In this document: positions 1 to 64,000 of the stretch, one piece after another
Layout of the letters: each line of letters begins with the position of its first letter
How positions within the stretch are numbered: the stretch's first letter is position 1
From: Alphaproteobacteria bacterium
GTDB lineage: Bacteria; Pseudomonadota; Alphaproteobacteria; Micavibrionales; UBA2020
Direction of reading: 5' to 3'
Assembly: GCA_025934695.1 (NCBI GenBank)
Contig: JAICWS010000002.1
Coordinates: 1,097,043 to 1,161,042 of the forward strand
Length of the DNA stretch: 64,000 nt
Position numbers and translations under genes: made by a program
Notes under the pieces: generated by a model
Database searches by the model: none
What the model was told of the DNA's origin: nothing
What the model saw: the letters and a program-made list of their open reading frames with translations, nothing else

Positions 1-410
1 TGCGCCGCGCCCATGATGCGCGTGTTATAGACGGCGACGTCCTCGAAAACCTTGTCGAGCTCGACGTCCTGCTGGGTATGTGTGTTGACGAGGTCATGGA
101 ATTGCAGGCCGGTGATGGCCAGCACCGGCGCGCCGTCGAGCTTCGCGTCATAGAGGCCATTGAGCAGGTGGATGCCGCCGGGGCCGGATGTCGCGACACA
201 GACGCCAAGCTTGCCGGTCGATTTCGCGTAGGAGGTCGCCATGAAGGCGGCCGCTTCCTCATGCCGCACCTGGATAAAGCGAATATCGTCCTGGCGCTTG
301 CGGAATGCCTCGATAATGCCGTTGATGCCGTCGCCCGGGATGCCGAAGACGGTGCGCACGTCCCATTTGTACAGGGTATCCACCAATACGTCAGATGCCG
401 TCTGCGACAT
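1..410 (-). CDS. Thiamine-diphosphate-dependent enzyme, N-terminal part (PoxB/acetolactate synthase family)
   Basis: The N-terminal ~136 residues are visible; the gene runs off the left edge. The translation begins MSQTASDVLVDTLYKW, followed by FGIPGDGINGIIEAF and then VRHEEAAAFMA, which carries the glutamate that activates the cofactor in the Pyr domain of thiamine-diphosphate enzymes. ATSGPGGIHLLNGLYDAKLD is the usual next block. Start chosen at 410 because a GGAG lies 6 bases upstream; an in-frame ATG at 422 has no such site. Family members include pyruvate oxidase, pyruvate:quinone dehydrogenase, acetolactate synthase and glyoxylate carboligase. The N-terminus looks closest to the pyruvate dehydrogenase (quinone)/oxidase group, but the substrate cannot be fixed without the C-terminal domain. 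Confidence 0.85.
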   Translation of the reverse strand, partial: MSQTASDVLVDTLYKWDVRTVFGIPGDGINGIIEAFRKRQDDIRFIQVRHEEAAAFMATSYAKSTGKLGVCVATSGPGGIHLLNGLYDAKLDGAPVLAITGLQFHDLVNTHTQQDVELDKVFEDVAVYNTRIMGAA

Positions 411-542
411 AATCGACTCCATTGATTTACAAGATGAATCCTGACGCTCCTTCCCAAACGCGGGCGCGACCCTGCGGTTCCTTCGCATAACTGAACAAAA
501 AGGGCGGTTGATTCGTTAGGGGCCCATCGAGGGTCTTTCGCC

Positions 543-1133
543 ATGCATCGCCTGAATGGGGCAGTCCTGCCGTCACTTTTCATCGTGCTCGCCATCGCGG
601 GAGCGTTGCTTTTCCTGTCGCCCGCGCGAGGGGAGTGGCGGATACAGAATATTTCCGGCCATTTGCCGAAACTGTCTTTCGCGCTGGTCGATGATCAGGG
701 CAGGGCTGTTTCGGCAAATGATTATCGCGGCCGCGTTGTACTGCTTTATTTCGGCTTCGCCGGATGTTCGGCCCAATGTCCTATCACCATGGACCGCGTC
801 ACCCATCTGCTGGCGCAAATGGGACAGGATGCGCAAGGCGTCAGGGTCTTGTTCGTCACCATCGACCCACGGCATGACAAGCCGCAACAACTAAAGTCCT
901 TCCTCGCCGCCTTTAGTCCCCGGCAAATGACGGGACTGACGGGGGATGAGTTGCATATTGCCACCCTCGCGAGGGCTTATCGCACCGCCTGGCGGCCCGA
1001 CCGCGGCGTCGATATCAGCCACGGCGACACGGTCTATATCTTCGGCCGGGATGGAAATGCACGTCTGCTGCTGACGCCGGAGGATAAGGACAGCGACGCG
1101 GTCGAGGCCCTGCGGCGGCTGGTGAACACATGA
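543..1133 (+). CDS. SCO1/SenC-family copper chaperone
   Basis: A 196-residue thioredoxin-fold protein with an N-terminal hydrophobic anchor (about residues 8-27) that would place the domain in the periplasm. It has the copper-binding CxxxC motif as CSAQCP near residue 78 and the distal histidine in DISHGDTVYIF, the three ligands of the SCO family. VTIDPRHD is another family block. SCO proteins deliver copper to the CuA site of cytochrome oxidase subunit II, and this gene overlaps a CtaG-like gene by 4 bp and faces the subunit genes, so it most likely serves that oxidase. Confidence 0.93.
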   Translation: MHRLNGAVLPSLFIVLAIAGALLFLSPARGEWRIQNISGHLPKLSFALVDDQGRAVSANDYRGRVVLLYFGFAGCSAQCPITMDRVTHLLAQMGQDAQGVRVLFVTIDPRHDKPQQLKSFLAAFSPRQMTGLTGDELHIATLARAYRTAWRPDRGVDISHGDTVYIFGRDGNARLLLTPEDKDSDAVEALRRLVNT

Positions 1134-1948
1134 GCATGCTGTCGTTTTTTATCCCCTGGGAGCCGTCATGGCTGGCCGCAACCGGCCTGCTGGCGGCGGC
1201 CTGGTGCTATATGAAAGGCAGTGGCGGCGAGCCGGCGGGGCGCAGATTGGCTTTCTGGACCGGATTCACGTTGCTCTATGTGATGCTTCAGACGCAGTTT
1301 GATTATTATGCCGAACACGCTTTCTTCATGCATCGCACGCAAAACTTTGTGCTGCATCATCTGGCGCCCTTCCTGATCGCCGCGGCCTTTCCAACGCAGG
1401 CGCTGCGGCGCGGATTACCTACGCCGTTATGCAAGATGCTCGACGCCACGGCAGTTTCTTTTCCGCGAGTGGTTTCCGATGCGATGAGCGGGCCTGTCAC
1501 CGCCGTCGTGATCTTCAATGCGTTGATCGGGTTCTGGCTCATTCCGCAGATCCACCTCGCTGGCATGATGGACTGGCGGCTTTACCGCGTCATGAACTGG
1601 GGGATGCTGGTGAATGGGCTGATGTTCTGGAGTCTTGTCCTCGATCCGCACTCGCGCCATGGTTTGGGCAAGCGCATCATCATGATGCTGGCGGCCTGCC
1701 CCGGGCAGATCGCGATGGGCGCCTTGCTGTGTTTCAGCGGCCGCGACTTTTATCCTGTTTATAATATCTGCGGGCGCATCTTTGCCCTGTCGCCGATCGC
1801 TGACCAGCAGATCGGTGGCATTATCCTGTGGGTGCCGGGCACGATGATGAGCGTCGTCGGCGTGCTCTTCGTTATCTGGCGGGAGCTGCGGGCCGCTTTT
1901 GCGCCCGCGCCGCGCTTACCGCCGCGGGCGTCTTTGGATCTTCCTTGA
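1130..1948 (+). CDS. ctaG: caa3-type cytochrome c oxidase assembly factor, CtaG-like membrane protein
   Basis: A 272-residue polytopic membrane protein of the caa3_CtaG family, a different family from the Cox11-type CtaG. It has about seven hydrophobic segments and the histidine-rich stretch AEHAFFMHRTQNFVLHHLAP that is typical of the family and may bind metal. It overlaps the SCO gene by ATGA, so the two are translationally coupled. Its 3' end overlaps the convergent cytochrome c gene by 77 bp, which is long but leaves both C-termini plausible. Role by family: copper-centre assembly in subunit I. Confidence 0.85.
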   Translation: MSMLSFFIPWEPSWLAATGLLAAAWCYMKGSGGEPAGRRLAFWTGFTLLYVMLQTQFDYYAEHAFFMHRTQNFVLHHLAPFLIAAAFPTQALRRGLPTPLCKMLDATAVSFPRVVSDAMSGPVTAVVIFNALIGFWLIPQIHLAGMMDWRLYRVMNWGMLVNGLMFWSLVLDPHSRHGLGKRIIMMLAACPGQIAMGALLCFSGRDFYPVYNICGRIFALSPIADQQIGGIILWVPGTMMSVVGVLFVIWRELRAAFAPAPRLPPRASLDLP

Positions 1949-3206
1949 CCTTGGCGCGCACGTCGGCCACGGTGCGCGCGGAAACCATGGGCGCGCCGTT
2001 GCCCCAGGAATTGCGGATAAAATTCAGCACATCGGCGATTTGAGCATCGGTGAAGCGGCTGAAGCCTGGCATGGTCTGCGGCGGAGGACCGGTTTTTGTC
2101 GCCGCCGTCGTATCGCCCTGCAGGAGAATGGAGATAATTGAACCCGGATTTTCCGCCAGCACCGTGGGATTGCCGGCGAGCGCCGGCGCCTTGAACCCTT
2201 GTCCCGCGCCCGTCATGCCATGGCAGGACGCGCAGGACGAGAGGTAAAGCCCGGCGCCCGGGCGGCCCGTGCCGGAGAGGATCGTCTTCATTTCCGACGA
2301 AGGATCTGGCGGCGGCCCGTAATAGGATGCCTCTGCGCGCGCGGAGAGCGATTTCAGGTAATGCGCGATGGCATGAAGATCGGTGTCGCTGAAGTACTGG
2401 CCACTGTTTTCCACCATCTGGCGCATATTGCCGAAGGCGGCGTCATCCTTGGCATGGCCGGTTTTCAGGAATGATACAATATCATCTTCCGACCAGCGGC
2501 CGAGCCCCTCCGCCATATCGCCTCTCAGGTCAGGTGCATACCAATGTTCCAGATAACCGCCCGACAGGAAGTCCGCCGACGTTTCGTCATAGGCTTTTTG
2601 CTGATAGGCTGGGTCGCGCGGCGTGTGGCAGGACCCGCAATGGGCCGCGGACTGGACCAGGTATGCTCCGCGGTTCCATTCCGGATCGTGCTTGTTGCTC
2701 GGTCGGAATTCGTCGCCCGGCATGAACAGTGCGTTCCATATCGCGAGGCCCCAGCGCAGGTTGAAGGGGAAGGGAAGCTTCGTTTCTCCGGACGGCTTAT
2801 GCACCGGCGCCACGCTCTTCATCAAATAGGCATAGAGATCGCTGACGTCCTGGTCGGTCAGCCGCGCATAGGAGGGATAGGGCATGGCGGGATAAAGATA
2901 ATGCCCGTCTTTCGCCACGCCGTCTTTCAGCGCGCGGCGGAAATCCTTCAGCGTATATTGCCCGATGCCGAATTGCGGGTCGGGCGTGATATTCGTCGGG
3001 TAAATCGGCCCGATGGGCGTCGTCAGCGGCATGCCGCCGGCAAAAGGCTCTTTGGGCGATGCGGTATGGCAGGCGCTGCAGTCGGACAGCTCTTCGACAT
3101 ATTTGCCCCGCGCGACCGCCGAGGAATCCATATCGTCGCAGAAAGCGGGCGCCGACGCGAGGCATGCCAGCACAAGGAAAACCGATATGCGCAGCGTCAT
3201 TTCCAT
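1872..3206 (-). CDS. Tri-haem c-type cytochrome
   Basis: A 444-residue secreted protein with a signal peptide (RISVFLVLACLASAPAFC) and three CxxCH haem sites: CSACH at 43-47, CGSCH at 190-194 and CASCH at 325-329. Three cytochrome c domains in tandem is the architecture of the membrane-bound alcohol/aldehyde dehydrogenase cytochrome subunit (AdhB-like). No dehydrogenase is nearby; the gene ends the ctaC-ctaD-ctaE transcription unit, so it probably feeds electrons to the oxidase. The start at 3206 (an alternative ATG is at 3200) leaves the signal peptide at the N-terminus. The last ~40 residues are an Ala/Lys/Pro-rich tail lying within and just before the overlap with ctaG. Confidence 0.88.
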   Translation of the reverse strand: MEMTLRISVFLVLACLASAPAFCDDMDSSAVARGKYVEELSDCSACHTASPKEPFAGGMPLTTPIGPIYPTNITPDPQFGIGQYTLKDFRRALKDGVAKDGHYLYPAMPYPSYARLTDQDVSDLYAYLMKSVAPVHKPSGETKLPFPFNLRWGLAIWNALFMPGDEFRPSNKHDPEWNRGAYLVQSAAHCGSCHTPRDPAYQQKAYDETSADFLSGGYLEHWYAPDLRGDMAEGLGRWSEDDIVSFLKTGHAKDDAAFGNMRQMVENSGQYFSDTDLHAIAHYLKSLSARAEASYYGPPPDPSSEMKTILSGTGRPGAGLYLSSCASCHGMTGAGQGFKAPALAGNPTVLAENPGSIISILLQGDTTAATKTGPPPQTMPGFSRFTDAQIADVLNFIRNSWGNGAPMVSARTVADVRAKVKEDPKTPAAVSAARAQKRPAAPAR

Positions 3207-3571
3207 GGCGAACACGGCGAAATGAGGAGGATGGCGGCGGTGGTTAAGGCGGTGGCGACGAGAAACAGCAGGCTCATCAGCAGGCCCATTCCCGCCATGA
3301 AACGTCTCGCGCCGGGGGTATTTCTGATGCCGCGCCAGGAAGCGGAAGCGCTCCAGCAGAAGAGCAGCGCGGCGAGCGTGCAAATAATGCCGAGGCTCCC
3401 CAGCGCCAGGCCGAAGTGCGGCAGCATCGGTTCACGGGCGGGGGAATTATGCGGATAGCAGGCGTAAGACGAAAGGGCGAAACCCGCGGTGTGCAGGATG
3501 ATCCATGCCGCCGCCGCGCCACAAAGGTCGACGGTCAATCTGAAGGTTCCGGGTGATGCAGTTTGTTCCAT
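3197..3571 (-). CDS. Small membrane protein of the cytochrome oxidase locus
   Basis: A 124-residue protein with three predicted membrane helices (about 16-34, 52-70 and 90-116). It sits 9 bp after the subunit III gene and overlaps the cytochrome c start by about 10 bp, so it is clearly co-transcribed. I recognise no named family. From memory, the Bradyrhizobium coxMNOP operon has two small subunit-III-like genes after subunit I; this could be the equivalent of the second one, or an assembly or subunit IV-like protein. That link is inference. Confidence 0.7.
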   Translation of the reverse strand: MEQTASPGTFRLTVDLCGAAAAWIILHTAGFALSSYACYPHNSPAREPMLPHFGLALGSLGIICTLAALLFCWSASASWRGIRNTPGARRFMAGMGLLMSLLFLVATALTTAAILLISPCSPWK

Positions 3572-3580
3572 CTTTCTGCC

Positions 3581-4168
3581 TCACAGGTAAGGCACGATAA
3601 AGAAGGTGCCGAAGATGAAGATCCAGACCGCATCGACGAAATGCCAATAGAGCGCGGCGGCGGAAACCGGCCCATGCTCGCTCTTCGTGCAATAGCCCAT
3701 GGCGGTCCAGGCGGAAACGACAGCCAGCATACCCATGCCGAGGACCACGTGCAGCAGGTGAAAGCCGGTGATCGTGAAATAGAGCGAGCCATAGAGGTGC
3801 GTCGAGATGCTGAAGCTTTTCCGCGACCATTCCTTGAGCTGGATCAGGACGAAAGCGGTGCCGAAGGCGATGGCGATGGCGATCAGCGCGACCGCGGCTT
3901 TTTTGCGGTCCTGCTTCAGCTTGCGCTCGCCGAAGTAAACGAAAAGGCTGCTTGTCAATAGCAGGAAGGTGTTGACCGACGATAGCAGCAGGCGCGGCGG
4001 CCCTTCCGGCGGCCAGGGCTGATCGGTCTGGAGTTTCAGGTAGTAATAGGAAAACAGCAGGTATACGAACAGCGATGCTTCGGTCGCAATCAGCGTCCAC
4101 ATGCCGAACCAGCCGGACAAGCGGGCCTCGTTGCGGACTGGCACGGTGGGAAGCATGCTCTCGCTCAT
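3581..4168 (-). CDS. ctaE: Cytochrome c oxidase subunit III
   Basis: A 195-residue protein of the heme-copper oxidase subunit III family with five predicted helices, matching the short bacterial form that lacks the first two helices of the mitochondrial protein. Family marks are GFHLLHVVLGMG and ALYWHFVDAVWIFIF near the C-terminus, plus EASLFVYLLFSYYYLK near the N-terminus. Its ATG overlaps the subunit I stop codon (ATGA). A longer in-frame extension upstream lies wholly inside ctaD and is rejected. Confidence 0.93.
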   Translation of the reverse strand: MSESMLPTVPVRNEARLSGWFGMWTLIATEASLFVYLLFSYYYLKLQTDQPWPPEGPPRLLLSSVNTFLLLTSSLFVYFGERKLKQDRKKAAVALIAIAIAFGTAFVLIQLKEWSRKSFSISTHLYGSLYFTITGFHLLHVVLGMGMLAVVSAWTAMGYCTKSEHGPVSAAALYWHFVDAVWIFIFGTFFIVPYL

Positions 4169-6099
4169 GCCGCAGCCTCCATCCGAAGCACGGGCCGCGG
4201 CCACAGCCAGCCGACCAGGGACAGGAGTCCGAGCGCCACCGTCGTGATCGCCATTATCAGGGCATGCAGCAGCAGGGCGACAAACAGCGCGCTGATGAAG
4301 ATCGAGGCGACCAGCGGAAAATATGAATCCGCCGGCATCTTCAGGATCGCGTCCGGCTCGGCGTGCATTGCCGTAGTGCCGAGAGTCTCGCGCCCGTTCA
4401 TGAGAAGATAACCTTCGTCGAGGCGCGAGCGTCCTTCCGCCTCGGCCAACCGCCCTTCCCACAGCGGATAGCGGCTGCCGACGAAGGGAATGACGGCAAA
4501 GTTATAGGGCGGGGGCGGCGAGGGCGTGGTCCATTCGAGGCTCGGCGCATCCCAAGGGTTGATGGGCGCCTTCGCGCCTTTGTATATGCTGTAGAAGACG
4601 TCGATGACGAAGACCAAAACGCCGAGGGCGAACAGGAACGAGCCCGCGGTCGTCACCATATTCACCGTGTCCCAGCCCATGTTGGGCGGATAGGTGTAAA
4701 TGCGCCGCGGCATGCCGAGCAGCCCCGCGATATGCATCGGGAAGAAGCCGAGGTTGAAGCCGATGAACATGATCCAGAAGGCCAGCCGCCCGAGCTTTTC
4801 GCTGTTCATGCGCCCACTGAATTTCGGGAACCAGTAATAGATGCCGCCCACCACGGGAAAGACGTTGATGCCCAAAAGCACGTAATGCAGGTGCGCAACC
4901 ACGAAATAAGTGTCGTTGAGCTGCAGGTCGAGCGGCACCGCCGCGGTCATCACGCCCGACACCCCGCCGATGACGAACAGGATGATGAAGCCTGCGAAGA
5001 ACAGGAACGGCACTTTGAACACCGGCCGGCCCAGCCAGATCGTCGCGATCCAGGCAAAGGTCGCAACCGCGCTGGGGATAGAAATAATCATGCTGGCCGC
5101 GCCGAAGAAGGACAACGACAGGGACGGCAGGCCGGTCGCGAACATATGATGCACCCAGACCTCGAAGCCGAGCAGCATCGTCGCCACCGTGGAGAGCGCG
5201 ACCGGCATATATCCCACCAACGGGCGGCGGCAGAAAGTCGGCAGGCCCATCGACACGATGCCCATGGCGGGGAGGACGATGACGTAAACCCAAGGGTGGC
5301 CGAAAATCCAGAACAGGTGCTGCCACAGCAAGGCTTTTCCATCATGCGCGATGTCGAAGAAATGGGTGCCGAAGTTGCGATCGAGCCAGAGCAGGAAGAA
5401 CGCGAGGCTGACGGCGGGGACGGCGAACAGGTTGCCGAAGGAAGCCGCCAGCGTGCCCCAGGTCATGATCGGCACGCGCGGAATTGACATGCCGGGTGCG
5501 CGCAGGCGCAGAAAGGTCACGACGAAGTTGACCGCGCCCGCCGTCGTCGAAAGCCCCAGCAGCACCATGCCCAGTGCGTAAACGTCGATATTCGGCCCGA
5601 CATTATATACAGGGCCCGAAAAGGGCACATAGTTGAACCAGCCGTCGTTCGGCGCCTGACCCAGGGGGAAACTGGCATAAAGGAATGCCCCCGCGAAAAT
5701 GAAGATCCAGTACGAAAATGCGTTCAGGCGCGGGAAGGCCATGTCGCGCGACCCCAGCACCAGCGGCCAGAGATAATTGGAAAAGCCCGACAGGATCGGC
5801 AGGGCGTAGAGGAAGATCATCGTGAGGCCATGCATCGTGAACAGCTGGGCATATTGTTCGGGCGTGACCAGCGACAGGTTGGGTCGCGCCAGCTGCAGGC
5901 GGATAATCAGCGCCTCGATCCCGCCCGCGATCAGGAAAAAGAAGGCGGTAAACAGATAACGTAACCCGATGCTTTTGTGATCGGTCGTCGACAGCCAGCC
6001 GCGCCAGCCGGGCTCGGCTTCCCAAATCTCGTGAAGGCGTTTTTCCTCCGGCGAGCCGGGGACAATCGAGCCAATTTGCGCTGCCTGTGCTTCCGCCAT
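4165..6099 (-). CDS. ctaD: Cytochrome c oxidase subunit I (A-type fold, altered proton channels)
   Basis: A 644-residue protein with the 12-helix haem-copper oxidase core. All metal ligands are visible: the haem a histidine in TMHGLTMIF, the CuB pair in VHHMFATG, the helix VI His-Tyr pair in HPWVY (268-272), and the haem ligands in VVAHLHYVLLG. Two normally invariant proton-channel residues are changed. The helix VI glutamate of HPEVY is Trp270, and the K-channel lysine position is Ala346 (SIPSAVATFAW). The aspartate in RDMAFPRLN is kept, but the second asparagine of the usual NN pair is alanine. About 100 extra C-terminal residues include two further helices, resembling a subunit III fragment or caa3-type extension. 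It lies 9 bp after ctaC. Confidence 0.95.
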   Translation of the reverse strand: MAEAQAAQIGSIVPGSPEEKRLHEIWEAEPGWRGWLSTTDHKSIGLRYLFTAFFFLIAGGIEALIIRLQLARPNLSLVTPEQYAQLFTMHGLTMIFLYALPILSGFSNYLWPLVLGSRDMAFPRLNAFSYWIFIFAGAFLYASFPLGQAPNDGWFNYVPFSGPVYNVGPNIDVYALGMVLLGLSTTAGAVNFVVTFLRLRAPGMSIPRVPIMTWGTLAASFGNLFAVPAVSLAFFLLWLDRNFGTHFFDIAHDGKALLWQHLFWIFGHPWVYVIVLPAMGIVSMGLPTFCRRPLVGYMPVALSTVATMLLGFEVWVHHMFATGLPSLSLSFFGAASMIISIPSAVATFAWIATIWLGRPVFKVPFLFFAGFIILFVIGGVSGVMTAAVPLDLQLNDTYFVVAHLHYVLLGINVFPVVGGIYYWFPKFSGRMNSEKLGRLAFWIMFIGFNLGFFPMHIAGLLGMPRRIYTYPPNMGWDTVNMVTTAGSFLFALGVLVFVIDVFYSIYKGAKAPINPWDAPSLEWTTPSPPPPYNFAVIPFVGSRYPLWEGRLAEAEGRSRLDEGYLLMNGRETLGTTAMHAEPDAILKMPADSYFPLVASIFISALFVALLLHALIMAITTVALGLLSLVGWLWPRPVLRMEAAA

Positions 6100-6108
6100 A
6101 AATTTCCC

Positions 6109-7038
6109 CTACCGTAACGTTTGCAGGTATGACAGCAGCGCCGCCTTGTCACCCGCCGGAAGATCGAAATTCGGCATGCGCGCGCCGGATTTCAGTTCCT
6201 GGGGACGTGAAATCCAGTCGCTTAAGTGGTCCTGCGTATTCGTCATCAGCCCCGCCGCGATCAATTGCCGGGATTGCAGATGCGTGAGATCAGGACCATA
6301 GGCGCCGGCAGCCGTCGTTCCGCGAATGGCATGGCAGCCGCTGCACTGACTCATGAAAACGCTGCGGCCGCCGCCTTCGGCCAGCGCGGCGGGCTTCGCT
6401 TGAGCTTCGCGCCAGGCATCGAAATCCTGCGGCGTTTCGGCGACGACCTTGAAGGCCATATGCGCATGCTGCACGCCGCAATATTCGGTGCACTGGCCCC
6501 AGTAAATGCCGGGCTGATCCGCTTCGATCCATTGCCGGTTCGTCAGCCCCGGAATCGCTTGCGTCTTTCCCGCGAGGCGCGGTACCCAGAAAGTGTGAAT
6601 GACATCCGTACTGTTGAGGACGATAAGGATGGGCTCGCCCGTCGGGATATGAATTTCGTTTGCGGTAGAGAAACGCTTTGCCGGATCATCCGCGCCATAT
6701 TCCACCTGCCACCACCACTGGCGGGCGGTGACATTTATGGTCAGGGCAGGCGCACGCGACGGCTTGGAAATCTGCTCGAGCGTCGCCAGCATATAGACCG
6801 TCATGCCAAGCAGCGCGAAGACTGACAGCGTCGTGCCCACGACGATCCACGACAGGCCATCGTCTTCGCGCGGCAGAACCGTCTCCGGCGCGCGCTGGCG
6901 AAACAGCGCCATGACCAGAAGAACACCCACTATGATGCACACGGCGACCACGATAGAGGCGAATACCCAATCCAGCGTCAGGACAGGTTTCGAAGCGGAT
7001 CCGTCCGCGTGCAGGAAATAATCGAGGGGAGCGTTCAT
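6109..7038 (-). CDS. ctaC: Cytochrome c oxidase subunit II fused to cytochrome c (caa3-like)
   Basis: A 309-residue protein with two N-terminal membrane helices and a cupredoxin domain with the CuA set: His in DVIHTFWVP, then GQCTEYCGVQHAHM supplying Cys, Glu, Cys, His and Met. ARQWWWQVEY holds the aromatic electron-entry patch. A single cytochrome c domain follows, with CSGCH and a later Met in SGARMPNFDLP. Such fusion defines the caa3 architecture. I place the start at 7038 (MNAPLDYFL); an in-frame ATG at 7089 would add 17 residues, and neither has a good ribosome-binding site. It is the first gene of the reverse oxidase operon, divergent from the thiolase. Confidence 0.93.
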   Translation of the reverse strand: MNAPLDYFLHADGSASKPVLTLDWVFASIVVAVCIIVGVLLVMALFRQRAPETVLPREDDGLSWIVVGTTLSVFALLGMTVYMLATLEQISKPSRAPALTINVTARQWWWQVEYGADDPAKRFSTANEIHIPTGEPILIVLNSTDVIHTFWVPRLAGKTQAIPGLTNRQWIEADQPGIYWGQCTEYCGVQHAHMAFKVVAETPQDFDAWREAQAKPAALAEGGGRSVFMSQCSGCHAIRGTTAAGAYGPDLTHLQSRQLIAAGLMTNTQDHLSDWISRPQELKSGARMPNFDLPAGDKAALLSYLQTLR

Positions 7039-7223
7039 GGCCAGCAAGCGTAACTTCCTGAAGAACAAAAAGTTCCTGCCGCTAGCCATAAGAGAGGCGG
7101 TCGCAAACTATATGTATGATGGCTCGACGGTTAGGGAAAAAGCGCCTCAAACGTGGCATTCAAATCGGCATGAAACTGAGGGATAATGTCCCGCACCGCT
7201 CCAGCAAGAAGGAAGAATGAAAC

Positions 7224-8411
7224 ATGGCCAAGCAAGCAGTCGTCGCCGGCGTCGGCATGACGCCTTTCGTGAAACCCGGCACCAGCGCCGCTTATCCCGA
7301 CCTGGGCGCCACGGCGGGGCGCGACGCGCTGAAAGATGCGGGCATCGATTTCAGCAAGATCCAGCAGGCCTATGTGGGCTTCGTGTATGGGGATTCGACG
7401 GCGGGGCAGGCGGCGGTCTATAATCTCGGCCTCACCGGCATCCCGGTGCTCAACGTCAACAACAACTGCTCGACCGGTTCGTCGGCGCTCTATCTCGCCC
7501 GCCAGGCGGTGCAAAGCGGCGCGGTCGACTGCGCGCTGGCGCTCGGCTTCGAGCAGATGGCACCCGGAGCGATCAACGTCATCTTCGGCGACCGCCCCAG
7601 CCCGTTGCAGAAGTTCCTCGACATCGCCGACGCGAAATTTGAAGGCGCGTCGAAAGTTCCCATGGCAATCCGCCTGTTCGGCGGCGCAGGCTTTGAATAC
7701 CAGCAGAAATACGGCGCGAAGACCGAAACCTTCGCCAAGGTACGCGAAAAGGCCGCCCGCCATGCGAAGGATAATGAGCGCGCGCTGTTCCGCAAGCCCG
7801 TCAGTGTCGAAGAGGTGATGGCGAGCGACAAGCTGTTCCTCAACGTCACCAAGCTGCAATGCTGCCCGCCGACCTGCGGCGCCGCGGCAGCAGTCATCTG
7901 TTCGCCTGAATTCGCGCGCAAGCACGGTTTGCGCACCGAGATCGTCATTACAGGACAGTCGATGACGACGGATTTCGAATCCTCCTTCAAAGAAGGCTCG
8001 ATGATCAAGGCCGTGGGCGCGGACATGACGCGCGCCGCCGCGAACGATGTCTATCGCCAGGCGGGTATCTCGCCGGAAGACGTCGATGTGGTCGAACTCC
8101 ACGATTGTTTCACCACCAATGAAGTCATCACCTATGAAGGGCTCGGCCTTTGCGGCGAGGGCGAAGCGGAAAAATGGATCTGGGACGGCCAGAACACCTA
8201 TGGCGGCCAGGTCGTGACCAACCCTTCGGGCGGCCTGTTGTCGAAAGGCCATCCGCTGGGCGCGACGGGACTTGCGCAATGCTTCGAACTCGTCAACCAG
8301 TTGCGCAACAATTGCGGCCCGCGTCAGGTCGAGGGCGCGGAAATCGCGCTGCAGCATAACCTCGGCCTCGGCGGCGCCGCGGTCGTGACGCTGTACCAGA
8401 AGCAGAAATAA
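7224..8411 (+). CDS. SCP-x-type thiolase / lipid-transfer protein
   Basis: A 395-residue thiolase-fold protein. The nucleophilic cysteine is in NNNCSTGSSALYLARQ near residue 84, with HDCFTTNEVITYEGLGLC and GHPLGATGLAQCFE supplying the C-terminal His motifs. The pattern HDCF with a single GHPLGATG places it in the sterol-carrier-protein-x/lipid-transfer branch rather than the canonical acetyl-CoA acetyltransferases. The likely reaction is cleavage of a branched or steroid-like 3-oxoacyl-CoA. The gene stands alone with AAGGAAG upstream of the ATG. Together with the MaoC, acyl-CoA dehydrogenase and hydrolase genes nearby it suggests active acyl-CoA catabolism. Confidence 0.9.
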   Translation: MAKQAVVAGVGMTPFVKPGTSAAYPDLGATAGRDALKDAGIDFSKIQQAYVGFVYGDSTAGQAAVYNLGLTGIPVLNVNNNCSTGSSALYLARQAVQSGAVDCALALGFEQMAPGAINVIFGDRPSPLQKFLDIADAKFEGASKVPMAIRLFGGAGFEYQQKYGAKTETFAKVREKAARHAKDNERALFRKPVSVEEVMASDKLFLNVTKLQCCPPTCGAAAAVICSPEFARKHGLRTEIVITGQSMTTDFESSFKEGSMIKAVGADMTRAAANDVYRQAGISPEDVDVVELHDCFTTNEVITYEGLGLCGEGEAEKWIWDGQNTYGGQVVTNPSGGLLSKGHPLGATGLAQCFELVNQLRNNCGPRQVEGAEIALQHNLGLGGAAVVTLYQKQK

Positions 8412-8414
8412 AGA

Positions 8415-9098
8415 TTATTCCCGAGACAGGATAACGAAATGCCCGGGCAGCCGCGGCCGGAAGCCGAGCCGCTGGTAAAGCCCAATCGCACGGTCGTTGT
8501 CGGCGCGCGAATGCAGGAACGGCGTTTCGCCGCGGGCGCGGATGCCCTGCATCACTTTACTCATCAGCGTCGCGGCATATCCGCGGCCGAGATGTTCCGG
8601 ATGCGTGCAGACGGCGCTGATCTCCGTATAGCCCGGTACGCGCATGCGCTCCCCCGCCATGGCGACGAGCTTGCCGTTGTCGCGGATGCCGTAGAAGTTG
8701 CCCAGGTGATGCGTGCGCGGGCCGAAAGGGCCGGGACGGGTGAGGGCGGTCAGTCCCTGCATATCTTCCGAATCCGCGTCGCCCAGCACCAGCACTTCGC
8801 TGCGCGCAGCCGGCATTTCCGCCTCTTCTTCCCACATCAGCTGCAGGAGCGGCGCGCCGCCGACGATCTTCCAGCCGGCCCGCGGGCCAAAGGGCACGGG
8901 CGAGAAGATGGCGATGACATCGTCACCGGCAAGTTCCGCCAGCGACTTGAAAGCCGCATCGCTGGGTTCCGGTATTCCGGCGAGCGGCCCGATCTCCGGG
9001 ATAAAGCGGCGGGCCTGCGCGGCGCTTTGGGCGAATTCCGTCTGCCGCGTGGTCAGCGCGTTCCAGATGACATTGTCGAGCGGATGGGGGGCAGCCAT
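8415..9098 (-). CDS. GNAT-family N-acetyltransferase
   Basis: About 227 residues. The C-terminal half is a GNAT fold: EISAVCTHPEHLGRGYAATL carries the acetyl-CoA pyrophosphate loop (R-G-x-A type), followed by DNDRAIGLYQRLGFRPR, the usual last block. The N-terminal half (about 1-100) is less conserved. I start at 9098 because GAGGAG lies about 10 bases upstream; a start at 9119 would overlap the preceding CinA-like gene. The two genes are probably co-transcribed. The substrate is unknown. Confidence 0.85.
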   Translation of the reverse strand: MAAPHPLDNVIWNALTTRQTEFAQSAAQARRFIPEIGPLAGIPEPSDAAFKSLAELAGDDVIAIFSPVPFGPRAGWKIVGGAPLLQLMWEEEAEMPAARSEVLVLGDADSEDMQGLTALTRPGPFGPRTHHLGNFYGIRDNGKLVAMAGERMRVPGYTEISAVCTHPEHLGRGYAATLMSKVMQGIRARGETPFLHSRADNDRAIGLYQRLGFRPRLPGHFVILSRE

Positions 9099-9099
9099 G

Positions 9100-9837
9100 C
9101 TATAGCGGCTCCTCGCCATGTGCCCGCACCATGGCGGCGACCTTGGCGGTTGCGGCCTCGAGCGGCGCTTCTTCCGCCGAGCGCAGGATCAGGCTCAGCG
9201 ACGGGGTTTGACCGTTATGCGGATAGCTGCCGATATCGACCTGCGGGAATTCCTTCTGGATATCGCCAAGCTCTTTGGCGATATCGCCTTCCTTCAGGTT
9301 ACTATCTACCTTGCGGGACTGGAGCGGCTTTCCACCTTCGATCATTCTGTCGACATGATCGAACATGCCCTGCATGATCTTCGGCACGCCCGCCATGACG
9401 AAGACGTTGCCGATGTTGAACCCCGGCGCAATGCTGACCGGATTGTCGATCAGCTCGGCGCCGCGCGGGATCATCGCCATGCGAAGGCGCGCCTCGTTCA
9501 GCGTCACGCCCTTGGGCGCGTAGTATTCCTCGAGCCGGCGCTTTGCCTCGGCATTCACCTCATGCGGAACGCCAAAGGTCTTGGCCACGCATTCGGCGGT
9601 GATGTCGTCATGGGTGGGGCCGATGCCGCCGGTCGTGAAGACATAGCGGTATTTGGTGCGCAGGGCGTTCAGCGCCTCGACGATTGCCTGCTCTTCATCG
9701 CGCACGATGCGCACTTCGGACAGCTGTATCCCCCGCACCGCCAGCCGTTTCGCGATAAAGGCGATATTGGCGTCCTGTGTCGAGCCGGACAGGATTTCAT
9801 TGCCGATAATGAGGATGGCGGAGGTGATTGTGGGCAT
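9100..9837 (-). CDS. CinA-like molybdopterin-binding-fold protein (competence/damage-inducible family)
   Basis: A 245-residue protein with the MoCF-binding fold: AILIIGNEILSGSTQDANI at the N-terminus and TTGGIGPTHDDITAE in the middle, the two phosphate-binding signatures of the MoaB/MogA/CinA superfamily. The C-terminal nicotinamide-nucleotide amidase domain of full CinA is absent, so this is the short form, whose job is poorly defined (possibly ADP-ribose pyrophosphatase-like). Start 9837 is set by AGGAG 8 bases upstream; a longer frame would translate the intergenic palindromic repeat at 9874-9955 and is rejected. Confidence 0.88.
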   Translation of the reverse strand: MPTITSAILIIGNEILSGSTQDANIAFIAKRLAVRGIQLSEVRIVRDEEQAIVEALNALRTKYRYVFTTGGIGPTHDDITAECVAKTFGVPHEVNAEAKRRLEEYYAPKGVTLNEARLRMAMIPRGAELIDNPVSIAPGFNIGNVFVMAGVPKIMQGMFDHVDRMIEGGKPLQSRKVDSNLKEGDIAKELGDIQKEFPQVDIGSYPHNGQTPSLSLILRSAEEAPLEAATAKVAAMVRAHGEEPL

Positions 9838-9873
9838 CGCGGCGACTCCTACGCGCCTATGTTTACCACAGCA

Positions 9874-9955
9874 GGTCATCCCCGCGGAAGCGGGGATCCC
9901 GTTGAATAAAAAAGGCTCTTCCAACAATGAGATGCCCGCTTTCGCGGGCATGACA
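9874..9955. repeat. Paired palindromic repeat (GTCATCCCCGC family), copy 1
   Basis: Two hairpins face each other: a left arm at 9875-9901 (CCCCGC-GGAA-GCGGGG) and a right arm at 9930-9954 (GCCCGC-TTTC-GCGGGC), separated by about 28 bases. The outer ends, GTCATC and GATGAC-like, are inverted. The same design recurs at 31786-31870 and 53840-53914. Confidence 0.85.
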
Positions 9956-10004
9956 GCCGGTTTTTTCACTTGTTTTTAATCCGCCAAAGCGCCATTTTAT
10001 AAGG

Positions 10005-10832
10005 ATGAACCAGGAATTGTCATATAGTGATGACTACTACGGCGACGAGGGTGAATTTATCATCCACAAGCCCGAGGATTTCGTCGGTATGCGCAAGGCG
10101 GGCCGGCTCGCCGCCGAGACGCTCGACTTCATCACGCCCCACGTCAAGCCGGGCGTGGCGACCGAGGAACTCGACAAGCTGTGCCATGACTTCATTGTCG
10201 GCCATAAGGCGATCCCCGCGCCCCTGAACTACAAGGGCTTTCCCAAGTCGATCTGCACCTCGATCAACCATGTCGTCTGCCATGGCATTCCCAGCGAAAA
10301 AAAGCTGGAAGAGGGCGACATCGTCAATATCGACGTCACCGTCATCCTCGACGGCTGGCACGGCGACACGAGCCGCATGTTCTACGCTGGCGACAAAATT
10401 CCGACCAAAGCGAAGCTGCTGACCGAGGCGACGTACGAAGCCATGATGGAAGGCGTCAAACTGGTGAAGCCGGGGTTGCATCTTGGTGATATCGGCCATG
10501 CGATCCAGTCGTATGCCGAGGCGCGGCGGTTTTCCGTCGTGCGCGATTTTTGCGGCCATGGCATCGGCAAGATCTTCCACATGCCACCTTCTGTGCTGCA
10601 CTACGGCAAGAAGGGCTCGGGCCCGCAGCTGAAAACGGGCATGTTCTTCACCATCGAGCCCATGGTCAATGCCGGCGGCTGGCAGACGAAAATCCTGAGC
10701 GACGGCTGGACGGCGGTGACGAAAGACAAATCATTGTCGGCCCAGTTCGAGCACACCATCGGCGTGACCGAAACGGGATACGAAATTTTCACGCAGTCTC
10801 CCAAAGGCTGGTTTAAGCCCCCCTATGCCTGA
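10005..10832 (+). CDS. map: Methionine aminopeptidase, type I
   Basis: A 275-residue pita-bread-fold enzyme that removes the initiator methionine from nascent proteins in the cytosol. The dinuclear metal ligands are all present: Asp in NIDVTVILDGWHGD, Asp in GDTSRMF, His in GHGIGKIFH, Glu in FTIEPMV and Glu in QFEHTIGV. The substrate histidine lies in HVVCHGIP. A ~20-residue acidic N-terminal extension (DDYYGDEGEF) precedes the catalytic core. The 3' end overlaps radC by 8 bp, a common alphaproteobacterial pairing. Confidence 0.96.
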   Translation: MNQELSYSDDYYGDEGEFIIHKPEDFVGMRKAGRLAAETLDFITPHVKPGVATEELDKLCHDFIVGHKAIPAPLNYKGFPKSICTSINHVVCHGIPSEKKLEEGDIVNIDVTVILDGWHGDTSRMFYAGDKIPTKAKLLTEATYEAMMEGVKLVKPGLHLGDIGHAIQSYAEARRFSVVRDFCGHGIGKIFHMPPSVLHYGKKGSGPQLKTGMFFTIEPMVNAGGWQTKILSDGWTAVTKDKSLSAQFEHTIGVTETGYEIFTQSPKGWFKPPYA

Positions 10833-11520
10833 AGAAGTTTTAGAACAGCAGCCGCATTATGCGGGCCACCGCGACCGTCTTCGGGAACGTTTCATGAACG
10901 CCGGGCCGCAGTCCTTGCAGGATTACGAACTGCTGGAACTCGTGCTGTTCTCGATCATCCCGCGCAAAGACGTCAAGCCGCTGGCAAAGCGCCTGCTCGG
11001 CACTTTTGGCACCTTGCTCGGTGTCATGAGCGCGCCCGTCGACCAGTTGAAACATGTCGAAGGGCTCAGCGGCAGCTCTGCGGTCCAGCTCAAAGCTTTT
11101 CATGCGCTGACGCAGCGCATGCTGGTCGAAGAAATAAAACAGAAGCAGGTTTTGAATTCCTGGCAAAAGCTGCTCGATTACTGCCGCGTCTCGATGGCGC
11201 ATGAAACGCGCGAGCAGTTCCACGTCTTTTATCTCGACCGCAAGAACCAGCTGATCGCCAACGAGCCGCAGCAAACCGGCACGGTCGACCATGTGCAGGT
11301 CTATCCGCGCGAGGTCGTCAAGCGCGCGCTTGAACTTTCGGCTTCAGCCCTCATCCTCGTCCACAATCACCCAAGCGGCGATCCCACGCCCTCGCAGGCG
11401 GATGTCGAGATGACGAAAGAACTCGTCGCCGCCGCGAAAACGCTCGAGGTCACCGTCCACGACCACATCATCATCGGCCGCGACGGGCATGCCAGTTTGC
11501 GGGCCATGGGCCTCATGTAA
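10825..11520 (+). CDS. radC: RadC-family JAMM protein
   Basis: A 231-residue protein. The N-terminal helix-hairpin-helix region contains YELLELVLFSIIPRKDVKPLAK. The C-terminal MPN/JAB domain has the metalloprotease-like motif HNHPSGDPTPSQAD (His180, His182, Asp193) and the upstream glutamate near YPREVVKRALE. Despite its name the biochemical function is unsettled; a role in DNA repair is historically proposed. It overlaps map by 8 bp, so the two genes are probably translated together. Confidence 0.94.
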   Translation: MPEEVLEQQPHYAGHRDRLRERFMNAGPQSLQDYELLELVLFSIIPRKDVKPLAKRLLGTFGTLLGVMSAPVDQLKHVEGLSGSSAVQLKAFHALTQRMLVEEIKQKQVLNSWQKLLDYCRVSMAHETREQFHVFYLDRKNQLIANEPQQTGTVDHVQVYPREVVKRALELSASALILVHNHPSGDPTPSQADVEMTKELVAAAKTLEVTVHDHIIIGRDGHASLRAMGLM

Positions 11521-11691
11521 TTCCAAGGAAACTTCCTTTTTCGCCGTCTATCCGGGTGAAAGGGGGTTTCCATGCTGATGCCGACGCCCAGGACTGCGGG
11601 TCATAATTATAACCTATTGATTTTACGCGGAAAAAATTCTACCAAGGAAGAGGCTTCCTCCTGCGTCAAATGGACAGGCAAGGGCAGAGAC

Positions 11692-12252
11692 ATGGTGCAA
11701 CGCGACGACGATGAGCTGATATCGGAAGCTCAGGCGGGAAACCGCGAGGCGTTTGCCATGCTCGTGGAAAAGCACTATGGGCTGATGTTCAAGGTGGCCT
11801 GGCAATGGTGCGGCGTGCGCGAGGACGCGGAAGATATCGCGCAAGAGGCCTCGATCAAACTTGCCAACAATATTCGCAGCTTCCTGTTCGAATCCGCCTT
11901 CACGACCTGGCTCTACCGCCTCGTCATCAATGCGGCCAAGGACTATTACAAGTCCAAGAACCTGCGCCAGTCGCGCGAGCTGCCGCTGTTTGAGGATGCG
12001 GTGTTCATCTCGGAAGAACTCAACCCCGAACAGAAGCTCGCGCATAAAGACACGTTGAAAGCGATCAACGCCTTGCCCGAGCAGATGAAGGAAACGGTCA
12101 TCCTCGTCTGCTGGCAGGGCATGACGCATAAGGAGGCCGCCGACATCCTGGAGTGCGAAGAAGGCACGGTTTCCTGGCGCATTCACGAAGCGCGCAAGAA
12201 AATCGCCGAAAGCCTCGAGATCGAGAAGAAGAAAAAGGTGCAGCATGGATGA
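11692..12252 (+). CDS. ECF-type RNA polymerase sigma factor
   Basis: About 186 residues, normal ECF length. Region 2 is EAFAMLVEKHYGLMFKVAWQ followed by DAEDIAQEASIKLANNI, the core -10 recognition segment, and region 4 is MTHKEAADILECEEGTVSWR, the helix-turn-helix for the -35 element. An upstream in-frame ATG at 11572 has a better AGGGGG site but would add 40 residues with no sigma similarity, so I prefer 11692; the truth could be either. The gene overlaps the vWA gene by 8 bp, which suggests that protein controls the sigma factor. Confidence 0.88.
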   Translation: MVQRDDDELISEAQAGNREAFAMLVEKHYGLMFKVAWQWCGVREDAEDIAQEASIKLANNIRSFLFESAFTTWLYRLVINAAKDYYKSKNLRQSRELPLFEDAVFISEELNPEQKLAHKDTLKAINALPEQMKETVILVCWQGMTHKEAADILECEEGTVSWRIHEARKKIAESLEIEKKKKVQHG

Positions 12253-14611
12253 AAAGCAGCTGAAGGACATGCTTTCCACCGTGAAAGCCCCGGCGCCCGC
12301 CGACACCGCGAAGCAAAAAGCGCTGGCGGCGGCGATGGCAGCCTTCGACCAAAATAATTCCCAAGCTTCTGCAAAAGATGCGCGTCTCACTGACAAAGGT
12401 TCAAACAACCCAGTCAGGAGATTCCTCATGCAGAAACGCTATGTATTGTCAGGTGTGGGCGGCGCGGTCGCGCTGACAGCCATGTTCGTGATTTTGAGCT
12501 CGCCGTTCATCCTGCATGAGATGAATGAAATCAACAGCGGCGCGAACAGGTCCTATGTCGGTGGCGGCACCGATGTGCGCCAGACCGTCGGTACGGAATC
12601 CAATGATCCCGAATACGCCAAAAAAGTGGCGCAGATGAACAAGAAGAACGCCGAGGTCGCGAAGTCAACCGGCGCCGCCAATATACCGGTCCCTATCGCT
12701 CCGGCGGAGAACCAGACGCTGGCGTTGCCCTCCGCGCCCCCTGCGCTTAATGGCAACCCTCTGGCCGAATGGCGCGCCAAGACCGAAGCCAAGCGCGTGA
12801 AGATGGAGCAGGAACAGGCGTCGGAAGAAAAACAAATGGCGCGGGCGCAAGATGGCGCCGCCGCGCTGCAATCCGGCAAGGCAGACGTCATGAAGAGCAT
12901 GGCGGCTCCCGCGGCGCGTCCCGAGTTGGATAAGGACGTGGTATCGGAACGCGCACCCTCCTCGGCGGTCGAGGCGATGCAGAAGAAAGCGCCCCCGGCG
13001 CCGCCGGTGCAAATGTCGCCGGGCGCTGCTGTGGGTGGCGTCGCCGCACCGCTCGCCGACAAGGCAGTCGCGAACAACATGATTGCGCGTGCGCCCGTCG
13101 TGCAGCCGGTGTCCCCGCCGGTCATCAATTACCAGTCGATGAATCCCTCTCCCTATTACCAGGCGCAGGGCAATGACGAATTCCCGAGCTTCGACGATAA
13201 TCCGGTGGTCGAAGTCGCGGCGGATCCGGTGTCGACCTTCTCGATCGACGTCGATACCGCGTCCTACAGCTTCATCCGCCGCGAGATCAACAGCGGGCAT
13301 TTGCCACCGAAGAATGCGGTCAGGCTCGAAGAACTCATCAACTACTTCCCCTATAATTACGCGCTGCCGGCCAAGAACGAAGACCCGTTCAAGCCCACGG
13401 TCGCGGTCTATAACTGCCCCTGGAAAGAGGGCGACAAGCTGATCCATATCGGCATCAAGGGCTATGACCTGGCCGAGAAGCCGAAGTCGAACATCGTGTT
13501 CCTCATCGACACCTCGGGCTCGATGAACGAGCCGGACAAGCTGCCGCTGCTGGTGGCCTCGTTCAAGCTGATGCTCGACAGCCTGTCGCCCGACGATATG
13601 GTTTCCATCGTCACCTATGCGGGCGAGGCGGGCGTGCGGCTCGAGCCCACGAAGGCCAGCGACAAGTCGAAGATCATCGAAGTGCTCGACAGCCTGAACG
13701 CCTATGGGTCGACATATGGTTCTGCGGGTATTCAAACGGCCTATGACCTGGCCGAACGCAACTTTATCAAGGACGGCAACAACCGCATCATCCTGGCGAC
13801 CGATGGCGACTTCAACGTCGGCATTTCCGATCAGAGCCAGCTGAAGACCTTCATCCAGCAAAAGCGCGACAAGGGCATCTTCCTCTCGGCCATGGGCTTC
13901 GGCATGGGCAACTATCATGATGACACCATGCAGACGCTGGCGCAGAACGGCAATGGCAATGCGGCCTATATCGACAACCTGAACGAATCCCGCAAGGTGC
14001 TGGTCGAGGAAGCCTCGTCGACGCTCTTCACCATCGCGAAGGACGTGAAGATCCAGGTCGAATTCAACCCGACGAAGATCCAGGAATACCGCCTGCTCGG
14101 GTACGAAACGCGCCACCTGAACCGCGAAGACTTCAACAACGATAAGATTGACGCGGGCGAAGTGGGCGCGGGGCATTCTGTGACCGCCATCTACGAAGTC
14201 ACGCCCGTGGGCGCGACGCCGCTGGTGGATAATCTCCGCTATGCGGTGAAGAAACCTGCTGCCGATGACAAAGAGGCCGGGGAAGCTGGCTCCCAGTTCT
14301 CTAACGAACTGGCTTTCCTGAAAATCCGCTACAAACGTCCGGATGAAAACACCAGCCACCTGATGACGCGCCCGATCACGTCGTCTGACGAGCGGAATTT
14401 CAACGACCTGCCGGACGACATCCGCTTCGCGGCGGCTGTCGCCGGTTTCGGCCAGCTTTTGCGTGACAGCCAGTATACAAATACGCTCACCTGGGACCAG
14501 GTCATCGACATGGCCAACAACGCCCGCGGCAAGGATGAATTCGGCTATCGTACTGAATTCGTGAACCTTGTTCGCCTTGCCAAGTCCGAGGCGGGGACCG
14601 GCAAACGGTGA
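12245..14611 (+). CDS. Membrane-anchored von Willebrand factor A protein (YfbK-like) with anti-sigma-like N-terminus
   Basis: A 788-residue protein. Residues 1-55 are a cytoplasmic stretch beginning MDEKQLKDMLSTVKAP. One membrane helix follows (about 64-88), then a long Ala/Pro/Gln-rich spacer (about 100-300), a YfbK-type domain (FSIDVDTASYSFIRREI), and a vWA domain with an intact metal site DTSGSMN at 422-428 and later threonine/aspartate ATDGDFN. The C-terminal ~200 residues match the DUF3520-like tail of YfbK proteins. ECF sigma genes usually precede a membrane anti-sigma factor; here the overlapping partner is this vWA protein, whose short cytoplasmic head occupies the place of an anti-sigma domain. 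No zinc-finger HxxxCxxC motif is seen. Confidence 0.9.
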   Translation: MDEKQLKDMLSTVKAPAPADTAKQKALAAAMAAFDQNNSQASAKDARLTDKGSNNPVRRFLMQKRYVLSGVGGAVALTAMFVILSSPFILHEMNEINSGANRSYVGGGTDVRQTVGTESNDPEYAKKVAQMNKKNAEVAKSTGAANIPVPIAPAENQTLALPSAPPALNGNPLAEWRAKTEAKRVKMEQEQASEEKQMARAQDGAAALQSGKADVMKSMAAPAARPELDKDVVSERAPSSAVEAMQKKAPPAPPVQMSPGAAVGGVAAPLADKAVANNMIARAPVVQPVSPPVINYQSMNPSPYYQAQGNDEFPSFDDNPVVEVAADPVSTFSIDVDTASYSFIRREINSGHLPPKNAVRLEELINYFPYNYALPAKNEDPFKPTVAVYNCPWKEGDKLIHIGIKGYDLAEKPKSNIVFLIDTSGSMNEPDKLPLLVASFKLMLDSLSPDDMVSIVTYAGEAGVRLEPTKASDKSKIIEVLDSLNAYGSTYGSAGIQTAYDLAERNFIKDGNNRIILATDGDFNVGISDQSQLKTFIQQKRDKGIFLSAMGFGMGNYHDDTMQTLAQNGNGNAAYIDNLNESRKVLVEEASSTLFTIAKDVKIQVEFNPTKIQEYRLLGYETRHLNREDFNNDKIDAGEVGAGHSVTAIYEVTPVGATPLVDNLRYAVKKPAADDKEAGEAGSQFSNELAFLKIRYKRPDENTSHLMTRPITSSDERNFNDLPDDIRFAAAVAGFGQLLRDSQYTNTLTWDQVIDMANNARGKDEFGYRTEFVNLVRLAKSEAGTGKR

Positions 14612-14640
14612 CAATTCCGGGAATTGCGCTATAATATAAG

Positions 14641-14678
14641 AAGGGCCGGACGCCCACTGTTCCGGCCCTTCAACTTTT
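14641..14678 (+). terminator. Intrinsic terminator after the vWA gene
   Basis: A perfect 10-bp stem, AAGGGCCGGA (14641-14650) with TCCGGCCCTT (14661-14670), and a 10-base loop, followed 4 bases later by a short T run. It lies 30 bases after the vWA stop codon and would separate the sigma/vWA unit from the next gene. Confidence 0.75.
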
Positions 14679-14694
14679 GTCAGGGGGAAGGCAA

Positions 14695-15279
14695 ATGGCT
14701 GGCACGACCATCAGGGAAAAGATCAAGGGCTCTTTCGACCTCGTGTTCCTGTTCGGGCGCGGGATCGAGCCGTTCGAAAAAGATCCTTCGATGAAGGCGG
14801 GACTGAAGTCGCTCTGGATCTGCGCCATCCTTTTCCCCTTCGGGCTGATATCGGCCTGGCTGTCGCCGCCCGAGGATTTGCGAAACCTGCCCAAGCCGCA
14901 GATTTTGCTAACGCTCACCGTCGAAACGATCGTCGGGACGGCGGTGGGTTTCGGCATTTTGTGGCTGGCTGCCGTCGCGCTCGACCGCCGCGACAGGATA
15001 TGGATCACCTTTCAGGCCGGCAACTGGATCGGCATTCCCCTGTCCATCATCTCCGCGCCCTTCGCCATTCTTGCCGCGGCCGGCTGGTATCCGGCCCAGA
15101 AGATGGACAGCATCTTCACGATCCTCCTGTGCTACAGCTTTCTGGTGAGCGCCTGCGTCGCCTATCGCGGCCTCAAGATCGGCTGGGAATTGGCGGGCTT
15201 TCTTGCCTGCTTCGGCTATGTGATCGGCAAGGCGATCCAGGATCTCGCCGACACGATTAACGGCGTGCCGCTTCTCTAA
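14695..15279 (+). CDS. Yip1-like polytopic membrane protein
   Basis: A 194-residue protein with about five hydrophobic segments (roughly 38-55, 67-90, 103-125, 137-155 and 166-185). The layout and the IWITFQAGNWIGIP stretch resemble the Yip1/DUF1282 membrane proteins common in Alphaproteobacteria, of unknown function. The start at 14695 is set by AGGGGGAAGG just upstream. It follows the terminator of the vWA gene, so it is probably expressed separately. Confidence 0.65.
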   Translation: MAGTTIREKIKGSFDLVFLFGRGIEPFEKDPSMKAGLKSLWICAILFPFGLISAWLSPPEDLRNLPKPQILLTLTVETIVGTAVGFGILWLAAVALDRRDRIWITFQAGNWIGIPLSIISAPFAILAAAGWYPAQKMDSIFTILLCYSFLVSACVAYRGLKIGWELAGFLACFGYVIGKAIQDLADTINGVPLL

Positions 15280-15288
15280 AACAACAAA

Positions 15289-15374
15289 TGTCATTCTGAG
15301 GGAGCGAAGCGACCGAAGAATCTCCCTTTGCTGCCCCGAAAAAAGGGGGATGCTTCGCTTCGTTCAGCATGACA
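15289..15374. repeat. TGTCATTCTGAG-type interspersed repeat, copy 1
   Basis: An ~86-bp element with ends TGTCATTCTGAGG and (reverse) TGTCATGCTGAACG, an internal GCGAAGCGACCGAAGAATCT block and a CCCC/GGGG centre. The two halves are inverted, so the element can fold into one long hairpin. A second copy lies at 38284-38369. Confidence 0.8.
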
Positions 15375-15396
15375 AAAAGGGATTTTAAGCGTGGCT

Positions 15397-16767
15397 TTAA
15401 CGCGGCGCCGGGCCGCCTTGCTTGCGCTCCTGCTTCCGGCGGGCTTCTTCTTTTTCGATCAGGTCCAGCGCATAGTCGCATTTATGAACTTTCGCGATGT
15501 CCTTGGCGGTGAGGCCGAGGCGGTCGCGTATTGAAAGATCGGCCCCCGACCGCATCAGCCGTTCCAGGTAATTGCAGCCGTCCACCGTGACCATCAGCGG
15601 CGTGCGCCCCAGCATGTCCTGGGCGTCAAGGGTTTCCCGGCACAGGTGCATGTCGACCATCGGCTCGCAGCTGACATGCCGCACCGCGTAATGCAGGTGC
15701 GTGCGGCCAGCGTTGTCGCGGGCGCTTCGGTCGCTGCCCCAGTTGCAGCCGCGCGCGGCCCAGACGTCGGGCCAGTTGTCGAGCAGCGCCATCAGCACCG
15801 TCTGGCCGTCATGGTTGCGCTTGTTGAGAGCCTCGTGATTGCCGCCGAATTTTTCCATGCGGAAGGAGGAGCCGCCGCCCTTCGCGGTGTGGAACACTTC
15901 CTCGGTCAGCGCGTCGGGAACCGGCGGCATCCGGGGGCCGCTTTTCGGGAATGACGCGCGCAAGGCTTCGCTGTCGAGTTGGCCCACGCGTTCCAGCAGG
16001 TAATCGTAATCGAATTCCTTGCAGTACATCTGCTTCTGCGCGATGGCCTTTTGCAGCTCCGGCATATCCTGCTGGCGAAAGCCGCCCGCCATGCAGATGA
16101 CTTCGGCGGCGTCGCCGCGCTTGGAGAAAATCGCGTGGTACAGCGGCGTATGGCCTTCCGGGTCTTCCAGCGTTGGCGAGACACCGCGCTCTAGCAGCTT
16201 TTCGAGCAGGCGCGTCTTATTGTGGCCGCAGGCCGCGAAATGGATGGGGTGGACGCCCTCCATGACATGCGCCGACAGGTCGGGGTCAGCGTCTGCCAGC
16301 ATCACCGCGGCGGCGCAGGTGTCATAGCCGGCGGAAGCCACCATCAGGGGCGTGACGCCGTCCAGGTTTTTCATGTGCAGGTTCAGGCCATGGTCGATCA
16401 GCGCCGCCAAGGCATCAAGGTTATTGTACCGGACCGCCAGGTGCAGCAGTCCATTGCCCCCGTCGTCATAGGTGTAGAGGTCGATGTTCTCTTCTTTTAA
16501 AAGGCGCCTGACATCCGCGGGCGGCGCGCGGTTCGTGATGGCGGAGATCAGTTCTTTGGTGTTACGGTTGCGCTCTTCCTCGCGCCGGCGGCGCGCTTCG
16601 TCGTGCCGCCGCGCTTCCGCCAGCTTGCGCACGGTCTCGTCGATCTCGCTCGCGCTGACATCTTCCGCAGCCCGAATGGCGGATTTGTTGAAGGCGAGGG
16701 GACGCCGGACGGTGACGGATTTTTCCGTCACCGGGTCGTCGTTATTCTCGTTTACGGGTTTCGTCAT
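15397..16767 (-). CDS. Ankyrin-repeat protein
   Basis: A 456-residue protein without signal peptide or membrane helix. Residues about 40-70 are a charged helix rich in Arg and Glu (EARRHDEARRRREEERNR), probably a coiled coil. Ankyrin-like repeats follow from about 85: GNGLLHLAVRYNNLDALAAL, DGVTPLMVASAGYDTC, GVHPIHFAACGHNKTRLLEK, EGHTPLYHAIFSKRGD, and after a ~100-residue insert DGQTVLMALLDN, GRTHLHYAVRHV, GRTPLMVTVDGCNYLERLMR. It ends in a basic KEEARRKQERKQGG tail. Likely a protein-binding scaffold; its partner is unknown. It lacks the C-terminal domain shared by the two ankyrin proteins at 54-56 kb. Confidence 0.85.
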   Translation of the reverse strand: MTKPVNENNDDPVTEKSVTVRRPLAFNKSAIRAAEDVSASEIDETVRKLAEARRHDEARRRREEERNRNTKELISAITNRAPPADVRRLLKEENIDLYTYDDGGNGLLHLAVRYNNLDALAALIDHGLNLHMKNLDGVTPLMVASAGYDTCAAAVMLADADPDLSAHVMEGVHPIHFAACGHNKTRLLEKLLERGVSPTLEDPEGHTPLYHAIFSKRGDAAEVICMAGGFRQQDMPELQKAIAQKQMYCKEFDYDYLLERVGQLDSEALRASFPKSGPRMPPVPDALTEEVFHTAKGGGSSFRMEKFGGNHEALNKRNHDGQTVLMALLDNWPDVWAARGCNWGSDRSARDNAGRTHLHYAVRHVSCEPMVDMHLCRETLDAQDMLGRTPLMVTVDGCNYLERLMRSGADLSIRDRLGLTAKDIAKVHKCDYALDLIEKEEARRKQERKQGGPAPR

Positions 16768-16861
16768 AGGCCCATTCCATCCATGAGATGGCTACCCTAA
16801 AACAAGGTTATGTAAAAATCAAGCCTCACGGCAGGGACTTGTTTATGAAGGATTATCCGGC

Positions 16862-17326
16862 TCAGGCCGTTTTAGGCCGGCGGGGGACGAAGACGATGGT
16901 TTCCATCTCCAGCACCGGCTCGCGGTTCTGGTTATAGGTGGTGTTCTTCACCCGCATGATGCCGCGCTCAGGATTCGAATTCGAGGCGCGCAGGTCGAGG
17001 ATCTCGCCCTCGAAATAGAGTTTGTCGCCGGGCTTCACGGGTTTGGGCCAGCTCATGCGCTCGACGCTGCGGCCGATCATGCCGCCTTTCATTTTCGGCG
17101 AGCATTCGACGACCATCCGCATCGTCAGGCTGGCGGTGTGCCAGCCGCTGGCGACCAGTTCGCCAAACACGGTTTTTTTCGCCTTCTCCGGATCGGTGTG
17201 GAAATCCTGCGGATCGTATTTCTTCGCATAGGCGATGATCTCTTCCGCCGTCACCTCGACGGGGCCGCCGCTGAAACGCTGCCCCACCTGCAGGTCTTCC
17301 ATGTAATGGTCTTTGGTCTGGTCCAT
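16862..17326 (-). CDS. MaoC-family (R)-enoyl-CoA hydratase-like protein
   Basis: A 154-residue single hot-dog-fold protein. The family catalytic pair is in YDPQDFHTDPEKAKKT (Asp and His of the hydratase-2 motif), followed by ASGWHTASLTMRM. The likely reaction is hydration of trans-2-enoyl-CoA to (R)-3-hydroxyacyl-CoA, or a related acyl-CoA step. I start at MDQTKDHYMEDLQVGQRF (17326); earlier ATGs would add unconserved residues. It is divergent from the DmdC-like acyl-CoA dehydrogenase, so both may respond to the same substrate. Confidence 0.9.
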   Translation of the reverse strand: MDQTKDHYMEDLQVGQRFSGGPVEVTAEEIIAYAKKYDPQDFHTDPEKAKKTVFGELVASGWHTASLTMRMVVECSPKMKGGMIGRSVERMSWPKPVKPGDKLYFEGEILDLRASNSNPERGIMRVKNTTYNQNREPVLEMETIVFVPRRPKTA

Positions 17327-17474
17327 GGGCCACACTATATCGCCTTCATCACGCATTGCCACCAAAGATCGCGCCGCGTTATGCAAAGGCAACGGTTCAT
17401 TTGTATGTGCCCGGCGGCGATTCTTTTGCTAGGTTAATCAAAACGTTATATCACCCTTGGGGTCAGGAGCGACC

Positions 17475-19397
17475 ATGCCCAGCTATAAAGCGCCTCTCGA
17501 CGACATGCGCTTCGTGCTCAACGAAGTGCTCAATGTCTCCCAGCTGAAAGAAATCAGGGAATTCGCGGCTGTCGATGATGCGACCGTGAACCAGTTCCTC
17601 GAGGAGACGGCGAAGCTGGCCGAAAACGTGATCTTCCCGCTGAATGCGAGCGGCGACCGCGAAGGCTGCGTCCACAGCAACAACGAAAAAACCGTCACCA
17701 CGCCCAAGGGGTTCAAGGAAGCCTACCAGCAATTCTGCCAGGCGGGGCTGACCGGCTTCGCCTGCGACCCGGTCTTCGGCGGTCTTGGCATGCCGCAGGT
17801 GCTCAACATGGCGCTGTCAGAAATGATTTCTTCCGCCAATATGGCCTTCGCGATGTACCCGGGCCTCTCGCACGGCGCCTATAACGCGCTGCATACCTAT
17901 GGCACCGACGAGCAGAAGGAAACCTATCTGCCCAAGCTCGTGTCTGGCGAATGGTCGGGGACGATGTGCCTGACCGAGCCGCAATGCGGCACCGACCTCG
18001 GCCTCGTGAAGACCAAGGCCGTCAAGCAGCCGGACGGTTCCTACATGCTCACCGGCACCAAGATCTTCATCTCCTCGGGCGAGCATGACCTGACCTCGAA
18101 CATCGTCCACCTCGTCCTCGCCCGGATCGACGATCCTTCGACGCCGCCCGGCATCAAGGGCATCAGCCTTTTCATCGTGCCGAAATTCATGCCCGACGGG
18201 CACGGCGGCGTCGCTGAGCGCAACCCCGCCTTCTGCGGGCGCATCGAGGAGAAAATGGGCATCCACGGCAATGCCACCTGCGAGCTGAATTTCGACGGCG
18301 CGAAAGGCTGGCTGGTCGGCGAGCCGCACAAGGGTATGCGCGCCATGTTCGTGATGATGAACGAGGCGCGCCACGGCGTGGCCTTGCAGGGCCTCGCGCT
18401 CAGCGAAGTGTCCTACCAGAACGGGCTTGCCTATGCGCTCGACCGCAAACAGGGCCAGCCGATCGAGGCCAAGATGAACGATGCGGCGCTCTCGAACCCG
18501 CCGGTGCCGATCATCATGCATCCCGACGTGCGGCGCGAACTGCTGACGATCAAGTCGCAGACCGAAGGCGCGCGGCTGCTGCTGTATTGGATCTCCATGC
18601 AGCTCGACATCTCCCTGAAAAGCCCGGACGAAGAAACGCGCAAGGAAGCCAAAAGGCTCGTCGACGTGCTGACGCCCGTCATGAAGGCGCATTTTACCGA
18701 CAACGCGGTCGACAACACCAATTCCGCCATGCAGGTCTTTGGCGGCCACGGCTACATCAAAGAACATGGCATGGAGCAGTTCAACCGCGACGCGCGCATC
18801 ACGCGCATGTACGAGGGCACGAACGGCGTCCAGGCGCTCGACCTTATCGGTCGCAAGATCATGAAAGAAAACCTGCTCTCGACCTACCTGTCGGCGCTCT
18901 GGCACGACATCATGGAAGGGGCGAAGGCCGGCGTCTCGCCGATCATCCTGCTGCGCCTCGCCAAGAGCGGCTGGTGCCGGCTGTGGGCCGCCACCTTCTG
19001 CCTGCGCACGCGCGCCGCCTTGGGCGTGCTGCTGTCGAAGGCCGGCATGCCGAACTATATGCGCCGCACGATGATCGACGCCGGCGCGATGGCGACGGAT
19101 TACTTAAGGCTCTTTGGCGTGATCGCGCTCGGTCATATGTGGGTGCGCATGGCCACCGTCGCCAAGCTGCGCCTGAAAGAGAATCCCGACAGCCATTCGT
19201 TCTATGAAGCCAAGCTCGCGACGGCGCGCTTTTACTTCGACCATATCATGCCGCAGACGCGCGCCCTGTCGCGCAGCATCCGGCGCGGCGGTAAGTCGCT
19301 GATGGAGCTGCCGCCCGAAAGCTTCGGCCACGCGCAGACGAACGTTGGCCTCAAATCCTGGACGAAGCCGGAGAGGCCCTCGGAAGCGGCGAAATGA
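17475..19397 (+). CDS. Acyl-CoA dehydrogenase, long DmdC-like form
   Basis: A 640-residue flavoprotein. It has the extra N-terminal block (YKAPLDDMRFVLNEVLNV) and the C-terminal ~130-residue domain that mark the group containing 3-methylmercaptopropionyl-CoA dehydrogenase (DmdC). The core motifs are MCLTEPQCGTDLG (FAD contact), TGTKIFISSGEHDL and MYEGTNGVQALDLIGRKI, which holds the catalytic glutamate of this branch. Substrate is not certain; most members act on medium or branched acyl-CoA. AGGAG lies 6 bases before the ATG at 17475. The gene is followed with an ATGA overlap by the AsmA gene. Confidence 0.92.
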   Translation: MPSYKAPLDDMRFVLNEVLNVSQLKEIREFAAVDDATVNQFLEETAKLAENVIFPLNASGDREGCVHSNNEKTVTTPKGFKEAYQQFCQAGLTGFACDPVFGGLGMPQVLNMALSEMISSANMAFAMYPGLSHGAYNALHTYGTDEQKETYLPKLVSGEWSGTMCLTEPQCGTDLGLVKTKAVKQPDGSYMLTGTKIFISSGEHDLTSNIVHLVLARIDDPSTPPGIKGISLFIVPKFMPDGHGGVAERNPAFCGRIEEKMGIHGNATCELNFDGAKGWLVGEPHKGMRAMFVMMNEARHGVALQGLALSEVSYQNGLAYALDRKQGQPIEAKMNDAALSNPPVPIIMHPDVRRELLTIKSQTEGARLLLYWISMQLDISLKSPDEETRKEAKRLVDVLTPVMKAHFTDNAVDNTNSAMQVFGGHGYIKEHGMEQFNRDARITRMYEGTNGVQALDLIGRKIMKENLLSTYLSALWHDIMEGAKAGVSPIILLRLAKSGWCRLWAATFCLRTRAALGVLLSKAGMPNYMRRTMIDAGAMATDYLRLFGVIALGHMWVRMATVAKLRLKENPDSHSFYEAKLATARFYFDHIMPQTRALSRSIRRGGKSLMELPPESFGHAQTNVGLKSWTKPERPSEAAK

Positions 19398-21502
19398 AAA
19401 AGTTCCTGTTCGGCTTCGTCGTTTTCGTGGCGGTGGTTGTGGGTGCGGCCTATGCGCTGCTGCGCGCCGTCTCGATCGACAATCTGCAGCGCCAGCTGGT
19501 CGAAAAGGTGAAGGAACAAACCGGGCGCGACATTTCCTTCGAGACGATGAGCCCGGCCTTCTTCTTCCCCAACATCGGGCTGCGCCTGCGCCATGTGACC
19601 TTCAGCAACGCGTCCTGGGCGCATGACAAGAACATGCTGGAGCTGGGCGAGCTGGATCTGCATCTCGCACTCAAGCCGCTGCTCGACCACCAGATCGTGA
19701 TCGCCAGCCTGTCGCTGGTCAAGCCCGTCGTCCACCTCGAAACCTCCGCCGAGGGCCAGGGCAACTGGGAACTTGCGAAGCCCGCGAAGGAAAAGCCGGC
19801 CGGCGCGGCGCCGGGCGGCGCCAGCGGCGCGTCCGACATCGCCTCAAGCTTCGGCTATAAATTCGGCCAGATGCGGCTGACGGGCGGCGGCATCGTCACC
19901 TGGCGCGACGGCAAAAAAGGCACTGTCGACACTTTCGACGGCGTCAATGCCTCGCTCACTTATCCTGACTTCGCCAGCCCGCTGCAAATGGACGGCGAGC
20001 TGAATTACAAAGGCAAGCGCGTCAATGTGCTGCTGAACCTGACCAAGCCGATCGACTTCCTGCACGGCAAGGCATCGGATGGCGACCTGACGCTCAAGGG
20101 CGAGGGTTTCTCCATCCGGGCGATGGGCAATCTTGCGACCGCGCAGACGCTGTTTTCGGGGCGCGCGATCATCTCGCTCTCGGCGCTGTCCGATCTCGCC
20201 GGCTGGCTGCAGGGCAGCGCCACGAAACTGCCGTTTGAAAATGTGTCGCTCGACAGCAATGTCACCGCGTCGCAAACCACCGTGTCGCTCGCGGCCGCGA
20301 AGCTGAAGCTCGACGATGTGAACGCGAATGGCAATGTGACCGCGACGCTGAAAGGGCGGCCCAATGTGCAGGCGCGGTTCGATCTCGATCATATCGATCT
20401 CGACAAATTCGTCGAGGCCTCCAAGGGAACCGCGGCGGCGAAAGGCGAAACGCCGAAGGAGCCGAAGCAAACCGAAGACTGGAGCACCGCGCCGATGGAT
20501 TTCGGCGGGTTGAAAAAGTTCGACGCCGATCTGATCCTCGTGACAAAAGGCTTCGCCGTGCGCGGCGCCGAGGTGGGCACGAGTGCGCTGGCCGTGCTGC
20601 TGAAAGACGGCGTGCTGGACGCGAAGAACACCCCGGCCGCGATGTTCGGCGGCAGTTTCGGCGCGGAGCTGACCGTCAATGCCGCGCAGGACAAGCCCAC
20701 TTTCGCGACGAAATTCAAGGTCGACGGCGTGCAGGCGAAGCCGCTGTTTGCGGCCTTCGGCAAATTCAAGCGCCTCGAAGGCGCTGCATATATGGAAGGC
20801 GATCTCACCGCATCCGGCGACAATCAAAAAGCCATCATGACCAGCCTCACGGGCAAAGGAACCTTCGACTTCAAGAACGGCGCGATCCAGGGCATTGATC
20901 TGGGCAACCTGTCGAAGCTGATCCAGCTGAAGCTCAAGGAGATCGAGCCCTCTGATGCCGAGACCCAGTTCACCGATGTGCATGGGACATATACGATTGC
21001 CGCCGGCGTCCTGCATAACGACGACCTCAAGCTGAGCGGCCCCGTGGTGCAGTCGACCGGTTCCGGCACGGTCGATTTCGGCGGCAAGTCGATCGATTAC
21101 CACATGCTTCCCGTGCTGTCGCCCTCGACCGAGACCGACAAGACGAAGGGCCTGACGGTGCCGGTCTCTTTTGAAGGGCCGTTCGGCAAGATCCGCATCC
21201 GTCCCGATTTCAAGGCGGCGCTGCATGGCGCGCTCGGCAAGCCTGAAGACGCGAAGGACACGATCAAGGCGCTGCAGGAACAGGGCAAGTCGGTCGTGAA
21301 GGAACTGCGCCAAAACCCCAAGGCGATCGACCAGCTGCTGGGCGGCCTGTTCAAGAAGAAAAAATCCAGCGATCAGCAACAAGCACCCGACGCAACCGCG
21401 CCACAACCCGATAACAGCCAGCCCGCGCCGGATGCCGGCCCGCCTGGTAATTCGCCGCCGCCGCCCGCACCCAATGGGACGGCGCAACCCCAACCGCAGT
21501 GA
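19394..21502 (+). CDS. AsmA-family protein
   Basis: A 702-residue protein with an N-terminal membrane helix (about 4-24) followed by the AsmA domain: LQRQLVEKVKEQTGRDISFE, then a long beta-rich middle and the C-terminal AsmA-like block (GTYTIAAGVLHNDDLKLSGP, then DYHMLPVL). It ends in a Pro/Gln-rich tail. Family members are repeating-beta-groove proteins thought to move phospholipids across the periplasm to the outer membrane. It overlaps the acyl-CoA dehydrogenase stop (ATGA), and its last codons run up to the YihY start 10 bases later. Confidence 0.9.
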   Translation: MKKFLFGFVVFVAVVVGAAYALLRAVSIDNLQRQLVEKVKEQTGRDISFETMSPAFFFPNIGLRLRHVTFSNASWAHDKNMLELGELDLHLALKPLLDHQIVIASLSLVKPVVHLETSAEGQGNWELAKPAKEKPAGAAPGGASGASDIASSFGYKFGQMRLTGGGIVTWRDGKKGTVDTFDGVNASLTYPDFASPLQMDGELNYKGKRVNVLLNLTKPIDFLHGKASDGDLTLKGEGFSIRAMGNLATAQTLFSGRAIISLSALSDLAGWLQGSATKLPFENVSLDSNVTASQTTVSLAAAKLKLDDVNANGNVTATLKGRPNVQARFDLDHIDLDKFVEASKGTAAAKGETPKEPKQTEDWSTAPMDFGGLKKFDADLILVTKGFAVRGAEVGTSALAVLLKDGVLDAKNTPAAMFGGSFGAELTVNAAQDKPTFATKFKVDGVQAKPLFAAFGKFKRLEGAAYMEGDLTASGDNQKAIMTSLTGKGTFDFKNGAIQGIDLGNLSKLIQLKLKEIEPSDAETQFTDVHGTYTIAAGVLHNDDLKLSGPVVQSTGSGTVDFGGKSIDYHMLPVLSPSTETDKTKGLTVPVSFEGPFGKIRIRPDFKAALHGALGKPEDAKDTIKALQEQGKSVVKELRQNPKAIDQLLGGLFKKKKSSDQQQAPDATAPQPDNSQPAPDAGPPGNSPPPPAPNGTAQPQPQ

Positions 21503-21512
21503 GACTTGGGGC

Positions 21513-22841
21513 ATGAAGCTCTCGGCGCTGTATCAGCGGTTTAACGACAGGATCTGGGGCCCGCCACCGAAGAAGCCTGGCTGGAGACGCCGCGGCTGGA
21601 CTGTGCTGCGCGTCACTGTCGCTGTCGTGCGCGATATCCGCGAGGCGAATTTCGACGAGCGGGCCTCGAGCCTGTCCTATAACACGCTGCTCTCGCTGGC
21701 ACCGCTGCTGGCGGTGATTTTCTCAATCCTTAAGGCCGTGGGCGTGCGCGATGTGTTCGAGCCGTTCCTGCGCGGATTTTTAAGGCCGCTCGGCGGCAAC
21801 GCGACAGAGGCCGCACGCTGGATTGCGAGCTTCGTCGACAAGATCCAGATCAGCGTGCTCGGCACCGTCGGTATCGCCTTTTTGCTCTACAGCGTCTGGG
21901 CCATCATCGGCAAAGTCGAGCAGGCCTTCAACGACATCTGGCGCGTGCGCGAGACGCGCAGCTTCTTTCGGTTGCTGCGCGACTATGTCGCCGTGCTGCT
22001 GATCGGTCCCGTCCTGCTGCTGCTTTCGATGGGCATGACCGCCGCGCTGCACGAGGCGGCCTTTATCCCGGACTGGCTTTATCTCGACACCAGCGGCAAT
22101 TCGCTGGCGGCGCCGGTCGCCTCGGTGCCTTACCTGCTGTTCATGCTGGCCTTCACGGCCATGTACATGCTGATCCCGAATACGCGCGTGCCGGTGAAGC
22201 CGGCGCTGATCGCGGGCCTCATCACCGGCATCACCTGGAAGCTGCTCGGGCGGCTATTCGCCGTTTTCGTCGCGGGCTCCGCCAGCTACGCCGCGATTTA
22301 TTCCGCTTTCGCTGCGCTCGCGCTGCTCATGATCTGGGTCTACGCGGGATGGATGACGGTGCTGGCGGGCGCGTCGCTGTGCTATTACCTCCAGCATCCG
22401 TCGAACCTGCCGCTGTCGCGCAAGGTGACGGGTTTGAGCGGACGCTTCCGCGAAAAAGCCGCGCTGCAGCTCTGCGCCGAAATCGGCCGTGCTTTTTATA
22501 AAAAAGAGCCGTCCCCGACGCTGCCGCAGCTCGCGACCCATATGCGCATGCCATCGCAGGCGGTGCAGCAGGTGGCGAGCGACTTGGTGCAGTCGGGCAT
22601 GCTGGCCGAAACCGGTGACGCCGGCAACGCCTTTATCCCGAAGCGCGACTTCGATGCGACGACAGTCGATGAAATGCTCGAGGCCCTGCGCGGCGCGGGC
22701 GAGGGCGGCGTGCTGCAGTCGCAAAAAATTCACGGTTCCGCGACGGTGGATGCTGTGCTAAAAATCCACGGCACGGCGCTCCACGACAAGCTCGGCAAAA
22801 TCACCCTCAAACAACTGGCGCTCGGGAGTATAGAGACATGA
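21513..22841 (+). CDS. YihY/BrkB-family inner membrane protein
   Basis: A 442-residue protein with six predicted helices in the first 300 residues and family blocks ERASSLSYNTLLSLAPLLAV and YAAIYSAFAALALLMIWVYAGW. The C-terminal ~120 residues form a soluble part resembling a winged-helix (LPQLATHMRMPSQAVQQVAS). YihY proteins have recently been linked to lipid transport alongside AsmA-like proteins in enteric bacteria, and here the gene directly follows asmA. The start at 21513 gives MKLSALYQRFND; the upstream in-frame extension lies inside the AsmA gene. Confidence 0.9.
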   Translation: MKLSALYQRFNDRIWGPPPKKPGWRRRGWTVLRVTVAVVRDIREANFDERASSLSYNTLLSLAPLLAVIFSILKAVGVRDVFEPFLRGFLRPLGGNATEAARWIASFVDKIQISVLGTVGIAFLLYSVWAIIGKVEQAFNDIWRVRETRSFFRLLRDYVAVLLIGPVLLLLSMGMTAALHEAAFIPDWLYLDTSGNSLAAPVASVPYLLFMLAFTAMYMLIPNTRVPVKPALIAGLITGITWKLLGRLFAVFVAGSASYAAIYSAFAALALLMIWVYAGWMTVLAGASLCYYLQHPSNLPLSRKVTGLSGRFREKAALQLCAEIGRAFYKKEPSPTLPQLATHMRMPSQAVQQVASDLVQSGMLAETGDAGNAFIPKRDFDATTVDEMLEALRGAGEGGVLQSQKIHGSATVDAVLKIHGTALHDKLGKITLKQLALGSIET

Positions 22842-24136
22842 TCCCCCGTTATTCACGCAAGGAAATGGCCTCGATCTGGGAGCCGGAAAACCGCTTCCGC
22901 ATCTGGCTCGAGGTCGAAATCCTCGCCTGCGAGGCGCAGGCCGAACTCGGCATCATCCCGAAAGACGCGCCCGCCAAGATCCGCAAGAAGGCCGATTTCG
23001 ACATTGAGCGCATCGACGCCATCGAGAAAGAGGTCAAGCATGACGTCATCGCCTTCCTGACCAGCGTTGGTGAATATGTCGGCAAGGAATCGCGCTTCAT
23101 CCACGTCGGCATGACCTCGTCGGACGTGCTGGATACCAGCTTCGCGGTCCAGCTGCGGCAGGCGTCCGACCTGATCCTCGCCGGTCTCGACCGTTTGCTG
23201 GCGGCGCTGAAAAAACGCGCCACCGAGCACAAGGCCACCATCTGCATCGGGCGCAGCCACGGCATCCATGCCGAGCCGACGACCTTCGGCGTCAAGCTCG
23301 CCGGGCACTATGCCGCTTTCGCGCGGGCCAAGGAACGCATGCTGCGTGCGCGCGAGGAAATTTCCACCTGCTCGATCTCCGGCGCGGTCGGCACTTTCGC
23401 CACCATCGACCCGAAGGTCGAAGCCTATGTGGCCAAGAAGCTGGGGCTGAAGCCCGAAACCGTGTCGACCCAAGTCATTCCGCGCGACCGCCATGCGGCC
23501 TTCTTCGCGACGCTCGGCGTCATCGCGTCTTCCATCGAAAACCTGGCGGTCGAAATCCGGCACCTGCAGCGCACCGAAGTGCGCGAGGCGGAGGAATTTT
23601 TCTCGCCGGGTCAGAAAGGCTCCTCGGCCATGCCGCACAAACGCAACCCGGTCCTGACCGAAAACCTGACCGGCATGGCGCGCCTCATTCGCTCGTCGGT
23701 CATTCCGGCGATGGAAAACGTGGCGCTCTGGCATGAGCGCGATATTTCGCATTCCGCGGTCGAGCGCGTCATCGCCCCCGATACGACCATCCTGCTCGAT
23801 TTCGCGCTCAATCGCCTGGCGGGCGTGGTCGAAAACCTGCTGGTATATCCGGAGCGCATGAAGCATAACCTCGACTCGCTCAAGGGCCTCGTCTACAGCC
23901 AGGCCGTCATGCTGGCGCTGACCGAAGCCGGCATGTCGCGCGAGGAAGCCTATAAAACCGTGCAGACGCAGGCCATGAAAGTCTGGGCGGGCGAGGGGGA
24001 TTTCCTGTCGCTGCTGCAAGCCGACCCAGTCGTGAAAAAACACCTCAAGGCCCATCAGGTCAAGCTGATCTTCGACGACAGCCGCTACACGAAATACGCA
24101 GCGACGATTGTGGAGAGGGCGTTGAAGCTAGGGTAG
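22838..24136 (+). CDS. purB: Adenylosuccinate lyase
   Basis: A 432-residue member of the fumarase/aspartase superfamily that cleaves SAICAR to AICAR and adenylosuccinate to AMP in purine synthesis. The signature SSAMPHKRNPVLTENL and TSSDVLDTSF are intact, with catalytic-histidine context GRSHGIHAEPTTFG. Normal length for the bacterial/archaeal short form. Its ATG overlaps the YihY stop codon (ATGA), making it the last member of a four-gene coupled run with functionally unrelated members. Confidence 0.96.
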   Translation: MIPRYSRKEMASIWEPENRFRIWLEVEILACEAQAELGIIPKDAPAKIRKKADFDIERIDAIEKEVKHDVIAFLTSVGEYVGKESRFIHVGMTSSDVLDTSFAVQLRQASDLILAGLDRLLAALKKRATEHKATICIGRSHGIHAEPTTFGVKLAGHYAAFARAKERMLRAREEISTCSISGAVGTFATIDPKVEAYVAKKLGLKPETVSTQVIPRDRHAAFFATLGVIASSIENLAVEIRHLQRTEVREAEEFFSPGQKGSSAMPHKRNPVLTENLTGMARLIRSSVIPAMENVALWHERDISHSAVERVIAPDTTILLDFALNRLAGVVENLLVYPERMKHNLDSLKGLVYSQAVMLALTEAGMSREEAYKTVQTQAMKVWAGEGDFLSLLQADPVVKKHLKAHQVKLIFDDSRYTKYAATIVERALKLG

Positions 24137-24214
24137 GGGCGCGAATAGTCTTGTCGTTAATGCCGTTTGGCGAACTTAAAATTATATGGTTTGCTAGAGG
24201 AAACATTATCACAC

Positions 24215-24616
24215 ATGGACGAAGAGCTCAAAAAGTTGGTTGATGCTTGGATTAAAGTGAGCGGCGCCCTTAATGTTTTTCAAGGCGAGCCGGGCTCCGA
24301 GGACCTTGATCCCAACTTCTGGGCTTCTGAACGCCTTTACGATCTAGTCCAAAATGAACCAGAAAAGGCTTGGCCCATCATACTGGCAATTCGTAACGCC
24401 ACGAATGACTACAAGGTTCTCGCGCACCTGGCGGCAAGTCATTTCGAAGATCTGATAAATGCACATGGCGAAAAGTTCATTGATCGAATTGAAGCTTTGG
24501 CGAAAGAGGATGAGAGTTTCAGGCGTTTCATCGGGGGTGTCTGGCCACGCCGGGACATACCTCCGCAATTATTGGAGCGGCTTGAAGCAATTGCTCTGAA
24601 GCCGTACTGGGACTAA
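24215..24616 (+). CDS. DUF6869-like protein
   Basis: A 133-residue protein beginning MDEELKKLVDAWIKVS. The blocks NEPEKAWPIILAI, LAASHFEDLINAHGEKFIDR and FRRFIGGVWPRRDIP agree with the DUF6869 family as I remember it; no function is established. The start is set by GAGGAAA about 11 bases upstream; a longer frame begins at a TTG (24167). The gene is visibly AT-richer than its purB neighbour, which suggests later acquisition. Such small orphan genes often belong to toxin-immunity repertoires, but nothing here proves this. Confidence 0.7.
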   Translation: MDEELKKLVDAWIKVSGALNVFQGEPGSEDLDPNFWASERLYDLVQNEPEKAWPIILAIRNATNDYKVLAHLAASHFEDLINAHGEKFIDRIEALAKEDESFRRFIGGVWPRRDIPPQLLERLEAIALKPYWD

Positions 24617-24712
24617 ATTTCGCGACCGATGTCCTCCCTGATCTCCTCACTTCCAAATCTCTCACAAATCCAATCCCTTACCCAATTTCACGCAATCTTA
24701 ATCCAAAGCCAC

Positions 24713-24718
24713 TATAAT
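24713..24718 (+). promoter_or_regulatory. Possible -10 element before the 24782 gene
   Basis: A perfect TATAAT lies 64 bases before the ATG at 24782 in an AT-rich leader. No convincing -35 box is at the proper distance, so this is a weak call. Confidence 0.3.
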
Positions 24719-24781
24719 ATGGCTATTAGTTTCCCTGCGCCTTTTTCCGCGCCCCGCGGTTGTTCCTTAAAGGAGGATCTC

Positions 24782-25300
24782 ATGGGCAAATATCTTGGCA
24801 TCAAATACAATCTCTCGCCCGACGTTCACGCCATCCTCGACCGGGCCGGAGCGCGCCTCGCCACGGTGCAGGAACAGGCGGACTGGGTGGAAGGCCACCT
24901 GAACGGGCACGATGGCAACCAGTCCTATCATTTCGAAGCGCAGCCGACGATGGACGACGCCGTCTATGTCATCACCAAGGACATCGACCTGCCGCCGCTC
25001 TACGGCGAAGAAGCGCTGACACTTATTGTTCCCAGAGGAATTAAAGTGCGCCACCGCGCGCTCGGCGACAGCCGGCTTTATTACATGGATCATTTCGACA
25101 TCGAGAACGACCCCGAGCACGAGATCATCGTCAGCCCCGCGCTCGCGCACGAGCTGACGCAAAAGCGCCGCTATTCGGCGGATGAATTCGTCTATGCGGA
25201 AGCCGAACACGCGGGAATGTCTCCCGAGCAGACGCTGAGCCTCATCGAAGAGGGGCATCATACGTCGGGCTTCTTCCGCGATGATGATTTCGAGAAGTAA
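24782..25300 (+). CDS. Protein of unknown function
   Basis: A 172-residue soluble, acidic protein starting MGKYLGIKYNLSPDVHAIL. A strong ribosome-binding site (AAGGAGGATCTC) directly before the ATG decides the start and suggests good expression. There are no membrane helices, signal peptide, cysteine motifs or repeats. The C-terminal third has several acidic stretches and a terminal FRDDDFEK. I do not recognise a family. It stands alone between the DUF6869-like gene and recO. Confidence 0.7.
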   Translation: MGKYLGIKYNLSPDVHAILDRAGARLATVQEQADWVEGHLNGHDGNQSYHFEAQPTMDDAVYVITKDIDLPPLYGEEALTLIVPRGIKVRHRALGDSRLYYMDHFDIENDPEHEIIVSPALAHELTQKRRYSADEFVYAEAEHAGMSPEQTLSLIEEGHHTSGFFRDDDFEK

Positions 25301-25391
25301 TGACGCATCCGCTGGGCTGGCAGAACGAGTATCGCGGTTCAGCCTCATACGACCTATTCAGCTGAAGCCGAAGGCGCCTTAGACACACAGT

Positions 25392-25522
25392 CGCAACCCC
25401 GGCGAAAGCCGGGGTCTGGAATGTCTCAACCAGCGCGGTGGCGCCGCTTTAGGTGCCGCACATAAAGCGAAAGCACCGGACGCGCAGACACATGTCAGAC
25501 CCCGGCCTTCGCCGGGGTTACG
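25392..25522. repeat. Paired palindromic repeat (AACCCCGGCGAAAGCCGGGG family), copy 1
   Basis: The left hairpin at 25396-25415 (ACCCCGGC-GAAA-GCCGGGGT) and a right hairpin at about 25498-25518 are inverted copies about 75 bases apart. Each is a self-complementary stem, and the whole is a larger inverted repeat. It fills most of the 290-base gap between the 24782 gene and recO. Related pairs are at 29018, 43018, 43166 and 46100. Confidence 0.85.
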
Positions 25523-25590
25523 TGAGCGCTGACCGGACGGCTGCAAGCCATCTGGCTTTTATCCCTGCTTTCTATTATGTTATTCGCATC

Positions 25591-26319
25591 ATGCTTTCCT
25601 TCGAAGACACCGGCATTATCCTGTCCCTGCGCCCGCATGGTGAGAACGGCGGCGTGGTGACGTTGTTGACGCGCGCGCATGGCCGCGCGGCCGGGTATGT
25701 GTATGGGATTTCATCGTCGCGCCTGCGCGGCACGCTGGAGATCGGCAATGTCGTCTCTGCCAGCTGGCAGGCGAAATCGCATGATCAGCTCGGCACCTAT
25801 ACGCTGGAACTCGACGAAAGTCATACGGCCGATGTCTTAAGCGACCCGGTGCGGCTGACCGCCCTGCAATCCGCCTGCGTGCTGGCCGATAAGACCCTGC
25901 CCGAGCGCGAAAGCCATCCGGGCGTATTCGAGGGCATGCGGGCGCTGTTGGCTTCCTTCGCGACCGACGTCTGGCCCGCCGCCTATATTTACTGGGAAAT
26001 CGGCCTCCTGAAAGAACTGGGCTTTGGCCTTGATCTGACGCGCTGCGTGGCGACGGGGACGAACGAAAACCTGATTTACGTCAGCCCGCGGTCGGGCTGC
26101 GCGGTGTCGGCAGGGGCGGGCGAGGAATATAAGGATCGTTTGCTGCACCTGCCGCCCTTCCTGCGCGGCGAAGCGCGCTTCGAGAATGAGGATATCCTGC
26201 ACGGGCTGCAGCTGACGGGCCATTTCCTGCTCCACCGGGTCTTTTCGCTGGCCAATACCAACCTGCCCGAACCCCGCTTGCGGCTGGAGGAAAAGTACGG
26301 GAGACTGGTGAAGGCCTAA
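25591..26319 (+). CDS. recO: DNA repair protein RecO
   Basis: A 242-residue protein with an N-terminal OB fold (FEDTGIILSLRPHGENGGVVTLLT, the RecO signature) and an alpha-helical C-terminal part. RecO anneals single strands and, with RecR, loads RecA onto SSB-coated DNA. The cysteines that bind zinc in many RecO proteins are only partly represented (RCVATGTNENLIYVSPRSGC). Start at 25591 (MLSFEDTG) matches family length; an upstream extension would cross the palindromic repeat. Confidence 0.92.
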   Translation: MLSFEDTGIILSLRPHGENGGVVTLLTRAHGRAAGYVYGISSSRLRGTLEIGNVVSASWQAKSHDQLGTYTLELDESHTADVLSDPVRLTALQSACVLADKTLPERESHPGVFEGMRALLASFATDVWPAAYIYWEIGLLKELGFGLDLTRCVATGTNENLIYVSPRSGCAVSAGAGEEYKDRLLHLPPFLRGEARFENEDILHGLQLTGHFLLHRVFSLANTNLPEPRLRLEEKYGRLVKA

Positions 26320-26344
26320 GGCCGGAAAGGTCTGGTTTTTCATT

Positions 26345-26710
26345 ATGCTGCATATTTTCACGATCTTCGTTCTCACCGTTCCCAACGCCGCTGCGCTGTT
26401 CCACCTGCTGACCCATTGGGCCGCGGCGAAAGGCAAGATCACCAAGCTTTTGATGCTCTTCATCCCGCTGATCGGCGCGGCGCTCTATTTCTTCCTGCTG
26501 GAACGGCCGCCGGTTCTGCCGGAAGACGAGCTTTCGCCCAAGCGCGGCGCGCTCTATGGCAGCTTCGGCAGGAACTGGGATAACCGCAAGCGGAGCCTGA
26601 ACGAGAAGATCGCCCATGTCGCCAAGATTGTGGCGCGCGGTCCGCTGATCCCCTCTGGCAAGTGGGACGAGACGCAGGCCCGGAATAAAAAGCCGGAAGA
26701 TGTGGAATAA
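26345..26710 (+). CDS. Small membrane protein of unknown function
   Basis: A 121-residue protein with two N-terminal hydrophobic segments (about 1-22 and 33-51) and a basic, soluble C-terminal half with ERPPVLPEDELSPKRGALYG. It is positioned 25 bases after recO and 67 bases before parC, so it may be co-transcribed with recO. It looks like a phospholipase_D-nuclease N-terminal-type membrane hairpin (ITKLLMLFIPLIGAALYFF), but the similarity is too slight to name. Confidence 0.65.
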   Translation: MLHIFTIFVLTVPNAAALFHLLTHWAAAKGKITKLLMLFIPLIGAALYFFLLERPPVLPEDELSPKRGALYGSFGRNWDNRKRSLNEKIAHVAKIVARGPLIPSGKWDETQARNKKPEDVE

Positions 26711-26777
26711 GTATTATGCAAATATATTCCGATGCGCCATGCTGGAAAAGCCGCGGAAAATGCGCTAAATAAGCCAA

Positions 26778-29012
26778 ATGGCAAAAAAACCCTCGAACGT
26801 CGTCGCGCATGAAATCAAGGACCGGGAACTCGGGGAGATCGTCTCCGAAAAATATCTGTCCTATGCGCTGTCCACCATCGTTTCCCGCTCGCTGCCCGAT
26901 GTGCGCGACGGGTTGAAACCCGTCCACCGCCGCGTGCTCTACGCGATGTCGCAGCTGAACCTGCGGCCCGAAACGCCGCCGCGCAAATCGGCCAAGGTGG
27001 TCGGCGAGGTCATGGGTAACTTCCACCCGCATGGCGACATGTCGATTTACGACGCGCTCGTGCGTCTCGCGCAGGATTTCTCGGTGCGCTATCCGCTCGT
27101 CGACGGGCAGGGCAACTTCGGCAACATCGACGGCGACAGTGCCGCCGCGATGCGTTACACGGAATCGCGCCTGACGCCCGTCGCGCAACTGCTGCTGGAA
27201 GGCCTCGAAGAAGACGCGGTCGATTTCCGCGCCACTTACGACGGCTCGCAGGTCGAGCCCGTGGTGCTGCCCGCCAACTTCCCGAACCTCTTGGCCAACG
27301 GCTCGTCCGGCATCGCGGTCGGCATGGCGACGAACATCCCGCCGCACAACGTGGCCGAACTCTGCGACGCGCTCGACCATATCATCGAGCACCCGGACTG
27401 CGAGACCAAGGACCTGCTGAAATACGTGCGCGGCCCTGACTTTCCGACCGGCGGCATCCTGGCCGAGGGCAAGGCGGCGATACGTGAAGCTTACGAGACG
27501 GGGCGCGGCTCTTTCCGCATCCGCTCGGTATGGTCGGTCGAAAAGCTCAAGAACGACAAATGGCAGATCGTGGTCACGCAGATCCCGTACCAGATCGCGA
27601 AATCCCGCCTCATCGAGAAAATCGCCGAGCTGATCCAGACCAAGAAGCTGCCGTTCCTCGACGACATCACCGATGAATCCGCTGAGGACGTGCGCGTGGT
27701 TTTGACGCCGCGCAACTTCACGATGGATCCCGAGCTTTTGATGGCGCAGATGTTCAAGCTGACGGACCTCGAAAGCCGCTTCTCGCTGAACATGAACGTG
27801 CTCGACGGCGGCCTGGTGCCGCGCGTCATGAGCCTGAAGGACGTGCTGAAATCCTTCATCGACCACCGCGTCGAAGTGCTGGTCCGCCGCTCCAAGCACC
27901 GCCTCGAGAATATCGAGCGCCGCCTCGAGATCCTCAAAGGCCTGCTGATCGCCTACCTGAATATCGACGAGGTCATCCACATCATCCGCACCCAGGACGA
28001 TCCCAAAGCGGTGATGATGAAGAAATTCAAACTTTCCGACGTGCAGGCCGAGGCGATCCTCAACATGCGCCTGCGCGCCCTGCGCAAGCTCGAGGAAATC
28101 GAGATCAAGCGCGAGCATAAGGAACTGCTGGAAGAAAAAGACGAGCTGGAAAAGCTTATCGGCTCCAAGGCCCGCCAGATGACGGCGGTGCGCAAGCAGG
28201 TGAAGGCGCTGGGCGAAATGTTCGCCCAGTCGACGCCGCTCGGCAAGCGCCGCACGCATATCGGCTCGGCCCCGACCGATCTCGATGTCGCGATCCACGA
28301 GCTCATCGAGAAAGAGCCCATCACCGTGATCTGCTCGGAAAAGGGCTGGATCCGCGCGATGAAGGGCCACCTCGAGCAGGACAAGATCGACGCCATCTCG
28401 TACAAGGAAGGCGACGGCCACAAGTTCGCGCTGCATGTCGAGACGACGGACAAGCTTATCCTCTTCGGCACCAACGGCGTCTTTTACACGCTGGGCTGCG
28501 ACAAGCTGCCGCCGGGCCGCGGCTTCGGCGAGCCGGTGCGCCTGATGATCAACCTCCAGAACGAGGCCGATATCGTCACCATCATGAAGCACGACCCGGA
28601 CCGCCGGCTGCTCGTCGCCGCCGACGACGGCCGCGGCTTCATCGTGCCCGAGAAGGAAATCCTCTCGCAGACCCGCAACGGCAAGCAGTGCCTGCTGGTC
28701 AAGGACGGCGTCGAGGCGAAAATCTGCGCGCCCGTCACGGGCGATTACGTCGCCTGCATCAACGACAACCGCAAGCTTCTGCTCTTCCCGCTCGAACAGG
28801 TGCCGGAAATGACGCGCGGCGTAGGCGTGATCCTGCAAAAAGGCGGCCTCGCCGACGCCAAGACCTTCACCTACAAGGAAGGCTTGACCTGGATGAGCGC
28901 CGGCTCCGAGCGCCTTGAGAAAAACCTCAAAGCCTGGAAAGGCGAACGCGCCCAGGTCGGCATGCTCCCGCCCAACGGCTTCCCGAAGTCGAAGAAGTTT
29001 TCAGGGGTTTAA
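26778..29012 (+). CDS. parC: DNA topoisomerase IV subunit A
   Basis: A 744-residue type IIA topoisomerase A subunit. The active-site tyrosine is Tyr127 in AAMRYTESRLTP, and the quinolone-resistance region follows the usual order (KSAKVVGEVMGNFHPHGD, with the conserved YDALVRLAQDF). The coiled-coil tower and C-terminal beta-pinwheel follow; no GyrA-box (QRRGGKG-like) is seen, and the protein is shorter than GyrA, which favours ParC. It decatenates daughter chromosomes. parE is not in the window, as usual in Alphaproteobacteria. Confidence 0.94.
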   Translation: MAKKPSNVVAHEIKDRELGEIVSEKYLSYALSTIVSRSLPDVRDGLKPVHRRVLYAMSQLNLRPETPPRKSAKVVGEVMGNFHPHGDMSIYDALVRLAQDFSVRYPLVDGQGNFGNIDGDSAAAMRYTESRLTPVAQLLLEGLEEDAVDFRATYDGSQVEPVVLPANFPNLLANGSSGIAVGMATNIPPHNVAELCDALDHIIEHPDCETKDLLKYVRGPDFPTGGILAEGKAAIREAYETGRGSFRIRSVWSVEKLKNDKWQIVVTQIPYQIAKSRLIEKIAELIQTKKLPFLDDITDESAEDVRVVLTPRNFTMDPELLMAQMFKLTDLESRFSLNMNVLDGGLVPRVMSLKDVLKSFIDHRVEVLVRRSKHRLENIERRLEILKGLLIAYLNIDEVIHIIRTQDDPKAVMMKKFKLSDVQAEAILNMRLRALRKLEEIEIKREHKELLEEKDELEKLIGSKARQMTAVRKQVKALGEMFAQSTPLGKRRTHIGSAPTDLDVAIHELIEKEPITVICSEKGWIRAMKGHLEQDKIDAISYKEGDGHKFALHVETTDKLILFGTNGVFYTLGCDKLPPGRGFGEPVRLMINLQNEADIVTIMKHDPDRRLLVAADDGRGFIVPEKEILSQTRNGKQCLLVKDGVEAKICAPVTGDYVACINDNRKLLLFPLEQVPEMTRGVGVILQKGGLADAKTFTYKEGLTWMSAGSERLEKNLKAWKGERAQVGMLPPNGFPKSKKFSGV

Positions 29013-29017
29013 GCAGT

Positions 29018-29143
29018 CTTGTAACCCCGGCGAACGCCGGGGTCTGACAAGCGTGCGGTGGTTCTGTTTTAGACACCATGTCGGGAAACGGAGCCACTAC
29101 GCTATTTGATATATCTTAGACCCCGGCTTTCGCCGGGGTTACA
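29018..29143. repeat. Paired palindromic repeat (AACCCCGGCGAAAGCCGGGG family), copy 2
   Basis: Inverted hairpins at about 29021-29045 (GTAACCCCGGCGAACGCCGG...) and 29116-29143 (AGACCCCGGCTTTCGCCGGG...) separated by about 70 bases. It lies exactly between the convergent 3' ends of parC and sbcB and may act as a two-way transcription stop. Confidence 0.85.
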
Positions 29144-30856
29144 TCAGGGTTTGAAGGCGGGGTTTTTCCTGGGCGTGGCTGCAGGGGTGCTGGGTGCAGC
29201 CGCGTTGTCGTTCGCGACTGCAGGTGCGTAGGGGGCGTATTCTTTTTCGATCCCGGCGTAGTAGGATTTGAGTTCGGCCAGGCGTTCGGGCGGGATTTCG
29301 TCCCATTTGTTCTTTTTGCTTTCGGCGCGGTCTTTTTCGATCGCGGCGATTTCGGCCAGGGCTTTGCCAACCGTCATCCAGGGCGCGTCGGGGTCGGGGC
29401 TGAGCACAGTCGCTGCGATGTCACGTTTCATGTCGAGCAGTTTTTGCGGCGCGACGGCCTCCGGCGCGTGCTCGAACACGATGCGGGCCGCATATTTGCC
29501 GAGCCGTTCGAGCGGCGGATATTCGGCGATTTCGGGGGCGAAGCGGGCGGCGAAACTTTCTGCCACCGCCGCGCGGTCTTTCCATGATGGCGCGTCGCGG
29601 AATTCCTGTTTCCACTCGGCGGCTTTGGCGAGGATTTGCTGCATGCGCTCTTCGGGAATCTCGATCTTTGGCACGGGCAACGGTGCGGGCGCGGGTTTGG
29701 CCGAATTGCGCTTCGCGGATTTGGCGGAGGCTGGTTCGGTCTTTTTCGGCGCCGCCGCAGCCTGTTTCTTGGCGTCTTTCTTTTGCGCTTCCTTGGCGTC
29801 CTTCTCGTCCTTGAACATCTGGGCAGCGAGGCGCATGTTTTCCTGGAACTGCGGGTTCGCCCTGATCGCCTCGGCGCGGGCGACGGCGAGCTTTTCGTCG
29901 AACTGCTGCGGCAGGACCGCTTCCGACATGTCGAGCGGCATCATGGCCGGCTGCTGGTCCTTGCGCACCATGCGAAAGTAAGCGGTGGGCGGCGGCGCGT
30001 CCTTGGGCGGCTTCTTCGCCTGGGCGACCAGCACCTCTTTTAATTGTTCCGCGGTCATGGTGAGGAAAGGCGTGGGATCCTGGCTCAGGTCGAACAGGAT
30101 TTCAGTGCGATGGCCGCGCATGGCGACCGAGGTCGCGACCATCGGCTTGTTCTTGCCGAATACAACGGCGGTGTGCGTGAAAACCTTATTCTCTGCCATG
30201 AAAGCGTCGACGCCTTCCTGCGTTGCCAGCCGGTGCATCTGCTTCCAGATTTCCGGTGCTGCCTCTTTGACGACCTTGGCGACGCCAATGGTCGCGCGGA
30301 TGTCGTTCAGCGCGTCATGCGCCTCCTCCTTTCCTAAAACCACGCCGTTCTGCTCCGCGATGACGGAGAGTTTCAGGACCGGATTGCCTTTGTCGCTTTT
30401 GACGTCGAGCTTCAAGGCGCCCGGCAGATAGGCCTGCACCGCCTGCACGGCATTCAGCACGTCGAAGCGGCTGTTGCGCCGCCCATCGCTCGAAGGTGCC
30501 TGCGTCAGTTGCGGGTCGAGCATGTTGGCGAGCAGGTTCTGCGACAAAACATCTTCGTCGTAGCCAAGCGAATTGAAACCCGCGAAGATCACCGGCCAGG
30601 CTTGCGCGCGCGCCCAGGCGTCAATCTCCTTCATCATCTCATAGGAGGAATGTTCGCGGTCGTTGAGATCGTCGCTGGTGAATTTCGTCGTCAGCAGCGC
30701 GCCCGGTCCGGGCACCACCCAGGGGGACAGGCGGCAGTCGATCTTCTTGCTGGCGATGATGTTGAGCTCGTCATCCGTCACGATAAAGGCGGCTTGCAGC
30801 ACTTGCGCGAAATCGCGTTCGAGGCCGGAGGTTTCTGTGTCGTAAAAAATATACAT
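29144..30856 (-). CDS. sbcB: Exodeoxyribonuclease I, with long C-terminal extension
   Basis: A 570-residue protein; E. coli ExoI has about 475. The DEDDh exonuclease domain begins MYIFYDTETSGLERDF, with Asp6 and Glu8 as metal ligands, and continues through EEAHDALNDIRATI, which carries the His and last Asp. The ExoI-specific SH3-like and helical parts follow. The last ~170 residues contain a Lys/Ala/Pro-rich linker (AKEAQKKDAKKQAAA) and a further helical segment ending in a low-complexity tail. Start at 30856 has AGGA 5 bases upstream. ExoI digests single-stranded DNA 3' to 5' in recombination and mismatch repair. Confidence 0.9.
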   Translation of the reverse strand: MYIFYDTETSGLERDFAQVLQAAFIVTDDELNIIASKKIDCRLSPWVVPGPGALLTTKFTSDDLNDREHSSYEMMKEIDAWARAQAWPVIFAGFNSLGYDEDVLSQNLLANMLDPQLTQAPSSDGRRNSRFDVLNAVQAVQAYLPGALKLDVKSDKGNPVLKLSVIAEQNGVVLGKEEAHDALNDIRATIGVAKVVKEAAPEIWKQMHRLATQEGVDAFMAENKVFTHTAVVFGKNKPMVATSVAMRGHRTEILFDLSQDPTPFLTMTAEQLKEVLVAQAKKPPKDAPPPTAYFRMVRKDQQPAMMPLDMSEAVLPQQFDEKLAVARAEAIRANPQFQENMRLAAQMFKDEKDAKEAQKKDAKKQAAAAPKKTEPASAKSAKRNSAKPAPAPLPVPKIEIPEERMQQILAKAAEWKQEFRDAPSWKDRAAVAESFAARFAPEIAEYPPLERLGKYAARIVFEHAPEAVAPQKLLDMKRDIAATVLSPDPDAPWMTVGKALAEIAAIEKDRAESKKNKWDEIPPERLAELKSYYAGIEKEYAPYAPAVANDNAAAPSTPAATPRKNPAFKP

Positions 30857-30932
30857 GGCGTTCCTGACGGGCATGAAGAGCTGGAATAAATCAGCCGGTC
30901 CGCACGCTATAATTCGCATGGGACGGATATTA

Positions 30933-30961
30933 TGTATAATTAAGAAGGAGCTTTCAGTCAA
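30933..30961 (-). promoter_or_regulatory. Probable sigma-70 promoter for sbcB
   Basis: On the minus strand TTGACT (30956-30961) is followed after exactly 17 bases by TATACA (30933-30938). The predicted start is about 70 bases before the sbcB ATG at 30856. The rest of the 332-base space up to 31189 holds AT-rich sequence with no supported gene. Confidence 0.5.
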
Positions 30962-31188
30962 GATTTTTCGCCGACTCGTCCGCAGAGAATCTTTGACCGC
31001 GGCAGCTAATTTTTCTGTGGATAACTTTCCGAAATACTGCCGGTCGATTCCGGCATTACCTTTGAAAGATCAGACACTTATCAGTTTTTTCTGGACTCCC
31101 ATTTTCGATTCCTCTACAAGTCGTCTCCGCCTTTGAAACCTCTCTCCGTAACAGTGCGGTTTCACAAGGCGGTAACCAGGGTGTGTGT

Positions 31189-31776
31189 ATGGATTTTCAG
31201 CAGACATATCTGCCGGATACGCAGATCTATCGCGAGGCATTCAAGGCCGGCTGGACGCTTTATCTCGTCCAGCACGACCGCGATGCTGACCTCGCCATGT
31301 CCTCCTATCTCCGCGGCCCTGTAGCCATGGCCCGGTTGATCCAGGAACATGGCGGGGACGTGCGGCAGATCGCGGCGGCGGCGTGCCTGGCTGGTCCAGC
31401 TGTCTTCTCCGAGCATCCTGCACAATGGTTGGACAAAAGGCTCGTGGAATTTTCCCGCGAGATCCGGGGCGTCGGGACGACGCCGCCCCGCGATCTGTAC
31501 GGGATCATTCCCGGGCTGTCCGCCGACGCGCGCGTCTTTTTGCAGGCGAGCGCGATCATGCTGATGGAGCACCTGGCGCAGGCGCGCCCCGCGCCCGACC
31601 AGTACCGCGCCTATACCGAGGCGCTCGAGCTCTATTCCTGCGCGCGCGGCACGCAGGACGCCTACAAGCTCGACACGCGCTTCGAAATCGCGGCCATGAA
31701 GGCCACCATGACCATGGAAAGCCAGCCGCATATCTGGTCGAAGCCGCGGCAGATGTCGGCAAGGCTGGGCGTTTAA
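31189..31776 (+). CDS. Protein of unknown function
   Basis: A 195-residue soluble protein starting MDFQQTYLPDTQIYREAFKA, preceded by AGGGTGTGTGT. It is mostly helical with RxL-type charged surfaces and no recognised motif, signal peptide or membrane segment. TTPPRDLYGIIPGLSADARVFL and ALELYSCARGTQDAYKLDTR read like conserved core helices. It stands alone, divergent from sbcB, and ends 10 bases before a palindromic repeat pair. No function can be proposed. Confidence 0.65.
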   Translation: MDFQQTYLPDTQIYREAFKAGWTLYLVQHDRDADLAMSSYLRGPVAMARLIQEHGGDVRQIAAAACLAGPAVFSEHPAQWLDKRLVEFSREIRGVGTTPPRDLYGIIPGLSADARVFLQASAIMLMEHLAQARPAPDQYRAYTEALELYSCARGTQDAYKLDTRFEIAAMKATMTMESQPHIWSKPRQMSARLGV

Positions 31777-31785
31777 TCCCCTTTG

Positions 31786-31870
31786 CCGTCATTCCCGCGC
31801 AAGCGGGAATCTCGTGACACCATTACTGACTTGAATTCAACGGGATCCCCGCTTTCGCGGAGATGACGAT
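31786..31870. repeat. Paired palindromic repeat (GTCATCCCCGC family), copy 2
   Basis: A left arm (31788-31814, TTCCCGC-GCAA-GCGGGAA) and right arm (31841-31869, CCCCGC-TTTC-GCGGAG) are inverted around a ~26-base centre. It sits between convergent genes and its right edge touches the bpt stop codon. Confidence 0.8.
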
Positions 31871-32580
31871 CAGTCGACGAAATCCACCCAGTTCTCATTC
31901 ATGAACATCTCGAGCGGCTGGAAGCGGGCTTTGTAGGCCATCTTGGGCGAGTTTTTGACCCAGAAGCCGAGGTAGAGATAGGGGCGCTGCGTCCCCGCCG
32001 TATATTCGGCGAGCTTTAAAATCATCCAGGTGCCGAGGCTGCGCTTTTCCTGTTCCGGATCGAAGAAACTGTAGACGGCGGAGGTGCCGTCGGGCAGCTC
32101 GTCGAACATCATGATGCCGATGATGCGTTCGCCGTCGCGGCAGGTGAGAAAGCGCGTGTCGGTCGGCGTATCCTCGAACATGGCGATGAAGTCCGTATAG
32201 GACATGTTGGTCATGCCGCCGTCGTCGTGCCGGGCCTTGAGATAGCGCGAGAATAGCGCGTAGTTTTCGTCCGAGGCGTCGGGCGCGTCCACGCTGAAGA
32301 TCAGCTGCGCGTTTTTCTTCAGCACGCGGCGGAAGCTGTCGCCGGGTTTGAAGTCCTTCAGTTTCAGGCGCGTCGCGATGCAGGCGCGGCACGACGGGCA
32401 TTGCTGGCGGTAGAACATATTCTGCATGCGGCGAAAGCCGCGCTGGGTGAGGAGCGGCGCGAGGGGCGCCGACACTTCGTCGAGCGCGGTCAGCACTTTT
32501 TGCTCGGTCTGCCCCTCGAGATAGGGGCAGGGGCCGGGCTTCGTGACGTAAAGTTCGAGGGCGTCGGGCCGGATGCGCAT
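31870..32580 (-). CDS. bpt: Aspartate/glutamate leucyltransferase (Bpt, N-end-rule transferase)
   Basis: A 236-residue protein of the arginyl/leucyl-tRNA-protein transferase family. The N-terminal cysteine cluster is present (PGPCPYLEGQTEQKV and RQQCPSCRACIATRLK), as is the C-terminal GNAT-like half with YLYLGFWVKNSPKMAYKARF. Bpt attaches leucine to proteins with N-terminal Asp or Glu so that ClpS/ClpAP can degrade them. It is 5 bases downstream of motB on the same strand, so it may be read from the motility transcript. Confidence 0.93.
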   Translation of the reverse strand: MRIRPDALELYVTKPGPCPYLEGQTEQKVLTALDEVSAPLAPLLTQRGFRRMQNMFYRQQCPSCRACIATRLKLKDFKPGDSFRRVLKKNAQLIFSVDAPDASDENYALFSRYLKARHDDGGMTNMSYTDFIAMFEDTPTDTRFLTCRDGERIIGIMMFDELPDGTSAVYSFFDPEQEKRSLGTWMILKLAEYTAGTQRPYLYLGFWVKNSPKMAYKARFQPLEMFMNENWVDFVD

Positions 32581-32585
32581 TTTTT

Positions 32586-33641
32586 TTAAGGGAAGTAAAT
32601 CACGTCTTTGTCGTGCTTCTTGATCTCAGGGCCTTGAGGCGCGGCGTTCGCCGTCGCCGGCTTGGGCGGCGGCACGGGCTGAGACTTCTTCTCTTCCGCG
32701 CGCGCGACGGATTGCTTGAGCAGGATGACGCTGATGCGCCGGTTGCGGGCGGACTGCGGATCGTTCTGCACCAGCGGCTCGCGGTCGGCCTTGCCCTGGA
32801 CGTTTTCGATGCGGCCGGTGTCGAGCCCGTCGCCCAGGAACAGGCGGCGCGCGGCGTTGGCGCGGTCGGACGACAGCTCCCAGTTCGTGTAGGTGGCGTC
32901 CTTGCCGTAGGGCTTCGCGTCGGTGTGGCCGCGCATGGAAATCTGGTTGGGCAGCGGCTGGATGACTTTTTCCACCAGCGCGAACAACTTTTCGGCGGCG
33001 GGCAGGGGCTTGGCGCTGCCGAGTTCGAACATCGGGCGGCCTTCGGTGTCGATGATCTGGATGCGCAGCCCCTCGGGCGTCATGTCCATCAGCAGGTTCT
33101 GCTTGAGCTCCTTCAGGTCGGGCTGTTCTTCCATCGCCTTCTTGATGTCTTCTTCGGCCTTGCCGAAAGCCTTGGTGTCTTCCTTGTCGGACTTCTCGTT
33201 CTTGACCTGCTCGTCATGCGCTTTCGCGGCCTCGATCTCCTCGTCGGTCAGGGCCTGCGTGTCGTCATGCGCCTTGTTGGAATCTTCGCCATCCTGGCGG
33301 CCGACACCTTCGGCGGGATCCTGCTGCATGGCCATGACGGGCGATTTGTTCGAGGTCATTGCGCCGTCGGGCGAGAGCGAGGTGCCGCCCATGACGCCGC
33401 CCGCGCCGCTGGTCGAAGTCGCGACGCGCGGATCGGCCGGCGCGAAGTAGGAGGAGATCAGCATCTTCTGCTCGTCCGTCGTCACGTTGAGCAGCCAGAG
33501 CAGCAAGAAGAACGACATCATGGCCGTCACGAAGTCGGCATAGGCGACTTTCCAGGCGCCGCCGTGATGGCCGCCTTCGACTTTCTTGATCTTCTTGACG
33601 ATAATGATCGGTCGTCTGTCGTCGTCCGGTTTCGGAGCCAT
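32586..33641 (-). CDS. motB: Flagellar motor stator protein MotB
   Basis: A 351-residue protein. One N-terminal membrane helix contains the proton-carrying aspartate in AYADFVTAMMSFFLLLWLL. A ~150-residue acidic linker follows, then the OmpA/MotB peptidoglycan-binding domain (ISMRGHTDAKPYGKDATYTN, then LSSDRANAARRLF). The C-terminus is a Lys/Pro-rich tail. This long linker and the acidic stretch match the alphaproteobacterial MotB group. motA lies upstream with a 154-base gap filled by hairpins. Presence of motAB implies a flagellum elsewhere in the genome. Confidence 0.94.
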   Translation of the reverse strand: MAPKPDDDRRPIIIVKKIKKVEGGHHGGAWKVAYADFVTAMMSFFLLLWLLNVTTDEQKMLISSYFAPADPRVATSTSGAGGVMGGTSLSPDGAMTSNKSPVMAMQQDPAEGVGRQDGEDSNKAHDDTQALTDEEIEAAKAHDEQVKNEKSDKEDTKAFGKAEEDIKKAMEEQPDLKELKQNLLMDMTPEGLRIQIIDTEGRPMFELGSAKPLPAAEKLFALVEKVIQPLPNQISMRGHTDAKPYGKDATYTNWELSSDRANAARRLFLGDGLDTGRIENVQGKADREPLVQNDPQSARNRRISVILLKQSVARAEEKKSQPVPPPKPATANAAPQGPEIKKHDKDVIYFP

Positions 33642-33652
33642 TTATTCCTCTT

Positions 33653-33788
33653 CTCCCTCTCCCGCGCTTGTCGCGGGGGAGGGCTGTGGGATGAACGACC
33701 CTTTAAGGGGTCGTTCATGGATTGTCCCGCATTCGAGTTTAGTACAATCCCTCTCCCTAACCCTCTCCCAACATGCGTTGGGAGAGGG
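33653..33788. repeat. Three-hairpin element between motA and motB
   Basis: Three stem-loops lie in the 154-base gap: 33653-33683 (CTCCCGCG arm with one mismatch), 33691-33718 (perfect 11-bp stem ATGAACGACCC) and 33761-33788 (perfect 12-bp stem CCCTCTCCCAAC, loop ATGC). The outer pair share CCCTCTCCC ends. It looks like an inserted repeat and may alter motA:motB expression. Confidence 0.8.
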
Positions 33789-33795
33789 AACTCGA

Positions 33796-34656
33796 TTACG
33801 TCGCCGACACGTTCTGCGTCGCCTCTTCCACTTCGAGGAAGGTCGGCTGCGTGTCGTGAAGCAAAATCTTGCGCCCGAACTCGATGGCGACGGGGGGCGC
33901 GGCGCCCTGCAGGAAGGCCAGGATCGAGGTCTTCATGCAGAGGTAATATTTAAGCTCGTTGTCGTTGCGTTCCTTGATGGCGCTCGCGATGGGGGCGATG
34001 AACCCGTAGGACAGCCACACGCCGAGGAAGGTGCCGACAAGCGCGCCGCCGATGAGGTGGCCGAGGACTTCGGGCGGCTCGGTGATCGCGCCCATGGTGT
34101 GAATGACGCCGAGGACCGCGGCCACGATGCCAAGCGCCGGCATGCCGTCCGCCATGGTCTGGACGGCATGGGAGATATGCGTGCGCTCATGCGTCTGGGT
34201 GTCGATTTCCTGGTCCATCAGCGCCTCGATCTCATGGGGCTTTTCCGCTCCCAATGAGATAAGGCGCAAGTAGTCGCAGAGGAAGGTCACCGCGCCGTGA
34301 TCGTCGTGAAACCCCGGAAATTTCTTGAAAATATCGCTGTCGTCCGGGTTTTCGATATGCTGCTCCAGCGCCAGCCAGCCCTTGGTGCGGGCGGTCTTGA
34401 ACACGAGGTAGAGCAGGCTCAGAAGCTCGAGGTACTGCGGCTTGCCGAATTTTTCCCGCTTGTAGATGACCTTGATCTCGTGAAAGGTCTGCTTGATGAC
34501 ATGGGGCGAATTGGCGCACAGGTACGCCATGCAGGCAGAGCCGAAAATGATCAGGAATTCAAAGGGCTGCCACAAAACGACGAGATGGCCTTTATTCAGC
34601 CAATACCCCCCGAACGTAAAGGCAATAACCCCGATATTCCCCAGTAATTTGTACAT
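33796..34656 (-). CDS. motA: Flagellar motor stator protein MotA
   Basis: A 286-residue membrane protein with four helices. Family signatures are GIVAAVLGVIHTMGAI in helix III, with the conserved charged loop residues in QTFHEIKVIYKREKFGKPQ (torque-generating cytoplasmic loop), and FGSACMAYLCANSP in helix II. The start at 34656 has AGGGG 4 bases upstream; earlier in-frame ATG at 34707 is not conserved. With MotB it forms the proton-driven stator. Confidence 0.94.
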   Translation of the reverse strand: MYKLLGNIGVIAFTFGGYWLNKGHLVVLWQPFEFLIIFGSACMAYLCANSPHVIKQTFHEIKVIYKREKFGKPQYLELLSLLYLVFKTARTKGWLALEQHIENPDDSDIFKKFPGFHDDHGAVTFLCDYLRLISLGAEKPHEIEALMDQEIDTQTHERTHISHAVQTMADGMPALGIVAAVLGVIHTMGAITEPPEVLGHLIGGALVGTFLGVWLSYGFIAPIASAIKERNDNELKYYLCMKTSILAFLQGAAPPVAIEFGRKILLHDTQPTFLEVEEATQNVSAT

Positions 34657-34748
34657 ATGTCCCCTGGTTGCCCTCCCAATAGGGCAGACGCCCGCAGGAT
34701 GCTGCAAAAGCCATGCCAGCGTCTCTTTATATTATGGCGCAGTTGCCG

Positions 34749-35741
34749 CTATTCATCAATCTTTAACAGCGGTTTGGCGAACACGCTTTCTATAAGCTTC
34801 TCAATCAGCTGGCGGGTTTTGTTCTGAACGTCCTGATAGGGATTGAACTCGGCGATTTCAAGCGCCCGGAAGCGCGGATCCCAGGCGAGGGACTTGATAA
34901 TAGGTAAAACCTCCGCCGCGACAAGGCCCTTGTCTTCGGGGGAGCCGACGCCCGGCGCATCGGCCAGCTGGAAGGCGTCGAGGTCGACCGTCATGCCGAA
35001 ATAGTCGGTGCCATTGCCGGCGCGCGCCAAGGCTTCGTCGAAACAGGCGGCGAAGCCGCGCTGGCGCACCTCCTCCAGGAAGAAGACGCGGATATTATGT
35101 CTTTCGACAAAGGCAACTTCTGCCGGTTCGAAACTGTGCGGACCAATGATGCTCAAGTGCCGGGGCGAGAGCTTGACCGCATTGCCGCCCACGCGGCGCA
35201 GCTCGGGCAGCCCCTGGCCCAGGAGCGCCGTCACCGGCTGCCCGTGCCACCAGCCGCCCCACTTGCCCTGGTGCGAAGTCTCATACGTGTGCGCGTCGAG
35301 GTGCGCGTCGAGCCAGATCAGGCCGAACTTTTCGAACGCGTTCGTCGCGGCGGTCGCGCCCGACCAGGTGCCGATCGCCGACGAATGATCGCCGCCGATG
35401 ACGACGGGAACGCTGCCCTGGCGCAGGGACATCTGCACATGATTGGCAAGCCGCCGCACGGCTTCGAGCGTCGGCGCCAGCGTCTGTTCCTTCACGGTGT
35501 ATTCGGCATGGTTGGCGAGGAACTTCAGCCCCAGGGGGCCGCGCCATTTGCACTCCACGCCCTGGTTGCGCAGGCGCAACTGCAGGCTGTCCGCGGCCAG
35601 CGCGAGCGGCCCGTCTTCGGTGCGGAAATCGCGGCAGCCCCAGCCGCTGTCAAAGCCGATGATTTCGGCGCGGAGCTGGGCGCCGCGTTGGGCCGCGTGT
35701 GCGGCCGCGAGTTGCGCCACAAGCTGGGATTGATCTGTCAT
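34749..35741 (-). CDS. Arginase/agmatinase-family ureohydrolase
   Basis: A 330-residue protein with the three manganese-binding motifs of the family: GGDHSSAIG, WLDAHLDAHT (usual DAHxD) and DLDAFQLADAPGVG (usual DxDxxDP, here with Ala in place of Pro spacing). It hydrolyses a guanidinium substrate to urea; arginase is the most likely assignment, but formimidoglutamase or another ureohydrolase is possible. It lies after motA on the same strand; no other arginine genes are adjacent, so the context does not decide. Confidence 0.85.
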   Translation of the reverse strand: MTDQSQLVAQLAAAHAAQRGAQLRAEIIGFDSGWGCRDFRTEDGPLALAADSLQLRLRNQGVECKWRGPLGLKFLANHAEYTVKEQTLAPTLEAVRRLANHVQMSLRQGSVPVVIGGDHSSAIGTWSGATAATNAFEKFGLIWLDAHLDAHTYETSHQGKWGGWWHGQPVTALLGQGLPELRRVGGNAVKLSPRHLSIIGPHSFEPAEVAFVERHNIRVFFLEEVRQRGFAACFDEALARAGNGTDYFGMTVDLDAFQLADAPGVGSPEDKGLVAAEVLPIIKSLAWDPRFRALEIAEFNPYQDVQNKTRQLIEKLIESVFAKPLLKIDE

Positions 35742-35886
35742 CGGATTAATTTATGTCAATTGATGTTGTCAGGTCCCCCTAACATGGCTCCCCGGGGGAA
35801 AAAAGTAAAGCCGTTGGCCAGCATCGCGAAATTCATGGCATAATGGCCATTGGGGGCAGGTTTTTTCAGGGCCGGGGGATTTTTCG

Positions 35887-36726
35887 ATGCTTCTTCTTTT
35901 AGTGACCTATTGGCGTCCCCTGGCGTGGTTCCTGTTCTATGCCTCGGGACCGTTCTTTGTCGTTTTCTCCATTTTCGCGCTGAAGCGCGGCATCCAGCAC
36001 CGCAAGACGGAACTGCGCCAGCACGCCATCTTCACCATGTTCGGCGCGGTCCTGAAGATGTGCCTGATCGACGTGCGGATGCTGGCGGAAAACATCAAGG
36101 GCGCGGCCTGTTTCGCGGGCGTTTTTCCCGGCCTCGACTGCTCGGTCAAATCCATCTCGCTCCATGAAACGAATATCTTGAGCTTTTATGGCATCGTCGT
36201 CCTGTGCGGCGCCTGCCTCGTTCTCTTCAACCTGTATCGCAATTACCTGCCCGACCGGAAGCCGCTGGAATGCACGCTCGAACAGGTTCACCTCAAGTTC
36301 TGGGTGACGATTACGCTCTGGTCCACGATCCTCATGGCGCTGTGGGGCATCGCGCCCTGGCTGGGCGCGCTCCTGGATGCGCCGCTGCCGCGCGTTTTTC
36401 TTGAGATCAACTGGAAGACGCTGGGCGTCATCAATCTCTGCCTGCTGGTCGTCGATTTCTGGAAGGTCGAAAGCATCATCTGGGAAAACAAGATGTCCGA
36501 CAGCAAGGAACTCAAAGCCAAGCGCACGCACCTGCAGCAGACCTGGACGCCCAAGGACACGCTGTGGATGACGGTCTTCCTCTATCTCCTGGTGTGCGCC
36601 CTGTCGTATGTCGGCAACGACGTGCTGACCGTCAAGAAGAACGACAACGAAGTCCACCGCCGCTTTCACTTGAGCGATTACGTGCCCGACGTCGACATCT
36701 CGAACCCCGGCGCGAAGGGGAATTGA
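35887..36726 (+). CDS. Polytopic membrane protein of unknown function
   Basis: A 279-residue protein with about five hydrophobic segments (roughly 3-30, 94-115, 134-160, 172-190 and 226-245). Long soluble stretches between them are basic (KELKAKRTHLQQTWTPKDT). It has two cysteines near ACFAGVFPGLDCS on the same loop, which could form a disulphide in the periplasm. No family is recognised. It is divergent from the arginase gene. Confidence 0.65.
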   Translation: MLLLLVTYWRPLAWFLFYASGPFFVVFSIFALKRGIQHRKTELRQHAIFTMFGAVLKMCLIDVRMLAENIKGAACFAGVFPGLDCSVKSISLHETNILSFYGIVVLCGACLVLFNLYRNYLPDRKPLECTLEQVHLKFWVTITLWSTILMALWGIAPWLGALLDAPLPRVFLEINWKTLGVINLCLLVVDFWKVESIIWENKMSDSKELKAKRTHLQQTWTPKDTLWMTVFLYLLVCALSYVGNDVLTVKKNDNEVHRRFHLSDYVPDVDISNPGAKGN

Positions 36727-36748
36727 CCTTCATTCAGGAGCTTTGCCG

Positions 36749-36774
36749 CCCCGCACCCCTTGCCCGGTGCGGGG
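36749..36774 (+). terminator. Possible terminator stem after the 35887 gene
   Basis: A perfect 9-bp stem CCCCGCACC (36749-36757) with GGTGCGGGG (36766-36774), 23 bases after the stop codon. There is no T run after it, so it may need Rho or may not terminate well. Confidence 0.4.
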
Positions 36775-36929
36775 TAAATAGCATATACTGAAAACAAAAT
36801 AAGAACATCGAATCATTTTCCGTTGTGCAAGTCTGAAATTACGGAAACACGCTGCGCCGCATTGCCGCGCTCTGCCAACCGCTGAAATCGCCTGGAATTC
36901 ATTCCATCTCGAAAACGAAAGGAACCGCC

Positions 36930-38276
36930 ATGCAAGATGGTCTTCCTGAAAGTCGTCGCGATTTTTCCGTGCTCTACGACGCGGATGTCGAAACCGCGCT
37001 CCTGGCCGACCTCATCGCGCATGAAGATGCGTTCGACCGGGCTGCGCGCCTGCGCGAGAGCTGGTTCTATCACGCGGTGCATGGCCGGATTTTTGCGGCG
37101 ATCCGCCGCTACCGCGCCGCGAACACGCCCTTTACCGCCGTGGCGCTGGCGCAGCAGTTCGTGGACGACCCCGACCTTAGCGACTGCGGCGGGGCCTCCT
37201 ATATCCTCGATCTTGCGCAAATGGCGTTCCGCGCCGACACGCGCGCGAACGTGGAACATCTCGAAACCATGCACATGCGCCGCATGGTGCAGTCTTTAAG
37301 CGAGCGCTTGGGTGCCGTGGCGCTCACCGCCTATGAAGCGCCGGGCGCGATCCTGTGCGAAGCCGAGCGCCTCATCCGCGAAGCGACGGAAACGGTGGTG
37401 CAGAACAGCGTGCTGCACGTCTCCGACTGCACGGCGGAAACCATCCGGTTTCTGGTCGAGCAGGAGCGGGGCATCAGCTCCGGCATCGCGGCGCTCGACG
37501 GGCTCATGCGCGGCTTCATGAAGGGACAGCTGATCATCCTCGCCGGACGGCCCGGCATGGGCAAGACGGCGCTGGCCCTCACCCTCGCGCTGAACGCGGC
37601 GCTGGCGCAGAACCGCGTGCTGTTCCAGAGCTGCGAGATGACGAAGGAAGACCTCACCGCGCGGCTGCTGTCGCGGCTGTCGGAAGTGCCGGTGCATGCG
37701 GGCGGCAACGCGGCGAGCCCGCTCGTCGCGCAGGCAGCGGACAGGCTCAATTCCCTGCCGCTGTTCATCGACGATTCAAGTGGATTGACCGTCGCCGACA
37801 TCGCCGCCAACGCGCGGCGGCAGCGGCGGACGAAGGGGCTCGACATGCTGGTCGTCGATTACCTGGGGCTGATCCTCGCCGAAAACAAAATGGCCCCCCG
37901 CGTCCACCAGGTCGAGGAAATCACGGTCGCGCTGAAGGCTCTTGCGAAAGAACTTTCCATTCCCATCCTTCTGCTGTGCCAGCTGTCGCGCGCGGTGGAA
38001 GCCCGCGATGACAAGCGCCCGCTGCTGTCCGACCTGCGCGATTCCGGCGCGATCGAGCAGGATGCCGATGCCGTCGTCTTCGTCTATCGCGAGGATTATT
38101 ACGTGCGCGACAGGACGCCCGACGAGGGCTACCGCAACCGGAGCCTCATCGAGGAAATGCCGCCGGCGCCGGACCCCGGCTTTGCCGAACTCATCGTCGC
38201 CAAGCTGCGGCAGGGCCGGCGCGGCACCGCCACCTGCCGCTTCGACGGCGAAAGGCAGGTGTTCCATGATCTTTGA
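36930..38276 (+). CDS. DnaB-family replicative helicase (secondary copy type)
   Basis: A 448-residue DnaB helicase. The N-terminal helical domain begins AALLADLIAHEDAFDRAARL-like, and the RecA-like domain has a Walker A GRPGMGKTALALTLA, Walker B MLVVDYLGLI, and the QLSRAVEARDDKRPLLSDLR block with the arginine finger region. It is shorter than typical chromosomal DnaB (about 460-500) and is not next to rpsR/rplI where the main gene usually sits. It is followed by a winged-helix protein and AT-richer genes, so I read it as part of a prophage- or plasmid-derived replication module. AAGGA precedes the ATG. Confidence 0.88.
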   Translation: MQDGLPESRRDFSVLYDADVETALLADLIAHEDAFDRAARLRESWFYHAVHGRIFAAIRRYRAANTPFTAVALAQQFVDDPDLSDCGGASYILDLAQMAFRADTRANVEHLETMHMRRMVQSLSERLGAVALTAYEAPGAILCEAERLIREATETVVQNSVLHVSDCTAETIRFLVEQERGISSGIAALDGLMRGFMKGQLIILAGRPGMGKTALALTLALNAALAQNRVLFQSCEMTKEDLTARLLSRLSEVPVHAGGNAASPLVAQAADRLNSLPLFIDDSSGLTVADIAANARRQRRTKGLDMLVVDYLGLILAENKMAPRVHQVEEITVALKALAKELSIPILLLCQLSRAVEARDDKRPLLSDLRDSGAIEQDADAVVFVYREDYYVRDRTPDEGYRNRSLIEEMPPAPDPGFAELIVAKLRQGRRGTATCRFDGERQVFHDL

Positions 38277-38395
38277 CATCTGCTGTCATTCTGAGGGAGC
38301 GCAAGCGACCGAAGAATCTCCCTTCGTGCCGCAAGAAAGGGGGATCCTTCGCTGCGCTCAGGATGACACGGAATGGAAACGGCAGGTGTTCCATG
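38254..38395. repeat. 15-bp direct repeat flanking an inserted repeat element
   Basis: GGCAGGTGTTCCATG occurs at 38254-38268 (end of the helicase gene) and again at 38381-38395 (start of the next gene, whose ATG is its last three bases). Between them lies copy 2 of the TGTCATTCTGAG element. This looks like a duplication created on insertion. Confidence 0.75.
38284..38369. repeat. TGTCATTCTGAG-type interspersed repeat, copy 2
   Basis: An ~86-bp element with ends TGTCATTCTGAGG and CAGGATGACA and the internal GCGACCGAAGAATCTCCCTT block, closely matching the copy at 15289-15374. It sits in the 116-base gap between the helicase and winged-helix genes. Confidence 0.82.
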
Positions 38396-39136
38396 TTGTC
38401 TAACCTCTCAAAATGGCAGCTGGCCGTGCGCAAGGCTCCGCGCTCCCGCCTCGCGCCCGGCACCAAGCTCGTCCTGCTGACGCTTGGGACCTACATGGAC
38501 GCGCAGCTCTACTGCTTCCCCTCAACCGAGGAACTGGCGGCGGCCACGGGCTTTTCCAAGCGCGCCGTCATCGAGCACCTGGACAAGGCGGCGCAGGCGG
38601 GCTTCCTGCAAAAGTCCGTCAAGGGCAGGGGCGGGAAGGGCTGGTCGCGCCATGAATATACCGGGCTCGTTCCCGGCGCGGCCACGAGAGCGCGCGAAGG
38701 CGGTGACAAATCATCACCGCGAGAGGCGGATGGCGGTGACAAAAACGACATCAAGGCGGTGACAAATTGTCACCCTAACTTGTCAATAGAACTTTCCAAA
38801 GAAGAAGGGCAAAGCCCCCGCCGCCGCGCGGAGGAGGACGGAAAGAAGGCGGAATTCATCTTCGAAGGCCGCATCATCCGCCTCAAAAGCCGCGACTGGG
38901 AAGCCCGCAAGGCCCGCTATGGCCTCAGCGACGCCCAGCTCGCCCGCTGGCTCAACGACCGCGACCGCTGGCTGCGCACGCTTGCACCCAATGACCGCCG
39001 CGTGGTGGACTGGTGGCACTCCACCTGGAAAGCTCTCGAAGCCGAAGTCGCCGGCATCCTCAAGTCAGCCGAGTATGCAAAGGAAGCGCCAGCCGCAAAG
39101 CCGAAGGAACGGCAGGCGATGGTGGTGTGGGGGTGA
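38393..39136 (+). CDS. Winged-helix (HTH_36-type) replication-associated protein
   Basis: A 247-residue protein. Residues about 20-75 form a winged helix: LVLLTLGTYMDAQLYCFPST followed by EELAAATGFSKRAVIEHLDK, the type found in phage and plasmid replication initiators and primosome-like proteins. A Gly/Arg/Asp-rich linker follows, then a helical C-terminal part (LARWLNDRDRWLRTLAPNDR). The start at 38393 lies inside a 15-bp direct repeat shared with the end of the helicase gene. Together with that helicase it forms a two-gene replication module. A DnaC-type loader fold is not recognisable. Confidence 0.72.
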   Translation: MLSNLSKWQLAVRKAPRSRLAPGTKLVLLTLGTYMDAQLYCFPSTEELAAATGFSKRAVIEHLDKAAQAGFLQKSVKGRGGKGWSRHEYTGLVPGAATRAREGGDKSSPREADGGDKNDIKAVTNCHPNLSIELSKEEGQSPRRRAEEDGKKAEFIFEGRIIRLKSRDWEARKARYGLSDAQLARWLNDRDRWLRTLAPNDRRVVDWWHSTWKALEAEVAGILKSAEYAKEAPAAKPKERQAMVVWG

Positions 39137-39234
39137 GGGGAAATGGATATATGTCCGCTGCTACAAGATTGACTCTTTCCTTGCACAGGGCCATAAATAC
39201 CTAAATTCCAAAAAGACAAGGTTTGCCACAAAAA

Positions 39235-39870
39235 ATGTCTCTGTTAGAAAGTTTGACGAATTACCTCGTCGCTGAATCTAAGACGGTAAAGAAAGCGCCC
39301 GCCATTTTCGTAGCGACTCTCGTCGTGGGAGGTATTGCTGGTTTTTATATTTCAGGCTGGCACTATGATGAATTGGTGACTTTTCTACGAGAGGAGAATA
39401 CGAGTTACAAGGAAAAGCTTAACGGTGCATCGCCTGATCAAGCTGCCCAGCAAATGATTGCGTTAAAAACTAATATCGCGAAGCTGGAACATGATCTGAT
39501 AGAAATAAAGGCAAGAACTTTGCCGAGACGCATTAGCGATGACCAACGGCCTAGAGTACTTTCGATTTTAACTACTGCGCAGGTAAAACCAAAGGTTGTC
39601 ATCTTTCGGAATATGACGAGCGCTGATGGCCACGCATATTCTTTAGATTGGGAAGGTGTACTGAGCGAAGCCGGTTGGTCGACGGAGGAGAGAATGGGTA
39701 TCACCGCGACCGAACACGTCGGTATCGTGGTTAAATCTAAAGATGCAGCCGGTCTGGTGTCGCTTCAGAGTGCTCTCGAAGCTGCCGGTGAGAAACCTAG
39801 CGTCGAAGTTCAGGGGTTTGATGATGTGGCTACAGATACTATTGAACTAATAATTGGAAATCGGGATTGA
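39235..39870 (+). CDS. Membrane-anchored coiled-coil protein of unknown function
   Basis: A 211-residue protein with one N-terminal membrane helix (about 22-42, IFVATLVVGGIAGFYISGW), then a helical segment (about 50-95, ALKTNIAKLEHDLIEIKART) likely to form a coiled coil, and a C-terminal domain with strand-like stretches (VIFRNMTSADGHAYSLDWEG). Codon use is AT-richer than the flanking chromosome. It resembles the anchored sensor-like proteins often seen in genomic islands, but I name no family. 27 bases upstream of the next gene. Confidence 0.65.
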   Translation: MSLLESLTNYLVAESKTVKKAPAIFVATLVVGGIAGFYISGWHYDELVTFLREENTSYKEKLNGASPDQAAQQMIALKTNIAKLEHDLIEIKARTLPRRISDDQRPRVLSILTTAQVKPKVVIFRNMTSADGHAYSLDWEGVLSEAGWSTEERMGITATEHVGIVVKSKDAAGLVSLQSALEAAGEKPSVEVQGFDDVATDTIELIIGNRD

Positions 39871-39897
39871 TACGCTCGACGTTTTCGAGGCGACCAA

Positions 39898-40866
39898 ATG
39901 TTGTACGGTAAAATTAGCAAAATATTTGATTGGGCTTTTGCAGTTTCGGTTATTTTTGCCACGGTCATTGGTATATATGTTTTTACTTTCTCTACCGCTT
40001 GCTCGAACCAAAGCCAAACTCAGAATGCGCGGGACATTCATCAAGACCGGGTACGACCTTGCAAGGGGAAAGATACTGAAACGCTCTGGGATAAAACTAC
40101 AGCAGACCCGATTGCACTTTATACATTCTGGTTGGCTGTCTTTACCTCAGTATTGGCGATAGTCTCCGGAATCCAAATTTTCTTTTTGATTAATGCTGAC
40201 AAAACGGCTCGGCTGTCTGCCGATGCCGCAAAAAAATCTGCGGATGCTGCTATCAAGTCGGCGGATGTCGCTATCCGTTCTGCTGAAATTTCAGAGAAAT
40301 CATTGATGGCCGCAAATCGCCCTTGGATTACGGTAGACATAGCTGCCGGAGGCCCAATTACATACAATGTAAATGGAGTGAATTTCACCATTCTCTACAT
40401 TTTAAAGAACACCGGAAATTCACCAGCCACGCGCGTGAATGTCGATCCAAAAGTGTTCGCACCCGCCGTCGGTATTGATTCCGTCTTAAACCCGCCTGGT
40501 GAATTGAAGAAGTTAATTACGGAGACTAAAGGCAGCGAAAACCCATTTGGATATGCACTTTTTCCGGAGCAGACCGTTCGCCAATTAGTAACGGTGACCA
40601 TTCCTACAGATGAACTCAAGCGGGTTACCCAAAAAATAAATTTTATATGCCCGATGATCATTGGAACAGTGTCCTACCGATCGAATTTCGACAATTTGGT
40701 TCACCAGACAACGTTCATGTTCGATGTGCGTCGCAGCGATGCGCCACGTCCGATCTCAATCGAAAAGAAACGATCACCTTCGGCAATATTCATTGATGAG
40801 GGAGATATTCCAACTGAAGAAATTCGATTGATCAAATCGTTTTGGGAGGGTGGATACGCCGACTAA
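39898..40866 (+). CDS. Two-helix membrane protein with coiled-coil and beta-domain, unknown function
   Basis: A 322-residue protein. Two membrane helices (about 12-33 and 73-99, LYTFWLAVFTSVLAIVSGIQ) flank a short periplasmic loop, and are followed by an Ala/Lys-rich coiled coil made of repeats (SADAAKKSADAAIKSADVAI) and a beta-rich domain from RPWITVDIAAGGPITYNVNG on. Proteins with this exact plan are widespread in rhizobia and other Alphaproteobacteria as unnamed hypotheticals. AT-rich, islanded. Confidence 0.65.
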   Translation: MLYGKISKIFDWAFAVSVIFATVIGIYVFTFSTACSNQSQTQNARDIHQDRVRPCKGKDTETLWDKTTADPIALYTFWLAVFTSVLAIVSGIQIFFLINADKTARLSADAAKKSADAAIKSADVAIRSAEISEKSLMAANRPWITVDIAAGGPITYNVNGVNFTILYILKNTGNSPATRVNVDPKVFAPAVGIDSVLNPPGELKKLITETKGSENPFGYALFPEQTVRQLVTVTIPTDELKRVTQKINFICPMIIGTVSYRSNFDNLVHQTTFMFDVRRSDAPRPISIEKKRSPSAIFIDEGDIPTEEIRLIKSFWEGGYAD

Positions 40867-40881
40867 TTGGAATGGCTCATC

Positions 40882-41613
40882 TTAACTGGAAGAGTTTATT
40901 AAGGGCTCATGTTTCGTTTCGGCCAACCGAGCGATCAACGTTTTAACTGCACGGAAATATTCGAACACTTCATCGACGTCAATCTTGTCATAGGGTGCCT
41001 CGATATGAACGAGGCTATTTCTTATCTGTCTCAGTCTGTTGAATAGCTCCACTTCTTGAGCTGAAATCCTACCGTTCTTCTCAAGTAGATTAACGAACCT
41101 GGCATTGCTGATATAGCTCATAAGACCATGATACTGACGAAGCTCAAGGAGCTTTGCTTCTAACTTCTTCCAGCATTCCAGCATCGCTCTTGTCGGATCG
41201 AACTTTGCAATTCCAAGAATATCGTCGAATTCGGACGTTGCAGTGGCTTCAGCACCTTTCGAATATTGAATACGAAATTCCTTAGGATGCGAAGATAATA
41301 CTATATTCGAAAGTTCGCCCAGCTTGTCGATATTGTCTCTGAAAATGACCTCCCATTTACCCCATTTGATGGATTTAATGAGCTCCGCCACCGATCTCCT
41401 GTTCCTGAACAGCACAAAAAATATTGTCAGTGTAGCAATTGGCCATGTGACAGCAGCAGCGAGCTTCGCTAGCCAGTCCGGAATTGCTGCAATGACTTTT
41501 GAAAACAGTTCGAAATTGATCCAATCCGGCACCAAATGCGGTATCGCGAGCACGGCGATGGCCAGCAAAATTAAAAAATAACAGCAAAAAAACTTTTTAA
41601 TACACTTCGACAT
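40882..41613 (-). CDS. Membrane protein with HEPN-like C-terminal domain
   Basis: A 243-residue protein with two N-terminal membrane helices (about 8-30 and 50-70) and a soluble helical C-terminal half. FNRLRQIRNSLVHIEAP at 191-207 contains Arg198 and His203 (R-N-x3-H), the R-x4-6-H pattern of HEPN RNase-like domains. HEPN proteins are common in toxin-antitoxin and phage-defence systems, and membrane-attached versions exist. The downstream ends converge with the 39898 gene. The assignment rests on one motif plus helical context; a structural match would be needed to be sure. Confidence 0.6.
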   Translation of the reverse strand: MSKCIKKFFCCYFLILLAIAVLAIPHLVPDWINFELFSKVIAAIPDWLAKLAAAVTWPIATLTIFFVLFRNRRSVAELIKSIKWGKWEVIFRDNIDKLGELSNIVLSSHPKEFRIQYSKGAEATATSEFDDILGIAKFDPTRAMLECWKKLEAKLLELRQYHGLMSYISNARFVNLLEKNGRISAQEVELFNRLRQIRNSLVHIEAPYDKIDVDEVFEYFRAVKTLIARLAETKHEPLINSSS

Positions 41614-41705
41614 GAAATCTGCACTTTTGAGTATTCAGTGTAATTTAAAGACATCGTTATTAAAGTGCAATTCTAAATCTTTCAATAAATTTCTCAAACT
41701 TGCGT

Positions 41706-42963
<1,258 letters not shown>

Positions 42964-43017
42964 TTATATACACCATAATGCGGGTTTGGCAAAGAGGGGG
43001 ACCGAATGCCCCAAGAG

Positions 43018-43139
43018 CTGTAACCTCGGCGAAGGCCGGGGTCCAGGATGTCTTCGCGAGCGCGGTGGGAGTTGTGTTTAAACAATATCCGCCGTGAGGG
43101 CTGATATATTCCAGACCCCGGCTTTCGCCGGAGTTACGG
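43018..43139. repeat. Paired palindromic repeat (AACCCCGGCGAAAGCCGGGG family), copy 3a
   Basis: A left arm (about 43020-43045, TAACCTCGGCGAAGGCCGGG...) and right arm (about 43112-43138, CAGACCCCGGCTTTCGCCGG...) are inverted. The left arm is mutated within its stem. It is followed after ~25 bases by a second pair (3b). Confidence 0.8.
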
Positions 43140-43165
43140 GGAAGGGGACGTGGGTGCACCCAGAG

Positions 43166-43281
43166 CTGTCACCCCGGCGAAAGCCGGGGTCCCCGGACTT
43201 GAAAGAGCGCTTAGAACCGCGGCCGCCTGTTTTGAAACTCATTCTGCAGTCCGTGAACCCCGGCCTTCGCCGGGGTTACAG
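43166..43281. repeat. Paired palindromic repeat (AACCCCGGCGAAAGCCGGGG family), copy 3b
   Basis: A left arm (about 43168-43193, GTCACCCCGGCGAAAGCCGG...) and right arm (about 43254-43280, GAACCCCGGCCTTCGCCGGG...) are inverted. Copies 3a and 3b together occupy most of the 395-base gap between hemB and the GT87 gene; the rest holds nothing I can identify. Confidence 0.82.
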
Positions 43282-43334
43282 GGCAGGGAGAGCGCGATTG
43301 CTTTTGACAGCGCCGCCTGCGTACCATGTAACCA

Positions 43335-44543
43335 ATGTGGACCGAAAACTTCTCCAAGGCCGACTGGATCGATAAAGAGCGCGCGACGGTTTATCCGCGC
43401 ATCTTCGTGGCGCTGTATGCGATTGCGATCATCGTCACGCTCGCGCTCTCGCCGCACCTCATCGACCCGACGGGCAAGAATATCGGCACCGATTTCATGG
43501 ATGTCTGGGCGGCGGGCAAGCTCGCGCTGCAGCACAAGCCGGCGCTGGCCTATGATTACCAGACGCATCTCGACGTGCAGAAGGCGGCGCTGCCCTGGCC
43601 GCGCACCTTGAACGGCCAGCGGTTCAGCGTTCCCTTTTACGCCTGGCATTATCCGCCGATGTTCCTCATCCTCGCGGCGGGCCTCGCGCTGCTGCCCTAT
43701 GGCTGGGCGCTGCTGTTGTGGGTGACCTCGACGCTGCTGGCCTATCTCGCCACCATCCGCGCCATCGTGCCGGGGCGGCAGGCGATGATGATGGCGCTTG
43801 CCTATCCCGGCGTGTTCGTGACGCTGGGGCATGGGCAGAACGGGTTCCTGACCACCGCCTTGTTCGGCGGCGCGTTGCTGCTGCTCGACAAGCGTCCGTA
43901 CTTGTCGGGCATCCTGTTCGGGCTGATGGCCTACAAGCCGCAGTTCGGCGTGCTGGTGCCGGTGGCGTTATTGATCGGCGGCAACTGGCGCGCGATCATT
44001 GCGGCGGGCGCGACGGTCGTGGTGACGGCCGCGATCTCCTACGGCCTCTTCGGTTTCGATACCTGGCAGGCCTTCATCGCCAGTTTCAAGCAGACGCGCG
44101 AGATCATCCTGGAAGGCGGCTCGACCGGCTGGCAGAAAATCCAGAGCGTTTTTTCCGCTGTGCGCATGCTGGGCGGCGATATCCCGCTCGCCTATCTTGC
44201 GCAGGCCATGTATGGCGCGGTCGCGGCGGGGGCGCTCGCCTGGGTGTGGCTGAAGAAACCGTCGATCGAGCTGCGCGGCGCGGCGCTCGTCACCGCGGCG
44301 CTGATGGCCACGCCCTATGTCATCGATTACGACCTGGTGCTGCTGGCGCTGCCGGGCGCCTGGCTGATTTCGCTGGGCCTGCGCAGCGGGTTTTTGCGTT
44401 GGGAGAAATTCATCCTCTTTGCGGTGTTCCTGTTGCCGCTCCTGTCGCGCATGACGGCGCAGTTCCTGCATATTCCGCTGGCGCCCTTCGTGATGGCGGC
44501 GCTCTTGTGGGTGATCGCACGGCGCGTCAGGCAGACAGGTTGA
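43335..44543 (+). CDS. GT87-type (DUF2029) membrane glycosyltransferase
   Basis: A 402-residue polytopic protein with about ten helices. The first extracytoplasmic loop holds DPTGKNIGTDFMDVWAAGKL, the conserved acidic D-F-x-x-x-W-x-A-G motif, and later FYAWHYPPMFLILAAGLALLP, the second family block. DUF2029/GT87 enzymes transfer sugars (often mannose) from polyprenyl-phosphate carriers outside the cell membrane. Its end overlaps the convergent next gene by 17 bases. No ribosome-binding site is visible, so the start is somewhat uncertain. Confidence 0.85.
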   Translation: MWTENFSKADWIDKERATVYPRIFVALYAIAIIVTLALSPHLIDPTGKNIGTDFMDVWAAGKLALQHKPALAYDYQTHLDVQKAALPWPRTLNGQRFSVPFYAWHYPPMFLILAAGLALLPYGWALLLWVTSTLLAYLATIRAIVPGRQAMMMALAYPGVFVTLGHGQNGFLTTALFGGALLLLDKRPYLSGILFGLMAYKPQFGVLVPVALLIGGNWRAIIAAGATVVVTAAISYGLFGFDTWQAFIASFKQTREIILEGGSTGWQKIQSVFSAVRMLGGDIPLAYLAQAMYGAVAAGALAWVWLKKPSIELRGAALVTAALMATPYVIDYDLVLLALPGAWLISLGLRSGFLRWEKFILFAVFLLPLLSRMTAQFLHIPLAPFVMAALLWVIARRVRQTG

Positions 44544-45219
44544 TCTTGTCCGCGACATCGTCGGCAAGCTCGGGCATGCCGCGGGACATCAGGTCCAGCG
44601 ACATCTGCTCCTGGATGATATCGGCTTCCTCGTTCCGGCCGGTGTATTTCAGGACGAGCAGCAGGTCGGCCATGTTTTCGGCGAACCAGTCTTTCGCGAA
44701 GCGGATGGCTTCGTCTTGCCTGCTGTCGCGGCCATGTTTCAGGGCGCCGTCGAAAGCCTCGAGAAAGTGGCGGTATTGTTTGTCCGGCTGCTGCAGGTAG
44801 CTGCCGCAGATCTCCCATTCCTTCGCCGCCACCAGGTCGCGGCGGATGAAGCGGAAGATCGATGCCGCGAAGTCGGGGTCGGCTGTGTGGATATCGAGGA
44901 AGGCCGCGACCGCTTCGCCGGGGCATTTCAGGGCGCGGCATATCGCGTGGTAATCATGAAACTTCTCAGGATCGCGGCTTTGTTTCGCGAGCGCCAGCGC
45001 CGCCGCCGATTTTTGCCGCAGCCGTTCCCTGGCGGGCGGATATTGATCGCCCACATCGCTCCATTCCTCGAGGCAATAGGAAAGCCGGACGCCGTAATAT
45101 GAGCGGTCTAATTCCAAAGCGTGATCAAAGAAATATTCATAGGCTTGCGCAGCAGCGGCATAATCGCCGGCACGCGCCGCGTCGCGGGCTTTATCCAGAG
45201 CGTCTTTGGCGCCTGTCAC
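44527..45219 (-). CDS. TPR-like helical protein of unknown function
   Basis: A 230-residue soluble protein. The first repeat-like segment, ALDKARDAARAGDYAAAAQA followed by YEYFFDHALELD, looks like a tetratricopeptide unit, and the rest is similarly helical with ALKHGRDSRQDEAIRFAKDW. It ends YTGRNEEADIIQEQMSLDLM. It overlaps the GT87 gene end by 17 bases. 10 bases separate it from the Sel1-repeat gene, so the two are probably co-transcribed and may work together. Confidence 0.65.
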   Translation of the reverse strand: MTGAKDALDKARDAARAGDYAAAAQAYEYFFDHALELDRSYYGVRLSYCLEEWSDVGDQYPPARERLRQKSAAALALAKQSRDPEKFHDYHAICRALKCPGEAVAAFLDIHTADPDFAASIFRFIRRDLVAAKEWEICGSYLQQPDKQYRHFLEAFDGALKHGRDSRQDEAIRFAKDWFAENMADLLLVLKYTGRNEEADIIQEQMSLDLMSRGMPELADDVADKINLSA

Positions 45220-45229
45220 CGGATCCCGC

Positions 45230-45955
45230 TCAATCCTGCAGGTGATCGAGGTTATACTGCGCCTTCTCGTTGCCCTGCGCGGCGGATTTCTTCAGCCAGT
45301 CTTCGGCGAGCTTGTCGTCCTTGTCGACGCCGAGGCCGAGGTGGTAAAGCCAGCCCAGGTTCGACTGGCCGACGTCGTCGCCCTGCTCGGCCGCCTTGCG
45401 GTACCATTTCGCGGCCAGTTTCCAGTCCTGCGCGATGCCCTGGCCGTGTTCATAGGAAAAGCCGAGTTCGTTCTGGGCGGAAGGATTGCCCTTGTCGGCG
45501 GCCTTCTGGAACCATTTGACCGCTTCCGCGTAATTCTTGTCCGTGCCCAAACCCTGCTCGTACATGACGCCGAGATCATATTCCGCGTCGGGCAATTTCT
45601 GGTTCGCGGCCTTGACGAACAGGTCCAGTGCTTTTTTGTCGTCGTGGTCGACGCCGTTGCCTTGCGCATAGGCGAGGCCCAGCTGGTTTTGTCCTTTGGC
45701 GTTGCCTTTATCGGCGGCGATTTTGAGCCATTTGACCGCCGCGTCGTAATCCTTGTCCGTGCTTTGGCCTGCGTAATAAGCGATGCCCAGATCCGCCGCC
45801 GCTTTCGCGTCGCCCTTTTCGGCTTTCGCCGTCAGCGCCTTGATGTCGACGACCTTGGCCGGGGCCTTTGCCGCCGTGACCGCCGTCGTTCCCTTGGCGA
45901 GCGCGGGCGTTGCGAGGAGGGCGGACAGGAGGCAGAGGGCGAGAAGTTTTTTCAC
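45230..45955 (-). CDS. Secreted Sel1-repeat protein
   Basis: A 241-residue protein with a signal peptide (MKKLLALCLLSALLATPALA) and six ~36-residue Sel1-like repeats, e.g. DAAVKWLKIAADKGNAKGQN, EAVKWFQKAADKGNPSAQNE, LAAKWYRKAAEQGDDVGQSN and LAEDWLKKSAAQGNEKAQYN. The repeats are unusually uniform, which points to recent duplication within the gene. Sel1 proteins bind other proteins; several bacterial examples act in host interaction or envelope biogenesis. It is the first gene of a two-gene unit with the TPR-like gene. Confidence 0.9.
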   Translation of the reverse strand: MKKLLALCLLSALLATPALAKGTTAVTAAKAPAKVVDIKALTAKAEKGDAKAAADLGIAYYAGQSTDKDYDAAVKWLKIAADKGNAKGQNQLGLAYAQGNGVDHDDKKALDLFVKAANQKLPDAEYDLGVMYEQGLGTDKNYAEAVKWFQKAADKGNPSAQNELGFSYEHGQGIAQDWKLAAKWYRKAAEQGDDVGQSNLGWLYHLGLGVDKDDKLAEDWLKKSAAQGNEKAQYNLDHLQD

Positions 45956-46054
45956 GGTTGTTACTCCGAAAGTTTATTTTCCGAAAAATCCCCGTTTGAA
46001 GGGCAGTTCATTTTAAGGCTGAGTCAGCATTCATGGCAAAGGCTTTTAAGAAAC

Positions 46055-46238
46055 CCCACGAATGGACACGAATATACGCGAATGATACGGTCTACAAACT
46101 TCCCACCCCGGCGAAAGCCGGGGTCCAGTTTATTAATACTACCTCGATATATCGTGCGCTTCGCGCGCCTTGAAGAGATAGAAGTTGAATAACTGGATCC
46201 CGACTTTCGTCGGGGTGGAATTCGTGTTTATTCGTGGG
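46055..46238. repeat. Nested inverted repeats before the hydrolase gene (family A copy 4 inside a second repeat)
   Basis: The inner pair (about 46101-46130 and 46190-46219, CACCCCGGCGAAAGCCGGGG and its partner) is family A. It is bracketed by an outer inverted repeat: CCCACGAATGGACACGAAT (46055-46073) and ATTCGTGTTTATTCGTGGG (46220-46238), 17 of 19 matched. The repeat ends 10 bases before the hydrolase ATG. Confidence 0.75.
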
Positions 46239-46248
46239 CGATAAAACA

Positions 46249-47334
46249 ATGACTCAGGAACAGGAAATCATTTTCGACGTAATGGGCGGCATTGGCGTGA
46301 TCACGCTCAACCGGCCGCAGGCGCTGAACGCGCTCAATCTCGCGATGATCCGGGCGATGGACAAGAAGCTTGTCGAATGGGCGAAGGATAAGAACATCCA
46401 TGCCGTCGCCGTCACCGGTGCTGGCGACCGGGCCTTCTGTTCGGGCGGCGACGTCAAGGCAGTCGCAATCGATGCGAAGGCGGCGCGGGAAGGAAAATCC
46501 GACGGGCAACTGACGCGCGATTTCTTCCGCGACGAATATACGCTCAACCACCGCATCTATACGTTCCCCAAGCCCTATATCTCGCTCATCAACGGCATCG
46601 TGATGGGCGGCGGAAAGGGGATTTCCGCGCACGGCTCGCACCGCGTCGTGACGGAGAACACGCTGTTCGCGATGCCGGAAACCAACATCGGCTTCTTCCC
46701 CGACGTGGGCGGCGGCTATTTCCTGCCGCGCTGCCCGGGACAGACGGGCGCCTATCTCGCGCTCACCGCCAAGCGCGTGAAGGCGATCGACACGATCTAT
46801 ATCGGCTTCGCCACGCAATATGTGCCGGCCGCGAACCTGCCCGATCTTCTGAAGGCGCTGGCGTCCATCAGCTGGGACGCGCGCAAAAAACCGCACGACC
46901 AGGTGACGAAAACCATCGAGGACGCCTCGGCGCAGGCGCCCGGCCAGTCCGAAATCGCGCCGTTCCGCGCGCAGATCGACGCCTGTTTCGCTTTCGATCA
47001 CGTCGAGCAGATCCTCGATGCCTTGAGAAAAGACGGCACACCCTGGGCGCAGGAGACGCTGAAGATCCTGCACGCCATGTCGCCGACGAGCCTCAAGGTC
47101 GCGCTGCGCCAGATCCGCCTCGGCGCGAAGATGCCCTTCGCTCAAGTGATGACCATGGAATACCGCCTGAGCCAGGCCTGCATCAGGGGCCATGATTTCT
47201 ATGAAGGCATCCGCGCTGCGCTGATCGACAAGGACCGGCAGCCGAAATGGCAGCCGGCGAAGGTTGCCGACGTGCCCGACCAGGAGGTCGAGACCTATTT
47301 CGCCAGCCTGGGCGACCGGGATCTTGTATTTTGA
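46249..47334 (+). CDS. 3-Hydroxyisobutyryl-CoA hydrolase-like enoyl-CoA hydratase-family protein
   Basis: A 361-residue crotonase-fold protein. The oxyanion-hole block is VTGAGDRAFCSGGDVKAVA, and the block MPETNIGFFPDVGGGYFLPR carries the Glu and Asp that distinguish HIBYL-CoA hydrolases from true hydratases. NGIVMGGGKGISAHGSHRVV is the second oxyanion segment. Length and the C-terminal extension also fit the hydrolase group. Its expected role is valine breakdown: 3-hydroxyisobutyryl-CoA to free acid. Start at 46249 (MTQEQEIIF). Other valine genes are not adjacent. Confidence 0.88.
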   Translation: MTQEQEIIFDVMGGIGVITLNRPQALNALNLAMIRAMDKKLVEWAKDKNIHAVAVTGAGDRAFCSGGDVKAVAIDAKAAREGKSDGQLTRDFFRDEYTLNHRIYTFPKPYISLINGIVMGGGKGISAHGSHRVVTENTLFAMPETNIGFFPDVGGGYFLPRCPGQTGAYLALTAKRVKAIDTIYIGFATQYVPAANLPDLLKALASISWDARKKPHDQVTKTIEDASAQAPGQSEIAPFRAQIDACFAFDHVEQILDALRKDGTPWAQETLKILHAMSPTSLKVALRQIRLGAKMPFAQVMTMEYRLSQACIRGHDFYEGIRAALIDKDRQPKWQPAKVADVPDQEVETYFASLGDRDLVF

Positions 47335-47391
47335 GCGTGTGTCCCTCTATCGGGGGAGCGGCTCTATTTCCGCAATAATGAATACAAGTCT

Positions 47392-47420
47392 TTGCACAAG
47401 GGCTTGATATGGCGTAGAAT
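47392..47420 (+). promoter_or_regulatory. Probable sigma-70 promoter for the winged-helix regulator
   Basis: TTGCAC (47392-47397), a 17-base spacer and TAGAAT (47415-47420). The predicted transcription start is about 28 bases before the GTG at 47455. Confidence 0.55.
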
Positions 47421-47454
47421 AGACACAGATTAGAGACTTAAAGGGGGTACCAAG

Positions 47455-47928
47455 GTGACCACGCCTTATTATGATGCCATCAATCTGATCGAACGCCTGC
47501 ACCGCCAGTTCCTTGACGTTCTCAAGGTCGAGCTGGAGCGCGCGAACATCCTTGATATCAACAACGTCCAGAGCATGATCCTGCATAACATCAGCACGGA
47601 CGAGCTCACGGTCGGCGAGTTGACGGTGCGCGGTTATTACCTTGGTTCCAACGTTTCCTACAACGTCAAGAAGATGGTCGAAAACGGCTATCTCATGCAG
47701 GAGCGCTCCATCCACGACAAGCGCTCCGTGCGCGTCAAATTGTCCGACAAGGGCAAGAAGCTCAACGACGCCATCACCCGCCTCTACAAAAAGCACGAGG
47801 AAAAACTTTCCGGCGCCGGCCTTGCGAATGCGCGCATCGAAAGCATGAACCACGTGCTGCGCGACCTCGAAACTTTCTGGGGCGAGCAGATGGGCGTGGG
47901 CGGCCTCAACGTCGCGTCGAGCCAGTAA
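47455..47928 (+). CDS. MarR-type winged-helix regulator, LdtR-like
   Basis: A 157-residue winged-helix protein. The recognition region is LTVRGYYLGSNVSYNVKKMV and the wing is RSIHDKRSVRVKLSDKG, both typical of MarR proteins. The N-terminus (YYDAINLIERLHRQFLDVLK) and overall length agree with the LdtR-like group of Alphaproteobacteria, known from Liberibacter and Rhizobium. It starts at GTG with AAAGGGGGT upstream. It is the first gene of the unknown-function block, and its own promoter suggests it acts independently. Confidence 0.88.
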   Translation: MTTPYYDAINLIERLHRQFLDVLKVELERANILDINNVQSMILHNISTDELTVGELTVRGYYLGSNVSYNVKKMVENGYLMQERSIHDKRSVRVKLSDKGKKLNDAITRLYKKHEEKLSGAGLANARIESMNHVLRDLETFWGEQMGVGGLNVASSQ

Positions 47929-47952
47929 CTCCATAACATTCCCGCTTACGGT

Positions 47953-47977
47953 AACTAGCCGTGAATTATGGCTAGTT
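47953..47977 (+). terminator. Stem after the regulator gene, terminator or operator
   Basis: Perfect 8-bp inverted repeat AACTAGCC (47953-47960) and GGCTAGTT (47970-47977), 9-base loop, 24 bases after the stop codon. T-rich sequence begins only several bases later, so termination is possible but not certain. Confidence 0.4.
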
Positions 47978-48076
47978 CCTTGATATTTTTGATTTTTTAC
48001 CATAGACGTTTCATCTTGCCAGTGGTAACTTCCGTCAATCATACATTGCGAACTTTTCGTTACGGGAGAAGCTAGA

Positions 48077-48871
48077 ATGGCATCGAGCTATGGCAGAAAA
48101 GAACCTTTTGGCCAGCGCGTCAAAGGCGCGCTGCGGCGCGCATTTACGCTCGCCGTGCTGGGCGGCGTCTTCGTCGGCGCGCCGGCATACTACGAATACG
48201 GCACCGTCCACACCGAAGAAGTGAAGATCAAGGAAGTCAAATCGGTCTGGGATCATTACGACAGCAAGAAAGGCGAGTCCGTCTACAAGTACCAGCTCGT
48301 CACCGACAAGGGCCAGGTGCTGGCGAACAAGAATTCGACGCTGCACTTCAAGTTCAACTCGAAGGACATCCAGGACCAGATCAACGACGGCCGCGATGCC
48401 TACAGCCAGCAGGACAATAGCAACAGCAACAGCTATTTCTCCTCGATCTGGGGCGGCGGCGACAGCCAGCCGGCGAAGCCGAAAGACCCTGCGGCCGATC
48501 CCGCGAACAAGGTCTGGCGCATCGAATACTACGGCGCGCGCATCGACGTTCCGTTCATCCACACTTATCCGAACGTTCTTAACGTGACGGAAGTGACGAA
48601 AGATGAACTCGCTGCCCGTGCGAAAGCGCAGCAGCAGGCCCAGCGCGAGCAGGCGCAGCAGATCAAGAAAGACCAGCAGCAGCCCAACGGCCAGCAGCCG
48701 GCGAACGGGCAACAGCCCGCGGCGGCCGGCCAGCTCAGCGGCACGACCATCACGTTTGACACCGTCGTCGACGGCGAACGCGTGACGATCACCGCGCCGA
48801 TCGAAGCGGCCGGTAAAGTGCAGGTGACGAAAGTTGCCCCGCTGGTGCCGCCGAAAGGCCCCGGCAGCTAA
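48077..48871 (+). CDS. Membrane-anchored protein of unknown function (DUF1523-like layout)
   Basis: A 264-residue protein with one membrane helix (about 22-42) and then KIKEVKSVWDHYDSKKGESV, VYKYQLVTDKGQVLANKNST and VWRIEYYGARIDVPFIHTYP, a layout that recalls DUF1523 proteins, where the central segment describes a small periplasmic beta-domain. The region 195-235 is Gln/Ala/Pro/Asn-rich (QQPNGQQPANGQQPAAAG) with a repeated NGQQPA unit. GGAG lies 8 bases before the ATG. A terminator follows at 48896. DUF1523 assignment is tentative. Confidence 0.65.
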   Translation: MASSYGRKEPFGQRVKGALRRAFTLAVLGGVFVGAPAYYEYGTVHTEEVKIKEVKSVWDHYDSKKGESVYKYQLVTDKGQVLANKNSTLHFKFNSKDIQDQINDGRDAYSQQDNSNSNSYFSSIWGGGDSQPAKPKDPAADPANKVWRIEYYGARIDVPFIHTYPNVLNVTEVTKDELAARAKAQQQAQREQAQQIKKDQQQPNGQQPANGQQPAAAGQLSGTTITFDTVVDGERVTITAPIEAAGKVQVTKVAPLVPPKGPGS

Positions 48872-48895
48872 GCCGCTTCCAACGTTAAAAGATCA

Positions 48896-48940
48896 GCGCC
48901 CGGAGTTCCTTGAACAGGCATCCGGGCGCTTCTTTTTTTC
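48896..48940 (+). terminator. Intrinsic terminator after the 48077 gene
   Basis: A perfect 9-bp stem GCGCCCGGA (48896-48904) with TCCGGGCGC (48921-48929), a 16-base loop, then TTCTTTTTTTC. A clean Rho-independent terminator 24 bases after the stop codon. Confidence 0.9.
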
Positions 48941-48979
48941 TACATAACTAAATGAATTTAAATCATAAAATATAATTAT

Positions 48980-49008
48980 TTGGCATAATATTCGAGAATC
49001 CCTTATAA
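48980..49008 (+). promoter_or_regulatory. Probable sigma-70 promoter for the LRR-like gene
   Basis: TTGGCA (48980-48985), a 17-base spacer and TTATAA (49003-49008) in an AT-rich 240-base intergenic space, 105 bases before the ATG at 49114. Confidence 0.45.
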
Positions 49009-49113
49009 AGTCAGTCAGGCTGCGCCACTACGGCATGACGGTTTAAATGTTTCCCGTTTACCGATTTCGCAAAGCTAAAACAATCTTTGTTTCCTTTGGA
49101 GGAGATTGTTCTC

Positions 49114-49674
49114 ATGTGGCCAAAAATTTTCAATCGACAATCCGCGCCAGTATCCGAAGCAGAAAAATTTCTGACCGAAAGACGCTATGGCTTCGAGAAG
49201 CAGCTGGACGGTTCGCTGTTGTTGGACTCGTGGGATTTCAGCTTGAGCGGGAAGGGGCTCACGAAGCTCCCTAATCTGACCAATGTCGTGGTGAGAAATC
49301 ATTTCAACTGCGGCGACAATGAACTCACATCGCTGGAAGGCGCGCCCACGGTCGGCGGTATGTTCTTGTGCCACAATAACAAGCTCACCACGCTGAAAGG
49401 CGCGCCGCCTTCGGTCGGGGGCGAGTTCTATTGTTACAAAAATCCGCTGCTGAAAAGCCTCGAAGGAACTCCGATGCAGTTCCTCGAGCTGGTCAGCGAC
49501 CTCGGCACCTTTTCATCCTGGGACCAGGTGCCGGAGAAGCTGCGCCTCTCGCCGGAAACGCGGGAGCGGATGGCGCGCGAAAAAATCGAGGCCGAACGGC
49601 AGGCAATCGCGCAGCATGTCGTGTTGCAGAAAAAGCTACTCATTCGCCGGCCACTGAAACTCCACAGGCAGTAA
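49114..49674 (+). CDS. Leucine-rich-repeat-like protein
   Basis: A 186-residue soluble protein. Three short repeats are visible: NELTSLEGAPTVGGMFLCHN, NKLTTLKGAPPSVGGEFYCY and the start of a third, NPLLKSLEGTP. This L-x-x-L-x-G-A-P-x-x-V-G-G pattern is the leucine-rich-like repeat found mainly in phage and bacterial orphan proteins. After the repeats is a helical, Glu/Gln/Arg-rich C-terminal part. The start at 49114 is set by GGAGGAG about 10 bases upstream. It may be a short, recently decayed member of a longer repeat family. Confidence 0.75.
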   Translation: MWPKIFNRQSAPVSEAEKFLTERRYGFEKQLDGSLLLDSWDFSLSGKGLTKLPNLTNVVVRNHFNCGDNELTSLEGAPTVGGMFLCHNNKLTTLKGAPPSVGGEFYCYKNPLLKSLEGTPMQFLELVSDLGTFSSWDQVPEKLRLSPETRERMAREKIEAERQAIAQHVVLQKKLLIRRPLKLHRQ

Positions 49675-49735
49675 AATCAAAGGGTTGGATATCTCGTTGA
49701 ATTTTTATGGGATATATAGTATCAAGTCCTTCACC

Positions 49736-50344
49736 ATGAAAGAAACGCCGCTCAACAAAGCCTTTGAAGACGCCCTGCGCACATTCGCGCAGGATCCCGC
49801 GCAGCAGTTCGCGGCGAAGCAGCTCGAGGTTTTTCAGCAGACGGCCGTCGATTTCCAGGATGCGGGCATCGTCGTGACGCTCGCCGTGCGTCCGGGCGGG
49901 GAAGGAACCCAGCTTGGTGAAAAGAGGGACGTCGACGGCGAAATCGTCGCGAACGGCGAAATGGAAATGGGCAAGGTGAAGCTCGACTTCGTCATCCACA
50001 AGGAACGCTATTACGACGACCGCATGTCCGTGCGCGTCTACCGGGACGAGGACGAGGTTTTCGCGCGCACTTCCGCCTACGACGAAGACAGTAAAATCTG
50101 GACCGAAGAAGAAACCGGCGACGACGATGACGGGTACGACGATGAAGACGATGAAAGCGCCAAAAAGGAAAAGCTGCCGCAGGATATGAAGTCGGTGATC
50201 AGCCGCTATCTCATCGACGTACGTACGCGCGAAGAATTCGTCGCGCGCTATAATGTCGGTCCCAACGGTGTTCCCGGCAACGCCGTCGAAAAGCCGTTTC
50301 CCGTCGCGGCGCCGCTCAAGCTCAAGAAACCGGGCGCACCATGA
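49736..50344 (+). CDS. Acidic protein of unknown function, first of two tandem paralogues
   Basis: A 202-residue protein starting MKETPLNKAFEDALRTFAQD. It has no signal peptide or membrane segment; residues ~125-145 are a highly acidic run (ETGDDDDGYDDEDDES). It resembles the next gene in its N-terminus, in the VTLAVRPG/LTLEVRPG strand and in a shared C-terminal tail: EKPFPVAAPLKLKKPGAP here, GKSFSVSPPLKLKGAPKP there. The two overlap by ATGA. No ribosome-binding site is obvious, so the true start could be slightly different. The family is not recognised. Confidence 0.68.
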   Translation: MKETPLNKAFEDALRTFAQDPAQQFAAKQLEVFQQTAVDFQDAGIVVTLAVRPGGEGTQLGEKRDVDGEIVANGEMEMGKVKLDFVIHKERYYDDRMSVRVYRDEDEVFARTSAYDEDSKIWTEEETGDDDDGYDDEDDESAKKEKLPQDMKSVISRYLIDVRTREEFVARYNVGPNGVPGNAVEKPFPVAAPLKLKKPGAP

Positions 50345-50859
50345 AGGAGCCGCAGCTGACCGGAAAATTCGAGCAGGCCGTCGCCGACATGCGCGACAAT
50401 GCGGACATGAAGGCGCTCCTCCACCATCTGGGCCAGATCCGCGAAGCGGTGACGGAGCTTCAAGCGGACGGGCTGCCGTTGACGCTGGAGGTGCGTCCCG
50501 GCGCGTATAAATGCGCGATCGATTACGATAACAGGGCGAAGGTCATGGCCAACGGCGCGATCCTGATCGGCGGCACCGCGCTCGGTTTTGGTTTCACCCG
50601 CAACGGCGGGTCGATGAGTTTCACGATCAATCTTGGCTCATGCGAGATCGACTCCGCCTATCTCTCCGGCGAAGGCTTTCCCGAGCGGGAGAACGGCCGC
50701 CTGAAGAGGGTGGTCACCGACGCCGTGCTGAAGGTCGGCGCGCAGCTCCATCTGCTCGATGAATTCAATATCGACGAGGCCGGGCGGCACGGCATTTCGA
50801 CAGGCAAAAGTTTTTCGGTTTCGCCGCCATTGAAGCTCAAGGGCGCTCCGAAGCCTTAG
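50341..50859 (+). CDS. Protein of unknown function, second of two tandem paralogues
   Basis: A 172-residue protein starting MKEPQLTGKFEQAVADMRDN. It overlaps its paralogue by ATGA, so the pair is translated in step and probably forms a complex or acts on the same partner. Compared with the first copy it lacks the acidic insert and is rich in glycine in the middle (GGTALGFGFTRNGGSMSFTI). The shared KxFxVxxPLKLK tail is positively charged and may be a binding or export determinant. No known domain is seen. Confidence 0.68.
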   Translation: MKEPQLTGKFEQAVADMRDNADMKALLHHLGQIREAVTELQADGLPLTLEVRPGAYKCAIDYDNRAKVMANGAILIGGTALGFGFTRNGGSMSFTINLGSCEIDSAYLSGEGFPERENGRLKRVVTDAVLKVGAQLHLLDEFNIDEAGRHGISTGKSFSVSPPLKLKGAPKP

Positions 50860-50918
50860 GAAAACCTCATCCAATTGAAATGCTTTGGTATTTTTATCGC
50901 CTTTCGGTGATGAAAAAA

Positions 50919-50949
50919 TTTGACATAATAAATGTCAAAAAGCTATAGT
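50919..50949 (+). promoter_or_regulatory. Strong promoter with palindromic operator before the 51010 gene
   Basis: TTGACA (50920-50925), an 18-base spacer, and TATAGT (50944-50949). A perfect inverted repeat TTTGACAT-AATAA-ATGTCAAA (50919-50939) overlaps the -35 box and would let a dimeric repressor block it. The promoter decides the gene start: an upstream ATG at 50932 would lie ahead of the transcription start, so translation must begin at the GTG (51010). Confidence 0.65.
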
Positions 50950-51009
50950 GCTTCCCATTGGCAGGAACAAAAATTTTGTCGCGCTCAAGGCGGCAGGGGA
51001 CTTTCAAAC

Positions 51010-52365
51010 GTGCAGCACGATCCGGCGGTATTGCAGGAAATCCAGGAGGAGCTTGAGCGCGACAAGCGGGCTTATGAAGCCCTGCCGCCGCGCCAGCAGC
51101 GCCTCGTGCAGCGCATCGCAAAATATGAATCCGGCATGCGCGACATCCTGGTCGAAGGGGGCAAGGCCGTTATCGGCGTGCTCGAACTCGCGGCTAATGT
51201 AATCCTGCGTCTTCCCTATGTGCTGGCCGGACGGCTGATCGCGGGCATCGCGAACCGCGCCGTCGACGTGGTGAAGCTGGGCGTTGGCATCGTCTCCGGC
51301 GCGGGCCGGGTGCTGCTGGCAACGGGACGCGGCGGCCTCGCGCTCGCGTCGCGCGGCATCGACCTGCTCCAGAAAAAAGGCTGGCTGTCGCAAAGCGGCG
51401 GCGCGAAAGGCGAGGAGCGCCTGAAAGCCTGGGGCGAAAAGCTCAACGACTGGCGCGACAACGTCATCGCCTGGCGCAAGAATGTCAGCGAGAGCATCGA
51501 CAAGGGCTGGGCCTGGGCGAAGGCCGGGATGACGAAAGGCGTCGTCGTTGCCGCCGAAGCGCTCGAATATTACGGCGCCATCGGCCTGTATCGCGGCACG
51601 AAATGGGTGCTCAACCCGCGCCGCCCGTCGGGAAAGCCGCTGTTCGGGTCGGAAATGGCGAACCGCGTCGTCGGTCTCGGGATGGCGGCCGTACTTTTCA
51701 CCGGACTGTCGTTCGAGCTCTCGAAGCTTTTTATCCTGGGGAAGATCTGGCACATCAAGCTCGCCCATTCCTTCGTCCATGACGTCGGCATCCCTATGTC
51801 GCGCCGCGTGGCCAAGCAGGTGGCGCTGCAGCCGCTTCTCGCGCTGGGCCTCGCCTCCGCGAAATTCGTGAGCCTGCCGATCATCGCGGCCGCGCGCGGC
51901 GCGCTGAAATCGACGCCATTCACACAAGGGCTTGCTTATCAATATAACGTCCAGCTGGGCGAACGCCTCGCACGCCGCGCCGCCCGGAAAGCGGAACGCG
52001 ACGCCAAGCCGCAGACGGGGATGAAGGGTCTGGCGCGCAAGGCGGGGCACGGAACCCTGGTCGTCTCGCGCTATCTGCACAAGAAGACGCTGAATTTCGT
52101 CAGCCTCTTCGTTGAACATATCGTCGAAAAGGCTTCGCCGGAGTTTTATGAAGGCCGCTTGAAACACTACCAGTCGCGCGCCGCGGCAAAATCCGTCGAA
52201 GCGCCGGTGCCTGCCGCAGTTCACGCCGCGCCGGAAGCATCGGCTGCGGTTACGAAGCTGCCCGGCCTTACGCCTTCCTTCGAAAATGCGGTCAACGACA
52301 ATCCCAAACCCGACGCCGCCGCGCCGCAGCCCGCCAAAAAGCCCGACCAGAATTTCGGAATGTAA
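51010..52365 (+). CDS. Large helical protein of unknown function
   Basis: A 451-residue basic protein starting at GTG with AGGGGA 9 bases upstream. Residues about 60-125 carry long amphipathic helices (VLELAANVILRLPYVLAGRL, AVDVVKLGVGIVSGAGRVLL), and residues about 205-235 a hydrophobic helix (VVGLGMAAVLFTGLSFELSK), so it is probably membrane-associated. The C-terminus is an Ala/Pro-rich flexible tail (VNDNPKPDAAAPQPAKKPDQ). No family is recognised. Strong promoter with an operator implies regulated, high-level expression. It ends 3 bases from the convergent glutaryl-CoA dehydrogenase gene. Confidence 0.7.
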   Translation: MQHDPAVLQEIQEELERDKRAYEALPPRQQRLVQRIAKYESGMRDILVEGGKAVIGVLELAANVILRLPYVLAGRLIAGIANRAVDVVKLGVGIVSGAGRVLLATGRGGLALASRGIDLLQKKGWLSQSGGAKGEERLKAWGEKLNDWRDNVIAWRKNVSESIDKGWAWAKAGMTKGVVVAAEALEYYGAIGLYRGTKWVLNPRRPSGKPLFGSEMANRVVGLGMAAVLFTGLSFELSKLFILGKIWHIKLAHSFVHDVGIPMSRRVAKQVALQPLLALGLASAKFVSLPIIAAARGALKSTPFTQGLAYQYNVQLGERLARRAARKAERDAKPQTGMKGLARKAGHGTLVVSRYLHKKTLNFVSLFVEHIVEKASPEFYEGRLKHYQSRAAAKSVEAPVPAAVHAAPEASAAVTKLPGLTPSFENAVNDNPKPDAAAPQPAKKPDQNFGM

Positions 52366-52368
52366 TCT

Positions 52369-53604
52369 TTAGCTCGAAAACGCCTGGATGCCCGTGATCG
52401 CGCGGCCGAGGATCAGCGCGTGGATGTCATGCGTGCCTTCATAGGTGTTGACCGCTTCCAGGTTCATGCAGTGGCGGATGACGTGGAACTCGTCGGCGAT
52501 GCCATTGCCGCCCAGCATGTCGCGGGCGACGCGGGCGATTTCGAGCGCCTTGCCGCAGTTGTTGCGCTTCATCAATGAAATGGCTTCCGGCGCCGCGCGT
52601 TCTTCGTCCTTCAGGCGGCCGAGACGCAAGGCGCCCTGCAGGCCCAAGGTGATGTCGGTCAGCATGTTGGCGAGTTTCAGCTGCACGATCTGGTTTGCGG
52701 CCAGCGGGCGGCTGAACACGATGCGGTCAAGCGCATATTGGCGCGCCTGGTGCAGGCAGTATTCGGCAGCGCCCATTGCCCCCCAGGAAATGCCGTAGCG
52801 CGCATTGTTGAGGCACGAGAAGGGACCGGTCAGCCCTTTCACCTCGGGGAATTTGTTTTCTTCCGGCACAAACACATCGTCCATGACGATTTCGCCCGTG
52901 ATCGAGGCGCGGAGCGAGAATTTGCCGTCGATCTTGGGCGCGGAGAGGCCCTGCATGCCCTTTTCCAGCACGAAGCCGCGGATATCGCCTGCCTCATCCT
53001 TCGCCCAGACGACGAAAACATCGGCAATGGGCGAATTGGTGATCCACATCTTGGAGCCTTTGAGCGTGTAGCCGCCCCTGACCTTCGTCGCGCGCGTCTT
53101 CATCGACGCGGGGTCGGACCCGGCATCGGGCTCGGTCAGGCCAAAGCAGCCGACATATTCGCCGGTCGCGAGCTTCGGCAGGTATTTCTGTTTCTGCTCT
53201 TCCGTGCCGAAGGCGTAAATCGGATACATGACGAGCGACGACTGCACCGACATGGCGGAGCGATAGCCTGAATCCACGCGCTCGACCTCGCGCGCAATGA
53301 GCCCGTAAGAAACATAATTCGTGCCGGCGCAGCCATAACCGTGGATCGTCGAGCCCAGCAGGCCCAACTGGCCGAATTCGGTCATGATCTCGCGGTGGAA
53401 AATTTCATGGCGGTTCGCTTCCAGCACGCGCGGCATGAGCTTTTCCTGGCAATAGCTGCGCGCGCTGTCGCGGATCATGCGTTCTTCTTCGGTCAGCTGG
53501 TCGTCCAGCATCAGCGCATCGTCCCACTTGAAAGCGGGCTTCAGTTTCGATTTATCGTGCTTGGGTTTTTCCATGGTGACTTTCTGCGACGCTTGTGCTG
53601 ACAT
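52369..53604 (-). CDS. Glutaryl-CoA dehydrogenase-like acyl-CoA dehydrogenase
   Basis: A 411-residue flavoprotein that decarboxylates glutaryl-CoA to crotonyl-CoA in lysine, tryptophan and aromatic catabolism. Markers are [18 protein letters not shown] (FAD contact), [20 protein letters not shown] and the C-terminal [20 protein letters not shown] with the catalytic glutamate; [10 protein letters not shown] is characteristic of GcdH. The first ~25 residues ([19 protein letters not shown]) are a lysine-rich arm. It sits in an otherwise unknown-function region on the opposite strand. An acyl-CoA set including the MaoC, DmdC-like and HIBYL-CoA enzymes is dispersed across the window. Confidence 0.9.
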
Positions 53605-53633
53605 GCTATAAATCCTTGCTGATGCGAGAAAAT

Positions 53634-53834
53634 ATGGCAGAAATCCTTCCCGGACGCGAGGTCATTTTCGAATTCCGCCCTGTCGGAAACCTGATGCGCG
53701 TGAGCGCCATGGACACCGACACGATGACCGAGGTCGTCGTGCAGTGCCCGGCGGGCGCCGGGGAGACGGTGTTCAAGAATGCCGCGCTCAAGCGCCTGGA
53801 ATATGTGCTGAAGAAGAAGGGGCATATTTCCTAA
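53634..53834 (+). CDS. Small protein of unknown function (DUF6898-like)
   Basis: A 66-residue protein starting [20 protein letters not shown]. The [20 protein letters not shown] and [13 protein letters not shown] blocks resemble a small Alphaproteobacterial family I recall as DUF6898. An upstream in-frame ATG at 53622 is an alternative start. It is divergent from the glutaryl-CoA dehydrogenase gene, with only a 29-base gap, and is followed by a palindromic repeat pair. Confidence 0.7.
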
Positions 53835-53839
53835 AACTT

Positions 53840-53914
53840 CGTCATCCCGCGGGATCCCCCTGGTATGAAGGCGCGCTGTAATTTCACGGGATTCCCGCTT
53901 TCGCGGGGATGACG
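53840..53914. repeat. Paired palindromic repeat (GTCATCCCCGC family), copy 3
   Basis: Left arm partly decayed (53841-53859, GTCATCCCGCGGGATCCCC); right arm intact (53887-53914, TTCCCGC-TTTC-GCGGGGATGACG). Lies between the small gene and the first tandem ankyrin gene. Confidence 0.75.
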
Positions 53915-54015
53915 AGTGCTTCTTTATGTCAATGAATGTGTGCCGGATTGACCGCACCGCGCGGTTGTCGTAAAACTCCACTTTCTGACAAAATCTATTA
54001 TAGGGGCGCAATACC

Positions 54016-54984
54016 ATGGACCGCCAGAAGAAGCTCGACGATAAATTGTTGCGCAGTGTCTACAGCAGTTACACGACCCTCCACGACGTCATCAAACTGA
54101 TCGATAGCGGAGCGGATCCGCTGGCCCGCGATTCAGAAGGCCTCACGCTCCTGCATCATCTGTTCATCACCCGCAGCGGCATGGATTCCCTCGCGAACGA
54201 AGTCCTGCCGCTGTGCATTGAGCGCGGCCTCGACATCAATGCGCGCGACAATGACGGATTGACGCCATTGCATTATGCGGCAAAACATTTTCACGCCAGG
54301 AACGGTCAAGGCCTGCGCCTGCTGGTGGAGCTCTATGGAGCCGACAGCAACGCGCGCTCCAACAACGGCACGACGCCGCTGCACAGCGCTGCCGGCGGAT
54401 ATGGCGCGGTGAAGGAACTGCTGCAGCTGGGCGCCGACCCGATGGCGCTGGACGGCAAGGGCGGCATGACGCCGCTGCACTATGCGGCCCTCCGCGGACT
54501 ATCCGACGCGGCGGATGAGCTTCTGACCAAAGGCGCGGACCCCGCGGCCCGTAGCGCCAGCGGACAGACGCCCGCGGATTTCGCGGCGAAGAACCATTAT
54601 TTTTCGCTGGCGGCATCACTGCGCAAGAAGGCGCAGGATGCGGAAGATACACGATGGAAGCCGCAGCGACCGGAAGGACCGCAGGATCCCTGGAAGCTGA
54701 TCGACAAAACTTCCATCTCCCGCATGCATGATTGTTCGCCGGCGGGCTACCGCGTCACGGAAATCTTCAATTTCTCCTCGCGGCTTTACACGCACATCGC
54801 CACGAACCTTGAGACGAAGGCCGAGGCGCTGACCGTGAGGACCTTCGATGAATTCGCGGACAAGCGCCCGCTGAAGGAGGCGCTCGCCCAAATCGATCGC
54901 CTGCACGGCGAGGCCGATCCTGAAGCCATTTATCCGCCGCGCATGGACAAGCAGCCGCGGCTGCAGCCCCGGCCACAGGAGTAG
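54016..54984 (+). CDS. Ankyrin-repeat protein with a conserved C-terminal domain, tandem copy 1
   Basis: A 322-residue soluble protein. Ankyrin repeats occupy about 18-200: DSEGLTLLHHLF, DNDGLTPLHYAAKHF, NNGTTPLHSAAGGYGAVKEL, GGMTPLHYAALRGLSDAADE and ASGQTPADFAAKN. Residues about 223-299 are a separate domain: QDPWKLIDKTSIS, GYRVTEIFNFSSRLYTHIAT, TKAEALTVRTFDEFADKRPL. The next gene has the same domain. I know no name for it. The pair is 4 bases apart and the second has its own AGGAG, so they form an operon. Function by inference: the ankyrin part binds a partner and the C-terminal domain acts on it or on the envelope. Confidence 0.85.
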   Translation: MDRQKKLDDKLLRSVYSSYTTLHDVIKLIDSGADPLARDSEGLTLLHHLFITRSGMDSLANEVLPLCIERGLDINARDNDGLTPLHYAAKHFHARNGQGLRLLVELYGADSNARSNNGTTPLHSAAGGYGAVKELLQLGADPMALDGKGGMTPLHYAALRGLSDAADELLTKGADPAARSASGQTPADFAAKNHYFSLAASLRKKAQDAEDTRWKPQRPEGPQDPWKLIDKTSISRMHDCSPAGYRVTEIFNFSSRLYTHIATNLETKAEALTVRTFDEFADKRPLKEALAQIDRLHGEADPEAIYPPRMDKQPRLQPRPQE

Positions 54985-54988
54985 GCAT

Positions 54989-55981
54989 ATGGGACAGAAC
55001 AAGGATCTCGATAACCGGCTGATCCAACTCGCAGCCAACGGCAGCGTGGATACCGCGCGCCAGATCATCCGCGAAGGCGCCGATCCGCAGGCGCGCGACG
55101 CCACATCGGGTAAGACCGGTCTTCATTACGCCATCAACTATTCCGAATATAATTACACCGGCAAGGGCCGCGAGATGCTGTCGATCTTCCTCAACCGCGG
55201 GGTTGATATCAACGCGGGCGATGCCGCGGGCGCGACGGCGCTGCATTACGCGGCGCTGGACGAAGGCTATATCTGCCGCGCCAAGATCAACGACCTGCTC
55301 AATTTCGGCGCGAACATCGAGGCGCGCGACCGGGAAGGCCAGACGCCGCTGCATCACGCCGCGCGGATGGGCAAGAAGGCGGACGCCGTCAAGCTGCTGC
55401 TGGAGGCGGGCGCCGATGTCAACGCCCGCGATGAATCGGGCGCCACGCCCCTGCATATGGCGGCGGCCCGCGGCGAGGAAGAAGTCATCAAGATTTTGCT
55501 GAATGCGGGCGCTGACGTGAACGCGGAGACCCGCACCGGGCTGCACGTCTGGGATTTCGGCGTCGAGAACGGGCGCGATTACCAGGCCCAGTGCCTGAAG
55601 GCCGAAGCGGCCAAGCAGCTGCGTGCCGCGCGCAAGCAGCAGGAAGAAACCCGCCGCCGCCTGGAAGCCGAGAGGCCGCGCGATCCCTGGAAGCTGCTCG
55701 CGCCGGACAAGGTCGCTATTTCAACTGTCGAAAAGCAGATCGGCTACCAGGTCACGGAGGTTTTCAATTTCGCCGCGCGCACCTATACGCAGATCTCGCA
55801 GAACCTGTCCACCAAGTCAGAAGCCGTCGCAGTCAAAACCTTCGACGAGTTCGACGACAAGACTTCCCTTGAAAGGGCTTTCGGCGAACTGCAGCGCCTC
55901 GGCGGCCAGGCCGAGCGCGATTCCATCAAAGGCCCCGTCGTCGAAAAGCCGCGCAAGCAGCTCAACCTGCCAAAGGCCTAG
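54989..55981 (+). CDS. Ankyrin-repeat protein with a conserved C-terminal domain, tandem copy 2
   Basis: A 330-residue soluble protein. Repeats run from about 12 to 190: KTGLHYAINYSEYNYTGKGR, GATALHYAALDEGYICRAKI, EGQTPLHHAARMGKKADAVK, SGATPLHMAAARGEEEVIKI and a final RTGLHVWDFG. A charged helix (KQLRAARKQQEETRRRLEAE) leads into the same C-terminal domain as its neighbour, residues about 231-307: RDPWKLLAPDKVAIS, YQVTEVFNFAARTYTQI, TKSEAVAVKTFDEFDDKTSL. The matching residues are about half identical between the copies, indicating old duplication. A strong AGGAG precedes the ATG. Confidence 0.85.
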   Translation: MGQNKDLDNRLIQLAANGSVDTARQIIREGADPQARDATSGKTGLHYAINYSEYNYTGKGREMLSIFLNRGVDINAGDAAGATALHYAALDEGYICRAKINDLLNFGANIEARDREGQTPLHHAARMGKKADAVKLLLEAGADVNARDESGATPLHMAAARGEEEVIKILLNAGADVNAETRTGLHVWDFGVENGRDYQAQCLKAEAAKQLRAARKQQEETRRRLEAERPRDPWKLLAPDKVAISTVEKQIGYQVTEVFNFAARTYTQISQNLSTKSEAVAVKTFDEFDDKTSLERAFGELQRLGGQAERDSIKGPVVEKPRKQLNLPKA

Positions 55982-56091
55982 GCTTCGTTACCGCAAGCTA
56001 CTGTATCTGCAAGGAATTCAATAGAATCCCTGTCCCGAATCGTCTGTCGTATGTAAAATAATAAGGCGTTTCGTTTCTTCCTGGGGTTTTG

Positions 56092-57219
56092 ATGGCATCC
56101 GATTATATCGACAATACCCACGCGATTCCCGCCATCGCCGATGGCATGATGAACAGCGATGGCCTCGCGCTGGTTCATTCCACGCGTTACAAGCCCGTTA
56201 TCAATGAAGACGGCAGCGTGACGTTGCCCTCGACCTATGTCGCCACCGAAGGGCGCGAGGCGCGCAACACGGTTCACTTCGCGCTTAATCACAAGGTCAG
56301 CAGCCATCTTCAGGGAGCCTGGGGTGACTCGGACTATGCCATCATCGCGCCGTTCTCGGCGGTGATGCGGCAAGAGGGGCCGCCGGCGATGCTGATGCCG
56401 TCGGATACCTTCTGGACGACGAACGCGACCGATCCTCTGACACTGCCGCAGGCGACGGTCGTCATGCCCGGTCCGGCAGACATGAAAGACCTGGTCACCT
56501 TCGACGGCAACATCGTGAGATACAAAACCGGCGGTTTCACCGACGTCGACGAGCATCTGATCGCGTACGAGTGCGGCGACCAGCAGCGGCTGGCGCGGGC
56601 ATCGGGGCCCGCGGAGCGTGAACGCATCCTGAGGGGATGTTCGATGGAACATGCGACGCACGCGGCGATCAATCATCTTGGCTTCGCCGTCGAGCAGGCG
56701 AACCAGTGGCACTGGCTTCGCCCGGATTACCATCATTCGATGGCCGACAGGCTGGCGGCGCAGATAGGCACCGGGAGTTCCATCCCGCACATGCGAACGC
56801 CTTATCACGGCCTCGAGAACCATATGGGAGAGCTGCTGACGCTGGCCGATTATTACGAGGCGAAAGCGGGTCTCAGTGGCAACAGGGCGAAGGATGAAGA
56901 CGGGGATTCTTCCGTGTTCAGCAAAACGGGCGAGCGTATCGGAACTCTCAAGACAATCGTCGTGCAGGAGCTGGCGCGCGACGGTGCTTTGCAGGAAAGC
57001 CTCGGGCACCTGCGCGATTTTGCGGCGGAACTCGATCCCAGAACGCACGATGTTGCGCGCGATTTCAGCCAGAAAATACTCCAGCGCCTTCAGACCGCTC
57101 AGGCCGTGATAGCGGCCATGCCCAAGGTGGAGGCAGACGTCTCAGGCAATATCCCGGCGAAACGATTTTCGAATGAAGGGCCAGTCACCATCAGCATGCG
57201 CCGCGTGCTCGAACTTTAG
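56092..57219 (+). CDS. Protein of unknown function
   Basis: A 375-residue soluble protein with no signal peptide. The N-terminal ~170 residues look like a beta-rich domain: RNTVHFALNHKVSSHLQGAW, SDYAIIAPFSAVMRQEGPPA, TDPLTLPQATVVMPGP and FDGNIVRYKTGGFTDVDEHL. The remainder is helical, with a histidine-rich middle (MEHATHAAINHLGF, NQWHWLRPDYHHSMAD). I cannot assign a family. It lies 110 bases after the ankyrin pair on the same strand and overlaps the 3' end of the next, convergent gene by 4 bases. It could be an effector or an enzyme, but no catalytic motif is clear. Confidence 0.65.
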   Translation: MASDYIDNTHAIPAIADGMMNSDGLALVHSTRYKPVINEDGSVTLPSTYVATEGREARNTVHFALNHKVSSHLQGAWGDSDYAIIAPFSAVMRQEGPPAMLMPSDTFWTTNATDPLTLPQATVVMPGPADMKDLVTFDGNIVRYKTGGFTDVDEHLIAYECGDQQRLARASGPAERERILRGCSMEHATHAAINHLGFAVEQANQWHWLRPDYHHSMADRLAAQIGTGSSIPHMRTPYHGLENHMGELLTLADYYEAKAGLSGNRAKDEDGDSSVFSKTGERIGTLKTIVVQELARDGALQESLGHLRDFAAELDPRTHDVARDFSQKILQRLQTAQAVIAAMPKVEADVSGNIPAKRFSNEGPVTISMRRVLEL

Positions 57220-57677
57220 TCCTCGCCGGTCAGCGCGCCCGATTCCTCGACTGGCCTTTCGCCGCCGTTCATTTTAACGTTGCTGAAGTCCCCGCGCAGA
57301 GCTTTGAGCGCATAGCGTTCGCGCTCGATCTCGGGCTGGGTACGGACGCCAAGGCGGCGCATGATCGGCACCGGCGGCGCAAAACCTTTCACGGCATGCA
57401 TGAGCAGGAAACCAGCCACGACGAAGGGGACGACGAGGAACTTGCGGCTGACAGTCAGGCCAAGCAGGGCGCCCGTCAGCGCGACTGTCGGCGCGCCCAC
57501 CTCGATCCGGCGCTCGATATCCCATTCGCGGTCGAGTTCGTCGAGGCGCTTGTCGATTTCTTCGGGGTGCGCCGCGTAGTAGCTTAAGCGCATCTGCATC
57601 TCGCGCTCGATGCGCTCGTTGACTTCCCTGGGCGTGATCCGCGTCACCCGGTTGACGGTCGTGATATCGTCGGTCAT
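57216..57677 (-). CDS. DUF2892-like membrane protein
   Basis: A 153-residue protein with two membrane helices (about 65-80 and 84-103). The N-terminal half is a charged helix (NERIEREMQMRLSYYAAHPE) and the C-terminus reads RLGVRTQPEIERERYALKAL followed by RGDF, a sequence I associate with DUF2892-type Alphaproteobacterial proteins. GGAGG lies 6 bases before the ATG at 57677, which settles the start against a longer frame. Function unknown. Confidence 0.75.
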   Translation of the reverse strand: MTDDITTVNRVTRITPREVNERIEREMQMRLSYYAAHPEEIDKRLDELDREWDIERRIEVGAPTVALTGALLGLTVSRKFLVVPFVVAGFLLMHAVKGFAPPVPIMRRLGVRTQPEIERERYALKALRGDFSNVKMNGGERPVEESGALTGED

Positions 57678-57777
57678 GGCGCACCTCCATAGCGTAAACC
57701 GCCGGAGGCAAGCCGGGTTCCATGACATGAAAGCTGCAGCGGCGATCCAAAGGGACGTCCTGCGACGAGGAAAGTTA

Positions 57778-57945
57778 TCAGCGGGAAATAACGATTTTCA
57801 GTTTGTAGACGCAGATGTGATCGCCGCGGACCGCCTGGCGGCAGCGCGAACAAACGGCCTGCAGGTCGACGTCGACATCGGGCGCCGGTTTGCGCGGAGG
57901 TTGCCGTAAGGATGTCTTCGCAAATCCTGTTGCGGCGGGACTCAT
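57778..57945 (-). CDS. Small cysteine-pair protein, possible zinc ribbon
   Basis: A 55-residue protein too short for ordinary gene finding: MSPAATGFAKTSLRQPPRKP, then VCSRCRQAVRGDHICVYKLK. Three cysteines (CxxC plus CRQAVRGDHIC) suggest a half zinc ribbon or knuckle. A strong GAGGAG lies 9 bases before the ATG at 57945. It is transcribed in the same direction as the DUF2892-like gene 100 bases downstream, so both may belong to one unit. No homologue is recalled. Confidence 0.6.
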   Translation of the reverse strand: MSPAATGFAKTSLRQPPRKPAPDVDVDLQAVCSRCRQAVRGDHICVYKLKIVISR

Positions 57946-58247
57946 GTTATGTCGCTCCTCGGGGAAACCGTCAGTTCTGAAAAGAAAAGACGGGGCTGGT
58001 TGCCTCGGTCATTCGGGGCACCCCAACCTGCGGCGCCACGAGACGGTTCCCCCGGCGGTGTTGCGGACGAATAAAATTATTCAGCCGTTTCTGCCTTGCG
58101 ACGCCCCTGGCATTACTGGCGATTCTTATGTGAAATGATATTCACAGGGATAAAGCGCAGCCTGGACCGAATGGTATATACTTCTTTCTCCCGCCTACTA
58201 CATCTGGTATAGACAGGCCAGCGGTAACAAGATTTAGGGGTGCTCAA
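57946..58247. other. Intergenic region before rpiB
   Basis: About 300 bases with no coding sequence I can support. It should hold the rpiB operon promoter (AT-rich stretch GGTATATACT near 58170) and, on the opposite strand, that of the small cysteine-pair gene. No clear -35/-10 pair or repeat is visible. Confidence 0.4.
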
Positions 58248-58700
58248 GTGCCCGACAGCAAGAAAATTGCCCTTTCGGCGGACCATGCCGGCTTCCAGCT
58301 GAAGGTACAGGTGGCTGAATACCTTAAGAAGCAGGGGTATGAGGTCCTCGATCTCGGCACTATGTCCGAGGAACGGGTCGATTATCCCGACTATGGCTAT
58401 GTGCTGGCCGAGGCCATTCGTGACGGCAAGGCGCCGCGCGGTATCTCTATCTGCGGCTCCGGCATCGGCATCAGCATCGCGCTGAACCGGTTCAAGGACG
58501 TGCGCTGCGCGCTGGCCCATGACGTGACGACGGCGCGCCTGTCGCGCTCGCACAATGACGCCAACGTGCTGGCGCTGGGCGCGCGGCTGATCGGCCCGGA
58601 CCTCGCGATTGAATGCGTGAACGCGTTTTTAAACACTTCATTTGAAGGCGGCCGCCACGCGGGCCGCGTCGATAAATTAGGAAAGTGCGGTACAAAATGA
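58248..58700 (+). CDS. rpiB: Ribose-5-phosphate isomerase B
   Basis: A 150-residue LacA/RpiB-family sugar isomerase. The catalytic cysteine is in [17 protein letters not shown] and the substrate histidines in [11 protein letters not shown] and [12 protein letters not shown]. Interconverts ribose 5-phosphate and ribulose 5-phosphate in the pentose phosphate path. The start is GTG with AGGGGTG upstream. Its stop overlaps the glyA ATG (ATGA). Confidence 0.95.
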
Positions 58701-60007
58701 CCATTGCGCAAAAGAAAGAAACCATGAGCGAATTCGATTTTTTCGAGACCGACCTCAAAGACGCGGATCCGGACGTTTATAACGCCATCCGCAAGGAGCT
58801 GGACCGCCAGCAGAACCAGATCGAGCTGATCGCTTCCGAGAACATCGTTTCGCGGGCCGTGCTGCAGGCGCAGGGCTCGGTGCTCACGAACAAATACGCC
58901 GAAGGCTATCCGGGCAAGCGCTATTACGGCGGCTGCGAATTCGTCGATGTCACCGAGCAGATCGCCATCGATCGCATCTGCAAGCTGTTCAGCTGCAAAT
59001 TTGCCAACGTCCAGCCGCACTCGGGCGCGCAGGCGAACCAGGCGGTCATGATGTCGCTGGTCCAGCCGGGCGATACGATCCTGGGCCAGGCGCTCGCCTC
59101 GGGCGGCCACCTGACGCACGGCGCGAAGCCGAACATGTCGGGAAAATGGTTTAACGCCATTCAATACGGCGTGCGCAAGGAAGACGCGCTCATCGACATG
59201 GACGAAGTCGAAAAGCTGGCGAAAGAACATAAGCCGAAACTGATCATCGCGGGCGCCTCGGCTTATCCGCGCGTGATCGATTTCGCGCGCTTTCGCAAGA
59301 TCGCGGACGAAGTTGGCGCTTATCTCATGGTCGACATGGCGCATTACGCGGGCCTGGTCGCCGCCGGCTATTATCCGAGCCCCGTCCCGCATGCGCATGT
59401 CACGACCTCGACGACGCACAAGACGCTGCGTGGCCCCCGCGGCGGCATAATCCTCACCAACGACGAAGAGCTGATCAAGAAGATCAATTCGGCGGTGTTC
59501 CCCGGCCTTCAGGGCGGCCCGCTCGAGCATGTTATCGCGGCGAAAGCGGTCGCTTTCGGCGAAGCGCTGCAGCCTTCGTTCAAGGTCTATCAGAAAGCGG
59601 TGCTCGATAACTCCCGCACGCTCGCGGCCACGCTGAAAAAAGGCGGCCTCGACATCGTGTCGGGCGGCACCGACTGCCATCTGGCGCTCGTCGACCTGCG
59701 CCCCAAGAACCTCACCGGACGCGACGCGGAGTTAACTCTCGACCACGCGCGCATCACCTGCAACAAGAACGCGATCCCCTTCGACCCGCAGAAGCCGATG
59801 GTCACCTCCGGCCTGCGCGTGGGAAGCCCCGCCGCCACCACGCGCGGTTTCGGCGCGAAGGAATTCGAGATGGTCGGGCAGTATATCGTCGAGGTTCTTG
59901 ACGGCCTCGCGAAGAACGGCGCCGGCAACAACGCATCCGTCGAAAAGGCGGTCGCGGACCGGGTGCAGAAGCTCTGCCAGCAATTCCCCATTTACGGACG
60001 CGAGTAA
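58697..60007 (+). CDS. glyA: Serine hydroxymethyltransferase
   Basis: A 436-residue PLP enzyme that interconverts serine and glycine and supplies one-carbon units. The Schiff-base lysine is in [15 protein letters not shown], and the family blocks [35 protein letters not shown] and [20 protein letters not shown] are intact. I place the start at 58697 (overlapping rpiB); 58724 ([11 protein letters not shown]) is a possible alternative. First in the classic order glyA-nrdR. Confidence 0.96.
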
Positions 60008-60010
60008 GCG

Positions 60011-60481
60011 ATGCGGTGTCCTTTCTGCAGCGATACGAACACGCAGGTGAAAGACAGCCGGCCGACGGAAGACGATGCCGCCATCCGCCGCCGTCGCGAA
60101 TGCCCCGGATGCAATGCGCGCTTTACGACCTTCGAGCGCGTGCAGCTGCGCGAAATCGTCGTGATCAAGAACGACGGCAGCCGCGAGCCCTTCGAGCGCG
60201 ACAAGCTGCTGCGCAGCCTTCGCCTGTCGTTGCAGAAGCGACCGGTCGATCCCGATACCATCGAGCGTTCGGCCAATGATATCGTGCGCCAGCTGGAACA
60301 GTCGGGCGAGACCGACATCACCACCAAGTTCATCGGTGAAAAGGCAATGGCGGCGCTCGCGACGCTCGATCCCGTCGCTTATGTCCGCTATGCGTCCGTC
60401 TACAAGGATTTCCGCGAAGTAAAAGACTATAACGACTTCCTGGCCGACCTCGACCAGGTGTGCCACAAGAAAGCAGGCTAA
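60011..60481 (+). CDS. nrdR: Transcriptional repressor NrdR
   Basis: A 156-residue protein with an N-terminal zinc ribbon (RCPFCSDTN and [15 protein letters not shown]) and an ATP-cone domain ([20 protein letters not shown]). NrdR senses ATP/dATP and represses ribonucleotide reductase genes. It is 3 bases after glyA. nrdR is followed directly by nusB; the riboflavin genes often found between them in Alphaproteobacteria are absent. Confidence 0.97.
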
Positions 60482-60491
60482 GCCCTTTACC

Positions 60492-60998
60492 ATGCCGCCC
60501 CGCAAGCCGCCCCAGCTCATCCGCCCGCCGGAACGTCCCGCCGTCAAGAAATCGACCGGCTCGCCGAAAGCAAAACGCACGGCCGCGCGCCTCGCCGCGG
60601 TGCAGGTGCTCTACCAGATGCGCCTCAACAACCAGGAAGCCAAATCGGCGGTGCGCGAATATATCAACCACCGCTCGGGCTTCAACATCGACGGCGACGT
60701 GCTGGTGCCCGCGGACGAGGAACTGCTCTCCGATATCGTCATGGGCGTCACGAAGCGCTGGACCGATATCGACGAAATCGTCGCGGCGGCGCTTGCCGCC
60801 GGCAAGAAGGGCGAGGTCGAGACGCTGCTGGAATCCATCCTCCGCGCCGGCGCCTTTGAGCTGCTGGAACATGGCAGCACCGATACCGGCATCATCATCA
60901 ACGATTATATGAATGTGACCAACGGCTTCTACGAAGGCTCCGAGGTGAAGCTCGTGAACGCGGTGCTGGACAAGATCGCAAAGACGGTTCGTTCTTAG
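60492..60998 (+). CDS. nusB: Transcription antitermination factor NusB
   Basis: A 168-residue all-helical protein. A basic, unconserved ~30-residue N-terminal arm is followed by the NusB fold starting AKRTAARLAAVQVLYQMRLN. The C-terminus has NDYMNVTNGFYEGSEVKLVN, the most conserved NusB block. NusB with NusE (S10) binds boxA RNA for rRNA antitermination. 10 bases after nrdR. Confidence 0.95.
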   Translation: MPPRKPPQLIRPPERPAVKKSTGSPKAKRTAARLAAVQVLYQMRLNNQEAKSAVREYINHRSGFNIDGDVLVPADEELLSDIVMGVTKRWTDIDEIVAAALAAGKKGEVETLLESILRAGAFELLEHGSTDTGIIINDYMNVTNGFYEGSEVKLVNAVLDKIAKTVRS

Positions 60999-61082
60999 GA
61001 ATTATCCAGCTCCATCAAGCTGTTATATTTCCCTTAACCTGTTCTGCGCTATGATGTAGCTGCAACAAGGGAGGCCTCTGTT

Positions 61083-61439
61083 ATGTCGCAACTCGATCTG
61101 GATTCACTCTTTGCCATCGCTGAAGCCGGACCGCTGCTGGACAAGGCCGCGGAAGCCGTCCCCGCCCCTGTATCGCAGCGGCTCATGAAATTGCAGCAGG
61201 ACGTGGGGCTGGAGGTCGAGCACGAGATCACGGGCGCGCCGCTCAGCGGACCCGGTGAAGGACCGGAATCCGCAGCCCTGCTCGCAGCCTATCAGCCGGT
61301 GACACTGGGGCGCCTGAGCGTATTCCATGAATGCATAACGGCGCTGCCCGCCGGCGATCTCAGGAACCAGGTGGCGGAGATTGCCGCCAGGCTACCGTCC
61401 GCCGCCGCAACTCCTGTTGCCGCGCCCGCGCCAAAGTAG
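61083..61439 (+). CDS. Protein of unknown function
   Basis: A 118-residue acidic, Ala/Pro-rich soluble protein starting MSQLDLDSLFAIAEAGPLLD, preceded by a strong GGGAGG. The middle (RLMKLQQDVGLEVEHEITGA) is helical, and the end is a low-complexity Ala/Pro tail. No motif is recognised. It converges with the AAA+ gene at a 24-base spacing. Confidence 0.65.
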   Translation: MSQLDLDSLFAIAEAGPLLDKAAEAVPAPVSQRLMKLQQDVGLEVEHEITGAPLSGPGEGPESAALLAAYQPVTLGRLSVFHECITALPAGDLRNQVAEIAARLPSAAATPVAAPAPK

Positions 61440-61463
61440 CGGTTCCGCCGCTTGCGCGGGAGA

Positions 61464-62780
61464 TCATCCGTTGTCGGTGCCCGCCTTGGCCTCCTGCCGC
61501 ACCGAAGTAGCGTGGACGGCCTTCATCTTGTCGAGCGCCTGCGCGATATCGCTGCGGGATATTTCCATGAGCTGCTCCCGTGTCGGTTGCCGGACGGCGG
61601 CGACGCGGTTTGCCATGAAACTCAGCGTGTCTTCGAACAGGTTACGCACTAGGCGGCCGTTCGAGAAATTGTGCGTGAAGGTGCGTTTGGCCTCGCCCAT
61701 GAGGATCATGAGCGCCGCACTGGCAGACTTGTCGAGCGTGTAATGGTTCTGCGCCGCCATAAGCTGGAATATCTCGGTCATTTCCTTCGCGTCGTAGTCG
61801 TTGAAGGTGATGACTTCGGTGAAGCGCGATCGCAGGCCGGGGTTCGAGTCCATGAATTTGATCATTTCGTCTGGATAGCCCGCCGCGATCACCACGAGGT
61901 CTTCGCGGAAGTCTTCCATGAACTTGACCAGCGTGGCGATGGCGCTCGACGAATACGACACCTTGTCGGTATCCGCGTTCAGCATGCTGTAGGCTTCGTC
62001 GATGAACAGGATGCCGCCGAGCGCCTGCTGGATCTTCTTGTGGACCTTGATGGGCGTTTCGCCGACGTATTGGCCGATCAGTTCGCCTTCGGAAACCTCG
62101 ACCACGTGCCCTTTCGACAGGTAGCCGATGTGCCACAGGAGCCGGCCCAGGATACGCGCGACGGTCGTCTTGCCGGTGCCCGGATTCCCCAGGAAGATCA
62201 GGTGCAGCGCGGGGTGCGAGACGGGAAGGCCTGCTTTCCTGCGCTTCTCGAACAACTGCGCGCGGTTTGCGATGTCGGTCATGGCCTTTTTGACGTCGGC
62301 GATGCCGATCAGGGACTGCAGTTCCTGGTACGGATCGGGGCCTTCGGGGGTCGCGGCATGCACCTGCGTTGCCTCGCCCTTGACTGGCTGCACGCCGACG
62401 TGGCGGTTGAAGCGGTGCTTCCACATGTTCGAAATTTCTTCGTCACGGCGGAAGAACGGATCCTGGGGCAGCCCGGTACGGACGGCCAGGGAATACATGT
62501 CGTCCGCATAGCCCAGCCGGGCATTGTGGACAAGAGTGCGGGCCGCCATTTTGATATTGCCATCGCCGCGCCGGGCCAGCTTGTCGGTGACGGCGCAGAG
62601 CGCCCGCAGGCTGCCGCGCCGCGCGCGCCACATCAGCACCGTGCGGTTCGACAGCATAAAATATGTGAAGGCCATGGCGCCTAAAGTCAGGAGCGCCGCT
62701 TTTTCGCCGTAGCTCGTCCACCACATCTCGAAGAGGTACTGGAATTCGTCAATCTGCTCGTCGATCATTTCAAGGCCCAT
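61464..62780 (-). CDS. CbbX/SpoVK-like AAA+ ATPase with N-terminal membrane helix
   Basis: A 438-residue protein. The N-terminus has one membrane helix (about 27-44, KAALLTLGAMAFTYFMLS) and a helical region, the C-terminal half an AAA+ domain with Walker A GNPGTGKTTVARILGRLL, Walker B ALGGILFIDEAYSML, and the sensor/arginine-finger region NPGLRSRFTEVITF. It belongs to the CbbX/SpoVK branch, whose best-known members reactivate Rubisco, but no Rubisco genes are here and CbbX lacks the membrane anchor. The anchor suggests remodelling of an envelope or secretion target. It overlaps nothing; metC follows upstream by 1 base. Confidence 0.87.
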   Translation of the reverse strand: MGLEMIDEQIDEFQYLFEMWWTSYGEKAALLTLGAMAFTYFMLSNRTVLMWRARRGSLRALCAVTDKLARRGDGNIKMAARTLVHNARLGYADDMYSLAVRTGLPQDPFFRRDEEISNMWKHRFNRHVGVQPVKGEATQVHAATPEGPDPYQELQSLIGIADVKKAMTDIANRAQLFEKRRKAGLPVSHPALHLIFLGNPGTGKTTVARILGRLLWHIGYLSKGHVVEVSEGELIGQYVGETPIKVHKKIQQALGGILFIDEAYSMLNADTDKVSYSSSAIATLVKFMEDFREDLVVIAAGYPDEMIKFMDSNPGLRSRFTEVITFNDYDAKEMTEIFQLMAAQNHYTLDKSASAALMILMGEAKRTFTHNFSNGRLVRNLFEDTLSFMANRVAAVRQPTREQLMEISRSDIAQALDKMKAVHATSVRQEAKAGTDNG

Positions 62781-62781
62781 G

Positions 62782-63939
62782 TCAGCCCTCCAACCGCTTC
62801 AGGCCGGCGTCGAGATCCGCCTTGAGGTCCTCGGCGTCCTCCAGCCCGATATGAATGCGCAACGAAAAACCGGTCTCTTCCCAAGCCGAGGCGGTGCGGC
62901 TGGGCTTCGGCTGCTCGGGGAACAGCAGCGATTCAAAGCCTCCCCAGCTGAAGCCCATGCGGAATATCTGCATCCCGTCGAGCATCTTCGCGATCTTCTC
63001 GCGCCGCGTTTCGTGCAGGATGACGCTGAAAGTGCCGGTCGAGCCGGTGAAATATTTCTTCCAGTTCTCGTGCCCGGGGCATGACGGGAAGGCGGGGTGC
63101 AGCAGGCGCTTGACCGCCTTTTGCTGCTGCAGCCAGGCGCCGATCTCGAGCGCCGACTTCTGGTGGTGCGGCAGGCGCACATGGAGCGTGCGTAGGCCCC
63201 GGGTGCCGAGATAAAGCTCCTCCGACCCCGCGCAGAGGCCGAGCATCAGCGCGGCGCGCTTGATATGTGGCCAGGAGTCTTCATTGGCCGAGACCACGCC
63301 CAGCATGGCATCCGAATGCCCGCCGATGTATTTGGTGGCGGCCATGACCGAGATGTCGATCCCCAGATCCATTGGGCGGAAGAACAGCGGCGTGGCCCAG
63401 CTATTGTCGATGGCGGTCCGAATGCCGGCTTTTTTGGCGGCGTCCGTGATGGCGCCGATATCCTGCACTTCAAAGGTCAGCGAGCCCGGCGCTTCCATGA
63501 AGACGAGTTTCGTGTTGGGGCGGAACAGCTTGGCGATATCCGCGCCGATCATCGGCGGATAATATTCCACGTCGACGCCGAAACGGCGCAGGACCTCTTC
63601 GCTGGTCTTGCGGGCCGGGCCGTAACAGTTGTCGGTTAGCAGCAGGTGATCGCCCTGCTTCGCGAAGGCGAGGAGCGCGGTCAGGATGGCCGAGAGGCCC
63701 GACGGCGTGGAGACGCTGCGGTAAGCGCCCTCGATCTGCGCGATGCCTTCCTCGAAGGCGGCGGAGGTCGGAGTGCCGGCGCGCCCGTAGGAGAAGGGCA
63801 CGTTCGGCACCTTCTCGAATTCCGCGTAGGTGTTGAAGACGATGGTCGACATGCGGTGCGGCGGCACGTTGACGGCGCCGTGGTATTCCGCCGGCTTGGA
63901 GCCCGCATGCGTGAGGATTGTGTTGGGTTTCTTTTTCAT
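62782..63939 (-). CDS. metC: Cystathionine beta-lyase-type PLP enzyme
   Basis: A 385-residue enzyme of the Cys/Met-metabolism PLP family. The Schiff-base lysine is in DISVMAATKYIGGHSDAMLG; FSYGRAGTPTSAAFEEGIAQ is the phosphate-binding segment and TAIDNSWATPLFFRPMDLGI holds the aspartate near the pyridine nitrogen. Cleaves cystathionine to homocysteine for methionine synthesis; family members also act as cystathionine gamma-lyase or similar. Starts at 63939 with AAAGGCGGTG upstream, overlapping the upstream sulfurtransferase gene by ATGA. Confidence 0.9.
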   Translation of the reverse strand: MKKKPNTILTHAGSKPAEYHGAVNVPPHRMSTIVFNTYAEFEKVPNVPFSYGRAGTPTSAAFEEGIAQIEGAYRSVSTPSGLSAILTALLAFAKQGDHLLLTDNCYGPARKTSEEVLRRFGVDVEYYPPMIGADIAKLFRPNTKLVFMEAPGSLTFEVQDIGAITDAAKKAGIRTAIDNSWATPLFFRPMDLGIDISVMAATKYIGGHSDAMLGVVSANEDSWPHIKRAALMLGLCAGSEELYLGTRGLRTLHVRLPHHQKSALEIGAWLQQQKAVKRLLHPAFPSCPGHENWKKYFTGSTGTFSVILHETRREKIAKMLDGMQIFRMGFSWGGFESLLFPEQPKPSRTASAWEETGFSLRIHIGLEDAEDLKADLDAGLKRLEG

Positions 63940-64000
63940 GGCGCACCGCCTTTGGTCTTGGGCAGCGTTGGGTCCGAGCCCCATTCCGCCCATGAGCCGC
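63936..64000 (-). CDS. Rhodanese-type sulfurtransferase, C-terminal tail
   Basis: Only the last 20 residues lie inside the window: GSWAEWGSDPTLPKTKGGAP then stop. The GSWAEWG motif is the C-terminal signature of 3-mercaptopyruvate/thiosulfate sulfurtransferases (SseA type). It overlaps the metC start by 4 bases (ATGA). Pairing of a sulfurtransferase with metC is consistent with cysteine sulphur metabolism. The rest of the gene is outside the window. Confidence 0.65.
   Translation of the reverse strand, partial: GSWAEWGSDPTLPKTKGGAP

What the first reader, a model, noticed from the sequence alone, without database searches (positions are those of the whole stretch)
49736..50859. Overlapping paralogue pair with a shared basic tail
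Two unknown proteins overlap by ATGA and share an N-terminal plan, a beta-strand ending VRPG and a tail of the form K-x-F-x-V-x-x-P-L-K-L-K. One has gained an acidic insert (~20 residues). Tight coupling of paralogues suggests a heteromeric complex. The conserved tail may be a targeting signal.
Basis: seen in the sequence. Interest (0 to 1): 0.52.

Follow-up and report, generated by a model that had tools for sequence, protein, structure and literature searches.

The report
Genome-wide protein address tag
Two neighbouring genes share a short tail that turns out to be an address-like label carried by dozens of otherwise unrelated proteins in an uncultured group of bacteria, which points to a protein-sorting route whose machinery is still unknown.

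Summary
P1 (49736-50344) and P2 (50341-50859) are paralogues overlapping by ATGA, and both end in the tail. The tail is not a feature of this pair. An exact PLKLK codon search of the window's own genome gave 21 matches; 15 lie 3-11 codons before the stop of long ORFs (13 besides the pair). Profiles extended this to 89 proteins in three genomes (42, 40, 7), in 38 sequence clusters; 35 of 87 scanned are ankyrin-repeat proteins. Consensus: [TL]-x-x-[DP]-[IV]-x-V-x-[KR]-P-L-[KQR]-L-K, 0-24 residues from the C-terminus. 288 other alphaproteobacterial genomes gave only chance-level hits; another genus of the family carries a variant. Tagged genes share an upstream element, TTGACATAAT. Conservation is at protein level. 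I read it as a portable sorting tag, probably for exporting effector-like proteins, read by an unidentified receptor: VirB4 (no match in the window's genome or its tagged congener), T6SS sheath and classical encapsulin (none in 15 genomes of the family) were not found. Export is inferred, not shown. The P1-P2 heteromer is plausible but untested; a tagged relative has P1 without P2.

The parts
49736..50344 (+). P1, 202 aa, tagged; two N-terminal helices, beta meander, acidic insert, C-terminal helix, disordered tail
   Evidence: no Pfam family over its cut-off
50341..50859 (+). P2, 172 aa, tagged; paralogue of P1, start codon overlaps the P1 stop (ATGA)
   Evidence: no Pfam family over its cut-off
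50276..50326 (+). tag of P1: GNAVEKPFPVAAPLKLK
50791..50841 (+). tag of P2: GISTGKSFSVSPPLKLK
49114..49674 (+). upstream gene, 186 aa, repeats that look leucine-rich to the eye (no Pfam hit), tagged
49615..49665 (+). tag of the upstream gene: HVVLQKKLLIRRPLKLH
48980..49009 (+). promoter-like element TTGGCATAAT (one mismatch to TTGACATAAT), then TATAAA after an 18-base spacer, upstream of the three tagged genes
50920..50949 (+). exact element TTGACATAAT, then TATAGT after an 18-base spacer, upstream of the next gene
50932..52365 (+). gene downstream of that element (start perhaps GTG at 51010); 451-477 aa, not tagged
15397..16767 (-). ankyrin-repeat protein, 456 aa, with a tag-like motif near its N-terminus (EKSVTVRRPLAFN, 16696-16731)
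   Evidence: coordinates of the gene worked out by hand

Best explanation
The tail is a portable sorting tag of about 14 residues, [TL]-x-x-[DP]-[IV]-x-V-x-[KR]-P-L-[KQR]-L-K, appended to folded proteins through a disordered end, usually the C-terminus and rarely the N-terminus. Shown by sequence: it is shared by dozens of unrelated proteins, sits at the end of them, is conserved as protein and not as DNA, differs by genus, and its genes share an upstream promoter-like element. Inferred: a cytoplasmic receptor binds the tag and hands these proteins to an export or injection apparatus, so that the tagged set is an effector-like repertoire (ankyrin-repeat, MORN-like and membrane-hairpin proteins without signal peptides). 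P1 and P2 would be two such passengers, possibly acting together. The receptor and the apparatus are not identified.
For: 15 of 21 exact PLKLK matches at C-termini. 89 of 95 profile hits in G000, G001 and G008 lie within 25 residues of the stop of ORFs of at least 70 aa. In a position matrix scan of 655 genes, 93 of 96 windows of 14 bits or more lie within 25 residues of the C-terminus; the matrix was trained on the 89, but not on position. The 89 form 38 BLASTP clusters with tails removed. Other genomes as control: 24 of 288 alphaproteobacteria have 1-2 hits at E <= 0.1, about what chance gives; G003 and G002 stretches, 147 kb, have none. Promoter-like element within one mismatch, genes with an upstream gap of at least 40 bases: 17 of 27 tagged against 14 of 176 untagged in G000 (p 4e-10), 15 of 28 against 11 of 107 in G001 (p 3e-6); the reversed element 0 of 27, 1 of 176, 0 of 28, 0 of 107. 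12 best-reciprocal pairs between G000 and G001, 32-72% identical, keep P, L and L in 12 of 12 and the last K in 11 of 12. Tail disordered in the P1 model. Effector-like make-up: 35 of 87 match Ank_2; 14 of 89 have a hydrophobic segment.
Against: No apparatus found: VirB4 absent from G000 and G001, T6SS sheath 0 of 15, classical encapsulin 0 of 15. No gene family recurs beside tagged genes that could be a receptor. Many tagged genes are not preceded by the element, and some housekeeping-like genes are. Many ankyrin proteins of G000 are not tagged, and relatives rich in ankyrin proteins (G002-G005) lack the tag, so the tag is not needed for whatever ankyrin proteins do there. No experiment supports export.
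Confidence: 0.55

Rival explanations
1. Docking tag: the peptide anchors proteins to an intracellular scaffold, pole or compartment of the bacterium and nothing is exported.
For: The tag also occurs near the N-terminus: a G001 ankyrin protein with an exact upstream element (L134:109-1059) and probably the window gene 15397-16767. Encapsulin targeting peptides behave likewise, mostly C-terminal and sometimes N-terminal (PMC8346489, passages read). Two-helix membrane proteins carry it.
Against: Classical encapsulin shell 0 of 15 genomes. The passengers are not a metabolic set. Only 12 reciprocal pairs among 42 G000 and 40 G001 tagged proteins, a turnover more usual for effectors (general knowledge).
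Confidence: 0.25
2. Quality-control or degradation tag: the basic-hydrophobic peptide is bound by a chaperone such as DnaK or by a Clp or Lon adaptor and sets stability.
For: A leucine core flanked by lysines resembles DnaK-binding peptides (recalled, not tested).
Against: The distance to the C-terminus varies from 0 to 24 residues, unlike end-reading degrons; conservation of P, V and the -9 position is more specific than a general chaperone needs.
Confidence: 0.1
3. The tag works inside a host cell, for example binding a host protein or membrane after delivery by another signal.
For: Basic character; eukaryotic-type repeats in many passengers.
Against: One and the same tag on so many different proteins fits a common route better than a common host target; genus dialects would need host changes. 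No host is known.
Confidence: 0.07
4. The tail is a remnant of common ancestry or of a mobile DNA repeat read through as protein.
For: P1 and P2 are paralogues and 36 of 89 tagged proteins form one ankyrin cluster.
Against: 38 clusters; information after the stop codon 0.055 bit per base; third-position identity 0.50 against 0.43 expected from codon usage, so little DNA-level likeness.
Confidence: 0.03

Closest known systems
Family 1 encapsulin targeting (cargo-loading) peptides
   Same: Short peptide on a flexible end, mostly C-terminal, sometimes N-terminal, hydrophobic residues plus terminal lysines or arginines, shared by unrelated cargo (PMC7925596 and PMC8346489, passages read).
   Different: Consensus SDGSLGIGSLKRS (PMC8346489) lacks the KPLKLK core; no shell gene found; dozens of passengers, some with membrane segments, rather than a few enzymes.
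C-terminal translocation signals of type IV secretion effectors (VirB/D4, Dot/Icm E-block)
   Same: C-terminal, partly basic, carried by ankyrin-repeat and membrane effectors scattered over the chromosome.
   Different: Those signals are loosely conserved (recalled); here 4 residues are nearly fixed. VirB4 family absent from G000 and G001. Dot/Icm genes were not searched for.
LPXTG, PEP-CTERM and similar sortase/exosortase tags
   Same: A short C-terminal tag shared by many unrelated proteins of one genome.
   Different: Those need a signal peptide and a C-terminal membrane segment (recalled); tagged proteins here lack both as a class: 1 of 89 has a hydrophobic segment starting within its first 30 residues.
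Type I secretion of ankyrin effectors in Ehrlichia and Rickettsia (recalled)
   Same: Uncleaved C-terminal signals, ankyrin proteins, Alphaproteobacteria.
   Different: No comparable motif known to me; type I exporters of this genome were not searched for.

Membership tests
Encapsulin family 1 cargo | shell protein (PF04454, Linocin_M18) in the genome | tested here: not met
   0 of 15 genomes, G000 included; control genomes ring. Family 2-4 shells not searched
Encapsulin family 1 cargo | targeting peptide with the SDGSLGIGSLKRS-type consensus | tested here: not met
   89 aligned tails show [IV]xVx[KR]PLxLK instead; consensus from PMC8346489
VirB/D4 type IVA secretion substrate | VirB4 ATPase (PF03135) in the genome | tested here: not met
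   no match in G000, G001 or 21 others; matches only in G008 (partial) and G013, 2 of 25
Dot/Icm type IVB substrate | Dot/Icm apparatus in the genome | not tested
   PF03135 may not detect the divergent DotO; no other Dot/Icm family was searched
Type VI secretion substrate | sheath protein TssC/VipB (PF05943) | tested here: not met
   0 of 15 genomes
Extracellular contractile injection system cargo | phage-like sheath and baseplate genes | not tested
Sortase or exosortase substrate | N-terminal signal peptide and C-terminal membrane segment | tested here: not met
   Kyte-Doolittle scan of 89: 14 with any segment, 1 near the N-terminus; crude method
Short portable sorting tag (general kind) | same short sequence at the end of many unrelated proteins of one genome | tested here: met
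Short portable sorting tag (general kind) | tag is sufficient to move a reporter | not testable with these tools
   needs an experiment
CapZ or Fbxo7/PI31 dimerisation fold (P1, P2 domains) | alpha-beta(5)-alpha dimerisation domain | tested here: inconclusive
   P2: Fbxo7 FP domain Z 8.7 (rmsd 3.7, 113 aligned), CapZ Z 7.3 and below; P1: Mediator Med17 Z 8.3, frataxin 8.2, CapZ 6.5; near the background stated by the tool; Foldseek E no better than 0.05

The most novel reading that the evidence does not exclude
This family of uncultured Alphaproteobacteria has an undescribed protein-delivery route, neither VirB-type, type VI nor encapsulin, with its own address tag (read at either end of the protein), genus-specific dialects of the tag, and a regulon of at least 60 passengers in the window's genome.
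Probability: 0.35. Interest if true: 0.92.

Novelty: new variant of a known kind. Interest (0 to 1): 0.78.

Why it matters
A tag that can be recognised from sequence alone turns a set of anonymous genes into a defined list of passengers of one pathway, in a lineage known only from metagenomes. It gives a handle on two questions: how ankyrin-rich environmental bacteria deliver or place their effector-like proteins, and what receptor reads the tag. The genus dialects and the species of the same genus that lack the tag offer a comparison by which the receptor gene could be found by its presence and absence. If the tag is sufficient, it would also be a ready-made label for moving proteins.

Tried and rejected
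Paralogy alone as the reason for the shared tail: rejected, 38 clusters carry it. DNA repeat: rejected. Known families: Pfam, NCBIfam and PHROGs give nothing over cut-off for P1, P2 or most non-ankyrin passengers; NCBIfam labels of Dot/Icm ankyrin effectors on 33 members or fewer reflect ankyrin repeats and were not used as evidence for Dot/Icm. PDB by sequence: only weak PhoQ-type hits, E 0.034. PDB by fold: no Foldseek match better than E 0.05 for P2 or 0.098 for P1. VIA-align rows for CapZ and the FP domain are suggestive of a dimerisation domain but sit near the tool's stated background; for P1 frataxin and Mediator score as high. Linked receptor gene: neighbours of tagged genes are mostly housekeeping, no shared candidate. 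Literature: seven searches on the tag, on ankyrin/C-terminal signals and on the organism group found no description; a string search for PLKLK, PLQLK and TTGACATAAT found 64 papers, 20 listed, mostly a synthetic bone-homing peptide. These cover open-licence PMC text only. The organism is named only as far as relatives: L176 (FW300_bin.31), L177 (SJ545), L178 (C_No_T20_C_bin.40), all 'Alphaproteobacteria bacterium' MAGs; my guess of Micavibrionales is unverified.

Rows dropped: of 95 profile hits, 6 were left out of the 89 (four in G000: one N-terminal, three in short or absent ORFs; two in G001 in short ORFs). Two of the 89 (under 90 aa) were left out of the Pfam set of 87. The profile used for the class search held 70 of the 89 tails. 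Of 16 G008 hits, 15 are C-terminal and 1 is not. Of 10 hits in genus g2, 7 are C-terminal, 1 is in a 24-codon ORF, 2 were not resolved. The 17 hits in the other family members are mixed and weak (E 0.5 or worse), a few near ORF ends, and I do not count them. Promoter counts rest on my own greedy ORF calls, not on an annotation. In one search untagged promoter genes in G000 showed no excess of tag-like tails (1 of 23 against 13 of 282), in G001 they did (6 of 17 against 10 of 176). The count in my first notebook entry (16 of 21) was wrong; 15 of 21 is right.

Full report
Observation. P1 and P2 are as described: adjacent, overlapping by ATGA, paralogous (E 6e-10), each with a strand ending VRPG and a tail around PLKLK; P1 has an acidic insert. 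AlphaFold gives both the order helix, helix, about five antiparallel strands, helix at modest confidence (mean pLDDT 69.6 and 70.3), with the last 22 residues of P1 and most of the P2 tail poorly ordered.

The pair elsewhere. Homologues in L177 and L178 end in LEKFPSPKLPKP or LDKKPLAAPKLGGTQP, without the tag. Searches of 55 relatives find homologues of P2 in 5 and of P1 in 4 genomes, the window's own included, all in the same genus.

The tail in the genome. With the codon pattern for PLKLK, 21 matches in 4.13 Mb; 15 of 21 close to the stop of long ORFs. A profile of 17 tails gave 24 matches at E <= 10 in the own genome; of the eight that were new, seven are C-terminal and one N-terminal. A profile of 24 tails over 55 genomes gave 46 matches in G000, 42 in G001 (same genus), 7 in G008 (same family) and 0-2 in each of the other 52. 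I fetched the surroundings of all 95; 89 end ORFs of at least 70 aa within 25 residues of the hit: 42, 40 and 7. Over the 89: P at position 0 in 85, L at +1 in 86, L at +3 in 83, K or R at +4 in 81, V or I at -3 in 83, I or V at -5 in 67, K or R at -1 in 63, T or L at -9 in 65; 0-24 residues follow. A matrix scan of the fetched DNA finds 62 C-terminal tags in 364 kb of G000, 59 in 254 kb of G001, 16 in 65 kb of G008, 2 in 35 kb of G006 and none in 147 kb of G003 and G002; the G000, G001 and G008 stretches were chosen around hits, the G002, G003 and G006 ones around ankyrin genes, so densities are not comparable, and the matrix was trained on the 89.

Who carries it. With tails removed, 38 clusters at E < 1e-3, the largest 36 ankyrin proteins. 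Pfam over 87: Ank_2 in 35, and single matches to AAA_2, Band_7, Macro, DUF6745, I78 inhibitor, MORN_2 and a few weak ones. A hydropathy scan finds 14 of 89 with a membrane-like segment, mostly mid-protein hairpins. Tagged genes are single or in short tandem runs among housekeeping genes.

How far it reaches. Over the class: apart from G000, 24 of 288 genomes have 1-2 matches at E <= 0.1, about the chance number. Within the family, G008 has 16 matches, 15 of them C-terminal, and genus g2 has a variant, for example TTLQKDISIAKPVTVRRR, DTLQSDTAVLRPLQVRRR and GTREDVTVGKPMTVRKRR, C-terminal in 7 of 10 matches. G002-G005, in the same genus as the window, show no comparable set, though they hold at least 144 Ank_2 matches each.

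Selection on protein. In 42 G000 genes the columns of the core carry information at first and second codon positions, little beyond codon usage at third (identity 0.50 against 0.43 expected), and none after the stop (0.055 bit per base). In 12 reciprocal pairs between G000 and G001 the core stays while the residues after it diverge; these pairs were drawn from tagged proteins only.

A shared upstream element. Among genes with an upstream gap of at least 40 bases, TTGACATAAT within one mismatch precedes 17 of 27 tagged and 14 of 176 untagged genes in G000, 15 of 28 and 11 of 107 in G001; the reversed element, 0 or 1. In 30 sites upstream of tagged genes the element is followed by a -10-like hexamer, most often 17 bases after TTGACA. 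It looks like a strong housekeeping-type promoter with an extra TAAT, so it may mark a regulon or merely a promoter style; it also precedes some housekeeping-like genes. In G003, G006 and G008 stretches it is absent. In the window one copy with a mismatch lies at 48980, ahead of the three tagged genes, and an exact copy at 50920 ahead of the next gene.

Tags at the other end. L134:109-1059 of G001, an ankyrin protein behind an exact element, has ALQRDIRVLKPLTLTFG near its N-terminus, and the window gene 15397-16767 has EKSVTVRRPLAFN at residue 12 or so. Two cases are few, but the first is a full match (23.2 bits).

What it most likely is. A sorting tag read by a receptor in the cytoplasm. The passengers look like an effector repertoire, so export is my first choice (0.55 for the whole statement), docking inside the cell second (0.25). 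Apparatus tested and not found: VirB4 in G000 and G001, T6SS sheath, classical encapsulin. Not tested: Dot/Icm, contractile injection, type I, type III, other encapsulin families. P1-P2: coupling is supported by the recurring overlap, the heteromer is untested; the fold rows for CapZ and the FP domain, both dimerisation domains (recalled), are too close to background to use.

Known and new. Short tags shared by unrelated proteins are a known kind. This one matches none that I could test, and ten literature searches showed no description of it in the open-licence library.

Noticed in passing
54016-54984 and 54989-55981 (+): Two tandem ankyrin proteins without the tag share a C-terminal stretch (VTEIFNF ... 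TFDEF ... LGG) that by eye recurs in tagged G000 proteins (L096, L108) and in ankyrin proteins of G002 and G003.
   Followed up: partly
L254, L122, L124 (G008); L128 (G001); L115 (G000): Several tagged proteins end in GFKL, GFSL, GFEL or KSFSI at the very C-terminus, 4-20 residues after the tag, as if a second short motif followed.
   Followed up: no
50919-50939: The exact element in the window is part of a perfect dyad, TTTGACAT-AATAA-ATGTCAAA, which might be an operator.
   Followed up: no
15397-16767 (-): Ankyrin protein with a tag-like motif near its N-terminus.
   Followed up: partly
G000-G006, G008: 128-182 Ank_2 matches per genome; G007 and G012 of the same family have 29 and 38 (the number of candidates scored was capped at 150 in eight of ten genomes).
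   Followed up: partly
L111:3400-4011, L088:3306-4022, L151:966-1565: Some tagged proteins look like fragments of housekeeping domains: a ClpB-like AAA piece, a P-loop-like domain without an intact Walker A to the eye, the first part of a Band_7 protein.
   Followed up: no
around 53932 (-): A CCCCGCGAAAGCGGG palindrome, which looks like a dispersed repeat.
   Followed up: no

What the first reader, a model, noticed from the sequence alone, without database searches (positions are those of the whole stretch)
54016..55981. Unnamed C-terminal domain shared by two tandem ankyrin proteins
Residues 223-299 of copy 1 and 231-307 of copy 2 share DPWKL, the VTE-FNF block, a Y-T-x-I stretch and TFDEF-DK, while the ankyrin parts differ. 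This defines a ~77-residue domain with no name I know. Ankyrin parts vary, the tail is kept: a typical sign of adaptors with different targets but the same activity.
Basis: seen in the sequence. Interest (0 to 1): 0.62.

Follow-up and report, generated by a model that had tools for sequence, protein, structure and literature searches.

The report
Unnamed tail domain on ankyrin proteins
Two neighbouring ankyrin-repeat proteins share a real, previously unnamed C-terminal domain that occurs in dozens of copies per genome, fused to ankyrins or alone, but only within one bacterial order (the Micavibrio lineage), which makes it a lineage-specific protein-binding module of unknown partner.

Summary
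The two genes (54016-54984, 54989-55981) encode ankyrin proteins with homologous C-terminal domains (48% identity over 97 residues). The domain has no Pfam or NCBIfam match, no sequence match in the PDB, and no clear fold match. It is not confined to this duplication. A profile finds 36 copies in this 4.1-Mb genome at E<=1e-3, and copies in 27 of 142 genomes of the order, but in none of the 288 and 397 other genomes sampled from the class and phylum. About two thirds of the copies here are ankyrin fusions. The rest are small stand-alone proteins, often in tandem arrays. AlphaFold gives five strands plus a helix (pLDDT 90), joined to the ankyrin stack by a 32-residue helix. Loci keep their chromosomal address between genera, and both halves are under purifying selection. 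This favours stable intracellular adaptors over immunity arrays or arms-race effectors. 'Ankyrin varies, tail is kept' is only weakly true (34% versus 32% mean identity). No VirB4 (T4SS) or TssC (T6SS) was found; type I secretion adaptors exist, so export is not excluded. In passing: a short C-terminal motif, V-x-[KR]-P-[LI]-x-[LF]-[KR], ends 17 of 27 sampled ankyrin proteins that lack this domain; tail-domain proteins end in a similar L-x-K-P motif.

The parts
54016..54984 (+). Gene 1: ankyrin protein with tail domain (322 aa). No orthologue was found at this site in relatives; a divergent tandem copy
   Evidence: tree branch of 1.2 outside the gene-2 orthologue clade
54682..54912 (+). Tail domain of gene 1 (residues 223-299)
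54989..55981 (+). Gene 2: ankyrin protein with tail domain (330 aa), starting 4 bases after the stop of gene 1. Relatives at the same chromosomal site in the three other genomes checked
54995..55567 (+). Ankyrin stack of gene 2 (residues 3-193)
   Evidence: Pfam Ank; full-length model, pLDDT 94
55577..55672 (+). Long helix joining ankyrin stack and tail (residues 197-228)
   Evidence: full-length model
55679..55909 (+). Tail domain of gene 2 (residues 231-307): five strands plus a helix; F29-N30-F31, F55, A67 and G75-G76 (domain numbering) nearly invariant
55940..55972 (+). Conserved C-terminal peptide VEKPRKQLNLP (residues 318-328), kept in orthologues as LEKPKRNLKLP and similar
   Evidence: ortholog alignment; family-wide end motif 40 of 97 against 7.0 in shuffles
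49114..49674 (+). Nearby gene without the tail domain that ends in the short motif (RRPLKLHRQ); leucine-rich-repeat-like by eye only
   Evidence: relation to the tail domain is inference
49736..50344 (+). Nearby gene of unknown function ending in APLKLKKPGAP; its counterpart in a related genome (41% identical overall) keeps APPLKLKNAPKP
50341..50859 (+). Nearby gene of unknown function ending in PPLKLKGAPKP

Best explanation
These are intracellular adaptor (scaffold) proteins. The ankyrin stack of each paralogue holds its own fixed partner. A long helix acts as a spacer. The C-terminal beta5-alpha module, common to the whole family, docks on a shared partner or on another copy of itself; the small stand-alone copies would be free versions of that docking module. 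A flexible end with a basic/hydrophobic K-P motif may be a second docking peptide. Shown: the architecture, the homology of fused and stand-alone copies, the conservation, the stable chromosomal addresses and the purifying selection. Inferred: the intracellular location, the shared partner, and any function of the end motif.
For: In the 131 ORFs first collected for the fused form, the domain follows ankyrin repeats in all but four, which are cut by the locus end, truncated or degenerate. Stand-alone domain proteins exist in tandem arrays and are homologous by profile (hhalign 97.9%, E = 4e-13). The domain folds independently with high confidence, and the full-length model shows ankyrin stack, 32-residue helix and tail. 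Near-invariant residues are hydrophobic or glycine plus one Asn, with no conserved Cys, His or acidic cluster, so a binding rather than catalytic domain is likely. Loci keep the same housekeeping neighbours across genera (acyl-CoA dehydrogenase/glyA/nrdR/nusB; ftsH/glmM, gene names by sequence recognition), and paralogues form clades by locus rather than by genome. dN/dS is 0.04-0.13 in both halves. No N-terminal signal peptide is apparent in the sequences (by eye).
Against: No partner, localisation or expression data. The ankyrin-versus-tail contrast in conservation is weak. The module could simply stabilise the ankyrin stack. Type I secretion adaptors are present, so export through a C-terminal signal is not excluded.
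Confidence: 0.45

Rival explanations
1. Exported effectors: the conserved C-terminal region (domain plus end motif) is a translocation signal and the ankyrin stacks act on prey or host proteins, as for ankyrin effectors of Orientia and Legionella.
For: A shared C-terminus on paralogous ankyrin proteins without signal peptides resembles rickettsial Anks, which are reported as T1SS or T4SS substrates (PMC4148323). Type I HlyD-type adaptors are present in this genome, three over the curated cut-off. The end motif also marks ankyrin proteins that lack the domain.
Against: No VirB4-type T4SS ATPase in this genome and no TssC of T6SS in it or 15 relatives. HlyD adaptors occur in all 25 genomes examined, with or without the tail family. 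A compact five-strand domain is an unusual secretion signal, and purifying selection with fixed addresses is unlike fast-evolving effectors.
Confidence: 0.2
2. Structural cap: the domain mainly stabilises or solubilises the C-terminal end of an ankyrin array, and the expansion is ordinary tandem paralogy with no common partner.
For: The domain is almost always C-terminal to ankyrins. Loci grow and shrink by local tandem duplication.
Against: A 32-residue helix separates it from the ankyrin stack in the model, and stand-alone copies exist with no ankyrin to cap. Many ankyrin proteins in the same genome do without it (27 of 51 sampled).
Confidence: 0.2
3. Immunity or self-protection proteins against toxins or the cell's own prey-wall enzymes, as an ankyrin protein does in Bdellovibrio.
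For: Arrays of paralogous small proteins recall immunity arrays, and the lineage is related to bacterial predators. The Bdellovibrio ankyrin is a precedent (PMC4686830, title and abstract).
Against: Neighbours are housekeeping genes, not toxins or peptidoglycan endopeptidases, and are conserved across genera. Orthologues are under purifying selection. No export signal is seen.
Confidence: 0.07

Closest known systems
Ank-PRANC (F-box-like) proteins of poxviruses and Orientia tsutsugamushi
   Same: N-terminal ankyrin repeats with one C-terminal module shared by a paralogous family; divergent overall sequence (13-43% identity among seven Orientia members, PMC4148323).
   Different: No Pfam match to PRANC or F-box. 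The module here is five beta strands plus one helix. It also occurs alone. Orientia ank genes are flanked by mobile elements (PMC4148323), whereas these sit beside housekeeping genes.
Legionella AnkB (ankyrin + F-box + C-terminal CaaX anchor)
   Same: Ankyrin protein with an added module and a short functional C-terminal motif (PMC5506055, abstract).
   Different: No CaaX-type Cys at the C-terminus, no F-box match, and no VirB4 in this genome.
Bdellovibrio self-protection ankyrin protein
   Same: Ankyrin protein of a bacterial predator (PMC4686830).
   Different: Here no adjacent endopeptidase genes, no export signal, and a C-terminal domain in many copies.
Polo-box domains (fold resemblance only)
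   Same: Antiparallel sheet followed by a helix; VIA-align Z 5.6-6.0 over 65-72 residues for several polo boxes.
   Different: Z is below 8, within what unrelated folds reach by the tool's own note; rmsd 2.7-3.1, identity 4-12%. No claim of relationship.

Membership tests
Ankyrin repeat proteins (Pfam Ank clan) | Matches to Ank profiles above the gathering score | tested here: met
   PF12796 E = 1.4e-40 and PF00023 E = 3e-34
PRANC / F-box ankyrin family | C-terminal PRANC or F-box profile match | tested here: not met
   No such match at E up to 10 for the two proteins and their tails, nor for 93 tails at E up to 1
PRANC / F-box ankyrin family | Short helical F-box-like C-terminus | tested here: not met
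   Model is five strands plus one helix, pLDDT 90. That F-boxes are helical is general knowledge, not tested here
T4SS-secreted ankyrin effectors | VirB4-type ATPase in the genome | tested here: not met
   0 matches to PF03135 in G000, 99% complete. Dot/Icm-type homologues may escape this profile
T1SS-secreted ankyrin effectors | HlyD-type adaptor in the genome | tested here: met
   TIGR01843, three places over cut-off in G000, but also in all 25 genomes searched
T1SS-secreted ankyrin effectors | Secretion of the protein | not testable with these tools
   needs an assay
Bdellovibrio-type self-protection ankyrins | Gene adjacent to cognate peptidoglycan endopeptidases | tested here: not met
   Window neighbours are an acyl-CoA dehydrogenase, an ORFan and rpiB/glyA (names by sequence recognition). 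That adjacency defines the Bdellovibrio case is from general knowledge
Polo-box fold | Structural similarity clearly above background | tested here: inconclusive
   Z 5.6-6.0; Foldseek shows no match at E <= 0.001
Known domain in Pfam / NCBIfam / PDB | Significant sequence match | tested here: not met

The most novel reading that the evidence does not exclude
In this lineage, ankyrin and other small proteins are sorted or assembled through a common C-terminal code: either the beta5-alpha tail domain with an L-x-K-P end, or a short V-x-[KR]-P-[LI]-x-[LF]-[KR] tag. A dedicated receptor or machine recognises it, giving a large private interaction network of tens to possibly hundreds of proteins.
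Probability: 0.2. Interest if true: 0.78.

Novelty: new variant of a known kind. Interest (0 to 1): 0.5.

Why it matters
It defines a domain family with no entry in the libraries searched, copied up to about 36 times per genome in one bacterial order, with clear boundaries and a confident model, so it can be named and added to domain libraries. The fused and stand-alone forms, and the short C-terminal motif shared with other ankyrin proteins of the same genome, give a concrete test of how bacteria with many ankyrin proteins organise or deliver them.

Tried and rejected
Pfam, NCBIfam and PADLOC scans: only ankyrin matches (PADLOC PDC-M72A and others hit the ankyrin part only). PDB by sequence: best E 0.056 to dynein intermediate chains, not significant. 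Foldseek against PDB and viral models: nothing at E <= 0.001. VIA-align: best Z 6.4, below the level that means much, so the polo-box resemblance is not claimed. Phages: no match. IMG/VR: 41 pattern matches, none encoding a relative. Plasmids: the best places match only the ankyrin part. VirB4 T4SS and TssC T6SS were searched to explain a C-terminal signal and not found. Promoter and terminator scan around the two genes: none found. Literature searches for this domain or for Micavibrionales ankyrins found nothing describing it. The PSSM for the C-terminal motif hardly detects tail-domain proteins themselves (3 of 44), so identity of the two end motifs is not claimed.

Full report
Observation. 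The window holds two adjacent ORFs on the + strand, 54016-54984 (322 aa) and 54989-55981 (330 aa), separated by 4 bases. Both carry ankyrin repeats well above Pfam cut-offs. The tails have no Pfam match at E up to 10.

A family, not a single duplication. A search of the window's own genome with one tail finds 25 places at E <= 10, 18 of them at E <= 3e-6. A profile of 93 tails (A3) finds 43 places at E <= 1 and 36 at E <= 1e-3. Across the order 27 of 142 genomes have it: 17 of 18 in the window's own family f1 (2 to 36 copies each), seven genomes of family f5, and three of family f3 with weak matches. An evenly drawn sample of 289 genomes of the class and 398 of the phylum gave only the window's own genome; the stand-alone form gave the same result in the class sample. 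Named relatives found by a conserved peptide are all MAGs labelled Alphaproteobacteria, Rhodospirillaceae or Micavibrio sp.. Phyla other than the window's own were covered only by that peptide scan, which finds close relatives only.

Architecture. Of 131 ORFs with the domain in the first collected loci (some loci overlap, so some ORFs count twice), 127 have detectable ankyrin repeats; the other four are cut by the locus end, truncated or degenerate. Weaker profile matches led to stand-alone proteins of about 90-150 aa, such as six in a row at G000:C5 (L110:7265-9076) and three at L109:7613-8718. Their alignment A5 is homologous to A3 by profile comparison: probability 97.9%, E = 4e-13 over 78 columns. 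In the order the A5 profile matches 25 of 135 genomes, almost the same ones, though its weaker matches include the ankyrin-fused form. No fusion to any repeat other than ankyrin was seen.

Structure. AlphaFold gives five antiparallel strands followed by one helix (pLDDT 89.9, pTM 0.75; antiparallel is my reading of the strand order). The full-length protein is ankyrin stack, a 32-residue helix (197-228), the same domain, then a flexible end (pLDDT 94.3). The strongest conservation is F29, N30, F31, F55, A67, G75-G76 and W4. There is no conserved catalytic-looking cluster, so a binding role is inferred. No fold match is convincing.

Evolution. The loci are stable. The gene-2 orthologue or a close relative sits next to the same genes in three other genomes checked (L090, L091, L092), and two other clusters keep their neighbours too. 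In a tree of 50 full-length proteins, members group by locus, with most such clades well supported. Gene 2 and its orthologues form such a clade; gene 1 is a long branch (1.2) with no orthologue found. Pairwise dN/dS is 0.054-0.131 for the ankyrin part and 0.043-0.089 for the tail. Among paralogues of the own genome mean identity is 32.2% (ankyrin) and 34.4% (tail); ankyrin parts of the family against other ankyrin proteins give 29.7%.

The C-terminal end. After the domain the orthologues keep a peptide such as VEKPRKQLNLP / LEKPKRNLKLP / LEKPRRGIKPP. In 97 different tail ends the pattern [LIVFMA]xK[KP]x(1-3)[LIFMP] occurs 40 times against 7.0 (sd 2.5) in shuffled ends; the pattern was chosen after looking at the ends, and the sequences are related, so this is descriptive. 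Separately, many proteins of this genome without the tail domain end in V-x-[KR]-P-[LI]-x-[LF]-[KR]. A score matrix trained on one set of sampled regions and tested on another finds it in 15 of 347 C-termini, 0 of 347 N-termini and 4 of 2983 internal windows; a control genome of the same order without the family gives 1 of 356. The matrix trained on all sampled regions of this genome, applied to another genome of the genus (G001), finds 9 of 162 C-termini against 4 of 1344 internal windows; samples of G002 and G003 gave 1 each. In the window's genome 17 of 27 sampled ankyrin proteins without the tail carry it, against 30 of 651 non-ankyrin proteins (Fisher p = 5e-15; the training set included these proteins and paralogues are not independent, so this p is optimistic). 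Pfam finds ankyrins in 17 of 44 carriers and little else.

Secretion. VirB4 (PF03135) is absent from this genome and nearly all relatives, TssC (PF05943) from all 16 examined. HlyD-type adaptors (TIGR01843) are present in all 25 examined. A C-terminal export signal through type I secretion is therefore possible but unsupported.

Explanation. The best reading is a family of stable intracellular adaptors: a private ankyrin partner for each paralogue, and a common C-terminal docking module that also exists alone. The architecture, homology, conservation and synteny are shown; the location, common partner and role of the end motif are inferred. Rivals, in order: exported effectors, a structural cap, self-protection proteins.

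Comparison with the known. The layout works like the Ank-PRANC proteins of poxviruses and Orientia, in which a common C-terminal module recruits one machine and ankyrins are thought to choose the target (PMC4148323). It is not a member: no profile match and a different predicted fold. I file it as a new domain in a known kind of architecture.

Noticed in passing
window 49114-50859; L116:6794-7297; L122:3081-3635; L135:910-3304; L136:15366-17369; L141:14109-14839; L142:12009-14713; L226, L227, L231 in a related genome: Short C-terminal motif V-x-[KR]-P-[LI]-x-[LF]-[KR] on about 5-8% of sampled proteins of this genome, many of them ankyrin proteins without the tail domain, often with a second FNL/FEL end. 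Rare at internal positions, at N-termini and in a control genome.
   Followed up: partly
window 49736-50344 and 50341-50859: Tandem pair of proteins of unknown function (no significant Pfam match) ending in PLKLK. A counterpart in L090:2980-3648 is 41% identical overall but keeps the end almost unchanged.
   Followed up: partly
window 51010-52365: 451-aa protein with long hydrophobic stretches and no Pfam match, absent from the syntenic loci L090-L092 examined.
   Followed up: no
window 56092-57219: 375-aa protein without a significant match in Pfam, NCBIfam or PADLOC, between the ankyrin pair and rpiB. It is absent from that place in the related genomes examined.
   Followed up: no
L110:7265-9076 (G000:C5:315264-317075): Array of six stand-alone tail-domain proteins of 91-104 aa, all ending in KKLNL, RKLNL or RKFNL.
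   Followed up: partly
L116:7357-8871 (G000:C6), with similar-length copies in G001-G006, G009 and G011: Ankyrin protein of about 500 aa with a divergent tail domain, found in most f1 genomes near a murA-like gene; a candidate for the ancestral or most conserved member.
   Followed up: no
Micavibrio sp. UBA2020 (taxid 1946912): NCBI taxonomy places this relative in Bdellovibrionota, although related MAGs are labelled Alphaproteobacteria.
   Followed up: no
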